DNA of 32,814 nucleotides from a virus. The notes below the pieces were generated by a model. It was given only the letters and a program-made list of their open reading frames with translations. It was not told the DNA's origin and made no database searches. Every line of letters starts with the position of its first letter. Positions within the stretch are counted from its first letter, which is position 1. Of the stretch, positions 1 through 32,814 are shown piece after piece. The stretch spans positions 1 through 32,814 of IMG/VR virus record IMGVR_UViG_3300044609_000606. One strand, written 5' to 3'. The position numbers were made by a program, and so were the translations under genes.

Positions 1-645
1 GGTATTGACCTACATCCAAAACCAATCCAAAAAGGTGAGTGGAATGGTTCAGGTCTCCACACAAACTTCTCCACAGATAAAATGAGAAATGATGGTAATG
101 AAGAATATTTTATGTCATTGTTTAATGCGTTTGAGGTAAGGCATGAAGCTCATATTAAAGCTTACGGGTCAGATAACAATCTCCGTTTAACTGGTAAATT
201 TGAAACACAATCAATTGATAAATTTAGTTGGGGTGTTTCAGATCGAGGGGCATCAATTAGAGTTCCAAAAGAGACTGCTGAAAATTGGAAAGGTTATGTT
301 GAAGATCGTAGACCAGGATCAAATGCGGATCCGTACAAGATTATTATTGAGATTGTTAAATCATTGGATGCAACTAAACAAATCTATGGAATGAAACATA
401 TGATGAATAAACTTGTTGATATTGAAGGATTAAGTGAAAAATATAGAACTATATCTGGTGATGAGTTATTAAAAGAATATAAAAATGATGATGATTATGA
501 GGTTAATGAGGACACTATGAGGTCAAAGGCGAATATTGAACCTGAAGTAATAAAATTTGACACAGAGTCATTAATAAAATCTTCATCATTACCTGAAGAA
601 CTTAAAAAGATAATGTTAAACGCAGATAAAGTTGAAATAAAATGA
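1..645 (+). CDS. glnA: Glutamine synthetase, type II (eukaryote-like), 3' part of gene
   Basis: The reading frame is open from base 1, so the start lies outside the window; an internal ATG at 82 is not the real start. The visible 214 residues carry the C-terminal catalytic part of GSII: a KPIQ-x-GEWNGSGLHTNFST stretch (about residues 8-25), RLTGKFETQ, the RGASIR arginine motif and EDRRPGSNADPY, which in the family bind ATP, glutamate and the reaction intermediate. The enzyme makes glutamine from glutamate, ammonia and ATP in the cytoplasm. GSII proteins normally end soon after the last motif; here about 80 more charged residues follow (from about 'DATKQIY'), with no recognised domain. The stop overlaps the next start (ATGA), so it is co-transcribed with the DUF3310 gene. 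The family call is very firm; the role in infection (nitrogen supply for nucleotide synthesis) is inference. Confidence 0.93.
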   Translation, partial: GIDLHPKPIQKGEWNGSGLHTNFSTDKMRNDGNEEYFMSLFNAFEVRHEAHIKAYGSDNNLRLTGKFETQSIDKFSWGVSDRGASIRVPKETAENWKGYVEDRRPGSNADPYKIIIEIVKSLDATKQIYGMKHMMNKLVDIEGLSEKYRTISGDELLKEYKNDDDYEVNEDTMRSKANIEPEVIKFDTESLIKSSSLPEELKKIMLNADKVEIK

Positions 646-860
646 GTGAACAAGTAAATCACCCTCAACATTACGGAGGATCAGAAAACCCATATGAGGC
701 TATCAAGGTAATTGATGCTTGGGAATTAGGATTCTCATTGGGAAATACAGTTAAGTATATATCAAGAGCCGGTAAGAAAGAATCGGATAAAGAGTTACAG
801 GACCTTAAGAAAGCGTTATGGTACTTGCAACATCATATAGAAACATTAGAGAAAAAATGA
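642..860 (+). CDS. DUF3310 protein (T7 gp1.7 nucleotide kinase-like)
   Basis: A 72-residue protein matching the small phage family DUF3310: VNHPQHYGG near the N-terminus, a central IKVIDAWELGFSLGNTVKYI and the ISRAGKK signature, followed by a helix with QDLKKALWYLQHHIE. Members are almost confined to phages; T7 gp1.7, an unusual nucleotide kinase acting on dGMP/dTMP, contains this domain. The protein is about the minimal domain length. It overlaps the upstream glutamine synthetase gene and the downstream dehydratase gene by 4 bases each, so translation of the three is probably coupled. Family assignment is good; kinase activity is inferred. Confidence 0.85.
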   Translation: MSEQVNHPQHYGGSENPYEAIKVIDAWELGFSLGNTVKYISRAGKKESDKELQDLKKALWYLQHHIETLEKK

Positions 861-1795
861 AAATAGTAGTAACAGGAGGAGCGGGGTTTATTGGTTCCGC
901 ATTTATAAACCACCTATTAGATAACTTTGAATGTGATGTTATTTGTGTTGATAAACTAACATATGCTGGTCGTAGAATGAATCTTAAACACAATGTTTCT
1001 TTTTTACAAAAAGACATTTGTGATGTAACGGCAGATGAACTTGGTGATTTTGATTACATCGTTCACTTTGCGGCTGAGTCTCACGTCGACAATTCAATTA
1101 AAAATGGGTTACCATTTGTTAGAACTAATGTTGAGGGGACATTTAATTTATTGGAAATATCAAGAAAAAATAAAAACATTAAAAAATTCATACACATTTC
1201 AACCGATGAGGTATATGGTGATATGGATGAACACATCGCAATTAATCATACCGCAACTGAGGGTGATGATCTTAAACCAAGTTCATATTATTCGGCAACA
1301 AAGGCGGCTTCAGATTTGTTAGTGTTATCTGCAAATAGAACTTATGGTTTACCATATCTAATTACAAGAACTTGTAATAACTTTGGTGAACATCAGTTTG
1401 AAGAAAAATTCTTACCTACAATTGCAAGATCTATTAGTGAAGGTAAACCAATTCCTGTGTATGGTGATGGTAAACAAGTTAGGGAGTGGATGTATGTTTA
1501 TGATAATGTTAAAATAATTTGTGATTTAATGTTTGATGATGAGGTTGTTAACCAAGTCTTTAATATTGGGACAGGAAATAGAATGACAAATTTGGACATT
1601 ATTAAAAATATTTCTTATATTTTAAACAAAGAGGTTGATATTAAATACGTTGAAGACAGATTAGGTCACGATAGGAAATATGGTTTAAACTCCAATAAAA
1701 TGAGAAGTTATTATCGTAACAAGTATGGTGAGTTTCATGTTGTAGACAAAACTTTATCTGAGTATTTACAAAAACAATATGGAGAAAAAAACTAA
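857..1795 (+). CDS. dTDP-glucose 4,6-dehydratase-like NAD-dependent sugar epimerase/dehydratase
   Basis: Extended short-chain dehydrogenase. TGGAGFIGS (residues 6-14) is the NAD-binding loop, HFAAESHVDNS follows strand 4, STDEVYGD (115-122) contains the Thr-Asp-Glu trio typical of RmlB, and Y145-SAT-K149 is the catalytic YxxxK pair. The closest family is RmlB, which converts dTDP-glucose to the 4-keto-6-deoxy sugar. At 312 residues it is somewhat shorter than bacterial RmlB (about 350). A longer frame could begin at 818, but the ATG at 857 overlaps the previous stop (ATGA) and begins exactly with the usual MKIVVTGGAG, so I chose it. A phage could use it to alter surface sugars or make a modified nucleotide sugar; other nucleotide-sugar dehydratases or epimerases are possible. 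Confidence 0.85.
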   Translation: MKIVVTGGAGFIGSAFINHLLDNFECDVICVDKLTYAGRRMNLKHNVSFLQKDICDVTADELGDFDYIVHFAAESHVDNSIKNGLPFVRTNVEGTFNLLEISRKNKNIKKFIHISTDEVYGDMDEHIAINHTATEGDDLKPSSYYSATKAASDLLVLSANRTYGLPYLITRTCNNFGEHQFEEKFLPTIARSISEGKPIPVYGDGKQVREWMYVYDNVKIICDLMFDDEVVNQVFNIGTGNRMTNLDIIKNISYILNKEVDIKYVEDRLGHDRKYGLNSNKMRSYYRNKYGEFHVVDKTLSEYLQKQYGEKN

Positions 1796-2099
1796 TAAAG
1801 GTTTAAACAAGGAGATAAACGTATTAGGTGCGATTACAACTCCGGCAGAATTAATAAGAGAAACCATAATAAATTTTATGTGGGGATTATTAGGGAACTC
1901 TGTTGTTGTATTTGTATCCAAAGAGTTAGACTTTATGGTATTAATAAACTATATTATATACTATATATTAATATCCTACATTGTTAATAGAAAGAAATAT
2001 GAAACAATGTTAGGGAAGTTCATAGTACTTCCTGGGTCGGCAGCAATGGGGGCTTTTACTGGATATAAACTGGCACAAATAATAGTTAATACGTTATGA
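1779..2099 (+). CDS. Small membrane protein, unknown function
   Basis: A 106-residue protein that overlaps the end of the dehydratase gene by 17 bases. After a polar, Lys-rich N-terminus there are two or three hydrophobic segments: around residues 32-46 (WGLLGNSVVVFVSK), 51-68 (MVLINYIIYYILISYIV) and 83-103 (a Gly/Ala-containing C-terminal helix). No family is recognised. It is followed by another small membrane protein through an ATGA overlap, so the two may act together in the inner membrane. Confidence 0.7.
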   Translation: MEKKTNKGLNKEINVLGAITTPAELIRETIINFMWGLLGNSVVVFVSKELDFMVLINYIIYYILISYIVNRKKYETMLGKFIVLPGSAAMGAFTGYKLAQIIVNTL

Positions 2100-2230
2100 T
2101 ATGGAATAATAATGATTGGCAAGGTAGGTCAAAAAAACAGGTCGAAAGAAATTATAAAGTGTTCAAGTACTCACTTATACTTGCGTTTATTGGAACAATA
2201 CTTTTATTAATAATATCAATTTTAAATTAA
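2096..2230 (+). CDS. 44-residue single-helix membrane protein
   Basis: The start codon overlaps the previous stop (ATGA). The frame encodes 44 residues: an Asn/Trp-rich polar start (MIWNNNDWQGRSKKQ), basic residues, then one hydrophobic helix (SLILAFIGTILLLIISILN) at the C-terminus. The topology suggests a C-tail-anchored or single-pass inner-membrane protein. No family is recognised. Confidence rests on the coupled start, the clean helix and the absence of any other gene in this interval. Confidence 0.6.
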   Translation: MIWNNNDWQGRSKKQVERNYKVFKYSLILAFIGTILLLIISILN

Positions 2231-2235
2231 GAAAA

Positions 2236-2442
2236 ATGGGGTTAACTTTAACACAAAAAAATTACATACAAGATCAGTATGAGGGATTAAAAAATGACGA
2301 ACAAACACTCGGAGAAGTACACGAAATAATTGTAGATTTTTGTGTTGACAACTACATTGTTGACTTATCTAATGATGAAGATGGTGATATGTTCGAAGAG
2401 TTTTCAAATGATGTATGGGATTATTTAGAAACAATAAAATAA
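2236..2442 (+). CDS. Acidic hypothetical protein
   Basis: A 68-residue, strongly acidic, probably helical protein (many Asp and Glu; NDEDGDMFEEF near the C-terminus). It starts five bases after the preceding small membrane protein and ends four bases before the methyltransferase gene, so it belongs to the same transcription unit. I recognise no family. Small acidic phage proteins are sometimes inhibitors of nucleic-acid-binding enzymes, but nothing here proves that. Confidence 0.65.
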   Translation: MGLTLTQKNYIQDQYEGLKNDEQTLGEVHEIIVDFCVDNYIVDLSNDEDGDMFEEFSNDVWDYLETIK

Positions 2443-2446
2443 AGAG

Positions 2447-3295
2447 ATGATAGAAACAGGAAAAATTATAAACGGAGATTGTGTGGAAGTAATGAAAACA
2501 TTACCACAAGGATCCGTTGACTTAATCGTAACATCACCACCTTATGGTGTTGGTATTGCATATGATGTTCACGAAGATGATGTTGAATTTGAGGACTATT
2601 TGGTATTTGCTAAGAATTGGTTAACCGAAGCTTACAATGTATTAAAAGATGATGGTCGTATTGCTCTTAACATTCCTTATGAAATTAACAGACAAAAGAA
2701 AGGTGGAAGAATATTCTTTGTTTCTGAGATGTATCAGTTAATGAAACAAATTGGATTTGGATTCTTTGGTATCGTTGACCTTGAGGAACAATCACCACAT
2801 AGATCTAAAACTACCGCGTGGGGTTCTTGGATGTCACCATCTAGCCCATATATCTATAACCCAAAAGAGTGTGTTATATTAGCGTATAAGAAACATCACA
2901 TTAAAAAAGTTAAAGGTGAACCGCAATGGAAGGGAGTCCCAACCGAGATCGAACAAGAAGATGGGACATTAAAGAAAAAAGTCGTATATGAAGAGACGGA
3001 TAAGAAAGAATTTATGGAGCTTGTTTTTGGTCAGTGGAATTATTTTGCAGATACAAAATCACTCACCAAGGCGACCTTCTCCATGGACATCCCAACAAAG
3101 GCGATTAAGATATTATCCTACAAGGACGATGTAATTTTAGATCCATTTGCTGGTTCAGGAACAACATTGGTTGCGGCGGAGATATTAGGTCGTAGATGGT
3201 TGGGAATTGAATTAAGTCCTAATTATAAACATATTGCCGAAACTAGAATTAATTACTTTAAGGCTTTAGATCAAATAAAAGAACTCCCACTATAA
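2447..3295 (+). CDS. DNA methyltransferase (N4-cytosine/N6-adenine, beta-type motif order)
   Basis: A 282-residue solitary DNA methyltransferase of the N6_N4_Mtase family. Catalytic motif IV TSPPY is at residues 29-33, and the SAM-binding FxGxG motif DPFAGSGTT comes later at 231-239, followed by GRRWLGIELSPNYKHIAETRI. This catalytic-then-SAM order is that of the beta class. SPPY is more often seen in N4-cytosine enzymes, but the target base cannot be fixed from the motif alone. The middle (about 80-200) would hold target recognition. No restriction endonuclease lies nearby, so it probably protects phage DNA or marks it. A strong terminator hairpin overlaps its last codons. Confidence 0.92.
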   Translation: MIETGKIINGDCVEVMKTLPQGSVDLIVTSPPYGVGIAYDVHEDDVEFEDYLVFAKNWLTEAYNVLKDDGRIALNIPYEINRQKKGGRIFFVSEMYQLMKQIGFGFFGIVDLEEQSPHRSKTTAWGSWMSPSSPYIYNPKECVILAYKKHHIKKVKGEPQWKGVPTEIEQEDGTLKKKVVYEETDKKEFMELVFGQWNYFADTKSLTKATFSMDIPTKAIKILSYKDDVILDPFAGSGTTLVAAEILGRRWLGIELSPNYKHIAETRINYFKALDQIKELPL

Positions 3296-3316
3296 TCAGT
3301 GGGAGTTTTCCTTTTT
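3282..3316 (+). terminator. Rho-independent terminator after methyltransferase
   Basis: AACTCCCAC pairs perfectly with GTGGGAGTT across an 8-base loop (TATAATCA), followed by a T-rich tract interrupted by CC. The left arm lies inside the last methyltransferase codons and the stop codon is in the loop. It closes the operon that contains the glutamine synthetase gene. Confidence 0.85.
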
Positions 3317-3322
3317 ACATAG

Positions 3323-3330
3323 TATTTATA
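3323..3330 (+). promoter_or_regulatory. TATTTATA motif (putative late promoter)
   Basis: Exact TATTTATA directly after the terminator, the same octamer found upstream of several other transcription units in this window. It points rightwards into a 15-codon frame and then antisense into the 3' end of the minus-strand transglycosylase gene. Confidence 0.4.
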
Positions 3331-3344
3331 ACAAATTTAATATT

Positions 3345-3392
3345 ATGGAAGATGAATATGAATATGGTGATCACAGTATTTGTGAATTTTAA
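3345..3392 (+). CDS. Possible 15-residue acidic peptide
   Basis: ATG at 3345 after an AT-rich leader, 15 bases behind the TATTTATA motif; the peptide would be MEDEYEYGDHSICEF. Its stop overlaps the stop of the convergent transglycosylase gene. The product is very short and without a known family. The only arguments for it are the promoter-like motif and its position; it may instead just be the 5' end of an antisense RNA. Confidence 0.22.
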   Translation: MEDEYEYGDHSICEF

Positions 3393-3940
3393 TTAATACT
3401 CACCCATTTATTTTTGAAGTTAACATTACTTGCACAATATCTTGCGTAATCATTCACGATAGGTCTTCCTGTATTATAACATCCACAAACAATAGACCAA
3501 TCTTTGTATCTTGAATATAATCTATTAAGTAGTTTCATACTCGTCTCAACATTCAATTCAATATCTGTTGTCAATCTTTTTTTACTATAATTAACTTTAT
3601 TAATGTAATCAGATGTTGTTGGCATAATCTGCATTGGACCAACCGCACCAGCAAAAGACTCTTGGTATGGGTTGTACTTCCAATGGAAAGGACCTAAGTA
3701 TCTTGTTTCCATGTAGGCTACGTTGTATGCGATGTATTTAGGAATCTCATATTCGTCACTATACTTTTCAATCAACTCGTACATCTTCATTGATGTTGGG
3801 GATTGAATACTTGAATAATCATTTGACCCTGAGAATATTGAATCGGTTGATAATGGGGATTCAGACATAAACCCAAAGATGATGAATACCCCAACACATA
3901 AACCAAGATAAGTTATTTTAGATAATTTAAGGATATTCAT
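3389..3940 (-). CDS. Membrane-anchored SLT-type lytic transglycosylase
   Basis: A 183-residue protein with an N-terminal hydrophobic segment (about residues 10-24, signal anchor or signal peptide), a Ser/Asp-rich linker and an SLT (goose-type-lysozyme-like) domain. E78 in the YMETR motif is the expected catalytic acid; AGAVGPMQIMPTT (97-109) is the family's G(A/L)xxGxMQxMP block, and NVETSMKLLNRLY plus VCGCYNTG match the later SLT motifs. It would cleave peptidoglycan between MurNAc and GlcNAc from the periplasmic side. The gene lies with one other minus-strand gene in an otherwise mostly plus-strand region, suggesting a separately controlled lysis or entry function. Confidence 0.85.
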   Translation of the reverse strand: MNILKLSKITYLGLCVGVFIIFGFMSESPLSTDSIFSGSNDYSSIQSPTSMKMYELIEKYSDEYEIPKYIAYNVAYMETRYLGPFHWKYNPYQESFAGAVGPMQIMPTTSDYINKVNYSKKRLTTDIELNVETSMKLLNRLYSRYKDWSIVCGCYNTGRPIVNDYARYCASNVNFKNKWVSIN

Positions 3941-3946
3941 AGTTTC

Positions 3947-4264
3947 TTATTTTGTTTGGTCAATAAAAATGTTCTTAGCGTAAAGTTTAAAAATAGACAT
4001 ACCGATAGAGTCTTGATAAACGGTATAATCACCTGTAGTCTTATCGATCACAATGAGATGGTTATGTTCATCTATCGCTAAATTAACTTGGGACCTGTTC
4101 ACTTTAACCATTTGGATAGTTGGTTTCTTTGGTCCATATTGTTGGTTATAAAGATAACCCACGGAGAATCCACCTAGTAATGATACTACTATGAAAACTA
4201 CAACACCTAACGACTTGAATACTGATTTTTTTGCTTCTAAAAAATTTGTGATTTTCTCTTTCAT
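3947..4264 (-). CDS. Membrane-anchored protein, possibly lysis-associated
   Basis: A 105-residue protein with a basic N-terminus, one transmembrane helix (about residues 19-38, VVVFIVVSLLGGFSVGYLY) and a 65-residue, probably periplasmic, beta-rich tail (HNHLIVIDKTTGDYTVYQD). It is upstream of and 6 bases from the SLT transglycosylase on the minus strand, so both are likely made from one mRNA. Position next to a peptidoglycan hydrolase suggests a role in lysis, for example a spanin- or regulator-like partner, but no family is recognised and it lacks a lipobox. Confidence 0.7.
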   Translation of the reverse strand: MKEKITNFLEAKKSVFKSLGVVVFIVVSLLGGFSVGYLYNQQYGPKKPTIQMVKVNRSQVNLAIDEHNHLIVIDKTTGDYTVYQDSIGMSIFKLYAKNIFIDQTK

Positions 4265-4338
4265 AATATATATTTTTAATTGGTTTAAGCTAATTTACAT
4301 AAAAACTTTGGATTTGCAATTTTTTTTTTGTTGAAAAG

Positions 4339-4346
4339 TATTTATA
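4339..4346 (+). promoter_or_regulatory. TATTTATA motif, 3 bases before ATG
   Basis: Exact TATTTATA followed by AGT and the ATG of the DHH gene at 4350. If the octamer is a -10-type element, transcription would begin at or next to the start codon, giving a leaderless mRNA. The sequence TATTTATAAGTA is shared with the minus-strand promoter at 6106-6113. Confidence 0.55.
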
Positions 4347-4349
4347 AGT

Positions 4350-5756
4350 ATGAAGAAAAAGTTAATAACAGAATCAGGAATTAGAAACATCAGAGAATTA
4401 TCTAAAAGATATCCTGAGGCTAAGATATATTTTCACCAAGATTTAGATGGTGTGACCACCGCATTAGGTATGAAAAACTACTTAGAACAAAATGGTATCA
4501 AAGTGGTTGATGCTGAGATCATCCAATATGGTGATAAAGAATTTGCAATTAAGAAATTAGATGCTGAGGGTGATGTAATGCCGGTGTTAGTTGACTTTGC
4601 TCACGGGAAACCGATGTTCGTTATACATACGGATCACCACGACACTCAAGCTGGTGTTGAACAAGGTACATCAACTAATTTTAAATCTTCAAGATCAAAT
4701 GTTGAAACTATTTCTCAAACCGTATCACCTAAGGAGATTTTCCCAAGTGATGACATTACATTAATATCTACGGTTGACTCCGCTAATTATGCTCAATATG
4801 ATATTACACCTGAACAAGTAATGAATTATTTGTTTAAAGTGGATAAGGATCAATCATTACAAAGAAATAAGATGGTGATGGGTATGGTTACCAATAAATT
4901 ATTATTGGCGTTCAAGAACAAACCAGGTTTCTTGGAGAATATTGTAATGAATGCTAATCCATCTTTGTTAAGTATATTAATGAACATCAAATCACAAATT
5001 AAAGAAAACAAATTTGCTGACGTTGAGACATTGGATAAAAATAAAGAGAACTATGTTCAAACAATGAAGACAAATAAAAATGTTAGAGTTGATGATAACA
5101 TTATAGTTCAATATGGTGGTGGTAGTATGATGAAGCCAGGATCATACGATAGATACACTCCATTTAGAAATAACCCTGATGCTGACTTTTTAGTTATTGC
5201 TTGGCCGTTAGGTTTGGTACAAGCGTCTTGTAATCCATTTAAGAAAGAAAGAGCACTTAAAGGTGTAAACTTAGGTGAGATTAAAGATGAGGTATTAAAC
5301 AAGTGGAAAACACAATTACAGGATAAAGATATTCCATTGTCATCAATTAAATGGATTTCTGAATCAGGAAAACAATTTGGTGAAGAATCTGTTGGTTTTA
5401 CGTTTAGAGACTTTAACGCTCTATACGGTAAAGAGTTTAAAAGAATGGTTGATGGGGATGATATCCTTAATGATGTTGAGGAAGCAATGAAGAAACCATT
5501 TAGTTCATTAACAGAAGAAGAAATGAAAATGTTAGATTCAATCAGTGTAAACGCTTGGGATCTTATTCAATCTAATAGTGGTGGACATAAATGTATAACA
5601 AACATTTCTGGGTTATCATACTTAGGAAGATCTAAGAGACCACCTGAAGGAAAATACAAATATGATGCGGAATCAGAAGATGCACCATATGTTAAATTTA
5701 CAAAGATGGTTCAGAATGAATTTGTAAGAGTATTGAAAGAAAAAATGAATAATTAA
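4350..5756 (+). CDS. DHH-family phosphoesterase
   Basis: A 468-residue protein with DHH-superfamily motifs: HQDLDGVTTALG (residues 29-40, the DxDG metal-binding motif near the N-terminus), VDFAHG near 81-86, and THxD-type DHH at 95-97 (HTDHHD). A glycine-rich SGGHKCITNISG near residues 410-421 resembles the DHHA1 substrate-binding motif. Family members are RecJ-type exonucleases, nanoRNases and cyclic-dinucleotide phosphodiesterases; the exact substrate is unclear. The central region is much longer than in NrnA-type enzymes. The first residues (MKKKLITESGIRNIREL) resemble the LTES-type N-terminus of several putative virion proteins here. It ends in a TTAA tail-to-tail overlap with the minus-strand DUF192 gene. 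Confidence 0.8.
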   Translation: MKKKLITESGIRNIRELSKRYPEAKIYFHQDLDGVTTALGMKNYLEQNGIKVVDAEIIQYGDKEFAIKKLDAEGDVMPVLVDFAHGKPMFVIHTDHHDTQAGVEQGTSTNFKSSRSNVETISQTVSPKEIFPSDDITLISTVDSANYAQYDITPEQVMNYLFKVDKDQSLQRNKMVMGMVTNKLLLAFKNKPGFLENIVMNANPSLLSILMNIKSQIKENKFADVETLDKNKENYVQTMKTNKNVRVDDNIIVQYGGGSMMKPGSYDRYTPFRNNPDADFLVIAWPLGLVQASCNPFKKERALKGVNLGEIKDEVLNKWKTQLQDKDIPLSSIKWISESGKQFGEESVGFTFRDFNALYGKEFKRMVDGDDILNDVEEAMKKPFSSLTEEEMKMLDSISVNAWDLIQSNSGGHKCITNISGLSYLGRSKRPPEGKYKYDAESEDAPYVKFTKMVQNEFVRVLKEKMNN

Positions 5757-6100
5757 TCTTGTAATAGTATGGTGTCACCTTCTGTGATATCATACTTAAT
5801 ACAAGTACCACCTTTTAGTTCTAATACCATATCACCACTACCTTTATAACGATCACACTCAGGTGTAGTACAAGGTTTACAATTATTATGAATTTTAGTA
5901 ATCCTATTGTTCTTTATAAAAATTATATCCAAAGGGATAATACAATTCTTCATCCAAAAAGAATGATCACCATTCTTCATCATAAATAACATACCATCAA
6001 AATCTTTGTTGAATTTTTTACCCATCATACCTTTTTGTATGTCTTTACTGGTCATTACACATTTGACATTGAATAAATTGTTATTTACTATTAACTCCAT
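5753..6100 (-). CDS. DUF192 family protein
   Basis: A 115-residue DUF192 protein. Signature features are MMGKKF (the usual RGLMGR-like turn), GMLFMM, then FWMKNCIIPLDIIFI (the hallmark FWMKNTxIPLDxxFI) and a late Lys/Gly-containing strand leading to a C-terminal beta region. DUF192 proteins are small beta-rich domains of unknown biochemical function; most bacterial ones are secreted or lipoprotein forms, but this copy has no signal peptide and should be cytoplasmic or virion-borne. A CKPCTTPEC cysteine cluster in the middle could bind metal. Its start lies 23 bases from the divergent Nudix gene, with a TATTTATA motif on the minus strand between them. Confidence 0.85.
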   Translation of the reverse strand: MELIVNNNLFNVKCVMTSKDIQKGMMGKKFNKDFDGMLFMMKNGDHSFWMKNCIIPLDIIFIKNNRITKIHNNCKPCTTPECDRYKGSGDMVLELKGGTCIKYDITEGDTILLQD

Positions 6101-6105
6101 ATACT

Positions 6106-6113
6106 TATAAATA
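6106..6113 (-). promoter_or_regulatory. TATTTATA motif on minus strand, 5 bases before ATG
   Basis: Read on the minus strand this is TATTTATA, then AGTAT, then the ATG of the DUF192 gene at 6100. The sequence from the octamer into the start nearly repeats the one at 4339-4352 upstream of the DHH gene. The whole divergent intergenic space is only 23 bases. Confidence 0.5.
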
Positions 6114-6123
6114 TATTCTTATA

Positions 6124-6534
6124 ATGAAATCAGATAGAAGTTCAGGTGTAATATTGAAATATGGTAAAAAAGTTTTGTTATGTAAACGAGCTGATCATGA
6201 AACTTATGCGGGAAAATGGTTTATTCCTTCAGGTCATTTGGAGAAAAATGAAACCCCAAAAGAATGTGCTTATCGTGAATTTTATGAGGAGACAAATATT
6301 AAGATTGAGGAGGAAATAAGTTTAGTTGGTTTCATTACAAAGAAAGATGATGAAGGTAAGACAAAAGGATTAATATATGTTTATTTATATGAATCGGATG
6401 AAAAAACTTTACCTAATTTAGATAAGGCTGAAGATGGTCACGAACATTCAGATTGTGGATTTTTTACGTTAGATGACCTACCACTTGATGAAAATGATGA
6501 ATTATACAAAATTTTAACAAAAATTTTATCTTAA
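6124..6534 (+). CDS. Nudix hydrolase
   Basis: A 136-residue single-domain Nudix protein. The Nudix box spans residues 37-59: G-HLEKN-E-x7-RE-F-Y-EE-T-N-I, with the helix glutamates that bind Mg2+ all present; only the glycine near the end (usual EExGU) is replaced by Asn. Family members hydrolyse nucleoside diphosphates linked to another moiety (damaged NTPs, ADP-ribose, NAD, RNA caps); the substrate is not predictable. It is divergent from the DUF192 gene with a 23-base gap. Phage Nudix enzymes include T4 NudE, so a nucleotide-clearing role in infection is plausible. Confidence 0.9.
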   Translation: MKSDRSSGVILKYGKKVLLCKRADHETYAGKWFIPSGHLEKNETPKECAYREFYEETNIKIEEEISLVGFITKKDDEGKTKGLIYVYLYESDEKTLPNLDKAEDGHEHSDCGFFTLDDLPLDENDELYKILTKILS

Positions 6535-6570
6535 ATGTAAAAAATTATTGACTTTTACTAAACTATTGTA

Positions 6571-6578
6571 TATTTATA
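6571..6578 (+). promoter_or_regulatory. TATTTATA motif upstream of a non-coding unit
   Basis: Exact TATTTATA within TATATTTATATTA, with a TTG at 6548-6550 that could serve as a host-type -33 element. No start codon follows before the terminator at 6638-6674, so it would drive a short RNA. Confidence 0.45.
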
Positions 6579-6583
6579 TTACA

Positions 6584-6674
6584 CAAAAAACAACCAATAC
6601 CCTTCCTTTCTACGAACAAATTGGTTTATCAATACTAATCCCATAGTTTTTGAGAAAAAAGTATGGGATTTTTT
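6584..6674 (+). ncRNA. Candidate small RNA, about 90 bases
   Basis: The stretch between the TATTTATA motif at 6571 and the terminator contains no ATG outside the terminator. It could fold as hairpin AACCAAT (6592-6598) with ATTGGTT (6620-6626) enclosing a pyrimidine-rich 21-base loop (CCCTTCCTTTCTACG), then a short linker, then the terminator stem. Promoter, stem-loop and terminator together look like a free-standing small-RNA gene. The start is approximate and the function unknown. Confidence 0.4.
6638..6674 (+). terminator. Terminator of the candidate small RNA
   Basis: ATCCCATA (6638-6645) pairs with TATGGGAT (6662-6669) around a 16-base A/T-rich loop, then six T in all follow. It separates the small-RNA unit from the gene starting at 6720. 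Confidence 0.7.
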
Positions 6675-6695
6675 ATGCCGTGTCATTTTTATTTG

Positions 6696-6703
6696 TATAT
6701 TTG
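6696..6703 (+). promoter_or_regulatory. Host-type -7 element TATATTTG
   Basis: TATATTTG, the Bacteroidetes TAnnTTTG element, 16 bases before the ATG at 6720. It lies between the terminator and the gene, so the mRNA would have a leader of about 10-12 bases with an A-rich start region. Confidence 0.65.
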
Positions 6704-6719
6704 TAGAAATAAGAAACAT

Positions 6720-6911
6720 ATGAGCTCAATTCCTTTATACATTGTTGTTAATAGCCACCTAAGTGATTCACTAATTGAGATAGGGTTTAACCCTGAATTA
6801 GCAAGTCAAAGAATTCGTTTTGTTAAAGTTTTAACAAATATGTTTTCTGATCTTAGTCAGAGAATTGAGGAGGATGAATTAAATCGTATTTGGAAAGAAA
6901 AAATAAACTAA
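6720..6911 (+). CDS. Small hypothetical protein (63 aa)
   Basis: I start this gene at the ATG at 6720, just after the TATATTTG promoter and an A-rich stretch. An in-frame ATG at 6663 lies inside the terminator hairpin and upstream of the promoter, so the longer version is unlikely. The product is 63 residues with a predicted short strand (LYIVVNSH) and two helices ending in EEDELNRIWKEK. No family is recognised. It is followed four bases later by another small gene. Confidence 0.65.
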   Translation: MSSIPLYIVVNSHLSDSLIEIGFNPELASQRIRFVKVLTNMFSDLSQRIEEDELNRIWKEKIN

Positions 6912-6915
6912 AAAC

Positions 6916-7248
6916 ATGGGAACTTACCTTAACACATTCAAGAAAAAATTCAACAAGAAAGCAACCCTTGATGGACAAGAAGTAATTGTTGGTCAAGCGA
7001 CATTTCTATGTAGACAAGATTGGTCAGGTGATTACTCACCATCTGAACGTAGAGAAATAAAAAGAGCTTACGCTTTGACCGATAATGATCAACCTGAATA
7101 TATTACATTTGATGGCGAATCCGTTTATAAAAATAATAAAAAAGGTGTTTGGTCTGACGGAAGTGGTTTTTGGTCTGGTATTGACCACGAAAAAGATTTT
7201 GTTGGTACGATAAAAAAAGTGGGTAGAAAATTTGTAATTGAGAAATAA
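6916..7248 (+). CDS. Hypothetical phage protein (110 aa)
   Basis: A 110-residue soluble protein, mixed alpha/beta, with many aromatic and Gly residues (KKGVWSDGSGFWSG) and a basic N-terminus. No motif identifies a function. It lies directly after the 63-residue gene and shares its transcript; the next gene has its own host-type promoter overlapping its 3' end. Confidence 0.7.
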   Translation: MGTYLNTFKKKFNKKATLDGQEVIVGQATFLCRQDWSGDYSPSERREIKRAYALTDNDQPEYITFDGESVYKNNKKGVWSDGSGFWSGIDHEKDFVGTIKKVGRKFVIEK

Positions 7249-7261
7249 TTTAGTATCTTTG
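7231..7261 (+). promoter_or_regulatory. Host-type promoter TTTG-N19-TATCTTTG, 4 bases before ATG
   Basis: TTTG at 7231-7234, 19 bases, then TATCTTTG at 7254-7261, then TTAT and the ATG at 7266. Both parts match the Bacteroidetes -33/-7 pattern. The short distance predicts transcription starting at the start codon itself. Confidence 0.7.
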
Positions 7262-7265
7262 TTAT

Positions 7266-7541
7266 ATGAATAAGACAGGTTTTAACATAAAAGTAGTTAG
7301 TGATAAATTCGGAGATTTAATCAACGAGACATTCATGGATCAGACACAATTCAAAATCTTTTTGAAGATGGTACACGGAGCGTTAGTCTTGAATGAAGAC
7401 TTAAGTTTCTTCAACGGAGACACATTCTTGGTTCATATTCCAAGTAAGGTATTGAAAGACTCAATTATCGTAACAAACGTTAAAGAGGTTTCATTAACTG
7501 AACAAGTTAAAAGTAAGATTGAGGCTTTGGTAACTAAATAA
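7266..7541 (+). CDS. Hypothetical protein (91 aa)
   Basis: A 91-residue cytoplasmic protein with alternating helical and beta parts (DTFLVHIPSKVLKDSIIVTNV); no family recognised. Its own host-type promoter ends four bases before the ATG, and a three-hairpin structured region with a strong terminator follows the stop, so it is a single-gene, probably early, transcription unit. Confidence 0.7.
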   Translation: MNKTGFNIKVVSDKFGDLINETFMDQTQFKIFLKMVHGALVLNEDLSFFNGDTFLVHIPSKVLKDSIIVTNVKEVSLTEQVKSKIEALVTK

Positions 7542-7547
7542 TTGTTT

Positions 7548-7592
7548 CCTTGTTTAGAAAAACAAGGTGGTGGAGTCAGACATATCCATGTC
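7548..7592 (+). ncRNA. Two-hairpin structured 3' element
   Basis: Two perfect hairpins follow the stop of the preceding gene: CCTTGTTT-AGAA-AAACAAGG (7548-7567) and GACAT-ATCC-ATGTC (7579-7592), separated by TGGTGGAGTCA. With the terminator at 7604-7626 this gives three stem-loops in about 80 bases. It may be a structured 3' UTR or a processed small RNA; no known RNA family is recognised. Confidence 0.45.
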
Positions 7593-7603
7593 GGGCCTAA
7601 AAT

Positions 7604-7626
7604 GGGAACTTCGGTTCCCTTTTTTT
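7604..7626 (+). terminator. UUCG-loop terminator
   Basis: GGGAAC-TTCG-GTTCCC, a perfect 6-bp stem with the very stable UUCG tetraloop, followed by seven T. A textbook intrinsic terminator. Confidence 0.92.
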
Positions 7627-7649
7627 ATTTATTTTTTATTGTTTGGTTA

Positions 7650-7657
7650 TATTTATA
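7650..7657 (+). promoter_or_regulatory. TATTTATA motif before peptidoglycan-binding genes
   Basis: Exact TATTTATA within TATATTTATATAATA, 29 bases before the ATG at 7687 and just after the UUCG terminator. It is the likely promoter of the two-gene unit 7687-9906. Confidence 0.55.
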
Positions 7658-7686
7658 TAATAAAATAAATTAGAGAAACAAGATAT

Positions 7687-7899
7687 ATGTTAACTAAATT
7701 AAAATTAACGGAAAGTGAAATAAGAGATATCTTAAGTAAACATGGTGTAAAATCTAATGTTATATCTGAGCAAACTCAAAATTATACAACTTTGGATATA
7801 CAGAATTGGTTAAATTCTAATAAAAAGGCAGGATTAGATCCTGATGGTAAAATAGGACCTTTAACTCTTAAGGCCATAAAAAACGCTTTAATGGGGTAA
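7687..7899 (+). CDS. Short peptidoglycan-binding-domain protein with virion-type N-terminus
   Basis: A 70-residue protein. The first half (KLTESEIRDILSKHG, then NVISEQ) resembles the N-terminus of other proteins in this window that I take to be virion components; ISE fits the (I/L)xE rule of T4-type prohead proteases. The second half (LDIQNWLNSNKKAGLDP, DGKIGPLTLKAI) is a short PG_binding_1-like module, with the DGxxGPxT turn typical of the family. It precedes the 667-residue gene by three bases. Probably a small cell-wall-binding virion protein; no enzymatic domain is present. Confidence 0.65.
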   Translation: MLTKLKLTESEIRDILSKHGVKSNVISEQTQNYTTLDIQNWLNSNKKAGLDPDGKIGPLTLKAIKNALMG

Positions 7900-7902
7900 G
7901 AT

Positions 7903-9906
7903 ATGAAAAAAATTACAGATAGTTTTATAAAGAAAATCGTTAGACAAAGTCTTAACGAAAATTACGGTTTATTAAATGAGGAAGGCGGAACATATAGTTA
8001 TGTATTAACTAAAGATTATGGTAAAGCACCAAGAATCCTAAAAAAGGGAACTATAATAACAAACTTAACAATTCCTGAGTGTCCTGAAGGGGGATTCTGT
8101 TATAGTAATCTTGGTATGGCGGAAAGTATACGTAAAAATTTCTCAAATAAAAATCTTATTATCAAAGGTTGTGATAATAAAGTGGTTAAAATGGGTGTAC
8201 CAACTCTCCCAACAAGTAAAATCGTAGATATAAAAAATCTTTTAATGAATGAATTAAGTGAAAGTTTTATTAATTACGAAACGGTAAAATCACAGATCCA
8301 AAAATTAACTGACTGGCCAACTTTTTGTGCCGCATATCGTGAGTCAAAAAAAACTCAGAATATGCCTCTTGGGTTTATTGGTACTAGTGATTTTAACACC
8401 AATAGATCAAATGGGGGTGTAGGTGATTATGGTATTGAAAATGATGATCAGGGTGATAGAAATGATTATTATTCATTTATAGCCATTTTGTTTGATAATT
8501 CACTTGAAATAAGTAAAGAAGGTATTGAGGTGTGGAAACAAGATCTAGCAAAAAACGCTAAAATACTTATTGATAAAAAGATTGAAGATAAAACCAAAGC
8601 TGAACAAGCGAAAAAAGATGAGGAAGAAAGAAAGAAAAAAATTGGTGGTGGATCATCATCTTGGGTTGGTTTTGAAGCGATAACTGAACATCCGGCTTTA
8701 GGTACAAATGAGGTTATTACTACATCAGAAGGTGATGCTTCTGTTTATAGTTTAAGAACTGGCAATCCAAATTATGATAAGTTCTTATATGGTATAATAG
8801 TAAGAAAGGACGATGGTACAGTACAACCAGTTAAGTTTAGAACTGACGATAAAACAAACCCAATTCCAATAGACATAGAAACTGACGTTCCAATTAAATG
8901 GGCGGTTGGTAAGGATGATGTATGGAAATATAATGACGTTATATTAAGTGAGGATGGTAAAAATATTGCATTAACAACTAATCCTAATCTTGAGAATCCA
9001 TTCCTACAAAATGAAAGTTTTAATCGTAAAGGATTTAGATATGACTTATTAACCGAGGCTCCAAACCCAACGACTACAACAACAACTACTGTTGTTACAC
9101 CTCCTGTTTTTGAATTATCGTTGGTTAAAAAATCTAAAGGGCCTGACGTTAAATTAATCCAACAAAAATTAGGTATTGATGATGATAGTAAATTTGGGAC
9201 TGACACCGATACCGCAGTAAAAGCATTCCAAGAAAAATATAAAACTAAATTACCTAACGCAACACCAGGTGTTGTTGATCAAGCTACATTTGATTTAATT
9301 AAATCGTTAAAAGGTAGTGGATCAAGAAAAGTTTACTCAGGTGCTAAAACTAACTACAAAGTTAATGATTGGATATACGTTAAACCAAATAAAGGGTTGG
9401 AAGGTGATTTATTGGCGGAGAAAAAGTACTTTAAAATTATTAGTATTACGCCTGATCGTTATACTATCGTGTTAGATTTACCAAAAGATGCGACTGATTT
9501 TGCTATCGATACTGTTGGTGGTGTAACCGCTAAACTTGTATTTGGTCGTGACGCTGAAGGTGAATCACAAACTATTAATATTAGTAGTGATCAGGATGGA
9601 AGTGAATCTGAAGGTGGTGAATCTGAAGGTGGAAAAGGTAAAAGAAATCAAGTAAGTACTGGAGGTACCGTAGATTCTGAAACCCAAAGAAGACGAGATA
9701 TACGTAAAAAAGAAACTTGTGATACACTAAGACAAATTAAACAATATTTAAATAACACCAAAGGATTGAGTATGACGGTTAATTGTAAATGGAATCAAGA
9801 AATACGTGACCAAGTTATGATGGCTCTTACGGGAGGAAGTCCGGCACCAATACAAGAACCTGGTGTTAATGTACAACCTGTACCTGTAACCGATAAGTTA
9901 TTTTAA
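7903..9906 (+). CDS. Large putative virion protein with peptidoglycan-binding domain
   Basis: A 667-residue protein. It opens with ITDSFIKKIVRQSLNENYGLLNE, the LTE/LNE-type N-terminus shared with neighbours. A globular region of about 200 residues follows, then a Lys/Glu-rich coiled segment (about 225-248), a beta-rich region, a Thr run (PTTTTTTTVV, about 391-400), and a PG_binding_1 domain at about 404-468 (GPDVKLIQQKLGI, FGTDTDTAVKAFQ). The rest contains a beta domain and an ESEGGESEGGKGK low-complexity linker, then a C-terminal helical region with two Cys. The multi-linker design and cell-wall domain suggest a tail or injected protein. A strong terminator follows. No catalytic domain is recognised. 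Confidence 0.72.
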   Translation: MKKITDSFIKKIVRQSLNENYGLLNEEGGTYSYVLTKDYGKAPRILKKGTIITNLTIPECPEGGFCYSNLGMAESIRKNFSNKNLIIKGCDNKVVKMGVPTLPTSKIVDIKNLLMNELSESFINYETVKSQIQKLTDWPTFCAAYRESKKTQNMPLGFIGTSDFNTNRSNGGVGDYGIENDDQGDRNDYYSFIAILFDNSLEISKEGIEVWKQDLAKNAKILIDKKIEDKTKAEQAKKDEEERKKKIGGGSSSWVGFEAITEHPALGTNEVITTSEGDASVYSLRTGNPNYDKFLYGIIVRKDDGTVQPVKFRTDDKTNPIPIDIETDVPIKWAVGKDDVWKYNDVILSEDGKNIALTTNPNLENPFLQNESFNRKGFRYDLLTEAPNPTTTTTTTVVTPPVFELSLVKKSKGPDVKLIQQKLGIDDDSKFGTDTDTAVKAFQEKYKTKLPNATPGVVDQATFDLIKSLKGSGSRKVYSGAKTNYKVNDWIYVKPNKGLEGDLLAEKKYFKIISITPDRYTIVLDLPKDATDFAIDTVGGVTAKLVFGRDAEGESQTINISSDQDGSESEGGESEGGKGKRNQVSTGGTVDSETQRRRDIRKKETCDTLRQIKQYLNNTKGLSMTVNCKWNQEIRDQVMMALTGGSPAPIQEPGVNVQPVPVTDKLF

Positions 9907-9927
9907 AAAAAACAATAAAGATATTAA

Positions 9928-9950
9928 GGGAGATTATTCTCCCTTTTTTT
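9928..9950 (+). terminator. Rho-independent terminator
   Basis: GGGAGA-TTAT-TCTCCC followed by seven T, 21 bases after the stop of the large peptidoglycan-binding protein. Confidence 0.9.
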
Positions 9951-9961
9951 ATGCCATTTTT

Positions 9962-9992
9962 TTTGTTAATCCAAATAAAAACCTTATATTTG
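9962..9992 (+). promoter_or_regulatory. Host-type promoter TTTG-N19-TATATTTG, 4 bases before ATG
   Basis: TTTG (9962-9965), 19 bases, TATATTTG (9985-9992), then TGAT and the ATG at 9997. Same geometry as at 7231-7266. It begins the unit of small and enzyme genes from 9997. Confidence 0.75.
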
Positions 9993-9996
9993 TGAT

Positions 9997-10209
9997 ATGA
10001 AAGTAACGAAGAAAGAACAATTATTTATGGAACTCTTGGAAAAAGAAGGAGTTGTTTGGGTTTTTGATTACATTTTTTTTGAAACTAAGGATAAAAAAGG
10101 GTATGACAAGGTTATTGGATATAAAGCTTGGAATATTGCGTATGATTTAATAAAAAAAGGTTTAATAAAAGTTAACCCTGAAAACCCATCAAGTTGGGTA
10201 AAAAATTAA
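9997..10209 (+). CDS. Hypothetical protein (70 aa)
   Basis: A 70-residue, Lys-rich protein with a compact alpha/beta look (VTKKEQLFMELLEKEGVVW, then IAYDLIKKGLIKVNPENP). The pattern resembles a small winged-helix domain, but no defining motif is present. First gene after a host-type promoter, four bases from the next gene, so probably early. Confidence 0.65.
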   Translation: MKVTKKEQLFMELLEKEGVVWVFDYIFFETKDKKGYDKVIGYKAWNIAYDLIKKGLIKVNPENPSSWVKN

Positions 10210-10212
10210 GAT

Positions 10213-10614
10213 ATGGAAAAAATATTATATATTGTTAGAGGTGTACCTGGTTCGGGTAAATCTACATTTGCAAAATCATTAGGTGGGACTCATTTTGAGA
10301 CCGACACATTTTTTATGGAGAATGGTGAATATAAATTTGATTTTACCAAATTGAAAGAAGCTCATAAATGGTGTCAGGATGGTGTTAATACTGCGATGAT
10401 TATGAATCACACTGCAAACATTAATAATGTGATTGTGGTATCCAATACGTTCACACAGGAGTGGGAAATGGAACCATACTTTCAGATGGCAAGTACTTTT
10501 GATTACAAAGTATTTTCAATAATTGTTGAGAACAGACATGGTGGTGTTAATCAACACGGAGTTCCTGAAGATAAGATCCAAATAATGAAAGATAGATTTG
10601 AAGTGAAGTTATGA
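10213..10614 (+). CDS. P-loop kinase, polynucleotide-kinase/N4BP2-like
   Basis: A 133-residue P-loop protein. Walker A is GVPGSGKS (residues 10-17); ETDTFFMENGEYKFDFTKLKEAH and VVSNTFTQEWEMEPY match the small AAA_33/N4BP2L-type kinases, where the Asp after the first strand pair and the N-T-F segment act in phosphate transfer. The shape is like the kinase part of T4 polynucleotide kinase, but the phosphatase half is absent. With the metallophosphoesterase at 11504 and RNA ligase at 14831 it could form a nucleic-acid end-healing set. It overlaps the next gene by four bases. Confidence 0.8.
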   Translation: MEKILYIVRGVPGSGKSTFAKSLGGTHFETDTFFMENGEYKFDFTKLKEAHKWCQDGVNTAMIMNHTANINNVIVVSNTFTQEWEMEPYFQMASTFDYKVFSIIVENRHGGVNQHGVPEDKIQIMKDRFEVKL

Positions 10615-11483
10615 GTAGATTAGATAAATTAAAAGAACAACATCCTGAATTAAACATTACCCTTATAGATCTTATTGGTATGATAGATCCTACCGATACA
10701 TATAAATATTCAGAGTTCCTAATCAAAATTTTGAAAAATTGGTATGTTAATACGGATATACGATATGGGATTGGAATTGATTTGTTTGGTGAAGAACAGG
10801 TTGAATCTTTAAATGAATTTGAAAGACATTGTAAGGCAAAAAGAGTTGAAAAAAATGATATTAGTCAACACACTGACTTTAGAAGTTTAAAGGTTGAAGT
10901 TGAAAAGGCTAAAGAAATACTCAGATTAAAGGAGTTGGAAAAACAAACCAAAAAATTATTTGATAATGATGAGTGGTTAGTTATAATTCCTTTAAGTTAT
11001 GAGGCGTCAAAACTGTACGGTATGGAAACAAAGTGGTGTACAACTCAGGAACGTTATTGGAATGATTATATTAGAAAATATAAACTAATTTATGTCATCA
11101 ATAAAATAACAAATAACAAGTACGCCATATCTAGAGATAAAACGGAAGATAAAGATTTAAAGGCTTGGTTATCTGATGATACTGAAACTAGTCCTTTATT
11201 GTTACCAATACCTCAAGACTTATGGTCCGTGATAATGCCTGAATTACAAAAACAAGAATCTGTTACCGATTTAATTGGTGGGGATTTAACTGGAATCATC
11301 AACCTAACTTCAGGAAGTTCCGATAGTATTGTTGATAGAGTTAGAAGATTGATGGACATTATAGATAGACCAGTTAGTGAACCATATAGAACACAGACAA
11401 CACATTACCCAAATAATTTAAGTAATTACGTTGATTACGATAGTTATATAAGACAATTAAGGGTTGAGGATAACGATTATTAA
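10611..11483 (+). CDS. WCT-motif phage protein, copy 1
   Basis: A 290-residue protein, a paralogue of the one at 16468. Shared parts are the N-terminal NITLIDLIGMIDPTDTYKYS block (copy 2: NISLIDLMGNLDTSDTKKYT) and a central LSYEASKLYGMETKWCT (copy 2: LTYEASVSYGYQTRWCT), followed by a strand with YVINKITNNKYAIS. The TxWCT motif with surrounding strands occurs in phage proteins I know only as uncharacterised. A Lys/Glu-rich helix lies at about 100-125, and the C-terminus is Ser/Thr-rich and probably disordered. It is translationally coupled (ATGA) to the P-loop kinase. Function unknown. Confidence 0.7.
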   Translation: MSRLDKLKEQHPELNITLIDLIGMIDPTDTYKYSEFLIKILKNWYVNTDIRYGIGIDLFGEEQVESLNEFERHCKAKRVEKNDISQHTDFRSLKVEVEKAKEILRLKELEKQTKKLFDNDEWLVIIPLSYEASKLYGMETKWCTTQERYWNDYIRKYKLIYVINKITNNKYAISRDKTEDKDLKAWLSDDTETSPLLLPIPQDLWSVIMPELQKQESVTDLIGGDLTGIINLTSGSSDSIVDRVRRLMDIIDRPVSEPYRTQTTHYPNNLSNYVDYDSYIRQLRVEDNDY

Positions 11484-11503
11484 GAACCTTAAAATAAAAA
11501 AAT

Positions 11504-12157
11504 ATGAAATTTGATAAAATATTAACAACAGGTAGAGTGTGGGTTACATCGGATCCACATTACAACCATAAAAACATTTGCCGAGGTGTAACCGATTGGA
11601 GAACACAAGATGGTAAAGTACCTGATTGGAGCACACGAGACTTCCAAACATTAGAACTAATGAACAATACGTTGGTGGATAACATCAACTCAAAAGTTGG
11701 TCAAGACGACACTTTAATTATGTTAGGTGATGTTGCGTTCGGTGGATTTGAAAATATTAAAATTTTCTTGGACCGTTTGGTATGTAAAAACATTCACTTG
11801 GTTTTAGGGAACCACGATCACCACATTAGAACTAACAGAGAGGGTATTCGAGATATGTTCCTATCGGTTCAGGATTACTTACAGGTTACAATAGATGGCG
11901 CTAACTTTGTAATGAGTCACTACCCATTTGAAAGTTGGAATGGACTTAACAAAGGTGTTATTCACCTTCACGGGCACGTTCACTTACCTGTTGGTAAAAA
12001 ATGGGGTAAAGGTAAACGATTAGATGTTGGTGTTGATGGTAATAGTTTATGTCCATATAGTATAACTGAAATTGTTCATATGATGGACAAGAGAGACATT
12101 GTATCTGAAATGGATAATGATCACCACCTAGATGATATAGTTGGGGTTGTGGGTTAA
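11504..12157 (+). CDS. Calcineurin-like metallophosphoesterase
   Basis: A 217-residue phosphoesterase with the full metal-site motif set: SDPHYNH (16-22), GDVAFGG (75-81), GNHDHH (102-107), SHYP (138-141) and HGHVH (156-160). It would use two metal ions to hydrolyse phosphomonoesters or diesters, in the cytoplasm since there is no signal peptide. Phages commonly carry this family; some act on RNA 2',3'-cyclic phosphates or protein phosphates. Position near a P-loop kinase and an RNA ligase makes an RNA end-processing role attractive, but it is only inference. The start follows an A-rich stretch (AAATAAAAAA). Confidence 0.9.
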   Translation: MKFDKILTTGRVWVTSDPHYNHKNICRGVTDWRTQDGKVPDWSTRDFQTLELMNNTLVDNINSKVGQDDTLIMLGDVAFGGFENIKIFLDRLVCKNIHLVLGNHDHHIRTNREGIRDMFLSVQDYLQVTIDGANFVMSHYPFESWNGLNKGVIHLHGHVHLPVGKKWGKGKRLDVGVDGNSLCPYSITEIVHMMDKRDIVSEMDNDHHLDDIVGVVG

Positions 12158-12172
12158 ATTACAACTCCATTA

Positions 12173-12180
12173 TATTTATT
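12173..12180 (+). promoter_or_regulatory. TATTTATT motif, 3 bases before ATG
   Basis: TATATTTATTACT precedes the ATG at 12184. It differs from the TATTTATA octamer only in the last base, and spacing to ATG (3 bases) equals that at 4339-4350. Confidence 0.45.
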
Positions 12181-12183
12181 ACT

Positions 12184-13413
12184 ATGAAGATTATATTAAC
12201 AGAAAATCAATATAAGGTACTTAACGAAGCGTTAGGGGTACCTGAAGGTATTTTAGACGCTGCGTCCGATCTATATGAGATAGTTGGTTATTTCATTAAA
12301 GGAATTTACGAAAAAAAAGAAGAATATATTTTTAACAGAAGTGTTGATTTAAATATTTCTGATTATCATATTGATTCACTTGATCTTCACGTTCATGTTC
12401 ATCACATTGATGAGTACGAAGGTAAACCTGAAATTGCTTCTATGGGTATGGGTCAAAATTTTACATTTAATAGAAAAGTCCAATTAAAGGTACAACTACT
12501 AGATAGTGAAATTGAATTACATATAACATTTGTTGTTGGTGATGAATGGGAAACTGAAGAATTATATGATAAATTTACGCAAGATCGTGCTGAGACTGAA
12601 TCAACTTTAGCTCATGAATTAAAACATAAGTATGATAAACAAAAGAAACAATTTGATCTAATTGGTAATGATGCTACTTATCAAGCTTACTCTAAAACTA
12701 ATTTAAGATTTGGTGTACCTGAAATTGACAATAAGTTTATGAGATATAACTACTTTATGCAAGCGGTTGAAAGTTTGGTTAGACCAACTGAGTTTGCATC
12801 TAGAATGAAAAGAAAAGGAATTAAAAAGTCTCAGTTTTTAGATTTTCTTAAGGAGGATAAGGCATTTAAAGAAATGTTAGATATAAGAAATTATAGTTTT
12901 GATCAATTTATAGATGGTTTAAAAAAACAAATGGATAGGGTGGATGGATTACTTAAACATATGGGTCATTTCAATGAAAATATGTCTGAAGACGAAAAGA
13001 TCAATTTATTTTTAAAATTAGTTTATGTGAACTTGGTGAATAATAAGATTGAATTATTTGATCAGATGACATCATCGCCTTTAGACTCTCTTAGATCTTT
13101 ATTTAATAGTACGTTTGGGTCAGGAATACTTCCAAAAGACGAAGAAGAGAAAAATTTAGATTTAGTACGAAAAAAATATATTAATTACTTGATAAGGTAT
13201 GAAAATAATCCTATTAAATTCTTTGAGGATAGATGTGAACAACTATCATATGATGCAAACAAAATTATTAAAAAAATAGGTAAACTTTACGCAATGGCAG
13301 AAGACGATCAACCAATGAATGAGTCAATCATCAATTGGGAATTACATCAACAACTGATGGAAAAAAAATACGGTAAAACTAAAATAGAGACCAAGTTCAA
13401 TTTCAAAAAATAG
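12184..13413 (+). CDS. Putative HExxH zinc metallopeptidase, virion-type N-terminus
   Basis: A 409-residue protein starting MKIILTENQYKVLNEALG, the LTE...LNE signature shared with other putative packaged proteins here. HELKH at residues 144-148, preceded by STLA, fits the zincin HExxH helix, and Glu residues downstream (E196, or E203 in PTEFASR) could be the third ligand. Upstream is a beta region rich in His (LHVHVHHIDEY). The C-terminal half is helical and unrecognised, with a second LNE-like stretch near the end (MNESIINWE). If active it would be a zinc protease, perhaps carried in the virion and injected, or a morphogenetic enzyme. No known family is assigned beyond the motif. Confidence 0.65.
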   Translation: MKIILTENQYKVLNEALGVPEGILDAASDLYEIVGYFIKGIYEKKEEYIFNRSVDLNISDYHIDSLDLHVHVHHIDEYEGKPEIASMGMGQNFTFNRKVQLKVQLLDSEIELHITFVVGDEWETEELYDKFTQDRAETESTLAHELKHKYDKQKKQFDLIGNDATYQAYSKTNLRFGVPEIDNKFMRYNYFMQAVESLVRPTEFASRMKRKGIKKSQFLDFLKEDKAFKEMLDIRNYSFDQFIDGLKKQMDRVDGLLKHMGHFNENMSEDEKINLFLKLVYVNLVNNKIELFDQMTSSPLDSLRSLFNSTFGSGILPKDEEEKNLDLVRKKYINYLIRYENNPIKFFEDRCEQLSYDANKIIKKIGKLYAMAEDDQPMNESIINWELHQQLMEKKYGKTKIETKFNFKK

Positions 13414-13456
13414 ATTAACGGGTTCACATATCGGGATTTATTATTATCATTCCAAT

Positions 13457-13822
13457 ATGAGACTTTTAATTTTATCAATATCGTTTTTAATGATGTCATT
13501 TATTGGTGACCAAAAAATCTATAAAGGTACGGCAACTTACTATGGTCAAAACTATAATGGACGAAGAACCGCATCAGGTGAGATATTCCATAGAGATAGT
13601 TTAATTGCTGCCCATAAAACATTCAAATTCGGAACAATAGTTAAGGTTACAAATCTTATAAATGACTCTGTAAGGTATGTGAAAATAAATGATAGATTAC
13701 CTAAATCTTCTAAACACATAATTGATCTTTCGTATGGTACTGCCAAACAATTAGATTTCATACGTAAAGGTGTTATTCCGGTATCAATTGAGATAGTAGA
13801 TACTGTCCAAATTAAAAAATAA
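13457..13822 (+). CDS. RlpA-like double-psi beta-barrel protein, secreted
   Basis: A 121-residue protein with a hydrophobic signal peptide (about 1-16, LLILSISFLMMSFIG) and an RlpA-type DPBB domain: GTATYYGQNYNGRRTASGE, IAAHKTFKFGTIVKVTN, VKINDRLP and IIDLSYGTAKQLDF all align with the family. RlpA proteins act on peptidoglycan; the Pseudomonas protein is a lytic transglycosylase for strands lacking stem peptides. There is no SPOR domain, so this is the bare domain exported to the periplasm. It may help lysis or DNA entry. It follows the metallopeptidase gene by 43 bases and is succeeded by a separate host-type promoter. Confidence 0.88.
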   Translation: MRLLILSISFLMMSFIGDQKIYKGTATYYGQNYNGRRTASGEIFHRDSLIAAHKTFKFGTIVKVTNLINDSVRYVKINDRLPKSSKHIIDLSYGTAKQLDFIRKGVIPVSIEIVDTVQIKK

Positions 13823-13846
13823 TTTTTTTTATTAGAAAAGTTTTCT

Positions 13847-13854
13847 TATCTTTG
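13847..13854 (+). promoter_or_regulatory. Host-type -7 element TATCTTTG, 4 bases before ATG
   Basis: TATCTTTG, then TTCT and the ATG at 13859. No clear -33 TTG is visible. It starts a run of small overlapping genes. Confidence 0.65.
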
Positions 13855-13858
13855 TTCT

Positions 13859-14086
13859 ATGTGGACAACTAAAGAAACTAAAAGAGAATATCGTGGTATT
13901 GAAATCGTCAAATATGAAGGTTCCAAAGTAAAAGATTTTTTTAGAAAAAGAGACCCACGAACATTTCAAAGTGGAGATAGTAAGTTCACCAAATGGCATT
14001 CCTATGAAGTAAACATTGATGGTGTTAAATACGATTTCAATAGATTGAAGGATGTAAAAGAATTTATTGATTCAAAGTTAAAATGA
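13859..14086 (+). CDS. Hypothetical protein (75 aa)
   Basis: A 75-residue basic protein with a two-strand pattern (YRGIEIVKYEG; HSYEVNIDGVKYDFN) and a C-terminal helix (LKDVKEFIDSKLK). No family is recognised. It follows a TATCTTTG element by four bases and overlaps the next gene (ATGA). Confidence 0.65.
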   Translation: MWTTKETKREYRGIEIVKYEGSKVKDFFRKRDPRTFQSGDSKFTKWHSYEVNIDGVKYDFNRLKDVKEFIDSKLK

Positions 14087-14274
14087 AAAAACCATGTAAA
14101 GAGTGTCCACACTCTATTCGTAATCGTCATAATGATATGATTGTTGAGTTTGGTCGTAGGACTGGTAAACGACATAATTGTCACATGACTGAGGGTAAAA
14201 AAGATTTGTGGAATGTTACAGATAAAAAATTAGAATGTTATGGATCAAAGAGAGATAATTTACGGAGTGTGTGA
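14083..14274 (+). CDS. Small Cys/His-rich protein, probable zinc binder
   Basis: A 63-residue protein with CKECPH at the N-terminus, HNCHM in the middle and LECYG near the end, which together could bind one zinc ion. The arrangement resembles small phage DUF6283-type proteins (PCxxCPxR...CH...C), though I am not certain of the family. It overlaps both neighbours, in keeping with a compact early operon. Confidence 0.65.
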   Translation: MKKPCKECPHSIRNRHNDMIVEFGRRTGKRHNCHMTEGKKDLWNVTDKKLECYGSKRDNLRSV

Positions 14275-14461
14275 TAAGACGGGATCCTGTGACTCCTATT
14301 TCGGATTCTTCAAAACCAAAGAAGATGCGGAACACGAAGTTGAAACTCAGGCTAACAGACTTAAGGAAGATTTGGGTATGATGGATATTGATATTCAAAA
14401 GGACCGAGCATTAGTTAATGGTAAATTGGTAGTGGTAATTCATTCATACGTATTAAGATGA
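14240..14461 (+). CDS. Hypothetical protein (73 aa)
   Basis: A 73-residue protein starting inside the 3' end of the Cys-rich gene (35-base overlap) and ending with an ATGA overlap onto the next gene. It has an aromatic N-terminal beta part (SYFGFFKTKEDAEHE) resembling the small antiparallel-sheet proteins with 'FxTKEDAE' helices common in phages, and a C-terminal strand (KLVVVIHSYVL). Function unknown. The long overlap is unusual but no later ATG gives a plausible protein. Confidence 0.6.
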   Translation: MDQREIIYGVCDKTGSCDSYFGFFKTKEDAEHEVETQANRLKEDLGMMDIDIQKDRALVNGKLVVVIHSYVLR

Positions 14462-14817
14462 GAAAGATAGAAACTAAATTTGGAACCTATATGGAAAGAA
14501 AAAATGACCCTACAAAATTGACTGGCGATAAGATCAAAGTATTTGTAGAAAGACTGAAAAAAATTGGAATCGAAGTTAAACTTGTAGGTAACTACCCGTG
14601 GGTTTATATTGATGAAATCTGTGGTATTAAAGTAAAAGAAAGGTTTGAGGGTAATCATGGGTTTACCTTGATATTTCTACCTGTTAGAAATGACAGTCCA
14701 CCATCAGAGTTTACGGACATTACGGAAATCTTCAAACTTATACGAAAGTATAGTAGAGAAGCGTTATTAATTCAGATGATGAGGGATTCTGAAAAAGATG
14801 GATTGTATGATATTTAA
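14458..14817 (+). CDS. Hypothetical phage protein (119 aa)
   Basis: A 119-residue protein with a Lys-rich helical first third and a beta-rich centre: VGNYPWVYIDEICGIKVKERFEGNHGFTLIFLP. This NYPWVYL...NHGFT pattern is, to my recollection, widespread among uncharacterised phage proteins. The C-terminus is helical (TEIFKLIRKYSREAL). The last gene of the unit that starts at 13859; the RNA ligase gene follows 13 bases later. Confidence 0.7.
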   Translation: MRKIETKFGTYMERKNDPTKLTGDKIKVFVERLKKIGIEVKLVGNYPWVYIDEICGIKVKERFEGNHGFTLIFLPVRNDSPPSEFTDITEIFKLIRKYSREALLIQMMRDSEKDGLYDI

Positions 14818-14830
14818 AAAATTATAAAAA

Positions 14831-15964
14831 ATGGAAAATAATAATAGTGTGTGTTATGTTGGAATAATCGGAGAGGTTAAACCAATAGAAGGAGCGGACA
14901 ACATAGAACAAGCGTTGGTTGGTGGATGGAACGCCATAACTAAAAAAGGTGAATACCAGGTTGGTGATAAGGTTGTTGTTGCAACTACAGATGCGGTGAT
15001 ACCACAAGCATTATCTGACTTGATGGAAGTGACTAACTACCTTCGTAAAGGTCAAAGAGTTCGTACCGTTAAACTTCGTGGGGTCTATTCTGAGTGTTTG
15101 TTAATACCATTCAAATACTTAGCACCAAAATCTTTGGAGAACAATGTGAATGAAGGTGATGATATGATGAACATATTGGGTGTTACAAAATATGAACCAC
15201 CAGTAAAAATGGTTGAAATGAGTGTTGGTGGTAGAAAGTTCAAGTACCACCAAAACCCTAACTTCCACGTTTACTACAAATTCCCTAACCAAAAGAATGT
15301 ACCTGATATGTTCAATGAGGAGGATGAGGTTGTTATAACTCGTAAGTTACACGGAACCAACGCTCGTTACGGAATAGTTAGAAAGAAAAAACTTTCTTTA
15401 TTGGATCGTGTCAAAATGTTATTTGGGAACAAATGGGCGGCGTTTGAATACGTTTACGGTTCTCACAATGTGGAAAAGGGTTCTGACTCTCAAGGGTTTT
15501 ATAATACCGATGTATGGAAGACTATTGCGAACAAATACGGTATAAGAAGTAAAATATGGGATCACGTAAAAGATACTTACCACCCAGAAACCTTAACTGA
15601 AGGTGTGGTAATATATGGTGAGATATATGGTGCCGGCATACAAAAAAACTATGAGTATGGTTTAACTGATGTTAAGTTTGTTGGTTTTGATGTTGAGGTT
15701 GACGGGGAATACCAACCATACATAAATGAAACCGTACATTTCGATTGTTTAGATTTACCTAAAGTTGAATTGTTGTACCAAGGTAATTGGGATAAAGAAG
15801 AACAAGATAGATACGTCTTCGGTAACTTTATAGAAGGAACTAAAGTACCACACGAAGGTATAGTTGTTAAATCCGTTACTGGTGATCGTAGAAAGGTTTC
15901 TAAAGTTATCAACCCTGATTACTTGATCTATGGTGAAAAAAATAACGTAGGTGACTCCCATTAA
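14831..15964 (+). CDS. RNA ligase, Rnl5/DraRnl-like
   Basis: A 377-residue ATP-dependent RNA ligase. The N-terminal 120 residues form an OB-fold-like module (GADNIEQALVGGW, KGEYQVGDKVVVATTDAVIP, ending NILGVTKYEPP) as in the Deinococcus Rnl5 family. The nucleotidyltransferase domain has motif I KLHGTN with K172 as the expected AMP-accepting lysine, GSHN near 210, YGEIYG (motif III) at about 262-267, FVGFDV (IIIa, 283-288), HEGIVVKS (IV, 341-348) and SKVIN (V, 357-361). It seals nicked RNA, probably in repair of host or phage tRNAs cut by anticodon nucleases. A terminator overlaps its stop codon. Confidence 0.92.
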   Translation: MENNNSVCYVGIIGEVKPIEGADNIEQALVGGWNAITKKGEYQVGDKVVVATTDAVIPQALSDLMEVTNYLRKGQRVRTVKLRGVYSECLLIPFKYLAPKSLENNVNEGDDMMNILGVTKYEPPVKMVEMSVGGRKFKYHQNPNFHVYYKFPNQKNVPDMFNEEDEVVITRKLHGTNARYGIVRKKKLSLLDRVKMLFGNKWAAFEYVYGSHNVEKGSDSQGFYNTDVWKTIANKYGIRSKIWDHVKDTYHPETLTEGVVIYGEIYGAGIQKNYEYGLTDVKFVGFDVEVDGEYQPYINETVHFDCLDLPKVELLYQGNWDKEEQDRYVFGNFIEGTKVPHEGIVVKSVTGDRRKVSKVINPDYLIYGEKNNVGDSH

Positions 15965-15986
15965 CTTGATGGGATCACTTTTTTTT
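15951..15986 (+). terminator. Terminator overlapping the RNA ligase stop
   Basis: GTGA-c-TCCCAT pairs with ATGGGA-TCAC around TAACTTG, followed by eight T. The left arm covers the last coding codons, and the stop TAA (15962-15964) is in the loop. Confidence 0.85.
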
Positions 15987-16011
15987 CTTATTATTAAAAA
16001 AAAAATAACAA

Positions 16012-16278
16012 ATGCCTTATATTAGAATTGATGTTGATTTAGATGATGTTTATAATGAAATGGATCGTCACGACAAAAGAACGATAGCTGAATGGTTATA
16101 TGATGACGGTATTTTACAATCACATACGAACCCTGAAATTAGGAAAGTTGTTAGGGGGGATGATGAATCCCAAGGTGAAAAAGAATTAAGGGACAATTTA
16201 AGTAAGATATGGAAATCATATTACCAATTGTCAAATGAAGAAGAAGAAATTATTAAAAAAATATCAAGTAGGTTTTAA
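16012..16278 (+). CDS. Hypothetical protein (88 aa)
   Basis: An 88-residue acidic helical protein. The beginning (MPYIRIDVDLDDVYNEMDRHDKRTI) with AEWLYDDG resembles small phage proteins with a strand-helix-helix layout. No family assignment. It follows a terminator by about 25 bases with an A-rich leader but no clear promoter motif; its stop (TAA) shares the A of the next ATG. Confidence 0.65.
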   Translation: MPYIRIDVDLDDVYNEMDRHDKRTIAEWLYDDGILQSHTNPEIRKVVRGDDESQGEKELRDNLSKIWKSYYQLSNEEEEIIKKISSRF

Positions 16279-16466
16279 TGAAACATGAATTAAATACATT
16301 TGCATTCTTTTCGAAGAACCTTTTATTCTACGCCATTATGATATGGATAGAGAATGATTATAACCCACTTAATTGGTGGATATTTAGCGGGTTCTTTCAG
16401 ATTGTAATAACTATAATTTTTGAATTATATATACTAGGAACATCATTAGAAGAAAAAGAAAAATAA
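16278..16466 (+). CDS. Small membrane protein (62 aa)
   Basis: Sixty-two residues with two hydrophobic segments (about 8-24, FAFFSKNLLFYAIMIWI, and 33-54, WWIFSGFFQIVITIIFELYIL) and an acidic/basic tail EEKEK. It is probably an inner-membrane hairpin. It is translationally coupled to the preceding gene (TAATG) and ends one base before the next gene. No known family. Confidence 0.68.
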   Translation: MKHELNTFAFFSKNLLFYAIMIWIENDYNPLNWWIFSGFFQIVITIIFELYILGTSLEEKEK

Positions 16467-16467
16467 A

Positions 16468-17487
16468 ATGGGAATAAAGAAAATTAAAAAAGAAAACGAC
16501 ACAATTAACATTAGTTTAATTGATTTAATGGGTAATTTAGATACTAGCGACACTAAAAAGTATACTCAATTCTTGGTTAAAGTCCTTAAAAAAAATTACG
16601 ATGAGGATATTAAATACATGATAAAAGATGATCCAAGTAGTAGAAGAAAAATTGATGAGATTTTAGGTGATGATAGTTTTAATAGTTGGTTAACAAAAAG
16701 ATTGATTAGTCAATTATATGGGTGGGATGAAATGAATTTATTTGTTGATTTTTGCGACTACATGGAAAGAGGATTAATTAATGAAAAAGACATTAGTAAA
16801 TACGATAGTTGGGACATGGTTGCAAGTGAAGTATATCAAGCTAAGAACCGTGATTTATTTAAAAAAGCAAAAAAAGAAGTTAAAGTTGTTTATGAGGATG
16901 ATCAATATACTTGTATTAAACCGTTAACATATGAGGCATCGGTATCATATGGTTATCAAACTAGATGGTGTACCGCTTCAGTTCAGGAACCTAGTTACTT
17001 TTATAATCACTCAAGAGATGGTGTACTTGTATACTTAATTGATAAAATTAATAATGTAAAATTTGGATTTTACCACGATCAAAATCAAATTCAAATTTAC
17101 AACCAAAAAGACAACAGAGTGGATTCAATGGAAACGGATCTTCCGTTAGAATTATTACATAAGTTGGTTAGTGAAATGAAATCTGATGCTAAAGACAAAA
17201 ATTTTAACTACAAGTTATTTAGTGAAAGTGAATTGGAAAAAATGAGAAAATATAGACGTGATGACCATTATCCAGAAATAGGTCCAATGAATGAAATGTT
17301 AACGGAAGGACCAATGGGATTAACAGGAGGACATGGGCCAATTGGAGAAATGATGGTGGAGGAACCTACAAATGAAGATATAATGATACATACGGGTCTT
17401 CGTAATGATATTATAGAAGATATGAGAGAAAGAGTTCACAGATTTAGACCTGTAAATCCAATTGAGATTGGTGATGAATTACCATAA
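16468..17487 (+). CDS. WCT-motif phage protein, copy 2
   Basis: A 339-residue paralogue of the protein at 10611, sharing the N-terminal NISLIDLMGNLDTSDTKKYT block and the YGYQTRWCT motif at about residue 161-169, with flanking PLTYEAS and VYLIDKINNVKFGFY strands. It is longer: an insertion before the motif, and a C-terminal tail rich in Met/Gly/Glu (GPMNEMLTEGPMGLTGG, then a similar GPIGEMMVEEP). LTE within that tail could be a protease site, but this is speculative. Function unknown. The two copies lie 5 kb apart, each in a different transcription unit. Confidence 0.7.
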   Translation: MGIKKIKKENDTINISLIDLMGNLDTSDTKKYTQFLVKVLKKNYDEDIKYMIKDDPSSRRKIDEILGDDSFNSWLTKRLISQLYGWDEMNLFVDFCDYMERGLINEKDISKYDSWDMVASEVYQAKNRDLFKKAKKEVKVVYEDDQYTCIKPLTYEASVSYGYQTRWCTASVQEPSYFYNHSRDGVLVYLIDKINNVKFGFYHDQNQIQIYNQKDNRVDSMETDLPLELLHKLVSEMKSDAKDKNFNYKLFSESELEKMRKYRRDDHYPEIGPMNEMLTEGPMGLTGGHGPIGEMMVEEPTNEDIMIHTGLRNDIIEDMRERVHRFRPVNPIEIGDELP

Positions 17488-17504
17488 TTTTAAAAAATTA
17501 TAAT

Positions 17505-17795
17505 ATGGATGAATTAAATAAAAATATTGAAAAAATGTATTTGAGAATAAACGGTGAAGTGACAGATCGTGAAATGCCACCACCTCCACCAAAAAAAGGT
17601 AAAACTAAAACATTTACAATTGATGAAGATCAGGTTAAAAAATTAGAGGAATGGCAATCACACATAAAAGCAATATATGGGTCTTATGGTGGATATGAAT
17701 ACCGATTCTCAAGTAATGGTATTGGGACAATAGTTACGGTCTATAGTGAATTAGCCGACATTGAATTAGATCTAACTGATGTAGATAGTTGGTAA
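17505..17795 (+). CDS. Hypothetical protein (96 aa)
   Basis: A 96-residue protein with a polyproline stretch (MPPPPPKKGK, about residues 24-33) linking a short N-terminal helix to a domain with a helix (EDQVKKLEEWQSHIKAIYG) and strands (YEYRFSSNG, GTIVTVYS). It ends in an acidic patch (LDLTDVDSW). No family recognised. A promoter for the next gene begins six bases beyond its end. Confidence 0.65.
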   Translation: MDELNKNIEKMYLRINGEVTDREMPPPPPKKGKTKTFTIDEDQVKKLEEWQSHIKAIYGSYGGYEYRFSSNGIGTIVTVYSELADIELDLTDVDSW

Positions 17796-17801
17796 AAAAA
17801 C

Positions 17802-17833
17802 TTGACATCACTAAAAATATTACTTATACTTTC
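17802..17833 (+). promoter_or_regulatory. Sigma70-like promoter TTGACA-N17-TATACT
   Basis: TTGACA (17802-17807), 17 bases, TATACT (17825-17830), a near-perfect enterobacterial-type consensus, 21 bases before the ATG at 17852. It can also be read as a Bacteroidetes promoter with one mismatch (TTG, then TACTTTC). It decides the start of the next gene. Confidence 0.6.
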
Positions 17834-17851
17834 ATACACAAAACATTTATT

Positions 17852-18286
17852 ATGAACATTAAACAGGCACTTAAGTTAAAAAACAAATTGATCAAATCAA
17901 TTGCTGACAACACAAAACTACTTCAACAATATAATACGGTTGAGGTTGGAAACCCAAGACCATACTCTCCAACAATTTTGTTAGGTAGTATTACAAAAAC
18001 AACAACCGAGTTGGTTGAATTGAAATCTAAACTTCACAGAGCAAACGCTCCGATGTTTGAAAAGATTTTTGAAATGTCAGAATTGAAATCAACAATCAAG
18101 GCAGTGCAAAAGTTAGAATGTACTGAAGGTAAGTCAAATAGAGATCGTTACCGAATGGAAAGTGAATTGGTTCTAACATCTGAAATTTCTTTGGTTGATA
18201 GAAATGAATTCATTAAAAAATTGGAAGATAGAATTGAACAAATCCAAGACGAAATGGATGTATTCAATTCAAATACAGAAATATAA
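17852..18286 (+). CDS. Helical hypothetical protein (144 aa)
   Basis: I begin at 17852 (MNIKQALKLKN) because the promoter lies just upstream; the in-frame ATG at 17789 would put the promoter inside the gene. The product is 144 residues, nearly all helical, with coiled-coil character at both ends (LKLKNKLIKSIADNTKLLQQ; FIKKLEDRIEQIQDEMD). The pattern of two helical hairpins with LVELKSKLHRAN in the middle resembles the DIP1984/DUF6847-type proteins, a weak similarity from memory. No catalytic residues are evident. Confidence 0.72.
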   Translation: MNIKQALKLKNKLIKSIADNTKLLQQYNTVEVGNPRPYSPTILLGSITKTTTELVELKSKLHRANAPMFEKIFEMSELKSTIKAVQKLECTEGKSNRDRYRMESELVLTSEISLVDRNEFIKKLEDRIEQIQDEMDVFNSNTEI

Positions 18287-18462
18287 TTTGTGAATAAGAT
18301 TAAAGTTAAACTGTTTTCTACTTATGGTCTGCTTTAGATAGGTGAATGATTCTGATGATGTAATGGTCCCAAACTCAATATTCAACTTTTGAAAATTCAT
18401 TACCCTTAAAAACTTAAAATTCGTTAATCTTTCGGTTTTTAATCTTTGAAACAAATTATACT
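18287..18462 (+). other. Intergenic stretch with possible RNA structure
   Basis: About 175 bases without a convincing gene between the helical protein and a terminator. GTAATG (18360-18365) can pair with CATTAC (18398-18403) around a small hairpin TTCAA-CTT-TTGAA (18381-18393). It may be a structured 3' untranslated region; no tRNA or known RNA is recognised. Confidence 0.3.
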
Positions 18463-18489
18463 AAACCCTCACTTCGGTGGGGGTTTTTT
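18463..18489 (+). terminator. UUCG-loop terminator
   Basis: AAACCCTCAC-TTCG-GTGGGGGTTT (one G-T wobble) followed by T residues. It ends the transcript coming from the 17852 gene. Confidence 0.88.
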
Positions 18490-18500
18490 ATTTTATAATA

Positions 18501-18508
18501 TATTTATA
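18501..18508 (+). promoter_or_regulatory. TATTTATA motif before virion-type gene
   Basis: Exact TATTTATA, 13 bases before the ATG at 18522 and directly behind a terminator. Same layout as at 28830. Confidence 0.55.
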
Positions 18509-18521
18509 GTAAAAACATTTC

Positions 18522-19655
18522 ATGGAGGATAATAAAATTATAATTGAGGAGTTAGGTAGGATTAAAAACCTTATGGGTTACGATCGTTCTAAAACCTTAA
18601 ACGAAAATATTAATGAAGCCGATGGTATTGTTGATAAGGTATATAGATGGTTATTACCTTCAGGTGATATTGTTAAAGGTACAGATATTAAGGGTAAAAT
18701 ACCTAAAGGGTCAAAATTACTTAATGGTGTTAACGCAGAAAAGGCGGTTAATGTTGCTGGAGGGGCAACAACTGCGTCATCACTTGTTGGTGGAGAAACT
18801 GCAGCGGTTGCTGGAGCTGAAGTTGCCGCGGTAGGTGGTGTTGAAGCCGCAACCGTAGGAACAACCGCAGTTGCTGGTGAAGCCGCAACAGGTACGTTTT
18901 TAGGTTTAGGTCCTGTTGGTTGGACTGTACTTGGTGTTGCGGGTATTGCGGCATTAGGTATGTGGGGTTTAACTAAAGATGATGATATGGGGATGATCAC
19001 AAGATTGTTTGATATGTGTAAAACAAGTCCTGATAGAAAAAAATGGAAAAGATTTTTGGGGGATGATGAAGCTAAAAAACTTTCAGGTAAATTATTCCAC
19101 GCAATGGAGGGGTTAGGTACAAATGAAGATGTGGTTTATAAAGTATTTGGATCATTAAAAAGTCCTGCTGATTTTTGTAAGGTTAGTGAAATATATGAAA
19201 AATCATTTGGTGAGTCCTTATTAGAAGGACTAGATAGTGATTTTGATTATGGTTGGGAACCAATTGCAACATCTTTAGTTGATATGACTAAAAATTACGC
19301 TCAATCTGAGGCGGAAGATTATTGTAAAAAAAATCCTGAAGAATGTGCTAAAAAATTGGAGGAATATTGTAGTAAAAATCCTAAAGATGAAAAATGTAAA
19401 GATGTTACCAAAGTTGGTGGTGGAGGTGAAGAGATTGATGACATTACCTACAAAACTTGTGATGGGACATATAATCTTGGATGTAAAGATGATGAAGATG
19501 ATGAGGTTTATGCATTACAATCTTGTTTAGGTGTAAATAAAAGTGGTGAATTTGACAAAAAAACTGAGGAAGCATTGAAAATAAAAACAGGAAAAACATC
19601 AATCACGAAACGAGAAATTTGGGCGTTATGTGATGAGTTTAATCGAAATAATTAA
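18522..19655 (+). CDS. Putative virion protein: Ala/Gly membrane segment, annexin-like stretch, peptidoglycan-binding-like end
   Basis: A 377-residue modular protein. Residues 1-36 (IIIEELGRIKNLMGYDRSK, then TLNENINEADG) are of the packaged-protein type seen in neighbours, with LNE and INE. Residues 70-150 are Ala/Gly/Val-rich, ending in a likely transmembrane helix (GWTVLGVAGIAALGMWGL). Residues about 184-242 (KLFHAMEGLGTNEDVV, then SEIYEKSFGESLLEGLDSDF) follow the pattern of an annexin repeat (GLGTDE...Y...F...L...L). Two YCxKNPxxxxC units lie at about 266-293, and 328-360 resembles PG_binding_1 (YALQSCLGV, GEFDKKTEEAL). A membrane-penetrating, cell-wall-contacting injection protein is a reasonable inference; nothing is proven. 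Confidence 0.7.
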   Translation: MEDNKIIIEELGRIKNLMGYDRSKTLNENINEADGIVDKVYRWLLPSGDIVKGTDIKGKIPKGSKLLNGVNAEKAVNVAGGATTASSLVGGETAAVAGAEVAAVGGVEAATVGTTAVAGEAATGTFLGLGPVGWTVLGVAGIAALGMWGLTKDDDMGMITRLFDMCKTSPDRKKWKRFLGDDEAKKLSGKLFHAMEGLGTNEDVVYKVFGSLKSPADFCKVSEIYEKSFGESLLEGLDSDFDYGWEPIATSLVDMTKNYAQSEAEDYCKKNPEECAKKLEEYCSKNPKDEKCKDVTKVGGGGEEIDDITYKTCDGTYNLGCKDDEDDEVYALQSCLGVNKSGEFDKKTEEALKIKTGKTSITKREIWALCDEFNRNN

Positions 19656-19672
19656 AATAAAATTAATACTTA

Positions 19673-19701
19673 AACCCCATCTTTAACAGGTGGGGTTTTT
19701 T
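19673..19701 (+). terminator. Terminator, left flank of outer-membrane cassette
   Basis: AACCCCA pairs with TGGGGTT around an 11-base loop, then a T run. It is identical at 26 of 29 positions, loop included, to the terminator at 23949-23977 on the other side of the cassette. The next 112 bases (19702-19813) hold the unresolved promoter of the cassette. Confidence 0.88.
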
Positions 19702-19813
19702 TGTGCTAACTGAATGTTATGAGTATTAGTTAATCGCTAAATAACATACAATACGTTGATTTAACTTGTAATTTGAAGTATCTATTGGTGTAATAAAATT
19801 ATAAAAATAGAGT

Positions 19814-21376
19814 ATGAAAAAAATTTACGCAAGTATTGTAATGTTAATGTTTGTTTTCTTAACAAACGCACAAAGTCAGTTTTGGACTGTTACTGACTAC
19901 AAGGGGGCTTTTCCTGTGACCGATAATACACCACAGACAGATTGGACTTATGGGTGGTCTAACTTTGATCCTGAGAATACAAATTACCCGGCAACACAAA
20001 CAACAATAAGTTCTGATATCACAACAAACACAACCTTATCTGGTGTAGTCTTATTACAGAATAAGATATATGTGAAAAATGGTGCAACACTTACAATCCA
20101 ACCCGGAACAATAATTAGAGGTGACTATTCAACACAAGGAACTTTAATTGTTACGAGAGGATGTAAATTAATTGCTGAAGGAACACAACAATTACCAATC
20201 GTATTCACTTCAAATAATTCAGTTGGAAATAGATCTGAAGGTGATTGGGGTGGAGTTGTTATTTTAGGTAACGGAGTTAATAACCAACCTGGTGGTGTTG
20301 CAAATATTGAAGGTATTGTACCAACACCTGATACTGAATTTGGTGGAAGTAATGATATGGATAATTCAGGTTCATTAAAATATGTAAGAATTGAATTTGG
20401 TGGTATTCCTTTATCACCTAATAAAGAAATTAATGGTATTACTTTTGGTTCGGTTGGATCAGGAACACAAGTAGATTATATCCAGGTTAGTTATTCGGGT
20501 GATGATTCATTTGAATGGTTTGGAGGAACGGTTAACTGTAAACATTTAATATCATATTCAACAACTGATGATGATTTTGATACTGACTTTGGTTATAGAG
20601 GTAATGTTCAGTTTGGGTTATCAATTCGAAATGAAAATTTGTCAGACGCCGCAGGTGACTCAAATTGTTTCGAATCTGACAATGACGCACAAGGTAGTGT
20701 GGCTTTACCACAAACTGCACCTATTTTTTCTAACTTCACACTTGTTGGGGCTAAAGGTGATGGTAACGTTGTTTTACCTATGGGTGAAAAATTTGAGAAA
20801 GCATTTAGAATTAGAAGAAACTCAGCGGTTTCAGTATTTAACACTCTTGTTGTTGGATGGGAAAAAGGTTTATCGTTAGAAGGAACGTCAGTTGAGGATA
20901 ACGTATTAGGAGATACACTATCTTTCAATAGTAATGTACTTTGTGAAATACCAACAAATTGTTTGGTTACAACACCAGGGTTTTTAAACGCATATTTTTC
21001 AAATAACAATAACGATTCATTAACAACAATTAATCAAATTAATTGGGTTAATATTTTTGTCCCTAATGGGGTAACTCCTGATTGTAGATTAGATAGTACA
21101 TCGGTTGTTGCGACAGGTGCGGACTTTACAAATGATAAATTCGGTGATTTAACTAATAGTATTAGTGAAACAATCAAAACATCGTTTAAAGTATTCCCTA
21201 ACCCAACAGAAGGTTTAATCAGTATTGATTCTGATAAAAAATCTTTAAATTTTGTAATCTACAATTCATTGGGTAAAGTTGTAAAACAAAACAATACAGA
21301 CTTATCGGATTTGGAAAATGGTATTTATATCATCAATGCTGATGGTCATACGGAAAAAGTTATAGTTAAAAAATAA
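19814..21376 (+). CDS. T9SS-sorted beta-helix surface protein
   Basis: A 520-residue exported protein. A signal peptide ends near residue 19 (FVFLTNA-QSQ). The main part resembles a secreted right-handed parallel beta-helix family found throughout Bacteroidetes: NGATLTIQPGTIIRGD, GDWGGVVILGNG, SLKYVRIEFGG, GDDSFEWFGGTVNCKHLI, DDDFDTDFGYRGNVQFG. The last 63 residues (from FKVFPNPTEG) form a type-A T9SS C-terminal sorting domain (YPNP-like motif, then LENGIYII...KVIVKK). It should therefore be exported across the outer membrane by the host's type IX system and attached to the surface. It is followed five bases later by a TonB-dependent receptor, its usual partner type. Ligand unknown. Confidence 0.9.
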   Translation: MKKIYASIVMLMFVFLTNAQSQFWTVTDYKGAFPVTDNTPQTDWTYGWSNFDPENTNYPATQTTISSDITTNTTLSGVVLLQNKIYVKNGATLTIQPGTIIRGDYSTQGTLIVTRGCKLIAEGTQQLPIVFTSNNSVGNRSEGDWGGVVILGNGVNNQPGGVANIEGIVPTPDTEFGGSNDMDNSGSLKYVRIEFGGIPLSPNKEINGITFGSVGSGTQVDYIQVSYSGDDSFEWFGGTVNCKHLISYSTTDDDFDTDFGYRGNVQFGLSIRNENLSDAAGDSNCFESDNDAQGSVALPQTAPIFSNFTLVGAKGDGNVVLPMGEKFEKAFRIRRNSAVSVFNTLVVGWEKGLSLEGTSVEDNVLGDTLSFNSNVLCEIPTNCLVTTPGFLNAYFSNNNNDSLTTINQINWVNIFVPNGVTPDCRLDSTSVVATGADFTNDKFGDLTNSISETIKTSFKVFPNPTEGLISIDSDKKSLNFVIYNSLGKVVKQNNTDLSDLENGIYIINADGHTEKVIVKK

Positions 21377-21381
21377 TAGGA

Positions 21382-23943
21382 ATGAAATTTTTATTGACGT
21401 TATTATTGGTACTACCAATACAATTATTAGCTCAACCATCTGAGACATTTAAAAAAGACTCAGTTAGAAATGTTGAGGGGGTTACAGTTACCTTTAAAAT
21501 TAATAAAGAATCAACAACAGAACTTGTAAAACTACAAAGAAATAGTGTTACATCTGTAGACGGAATTAACGCAGAGACCTTTAAGAGAACACCAGACTCT
21601 AAGGTCTCTGATGTTTTTAAACGTGTAAGTGGGATAAGTGTTGTGGATAATAAGTTCGTGGTTGTGAGGGGTCTTAATGATAGATATAACTTCGCATTAT
21701 TGAACGGACTACCTTTACCAAGTTCGGAATCAGATAAGAGATCTTTTTCATTTGATATATTCCCATCAAACATGATTGATAATCTAATGGTAATGAAGAC
21801 TGCTAGCCCTGATTTACCTGGTGAGTTTGCCGGTGGTATAATTGATATCAATACTTCCGAACCTAAAAATGAAAATACTCATACAATACAGATTGGTGGA
21901 TCACATAATACAATTGCAACATTTAGGAATTTTAAAACATATGATGTTGAATCTAGAGGGTTACCAAATATTAACGGAACTATTGATTTCCAAAACTTAT
22001 CAAAACAAGAAAGGTCTGAGGTTGCAAAACTAATGGATTTTACTTGGTCAACTAAAGATAGACTTGCGTTACCTAACCCATCTATTCAATATACATTAAG
22101 TAGAAACATTAAATTAAAAAAGAAACAAACGTTAAGTTTCATTTTAACATATAACTACCAAAACAACTTCAACTATAATAATATTGTTAGAAGAGAGTTT
22201 GAGGAACAAGCGACAGGTGTGGTTAAGAAAATGGAACTAAATGATTCTGTCTTTACTCAGAGTGTTTTGAATAGTGGTATGTTAAATTTGGTTTATAAGA
22301 TTAATGAAAACAACACCATCAAGTTTAAGAACATTTATTCCGTAAATTCTGAAGATAAGGTTAACGTTAGAAATGGTGTAAGAGAATTGGATAGTGATCC
22401 AAGACAATGGGAAAAGTCTACAAATTTTTGGTATACTCAAAATAACTTTTTAACTAATCAATTACTTGGGATCCACACGATAAAAGAAAATAAATTTAAT
22501 TGGAGTGTTGGTTATAGTAATGTTAAAAGAGACATACCAAACCTAAGGAGAGTAGTTTATAGAAAATACTCTTTAAATGAGGATGATCCAACAGAACAAT
22601 ATGTTGCCGTGGTTCAACAGAATGGTACCATACCAACGGCAGCCGGTAATATGTTTTGGTCCGAATCAGATGAAAAAATTATAAGCGCTAGATATGATCT
22701 AACAATTCCATTTAAAGAGGTTAATTCAATTAAAATCGGTGGATGGAATCAATTTAGAATGAAAGACTTTCAATCAAGAAACTTTGGGTTTTCACAATAT
22801 AAACCAAACGGTAGTACCTTTAATAGTAACTTACTTTTATTACCTATGGATCAAATATTTTCTATTGAGAATATGGGTCTTTTGAGTAATGGTCAGGGTG
22901 GTTTTAAATTAGATGAAGCAACCAAAGTGGATGATAGTTATAATGCGAATTCATTATTAAACTCTTTCTACACTATGGTTGATTACAAATTAGATAAGTG
23001 GAGATTTACGGGTGGAGTTAGATTAGAATCTTACAATCAAAACTTTAACTACATTGAATTTGGGAGTAACCTAAATAGAAACATTGATACCACTGTGATT
23101 GATTTATTACCTTCGGTTAATATAATTTATAACTTCAATAAAAAAATGAAGTTAAGAGGAAGTATTAGTCAAACGGTATCAAGACCTGAGTTTAGGGAGT
23201 TGGCTCCATTTAACTTCTATAACTTTATATTAGATAATATTACATCAGGTAATCCATACTTAAAAAGAACTAAGATAACTAATTGTGATATTAGATATGA
23301 AGTTTATCCTGGTAGTGGTCAGATTATAAGTTTGTCAGGATTTTACAAAAACTTTGATAATCCTATTGAAACTATAAATAGGACTGGAACATCAGGAGCA
23401 CCTGAGTTATACTTTTCAAACATAGATAGATCACAAAGTTTTGGTGGTGAGTTAGAATTTAGATTTAAATTAGGGTTTTTATCTAAAGTTGAAAATCATA
23501 AGTTATGGGATCAACTTACACTTTATAGTAATGTATCTTTAATAAAATCTGTGGTTAACATGGATGAGGTTATAGGTGCGGGGGGTAACAGACCATTACA
23601 AGGTCAATCACCATACATCATTAATTCAGGGTTATTTTACACGAATAAAAAAGAAGATTTTAATATGACATTATCATATAATGTTATTGGACCTAGAATA
23701 TATATTGTTGGTAATCAACAAGAACCTAGTGTTTGGGAAAACGGTAGAAATGTTATTGACCTCCAACTATCAAAAACTTATAAAAAGTTTGAATTAAAAT
23801 TAAACATAAAAGATATATTAGCACAAAAACTTATATACTTTCAAGACCTAAATGGTAATCAAAAATATGACACAGAAGATAATAGGTGGCAAGAGATTAC
23901 TTTTGGTCAAACGGTTTCACTATCGGTTAGATATAAGTTTTAA
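21382..23943 (+). CDS. TonB-dependent outer-membrane receptor
   Basis: An 853-residue receptor with a signal peptide (about 1-17, LLTLLLVLPIQLLA), a plug domain (about 30-160: SVTSVDGINAETFKR, VVRGLNDRYNFALLNGLPLP, DIFPSNMIDNLMVMKT, GEFAGGIIDINT) and a long beta-barrel ending with the expected aromatic residue (SLSVRYKF). Homologues in Bacteroidetes as I know them usually have an additional N-terminal carboxypeptidase-regulatory-like domain of about 90 residues before the plug; it is absent here. It forms a two-gene operon with the T9SS protein. It could take up a nutrient, or change the surface to block other phages. It is an unusual cargo for a phage genome. Confidence 0.92.
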   Translation: MKFLLTLLLVLPIQLLAQPSETFKKDSVRNVEGVTVTFKINKESTTELVKLQRNSVTSVDGINAETFKRTPDSKVSDVFKRVSGISVVDNKFVVVRGLNDRYNFALLNGLPLPSSESDKRSFSFDIFPSNMIDNLMVMKTASPDLPGEFAGGIIDINTSEPKNENTHTIQIGGSHNTIATFRNFKTYDVESRGLPNINGTIDFQNLSKQERSEVAKLMDFTWSTKDRLALPNPSIQYTLSRNIKLKKKQTLSFILTYNYQNNFNYNNIVRREFEEQATGVVKKMELNDSVFTQSVLNSGMLNLVYKINENNTIKFKNIYSVNSEDKVNVRNGVRELDSDPRQWEKSTNFWYTQNNFLTNQLLGIHTIKENKFNWSVGYSNVKRDIPNLRRVVYRKYSLNEDDPTEQYVAVVQQNGTIPTAAGNMFWSESDEKIISARYDLTIPFKEVNSIKIGGWNQFRMKDFQSRNFGFSQYKPNGSTFNSNLLLLPMDQIFSIENMGLLSNGQGGFKLDEATKVDDSYNANSLLNSFYTMVDYKLDKWRFTGGVRLESYNQNFNYIEFGSNLNRNIDTTVIDLLPSVNIIYNFNKKMKLRGSISQTVSRPEFRELAPFNFYNFILDNITSGNPYLKRTKITNCDIRYEVYPGSGQIISLSGFYKNFDNPIETINRTGTSGAPELYFSNIDRSQSFGGELEFRFKLGFLSKVENHKLWDQLTLYSNVSLIKSVVNMDEVIGAGGNRPLQGQSPYIINSGLFYTNKKEDFNMTLSYNVIGPRIYIVGNQQEPSVWENGRNVIDLQLSKTYKKFELKLNIKDILAQKLIYFQDLNGNQKYDTEDNRWQEITFGQTVSLSVRYKF

Positions 23944-23948
23944 AAATT

Positions 23949-23977
23949 AACCCCATTTTCAACAGATGGGGTTTTTT
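23949..23977 (+). terminator. Terminator, right flank of outer-membrane cassette
   Basis: AACCCCAT pairs with ATGGGGTT around TTTCAACAG, followed by six T. Nearly the same sequence as at 19673-19701. Confidence 0.9.
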
Positions 23978-23994
23978 ATTTAAAATTAATTTAC

Positions 23995-24002
23995 TATTTT
24001 TG
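23995..24002 (+). promoter_or_regulatory. Host-type -7 element TATTTTTG, 4 bases before ATG
   Basis: TATTTTTG, then TACT and the ATG at 24007. It begins a long run of small genes after the cassette and supports the short gene at 24007. Confidence 0.65.
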
Positions 24003-24006
24003 TACT

Positions 24007-24120
24007 ATGGTAGGACTTATACTTTTTTTACTGATAATAATGGTCTCGGCTTTTATTAGGAAAGTCAATAAAGATAAGGACCACCCTTTTAATAAATTCT
24101 TAAATGATAGGAAAGAATAA
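24007..24120 (+). CDS. 37-residue membrane protein
   Basis: Begins four bases after a host-type promoter: MVGLILFLLIIMVSAFI, one N-terminal transmembrane helix, then a basic cytoplasmic tail (RKVNKDKDHPFNK). It overlaps the next gene by 17 bases. No family; the promoter distance and clean membrane helix support it as a real gene. Confidence 0.6.
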   Translation: MVGLILFLLIIMVSAFIRKVNKDKDHPFNKFLNDRKE

Positions 24121-24388
24121 AAAAATAGTTATAAAAAATTTTTTGGATACTCATTACAGTGATTTAGTGTGTAGCCCAAAAAATCTTTGTTATCATAAAG
24201 AGGGTGAAGTATATTTTGAGTTCCAACCTAAAGAAGAAATAATATTTCTTAATTGGATAAAAATGGTGAAACCATTAATTGGAACATTTAATATTAATGA
24301 CAACGATCCTGAAATATTAAGTGAGTTGTATAATATTATGGAGGAATGGTTTAAAGAAGAATATAATGTGGTTGGATCAATAACATAA
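24104..24388 (+). CDS. Hypothetical protein (94 aa)
   Basis: A 94-residue alpha/beta protein, basic N-terminus and acidic C-terminal half (NDNDPEILSELYNIMEEWFKEEY). No family is recognised. It sits between a small membrane protein and a HAD phosphatase in the same unit. Confidence 0.65.
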   Translation: MIGKNKKIVIKNFLDTHYSDLVCSPKNLCYHKEGEVYFEFQPKEEIIFLNWIKMVKPLIGTFNINDNDPEILSELYNIMEEWFKEEYNVVGSIT

Positions 24389-24393
24389 AAAAA

Positions 24394-24978
24394 ATGAAAG
24401 TATTATTTTTAGATAACGATGGTGTAATTTGTCTCTCTAATAATTGGGGCGGACGAAAGAAAAAATGGGCAAAATACCGTTCAGCAAATCCTGATTCATC
24501 ACCAAATGTGAAGGAAGCACCTGTTGAATATCGTTTTGATGATTTTGATAAGAAGGCTATCAAGTTATTAAATGAGATTGTTGAAGAAACAGGATGTGAA
24601 ATTGTTGTAAGTTCAGATTGGAAACTACACGCTACACTTGAAGAACTTGGTGATTACTACGAAAGTCAAGGTATTACTAAACGACCAATTGCGTTAACGC
24701 CAAACATTCAGAATTGTACTGCACATAGTGATTTATTTATATGGTCACCACGATGGGAGTTAGAACAAACACGAACCGTTGAGATTCAACAATACCTACA
24801 CGATCATCCTGAGGTTACTCACTGGGTTTCAGTTGATGACCTTGATATGGGTAAGAATGGCGAACCTTGGAAAGATGATTGGGCAATTAGTAATTTCGTT
24901 TTAACTCCAAAGTCTAATGAGGGACTTAAACAATGTGGGGTTAAAGAAAAGATTATTAAATTTTTGAAAGATGAATAA
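24394..24978 (+). CDS. HAD-superfamily phosphatase-like protein
   Basis: A 194-residue HAD protein. Motif I is FLDNDGV (D7 nucleophile, D9 acid), motif II is VVSSDW (71-76), and WVSVDDLDM (about 143-151) provides the acidic motif IV. The VSSDWK form and small size match the group called HAD domain in Swiss-army-knife RNA-repair proteins. It may remove phosphates from RNA ends or nucleotides. It overlaps the next gene by eight bases. No cap domain is obvious. Substrate not determined. Confidence 0.82.
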   Translation: MKVLFLDNDGVICLSNNWGGRKKKWAKYRSANPDSSPNVKEAPVEYRFDDFDKKAIKLLNEIVEETGCEIVVSSDWKLHATLEELGDYYESQGITKRPIALTPNIQNCTAHSDLFIWSPRWELEQTRTVEIQQYLHDHPEVTHWVSVDDLDMGKNGEPWKDDWAISNFVLTPKSNEGLKQCGVKEKIIKFLKDE

Positions 24979-25357
24979 AGAAGAAATGGATAAGTTTTTG
25001 GAATCGATAGGTGGTCTTGAGAATGGATATTATTCAGATAGACCACCTATTAAGGGGTCTGGGTTCTTTAGTGTTGGTGTTGGGTGGTATCCGTTAATTA
25101 AGGATCTAATAAGTGATCTAATAGAGTTAGGTTGGGACAAACAAACTTGTCAGGTTAAAGAAAAGTTTGGTGGATTAAGATTTTATATTAATGGTGCTTC
25201 AGATGGGGTACATAAAAGAATAGGGGTTGCGGAGAAACTAAGTTATGAAACTTGTGAGACCTGTGGAGAAAAGGGAGAATTAAGAACAAATATAGGTTGG
25301 TACACAACATTATGTGATAAACACTATGAAGAACATAAATCAAATATTCAAAAATAA
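24971..25357 (+). CDS. Zinc-ribbon phage protein
   Basis: A 128-residue protein with a conserved-looking central part (GVGWYPLIKDLISDLIELGW, QVKEKFGGLRFYIN) and a C-terminal CETCGEKG...LCDKHY segment that can bind zinc (CxxC and CxxxH). I recall the GWxxLI...VKEKFGGLRFY pattern from many phage proteins without assigned function. It overlaps genes on both sides. The protein may bind nucleic acid or a protein partner. Confidence 0.75.
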   Translation: MNKEEMDKFLESIGGLENGYYSDRPPIKGSGFFSVGVGWYPLIKDLISDLIELGWDKQTCQVKEKFGGLRFYINGASDGVHKRIGVAEKLSYETCETCGEKGELRTNIGWYTTLCDKHYEEHKSNIQK

Positions 25358-25640
25358 TAAACATCTGATGGATGAACCTGAAGTTCAGGAACTTGTTGAT
25401 TATACAAGAGAACTTGAGGAAATGGTACTTCAAAGAAAGATTGAAGATTCATACGATAAGGAACATATGTTAAAAACCATGTTATCTGACATACTAACAA
25501 GTTGTCGTGATATGGAAGAAACGAATAAAATGTCTGAAAGATATCCTGATATGTATGAGAAATCTGATGCCGAATCTTTAGTTAAAAATTTAAAGAATTA
25601 TATTATGGATATGAATTATAAGAATAATTTAAGAATATGA
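25326..25640 (+). CDS. Hypothetical helical protein (about 104 aa)
   Basis: An acidic, helical protein (DEPEVQELVDYTRELEEMVL, coiled-coil-like). The start is uncertain: ATGs at 25314 and 25326 lie inside the end of the zinc-ribbon gene, and another at 25368 (MDEPEVQEL) follows an A-rich stretch beyond it and is equally likely. It overlaps the next gene (ATGA). No family. Confidence 0.6.
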   Translation: MKNINQIFKNNKHLMDEPEVQELVDYTRELEEMVLQRKIEDSYDKEHMLKTMLSDILTSCRDMEETNKMSERYPDMYEKSDAESLVKNLKNYIMDMNYKNNLRI

Positions 25641-25948
25641 ATAAGATAACGTTGAGTGAGAATTGTTTTGGTGTTGATGTAGAGATAGATGATGAATCTT
25701 TATTTACTCACGAATATGAAAAAAGAACTCCTGAGTATGTTAGTGATCTACAGGATAAAATGATTGATTATTTAAAAGTAATAAAAAATAAATTAAGTAT
25801 GAATGATTGGGGTGAAATTGCCCAAATGATTATAGATAAAGGTGATGAGTTTGAGTATGACGTTGAAAATTCAATGGACTACCAACCTTGTGATCAATGT
25901 GGTAATTGGAATCATAATCATATATATAACAGAAAGAAAAATGACTAG
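25637..25948 (+). CDS. Hypothetical protein with C-terminal CxxC motif
   Basis: A 103-residue protein, acidic, with a beta start (LSENCFGVDVEIDDES), two helices and a C-terminal CDQCGNWNHNH segment that could hold a metal ion. It ends with TAG, overlapped by the next start. No family recognised. Confidence 0.65.
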   Translation: MNKITLSENCFGVDVEIDDESLFTHEYEKRTPEYVSDLQDKMIDYLKVIKNKLSMNDWGEIAQMIIDKGDEFEYDVENSMDYQPCDQCGNWNHNHIYNRKKND

Positions 25949-26243
25949 AGTAAAATTATTTGTAATTGATGAAAAACCATATCTTGGATCAACTGAAGAG
26001 ATATTTGTTGGAGATGAGGCAATTGTAACCGTGAACGGACAATACCCAATGATTGTTAAATGTGAGAACGAGATCGTATTAAATTTGATTAAGGATCCTA
26101 AATTAACTTTAACTAGAAGTTTTAAGATCCATACTAAACCTGAGAGATTGAATTTAACTCCGGAAGATATTGATAAAATATTATCGGTAGACGAAGGTGT
26201 GTGTGAAGTTGAAATGGTTAATGGTGGCATCAAATTTGTATAA
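25941..26243 (+). CDS. Hypothetical protein (100 aa)
   Basis: I use the ATG at 25941, which overlaps the previous stop by eight bases; a frame open from 25842 runs through the preceding gene and gives an unlikely N-terminus. The product is beta-rich (VKLFVIDEKPYLG, GDEAIVTVNGQYPMIVKCENEIV) with a C-terminal EVEMVNGGIKFV. No family. Confidence 0.68.
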   Translation: MTRVKLFVIDEKPYLGSTEEIFVGDEAIVTVNGQYPMIVKCENEIVLNLIKDPKLTLTRSFKIHTKPERLNLTPEDIDKILSVDEGVCEVEMVNGGIKFV

Positions 26244-26252
26244 ACATCTATT

Positions 26253-26354
26253 ATGCAAAAATTAGAAAGTATTATACAAATCACATCAATGTTATTAACA
26301 TTTGTTTTATTAACCATTCATATGGTTGTGGCAAAAATAAAATCCGAAAAATAA
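26253..26354 (+). CDS. 33-residue membrane protein
   Basis: Frame of 33 residues nine bases after the preceding stop: a short polar start, one hydrophobic helix (ITSMLLTFVLLTIHMVVA) and a basic end (KIKSEK). Probably a single-pass membrane peptide. Supported by position and composition only. Confidence 0.5.
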   Translation: MQKLESIIQITSMLLTFVLLTIHMVVAKIKSEK

Positions 26355-26377
26355 TTTATTTATCCGTTTAAATTTCA

Positions 26378-26385
26378 TATCTTTG
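26378..26385 (+). promoter_or_regulatory. Host-type -7 element TATCTTTG
   Basis: TATCTTTG, 14 bases before the ATG at 26400, with an A-rich leader (ATAAAAAATAAG). It likely starts the operon that runs to the terminator at 28789. Confidence 0.65.
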
Positions 26386-26399
26386 ATAAAAAATAAGAT

Positions 26400-26633
26400 A
26401 TGATAAAAAAGGCCGAAATATTAAGTCAGGAATTTAAAGTAACATTTGCTCAAGATGCGGATTGTAATTCTACTGAAGATCAGTTCTTAACAATCAAAAC
26501 CGATAATGGTGGAGGTGGGGATTTCTACGTCATTGAAACAGAAAGATGGGCTTTTGATTCAATTGATGAGTTAGTTGAGTTAATCAATAAGTTCAAAGAG
26601 AAACACGAAAAAATCAAAGAAGAAAATTTATGA
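26400..26633 (+). CDS. Hypothetical protein (77 aa)
   Basis: A 77-residue acidic protein: beta strands in the first part (LTIKTDNGGGGDFYVIETERWAF is split by a Gly run), then a helix with EKHEKIKEE. First gene of the membrane-associated operon; overlaps the lipoprotein gene by four bases. No family. Confidence 0.68.
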   Translation: MIKKAEILSQEFKVTFAQDADCNSTEDQFLTIKTDNGGGGDFYVIETERWAFDSIDELVELINKFKEKHEKIKEENL

Positions 26634-26866
26634 GAAAATTAATTTTAATTATGTTATTGGTCTTAACTGCCTGTACATATAAAGAATATAAATACGAAAT
26701 TCATGGTAAAGTATACGTACCAACATCAGGACCAAACCCAATGCACGATGCAATATGGTTTACCGACACAATTAGTTTTGACGGAGACACAATATATTAC
26801 TTCAATAGTGATGGTTCTGAAGTAAGAATTAAACCACCATATATTTTAAAAGAACACAAGAAATGA
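26630..26866 (+). CDS. Small lipoprotein
   Basis: A 78-residue protein with a lipoprotein signal peptide: basic N-terminus, hydrophobic core LILIMLLVL and lipobox LTAC with C15 as the lipidated cysteine. The mature part (about 63 residues) is polar and beta-rich (YEIHGKVYVPTSG, TISFDGDTIYYF). It should be anchored in the outer or inner membrane. Phage lipoproteins often prevent superinfection (for example T5 Llp), and this is a candidate, unproven. Overlaps the genes on both sides by four bases. Confidence 0.78.
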   Translation: MRKLILIMLLVLTACTYKEYKYEIHGKVYVPTSGPNPMHDAIWFTDTISFDGDTIYYFNSDGSEVRIKPPYILKEHKK

Positions 26867-27276
26867 AAATAGGAATAACTTGTTCTTGCTTTGATTTATT
26901 TCATGCAGGACACGTAAAAATGTTAGAAGAGGCAAAAACACAATGTGATTATTTAATTATCGCATTACAAACAGATCCAACAATTGATAGACCTGAAAAG
27001 AATAAACCAATACAATCAGTAGTTGAAAGATATGTTCAATTAAAAGGTTGTAAATTCGTTGACGAGATCATACCGTATGAAACTGAAAAAGATTTAGAAG
27101 ACATTTTCAAGACATTAAAATTAGATGTGAGAATCATTGGTGAAGATTATAAGGGTAAGGATTTTACCGCAAAACAAATATGTTTAGATAGAAGTATTGT
27201 ACTATACTACAACGAAAGAAAACACAATTTCTCAAGTACTGAACTTAAAAAAAGAATTAATGGAGGTAAAAAATGA
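26863..27276 (+). CDS. Cytidylyltransferase-family nucleotidyltransferase
   Basis: A 137-residue protein of the TagD/glycerol-3-phosphate cytidylyltransferase type. HAGH (14-17) is the HxGH motif and FSSTELKKRI (123-132) matches the C-terminal SSTxIRxR motif. The family transfers CMP or AMP from the NTP to phosphorylated alcohols or sugars (CDP-glycerol, ADP-heptose, FAD), for polymers or lipid headgroups. Here it sits between a lipoprotein gene and membrane-protein genes, which favours a membrane or surface substrate. Substrate not determined. Confidence 0.88.
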   Translation: MKIGITCSCFDLFHAGHVKMLEEAKTQCDYLIIALQTDPTIDRPEKNKPIQSVVERYVQLKGCKFVDEIIPYETEKDLEDIFKTLKLDVRIIGEDYKGKDFTAKQICLDRSIVLYYNERKHNFSSTELKKRINGGKK

Positions 27277-27362
27277 AAGAGAAAGATTTAGAAATAATAT
27301 TGGTTGGTTTACTTGGAACTGTCGCAATAGTTTTGTATATTTTGAATTACGTAATACAATAA
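27273..27362 (+). CDS. 29-residue single-helix peptide
   Basis: Coupled to the cytidylyltransferase gene by an ATGA overlap. It encodes an acidic start (MKEKDLE) followed by one transmembrane helix (IILVGLLGTVAIVLYILNYV). Small size, but the coupled start and clean helix support it. Confidence 0.55.
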   Translation: MKEKDLEIILVGLLGTVAIVLYILNYVIQ

Positions 27363-27378
27363 AAGATAAATGAAGTAG

Positions 27379-27600
27379 ATGTTTAAAGTAGAAAGGTTAG
27401 GAACATGGGGAGTCATCATACTAACAATGATTTATTTGATAGTTATAAACACATTTTTTGAATATGTTATAAACAGAGAAATAAATTCAGTAATCCAAAT
27501 CGTGGCGGTATTAGTAGCTTTAGCTTACACGGTTTTCACATTAAAGCTAATAATTAATTTAGTTTATAATATTATAAAAAAAGAAGAAGAAAATGATTAG
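27379..27600 (+). CDS. Two-helix membrane protein (73 aa)
   Basis: A 73-residue protein with two hydrophobic segments (about 10-28, WGVIILTMIYLIVINTFF, and 38-62, VIQIVAVLVALAYTVFTLKLI) and an acidic tail KKEEEND. It overlaps the SPFH gene by eight bases, suggesting the products are made together and may interact in the membrane. No family. Confidence 0.7.
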   Translation: MFKVERLGTWGVIILTMIYLIVINTFFEYVINREINSVIQIVAVLVALAYTVFTLKLIINLVYNIIKKEEEND

Positions 27601-28546
27601 TACATTAATTTTTATTACAGGTTTAATTGCGGCAATCCTCATTGCATTAAAAACACGAGGAACTATGTTTAAAGTTGAAGCAGACCGATGGGGAGACAAC
27701 AGAGAAACATTTCAAACAAGTTGGTTAATCAAACCTATCGGGGTTTTTGTGTTCAGTTTAATTTTATCAATGATCCAACCATTTGCCCTTGAGAAAGTGG
27801 ATAGTGGGTACAAAGGATTAAAAGTTAGTTTGGTTGGATCTCAACGTGGGGTAACAAACTACCAGTACAAAACAGGATGGGTGGTTTATAATACTTGGAC
27901 AGAACAAATGTTAGAGTTTCCTACGTTCCAACAACACATTGAGTATGATGACCAACAAGTAATTACAAAAGGTGGATTCCCAGCAACTATTAAACCAACA
28001 TTTAACTACTCTTTGAAAGAGGCAAATATTGGAGATATGTTCGTGAATTTACGATTGGATGTAAAACAAGTTGAACAAGGATGGTTGAAAAACGCGATCA
28101 TCGGAGCCGTGAATGACGTGGCTAACACTTGGGAAGTTGATAGTATCTTTGGACACAGACAAGCATTTGAAGCATCAATCGTTGCTGAGTGTAATGTGAG
28201 GTTATCTAAATGGTTTAACGTATCACAATTACGTACCAACATCACACCACCTGAAGCGTTACAGGAATCTATTATTGCTAAAACAAAGGCGATCCAACAA
28301 GCTGAGGCTTCTGAACAACAAGCGTTAACTGCAATTGCTGAAGGTAAACGTAAAGTTGCGGTGGCTCGAGCTGACTCTGCGGAAATGATCATTAATGCTT
28401 ATGCTGCGGCACAAGCAATCAAGATTAAACAAAATCAGATTACTCCAATGTATATTGAGTATTTGAAAGCACAGGCTTGGGATGGGAAATTACCAACAAC
28501 AATGGCAGGTAGTAGTGGAATGTTTTTGAACTTAAATAAAAACTAA
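27593..28546 (+). CDS. SPFH/band 7 (prohibitin-like) membrane protein
   Basis: A 317-residue SPFH-type protein. There is an N-terminal membrane segment (about 3-19) and a second one (about 47-63), then a band-7 domain from about 68 (VDSGYKGLKVSLVGSQRG, a typical prohibitin start) to about 215, and an Ala/Glu/Gln-rich coiled coil (about 225-290: KAIQQAEASEQQALTAIAEG, then RADSAEMIINAYAAAQAIK). Such proteins form large membrane rings and scaffolds. Phage SPFH proteins are known from large genomes, with uncertain roles. It may organise the membrane proteins made from the same operon. Confidence 0.85.
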   Translation: MISTLIFITGLIAAILIALKTRGTMFKVEADRWGDNRETFQTSWLIKPIGVFVFSLILSMIQPFALEKVDSGYKGLKVSLVGSQRGVTNYQYKTGWVVYNTWTEQMLEFPTFQQHIEYDDQQVITKGGFPATIKPTFNYSLKEANIGDMFVNLRLDVKQVEQGWLKNAIIGAVNDVANTWEVDSIFGHRQAFEASIVAECNVRLSKWFNVSQLRTNITPPEALQESIIAKTKAIQQAEASEQQALTAIAEGKRKVAVARADSAEMIINAYAAAQAIKIKQNQITPMYIEYLKAQAWDGKLPTTMAGSSGMFLNLNKN

Positions 28547-28551
28547 TTAAT

Positions 28552-28770
28552 ATGCAGACATTAGTTTTTAATACGAGAACAAAAACGGTTCAATTGTTGG
28601 ATGGTCGTAGAGAAGGATCTAATACTATTGAATATTTTGAAAATGTACCGACAGTGAAAATTGAACAAGGGTATTATGAAGTCATGAAAAAAATGGATGA
28701 GGAATCTACCACAGTTATTCCTGTCTTAAGAGTACCAATTTCAAACACAAACATGGTTATTATTAAATAA
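28552..28770 (+). CDS. Hypothetical protein (72 aa)
   Basis: A 72-residue beta-rich protein (TLVFNTRTKTVQLLDGRREG, VIPVLRVPIS) five bases after the SPFH gene and the last gene before a terminator. No family is recognised. Confidence 0.68.
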   Translation: MQTLVFNTRTKTVQLLDGRREGSNTIEYFENVPTVKIEQGYYEVMKKMDEESTTVIPVLRVPISNTNMVIIK

Positions 28771-28788
28771 TCAAACTTATTTTAGTAG

Positions 28789-28816
28789 AAACCCCAATCT
28801 TAGGTTGGGGTTTTTT
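28789..28816 (+). terminator. Rho-independent terminator
   Basis: AAACCCCAA pairs with TTGGGGTTT around TCTTAGG, followed by further T. It ends the SPFH operon. Confidence 0.9.
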
Positions 28817-28829
28817 ATTTTAAAATTTG

Positions 28830-28837
28830 TATTTATA
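28830..28837 (+). promoter_or_regulatory. TATTTATA motif
   Basis: Exact TATTTATA, 14 bases before the ATG at 28852 and right after a terminator, in the same arrangement as at 18501. Confidence 0.55.
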
Positions 28838-28851
28838 TAAAAAACAACTAT

Positions 28852-29466
28852 ATGAGAAACTACGTGGACTTATCATCTTATTATCCCACTGAGATTAATT
28901 TCGGTAAATACAATTTAATACAAACTACCGGTAAAATGGTGTCGGCTCAGAATATAATAAACTTCTATGGGAAGGGTAATTTTGTTAATGAGTTTCCAAC
29001 ACAATACACTCTTAGAAGAAATCAAAATGAATATGTAATGGATAGTGGACCATTTGAAATGGTAACAAATAAAAATTTTTTAGATAACGTTAATGGTGAT
29101 GTATTAATAGTTGGTTTAGGTATTGGTTTAATAGTGTATCCTTTATTAAATGATATTAATATTAATTCTATAACCATTCTTGAGATTGATCAGGATATTA
29201 TAGATTACATTGGTGGTATATTAAAAGAAAACGATTCTTTAAATAAGGTTACAATTGTTAAAGGTGATGTTTTCCAATACCACACTTTAATACCAACACA
29301 AAAATTTGATTATATATATTTTGATTTCTGGGATGCTTTAACTAATGATGCTTACGATGAAATGACAACATTAAAACAATTATATGGTAACAATTTAAAA
29401 AACTCTAGTAGTACCATACATTGTTGGTGTGAAGATATAAAGGACTTACTTATTTTAGAAATTTAA
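28852..29466 (+). CDS. SAM-dependent methyltransferase-fold, spermidine synthase-like
   Basis: A 204-residue protein. DVLIVGLGIGLIVYPLL (about 83-99) is a GxGxG SAM-binding loop; ITILEIDQDII supplies the acidic end of strand 2, KGDVFQYH follows strand 3, and FDYIYFDFWDALT contains the strand 4 Asp. The layout matches spermidine-synthase-type Rossmann methyltransferases, but the aminopropyl-acceptor residues are not clear, so it may methylate another small molecule or be inactive. A single-gene unit between two terminators, with a TATTTATA promoter. Confidence 0.75.
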   Translation: MRNYVDLSSYYPTEINFGKYNLIQTTGKMVSAQNIINFYGKGNFVNEFPTQYTLRRNQNEYVMDSGPFEMVTNKNFLDNVNGDVLIVGLGIGLIVYPLLNDININSITILEIDQDIIDYIGGILKENDSLNKVTIVKGDVFQYHTLIPTQKFDYIYFDFWDALTNDAYDEMTTLKQLYGNNLKNSSSTIHCWCEDIKDLLILEI

Positions 29467-29470
29467 CACT

Positions 29471-29501
29471 AACCCCAGTCTTTTTTAGGTTGGGGTTTTT
29501 T
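29471..29501 (+). terminator. Rho-independent terminator
   Basis: AACCCCA (29471-29477) pairs with TGGGGTT (29491-29497) around a 13-base loop, followed by T residues; one of a family of similar AACCCC/GGGGTT terminators in this genome. Confidence 0.85.
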
Positions 29502-29518
29502 ATTTAGAAAAAAAATAC

Positions 29519-29526
29519 TATATTTG
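29519..29526 (+). promoter_or_regulatory. Host-type -7 element TATATTTG, 4 bases before ATG
   Basis: TATATTTG, then TAAT and the ATG at 29531. Drives the nucleotidyltransferase gene. Confidence 0.7.
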
Positions 29527-29530
29527 TAAT

Positions 29531-30259
29531 ATGTTTAAATTCTATGAAGTCGGGGGTAAAATTAGGGATGAGATTTTAGGTCTTCAATCCAAGGATGTGG
29601 ACTATGTTGCGGTCCCAAGCGAATCCTTATTGGAAAAGTATAAAAGTGCTCACGAAATGTTTGTGGTATTGGAGACATTTCTTTTAAATGAAAAGTTTGA
29701 GATATTCCTATCAACACCTGATTGTTTTACCATCAGAGCAAAGTTCCCGAAGGATCACAAGTATCAGGGAGTTGCAGACTTCGTAATGGCTCGTAAAGAG
29801 ATTGGGTACGTGGAAGGAACAAGAACTCCGATCGTTATACCAGGAACCCTTAAAGACGATTTAGAACGTAGAGACTTTACCGTCAATGCAATGGCTAAAG
29901 GGGATGATGGTAAGATCATTGATTTATTTGATGGAATGAATGATTTAAAACGAATGGTTCTTATAACTCCACTACCACCTGAGCAAACATTTAATGATGA
30001 TCCACTTCGTGTTTTAAGGGCGGTAAGATTTGCAATCACAAAAGGGTTCAGTTTAAAATTTTTAGATTACTACATCAACAACTATGATTATGAAAATAAG
30101 ATGAGTGTAGTATCAACAGATAGGATCCGTGAAGAATTATATAAGTGCTTCAAACACGATACGATGGGTACGTTAGATATGTTGAATGACTACCCAACTT
30201 TAAAGAGATATATATTTGAGAATAAATTAATGTGGTTAAAACCTACTAACGAACAATAA
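29531..30259 (+). CDS. Poly(A) polymerase/CCA-adding-type tRNA nucleotidyltransferase
   Basis: A 242-residue class II nucleotidyltransferase. GGKIRD (8-13) fits the GGxVRD motif, KDVDY (21-25) holds the catalytic DxD, ERRDFTVNAMA (112-122) is the family RRDFTxNA block, and DPLRVLRAVRFA (157-168) plus DRIREEL are the ERxxxEL/R-binding motifs. It adds CCA (or A residues) to tRNA 3' ends. Host enzymes are about 400 residues; the C-terminal body/tail domain is missing here. With the RNA ligase and kinase it would complete tRNA repair. Own host-type promoter. Confidence 0.9.
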   Translation: MFKFYEVGGKIRDEILGLQSKDVDYVAVPSESLLEKYKSAHEMFVVLETFLLNEKFEIFLSTPDCFTIRAKFPKDHKYQGVADFVMARKEIGYVEGTRTPIVIPGTLKDDLERRDFTVNAMAKGDDGKIIDLFDGMNDLKRMVLITPLPPEQTFNDDPLRVLRAVRFAITKGFSLKFLDYYINNYDYENKMSVVSTDRIREELYKCFKHDTMGTLDMLNDYPTLKRYIFENKLMWLKPTNEQ

Positions 30260-30266
30260 AAATTAT

Positions 30267-30274
30267 TATATTTG
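30267..30274 (+). promoter_or_regulatory. Host-type -7 element TATATTTG, 4 bases before ATG
   Basis: TATATTTG, then TGAT and the ATG at 30279, the same 15 bases as before the ATG at 9997. Lies just after the nucleotidyltransferase stop. Confidence 0.7.
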
Positions 30275-30278
30275 TGAT

Positions 30279-30812
30279 ATGAGTAAGATAGATTGGATTT
30301 TAGAACAACACAAAAGTACGAATCATCAATATGATACGTATCTTCCATATGAGTTCCATTTAAGAATGGTTTCAAACAACGCACAGGAATTTATTGAATC
30401 TGTACCAGATAGAAATGATGGGGAAACTTCATTTAGAGGATCAGTGCTTATGGCGGCTTGGGGTCACGATTTGATTGAGGACACTCGTGTATCATACAAT
30501 GATGTGAAGAATCATTTGGGTCAAGAAGCCGCTGATATCATCTACGCTCTTACTAATGAAAAAGGTAAGAACCGTAAGGAACGAGCAAACGACAAATATT
30601 ACGAAGGTATTAGAAATACACCAGGAGCTGTCTTTGTTAAGTTGTGTGATCGTATTGCTAACGTACAATACTCAAAGATGACAGGTAGTCGTATGTTTGA
30701 GATGTATAAAAAAGAGAATAATCATTTCTTAGATAGTCTAGGATTTGTAGAAGGACACGGACATCCGCTTGGAGATATGTGTCATTATTTGGAAAATTTA
30801 TTTGAAGATTAA
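30279..30812 (+). CDS. HD-domain hydrolase, RelA/SpoT-homologue (MESH1)-like
   Basis: A 177-residue HD protein with the arrangement of ppGpp hydrolases: H27 in YEFHLRMV, HDLIED (63-68, the HDxxED motif), ALTNEKG (90-96) and KLCDRIANV (121-129, the KxxDRxxN motif). There is no synthetase domain, so the reading is a small alarmone hydrolase or another nucleotide pyrophosphohydrolase. Removing (p)ppGpp would keep the host in a growth state during infection; this is inference. Own host-type promoter, four bases before the start. Confidence 0.82.
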   Translation: MSKIDWILEQHKSTNHQYDTYLPYEFHLRMVSNNAQEFIESVPDRNDGETSFRGSVLMAAWGHDLIEDTRVSYNDVKNHLGQEAADIIYALTNEKGKNRKERANDKYYEGIRNTPGAVFVKLCDRIANVQYSKMTGSRMFEMYKKENNHFLDSLGFVEGHGHPLGDMCHYLENLFED

Positions 30813-30815
30813 GTT

Positions 30816-31040
30816 ATGGAAAATAGAAGTAGACATTACGGAGACGTAGAGAAATGGGTAAGAAAAGTAATTGACTCTTGTGAGACATATCAACAAACTT
30901 TTGCCGCAAGAATTTTAGTCCGCAATTTTGAAAAACAAATGGATCGTAATAAAGTTGATCGTAATTTGGTTTGGTCTGTTAGGGCTTCTTTAGATTTAGA
31001 GTTAAGTTTTAAACGAGATGAATTAATGAAAAATAAATAA
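30816..31040 (+). CDS. Hypothetical protein (74 aa)
   Basis: A 74-residue, basic, wholly helical protein (YGDVEKWVRKVIDSCETYQQT; RILVRNFEKQM). Its layout resembles the short helical phage proteins often encoded next to metabolic enzymes, but no family is recognised. Starts three bases after the HD gene. Confidence 0.68.
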   Translation: MENRSRHYGDVEKWVRKVIDSCETYQQTFAARILVRNFEKQMDRNKVDRNLVWSVRASLDLELSFKRDELMKNK

Positions 31041-31052
31041 AAATTATATAAA

Positions 31053-31226
31053 ATGGAAAATAAGATTGATAAAATTGCTATTGTTATTGGGATTGTAATC
31101 GGATGTGTATTCGGGTCAATGATGTCTTACTCAATGTTGAAAGATGCTAAGAAGTGTGAGTTATTGGTTGAGGAGAACAAAATGTTAAGAGATATGTTAT
31201 ATGAGGAACAAAATCCTCAATACTAA
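31053..31226 (+). CDS. 57-residue membrane-anchored coiled-coil protein
   Basis: Begins with ATG at 31053 after an A-rich leader. Encodes a Lys-rich start, one Gly-containing transmembrane helix (IAIVIGIVIGCVFGSMMSY) and a C-terminal charged coil (CELLVEENKMLRDMLYEEQ). The topology resembles small spanin-like or holin-accessory proteins, though no assignment is possible. It follows the helical gene by 12 bases. Confidence 0.62.
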   Translation: MENKIDKIAIVIGIVIGCVFGSMMSYSMLKDAKKCELLVEENKMLRDMLYEEQNPQY

Positions 31227-31248
31227 TATATGTTGGTATTAAAAATAT

Positions 31249-31256
31249 TATTTATA
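31249..31256 (+). promoter_or_regulatory. TATTTATA motif
   Basis: Exact TATTTATA, 11 bases before the ATG at 31268. It would drive the last two genes of the window. Confidence 0.5.
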
Positions 31257-31267
31257 AAAACATAATA

Positions 31268-31876
31268 ATGATTGATAACATAGAACAAATAAAAGGATTA
31301 CTTAACTTTGAAAACAAAGGTGACTTTTATATGCTTTACGTTTTTAAACGAAAGAAGGACCAACCTGAAGGGGAAAGAGATAATCACCAGTCAGTTAGAA
31401 CAATTAAATCATATTGTATTGAATCCATTGAACACTTGGATCGTAGGTATGATGAGATTAAACAACTTTGTGAGATGTTTAAGGCTCGTGCTTATATCCA
31501 CGTTCAAAAACAAAATCATACGGACGTGTCATTGAATATGATGGTTGATCTTGCTAAAAGAATACAAGACGGTAATCATAAACAAAAAGGTTTATTTGAT
31601 TCTGTTGTGGGACAAGTTAAAACACAAGAGAAACGTTGGATTGTTGATATCGATACGACCGACTATCATGCGGTTACTGAAGTGACACAATTTATAAACT
31701 ATCTCAGACCTGAAGGGCCAAAAGTTGAAATGGTAATACCAACTAAGAATGGGTATCATTTAATAACAGGTAGATTTGATGTTAAAACATTTAGTGAAAA
31801 ACATCCGGACATTGACATTCAAAAGAAGAACCCAACATTATTGTATTACCCAAAAAGTTTAGATGATGAATTATAA
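31268..31876 (+). CDS. Phage protein with primase-like motifs (weak)
   Basis: A 202-residue protein. RWIVDIDT (about 119-126) and PTKNGYHLITGRFD (about 153-166) resemble the DxD and (S/T)xxGxH motifs of archaeo-eukaryotic primase/PrimPol proteins in order and spacing; a third acidic motif is not clear. The N-terminal part includes ARAYIHVQKQNHTDVSLNMM and an HKQKGLFDSVVGQ stretch that looks conserved but has no name that I know. Small for a full primase. It could be a nucleotidyltransferase relative or unrelated. Its end overlaps the start of the repeat gene by 14 bases. Confidence 0.6.
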   Translation: MIDNIEQIKGLLNFENKGDFYMLYVFKRKKDQPEGERDNHQSVRTIKSYCIESIEHLDRRYDEIKQLCEMFKARAYIHVQKQNHTDVSLNMMVDLAKRIQDGNHKQKGLFDSVVGQVKTQEKRWIVDIDTTDYHAVTEVTQFINYLRPEGPKVEMVIPTKNGYHLITGRFDVKTFSEKHPDIDIQKKNPTLLYYPKSLDDEL

Positions 31877-32814
31877 AGAATTAAAAAGAAAAGAATTTTT
31901 ATTTGAGATTATTGATGATGTCATCGATGGTATGGATGTTTATAATCATAATGGATCTCTTTGGTTAATTAAAACTGAAGAATTAAAATGGGCAATTGAA
32001 TTTACCAAAGATAAAATATTGTGGTATAACTACAATTTATTTAAAAATTTATTTAAGGCAATTTCTTTAGATATTTCGGAAAATCAAAAATATGTAACTG
32101 AATGGTTTGAATCAAGATTTTTGAATAAACCAAAGGTGTGGGCCACTTTTAATCACGCAATTGATAGCAACCAAGCCGTTGAAGACACCATCCAAAATGG
32201 GGTGAAACACACCCAAGGGGATCAACAACCATTTCATATTGACGTTGAAGATACCATTGAAAATGGGGTGAGAGATATTTCCCCAATGACACAATATGCT
32301 GATTGGCAAGTTGAAGAAATAATTCAAAATGGTGTGAAGGAAACTTTAAGTACTGCGGGAAAACCATTGAGGGTTGAAGACACCATTCAAAATGGGGTAA
32401 AAGAGACTATTAGTACACTACGGCGTACTGCTAAGTGGGGTGTTGATGACATTATTCAAAATGGGGTGAAGGAAATCAGATCAAATAAAGGATTGATAAC
32501 TTCCTACAGACAAAATCACAAGGCCAAAAAAACTATTGAAAATGGGGTGAAGGACACCAAACCAATGGATGAGTGGGTAAATGCTGAAAGTATTATTGAA
32601 AACACAATAGAGTATGGTGTAAAAGAAACCTGTGAAGATGTGTATCACCATAAAGGTAGAATCGGTGGTGTGATTAAAAATGGAGTTAAAGAAGTCCAAC
32701 CATTACCAGCACAAGATGGTAATAGAGATTGGGGTAACTATTATTTCGGAAAGCAAGATAGAACAAAACCTTTTAATGATTATCTTAATGACGCAATTAA
32801 ATACGGTAAAAAAA
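31863..32814 (+). CDS. Motif/spacer repeat protein, 3' end beyond window
   Basis: Open from the ATG pair at 31863/31866 to the window end (317 codons, no stop). Residues 1-95 form a Trp/aromatic-rich domain (SLWLIKTEELKWAIEFTKDK, then ILWYNYNLFKNLFK, ENQKYVTEWFESRF). Then a short motif close to VEDTIQNGVKET recurs eight times from about residue 106 to 278, every 21-26 residues, while the sequences between copies share no similarity. A degenerate end copy (DAIKYGKK) closes the window. Starting 14 bases inside the preceding gene suggests coupled translation. Function unknown; I recall similar EDTIQNGVK motifs from uncultured-phage proteins, without a function. Confidence 0.8.
   Translation, partial: MMNYKELKRKEFLFEIIDDVIDGMDVYNHNGSLWLIKTEELKWAIEFTKDKILWYNYNLFKNLFKAISLDISENQKYVTEWFESRFLNKPKVWATFNHAIDSNQAVEDTIQNGVKHTQGDQQPFHIDVEDTIENGVRDISPMTQYADWQVEEIIQNGVKETLSTAGKPLRVEDTIQNGVKETISTLRRTAKWGVDDIIQNGVKEIRSNKGLITSYRQNHKAKKTIENGVKDTKPMDEWVNAESIIENTIEYGVKETCEDVYHHKGRIGGVIKNGVKEVQPLPAQDGNRDWGNYYFGKQDRTKPFNDYLNDAIKYGKK
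32178..32696 (+). repeat. Eight coding copies of a 33-48-base motif with variable spacers
   Basis: Copies begin at about 32178, 32244, 32310, 32373, 32442, 32526, 32586 and 32664. The core is near ATTCAAAATGGGGTGAAGGA, often preceded by GTTGAAGACACC. The same codons (AAT GGG GTG) recur in most copies, so the duplication is recent or actively kept alike, while spacers of about 9-16 codons are unrelated. All intervals are multiples of three. The seventh copy carries a four-codon insertion (NTIEYG in place of NG). Confidence 0.85.

Follow-up and report, generated by a model that had tools for sequence, protein, structure and literature searches.

The array gene and its parts

The window analysed here is the whole 32,814-nt stretch of IMG/VR virus record IMGVR_UViG_3300044609_000606 (positions 1 to 32,814). 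Near its end lies a gene that joins a conserved domain to a tandem array of repeats and spacers. The ORF starts at 31863 and is still open at the window end (32814). The same array is present identically in four other loci (L002-L004 and L007), from which the remainder of the gene was obtained. The complete protein has 318 aa, and the window therefore lacks only the last two residues and the stop codon. The features are listed below.

31268..31876, + strand: upstream gene, phrog_14949 (unknown function), overlapping the start of the array gene
31863..32814, + strand: array gene, N-domain plus eight motif units, truncated by the window end (318 aa in L002)
31863..32135, + strand: conserved N-terminal alpha/beta domain, about 90 aa (AlphaFold2 pLDDT about 95; alignment A1)
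32136..32177, + strand: segment VWATFNHAIDSNQA preceding repeat 1, which occurs in L122 and L087 too
32178..32213, + strand: repeat 1, VEDTIQNGVKHT
32214..32243, + strand: spacer QGDQQPFHID, 30 nt, in 7 array ORFs
32244..32279, + strand: repeat 2, VEDTIENGVRDI
32280..32309, + strand: spacer SPMTQYADWQ, 30 nt, in 10 array ORFs
32310..32345, + strand: repeat 3, VEEIIQNGVKET
32346..32372, + strand: spacer LSTAGKPLR, 27 nt, in 7 array ORFs
32373..32408, + strand: repeat 4, VEDTIQNGVKET
32409..32441, + strand: spacer ISTLRRTAKWG, 33 nt, an old cassette, widely shared
32442..32477, + strand: repeat 5, VDDIIQNGVKEI
32478..32522, + strand: spacer RSNKGLITSYRQNHK, 45 nt, in close relatives only
32523..32558, + strand: repeat 6, degenerate, AKKTIENGVKDT
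32559..32594, + strand: spacer KPMDEWVNAESI, 36 nt, in 7 array ORFs
32595..32630, + strand: repeat 7, degenerate, IENTIEYGVKET
32631..32660, + strand: spacer CEDVYHHKGR, 30 nt, in 17 array ORFs
32661..32696, + strand: repeat 8, degenerate, IGGVIKNGVKEV
32697..32783, + strand: long, old cassette QPLPAQDGNRDWGNYYFGKQDRTKPFNDY, found in 18 array ORFs and followed by the C-terminal tail LNDAIKYGKK

The initial annotation had described eight copies of a motif of about 12 residues, alike even at the DNA level. The eight VEDTIQNGVK(H/E)T-like copies are indeed found, starting at 32178, 32244, 32310, 32373, 32442, 32523, 32595, and 32661, and seven of them are 69-100% identical to the reference copy over 35 nt. 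The spacers, which it had called unrelated in sequence, have no similarity to one another within the array, but they are not private to this gene: most were found reshuffled in 4 to 18 array ORFs, other N-domain clades included. The exception is RSNKGLITSYRQNHK, whose other occurrences are confined to three close relatives, L002, L005, and L006. With degenerate repeats and mostly recurring spacers, the array of the window looks old and quiet.

The aromatic N-terminal domain was also correctly set apart in that annotation, and its fold is predicted with confidence; the predicted order of its elements is helix, four strands, two helices. AlphaFold2 gave no confident structure for the array (pLDDT about 30-45). 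A PDB fold search with the N-domain returned nothing significant, matches in BFVD were solely to uncharacterised proteins of uncultured Caudovirales, and no convincing match was obtained in Pfam, NCBIfam, or PADLOC. Scores to dodecin and ZorA arise from the repeats and are below the cut-off or partial. The helical solenoid of known function that had been considered as a contrary outcome was not found, either as a confident array model or as a convincing profile or PDB match.

Several other features of the window were noted. Positions 19814-23943 encode a secreted protein with an apparent type IX secretion sorting tail followed by an apparent TonB-dependent receptor (judged by eye), which in a viral record would be host DNA or else unusual phage cargo. 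A similar N-terminal segment, e.g., MK(I/L)ILTENQYKxLxE, opens many small proteins (at 7687, 7903, 12184, and 18522, and in many ORFs of related loci) and resembles a common targeting or propeptide tag. The record also encodes an SPFH/Band 7 membrane protein (phrog_200, 27593-28546) and a paralogous pair at 10611-11483 and 16468-17487, both phrog_17056 (unknown function).

Distribution of the family

About 100 related array genes are present in IMG/VR, in a family of uncultured large tailed phages, and they share one plan: a conserved α/β domain of ~90 aa, followed by units made of a 36-nt repeat and a 30-nt spacer. Relatives are plentiful in IMG/VR; the initial annotation had proposed a motif search in metaviromes. 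The full-protein search of IMG/VR gave 40 loci, the repeat pattern at least 119 stretches, and the N-domain 169 relatives. Neither the repeat pattern (degenerate pattern scan) nor the N-domain was detected in 84,980 GTDB species genomes, and no family match was found among 50,697 named phages. A T4-type Gp23 major capsid protein is encoded in three of the larger records, among them contigs of 233 and 281 kb. One 24-unit array is identical across about twenty contigs from many metagenomes and, together with the four other loci that carry the window array, makes an assembly artefact unlikely as the origin of the arrays.

Array genes often occur in tandem pairs within a genome (L148, L117, L138, L149, L087, L067, L092, L122, and L233). 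N-domain paralogs without arrays were also seen (L054, near 4152; L182, 1333-1728), and the likeness of their tails to the old cassette YSDKIPHEYDW suggests common ancestry of old cassettes and stand-alone proteins. The upstream phrog_14949 gene accompanies arrays in 8 of the 27 N-domain clades and is therefore no general partner of the arrays. Among the neighbours, no gene conserved across most clades, as a candidate integrase would be, was found.

The array is translated and its peptides are selected

All 1,463 repeat-to-repeat spacings are multiples of 3, none being off-frame. Among 501 distinct 30-nt spacers no in-frame stop was found, compared with 45% of random 30-mers of like composition, and the remaining frames of the same spacers contain stops in 34-63%. 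These 501 spacers were taken from ORFs; a DNA-level repeat scan, which is independent of ORFs, detected a stop inside the unit at 8 of 1,636 repeat hits, most of them resembling natural gene ends. The pN/pS of shared spacers was 0.26-0.32 (first estimate 0.35), against 0.89 in a neutral simulation with the same filter. By this measure, the amino acids of shared spacers are under purifying selection. Conservation of spacers between relatives, which the initial annotation had named as evidence against its reading, is seen in part: spacers are shared and their amino acids preserved, but their order is shuffled.

These results bear on whether the locus is an ordinary non-coding CRISPR array that is open in one frame by chance, 36 + 30 being a multiple of 3. 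Its geometry and repeat copying (see below) would fit, but stops are absent from all 501 spacers, spacings are never off-frame, the array is fused to a conserved N-domain and selected for its amino acids, the repeat is absent from Rfam, and Cas1 is absent from the records searched. We consider this explanation very improbable.

Turnover of whole units and exchange of cassettes

In strains with 99-100% identical N-domains, 66-nt units have been gained, lost, or replaced, and the kept spacers are usually unchanged. Across 27 close pairs, which overlap so that unit counts are non-independent, 215 units are present in one member only, and shared spacers differ by 0.7% of nucleotides. The phrase "modular protein built by adding spacers" in the initial annotation is strongly supported and can be taken literally, since it is entire 66-nt units that come, go, and pass between arrays, and the comparison of spacer content between related phages that it advised reveals units shared, shuffled, and turned over whole.

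Because units change whole and kept spacers are near-static, hypermutation is excluded as the main process. Tandem duplication followed by spacer hypermutation, e.g., by a diversity-generating retroelement, would account for constant repeats adjoining hypervariable segments. Yet kept spacers are identical or nearly so between strains while their neighbours are wholly different, and no reverse transcriptase was found in 21 records; of all the alternatives we find this one the hardest to credit.

Unit differences by array fifth numbered 56, 40, 49, 28, and 42, a weak N-terminal excess in non-independent pairs. Strain differences thus lie all along the array, indicating that exchange and loss are also frequent. 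Between ORFs whose N-domains are 36-64% identical, 19 DNA-identical spacers were found, and the identity mostly stops inside the flanking repeats, which indicates that single cassettes travel between arrays. Particular cassettes were found in up to 27 ORFs.

Geometry, polarity, and probable growth of the arrays

Unique spacers flanked by repeats at most 1 nt apart are exactly 30 nt long in 57 of 57 cases, and those between decayed repeats range from 21 to 198 nt. From the N to the C side, mismatches to the repeat consensus climb from 4.4 to 9.0, and the distance between neighbouring repeats grows with array position (rho 0.35, p 4e-15). The N-terminal ends of four arrays are filled by repeat variants private to the array: VENVIQNGVINT in L233, VEDTIQNGVKNT in L126, VEDTIQNGVKYT in L104, and VEDTIQNGVRHT in L128. 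The L233 contig carries two tandem array genes with N-domains about 91% identical and a common private repeat (10 listed copies). N-terminal to a common spacer, IAHGL(I/M)SANT, that differs by 1 nt between the two arrays, one gene holds 4 new spacers and the other 5, with none in common. We infer from these patterns that growth is probably polarised and accompanied by copying of the end repeat.

A competing account dispenses with de novo capture: arrays would trade cassettes from a huge pool held by related phages through homologous recombination in the repeats, and spacers would seem new because other arrays are unsampled. Consistent with this, single cassettes do pass between distant arrays, strain differences are spread along the whole array, and the majority of the window spacers are shared. 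Young units in L233, L126, L104, and L128, however, are flanked on both sides by array-private repeats, which would not be expected of imports; the youngest spacers are flat in codon phase with a GC of 0.44, unlike older spacers (next section); and the cassette pool itself would still need an origin. Exchange without capture is in our view unlikely, though it is the most serious of the competing explanations.

Composition of new spacers and its change with age

The youngest spacers have a GC content of 0.436 in contigs of about 0.32, and stop-free six-frame windows of the same contigs are at about.33. Their GC1, GC2, and GC3 values of.469,.405, and.433 carry no codon-phase signal. They have a natural, roughly strand-symmetric dinucleotide bias (TA 0.66; CA/TG 1.15/1.21), which argues against untemplated synthesis. 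In base composition the youngest spacers are foreign, and they are random in phase.

Along the gradient of repeat decay, GC3 drops from.433 through.340 and.324 to.256, close to the 0.243 of phage coding sequence; GC1 and GC2 are stable. The relation of GC3 to repeat decay (rho -0.31, p 6e-12) was matched by 0 of 1000 within-array permutations. Over the same gradient the spacers become less hydrophobic (content from 0.34 to 0.25) and richer in acidic residues (from 0.09 to 0.16). The drop of GC3 at steady GC1 and GC2 suggests that captured DNA is retained as peptide while its synonymous sites ameliorate.

If instead the spacers were inert filler, with many motif helices being needed and unrelated linkers serving only to block recombination between repeats, one might expect the nearly position-independent composition of young spacers and the lack of a predicted fold in the array. 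This is improbable, as shared spacers have a pN/pS of about 0.3 rather than the neutral 0.89, GC3 declines with age whereas GC1 and GC2 show no relaxation, and particular cassettes recur as widely as noted above.

The repeat as constrained DNA

Across the family, the repeat uses codons that are rare in the background (ACC, 87% vs 16%; GGG, 74% vs 13%; GTG, 64% vs 13%), and the same, partly rare, codons are kept across clades. In 35 distinct amplified repeat variants, the synonymous bases T3, C12, T15, A18, T21, and G24 are conserved at 91-100%, and bases 9, 27, and 30 are variable. Such constraint on the repeat DNA would be explained if an integrating enzyme recognised the repeat, or if recombination required sequence identity. 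An RNA hairpin in the repeat scored no better than shuffles, and Rfam contains no family matching the repeat. The consensus includes the inverted repeat CCATT-CAA-AATGG, which is broken in the visibly amplified L233 repeat and is therefore dispensable.

Searches for a spacer source, an enzyme, and a precedent

In the first run, protospacers in flanking and same-lineage phage DNA did not exceed shuffled controls. The strong matches of a second run, where inspected, were unmasked array copies, e.g., in L233. No spacer source was found in 3.1 Mb of related phage DNA, nor in named phages, plasmids, or E. coli. Exact 20-mers of five young spacers, searched against 2.9 million IMG/VR viral contigs, hit their own arrays only. 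At the peptide level, the only candidate source in non-array ORFs was the cassette-like tail YPDYLPxxYDW of the small N-domain paralogs (L054 and L182).

Cas1 was not detected in 21 virus records of up to 281 kb; parts of the genomes may be missing from these records, and the enzyme could also be supplied by the host. Reverse transcriptase (PF00078) was absent from 21 records and tyrosine integrase (PF00589) from 20, many of the records being fragmentary. We know of no described system with the properties reported here. The open PMC library yielded no description of one; tandem repeats and hypervariable proteins go unmentioned in a paper (PMC12619734) on large aquatic phages with Bacteroidota as their predicted hosts.

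Proposed mechanism and meaning

We favour, as the probable explanation, an array that codes for protein, grows in the manner of a CRISPR array, and keeps its cassettes as a heritable repertoire of peptides. The geometry, frame selection, unit turnover, private repeats, foreign new spacers, purifying selection, and lateral sharing on which we base it can all be read in the sequences; the growth of the array and insertion by an integrase with a 30-nt ruler are what we infer from them. The initial annotation was partly right: its view of a protein built by adding spacers is strongly supported, but it understated the case, having overlooked the CRISPR-like geometry, the foreign and random-phase new spacers, and the family-wide distribution.

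In the mechanism we propose, an enzyme with a 30-nt ruler would place captured DNA at the N-domain-proximal repeat. The 36-nt repeat would be duplicated and a stretch of unrelated DNA, exactly 30 nt long and whatever its phase, would come to lie between the two copies, so that each insertion would add 22 codons and keep the frame. Inserts with stops or frameshifts would be purged, because the older peptides downstream must stay translated. New units would later diverge, vanish, or move singly between arrays via recombination in the repeats. Helpful peptides would persist and spread between phages, their codons drifting toward phage usage and their lengths drifting while the amino acids are preserved. 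In this scheme the N-domain would be the constant module and the cassettes a selected repertoire of putative short binding peptides, e.g., against host or competitor proteins; the likeliest role of the whole would be that of a multi-specific binding protein against such targets. The decoy, scaffold, and processed-polyprotein roles suggested in the initial annotation would be further candidates. We are less confident, though still leaning in favour, of the fuller statement that a putative integrase takes up foreign DNA in 30-nt pieces into a translated array and that the peptides are then selected, inherited, and traded between phages.

If true, the arrays would be a nursery for de novo peptides. 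They would hold a dated series of peptides from captured DNA, from newborns of foreign composition to conserved old cassettes, by which the birth of new protein sequence becomes directly measurable. They would further point to an undescribed integrase that bears a ruler, and to peptides traded as a repertoire among phages.

Comparison with known systems

CRISPR arrays with Cas1-Cas2 adaptation include a class with 36-nt repeats and 30-nt spacers. Like the phage array, they have near-identical repeats and unique spacers of fixed length (30 nt in all 57 of the youngest here) that are foreign in composition; they also copy the local repeat, grow at one end, and carry degenerate repeats at the other, features that the phage sequences suggest as well. 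Unlike them, the phage array is translated within one protein and selected as protein, it has no Cas1 (in the records searched), Rfam repeat family, or protospacer match (in the collections searched), and its spacers also pass laterally, one cassette at a time.

Diversity-generating retroelements share with the phage array a phage-borne protein diversity beside constant sequence, but the array is without a reverse transcriptase (21 records), and its kept spacers are unmutated and its units swapped whole. In integron gene cassettes and shufflons, modules are likewise gained, lost, and exchanged at repeated sites; the phage units, in contrast, measure 66 nt within one ORF, come with no tyrosine integrase in the 20 records searched, and bring unrelated sequence when new rather than existing genes. 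In TPR, ankyrin, leucine-rich, and TALE proteins, too, each of the tandem units combines a constant with a variable part. The phage array differs from them in having no convincing profile match or predicted solenoid, and its variable part is wholly unrelated between units rather than altered by a few substitutions.

Rickettsia palindromic elements and other in-frame mobile insertions bring short DNA into protein genes and yield new peptides. Those insertions are copies of one mobile element, whereas in the phage array the repeat is constant and the insert new each time. Outside non-coding CRISPR arrays, no case in which spacers are captured and the repeat is copied is known to us. If our reading is true, the phage arrays would be a second kind of genetic recorder, CRISPR-style, whose output is a polyspecific protein.
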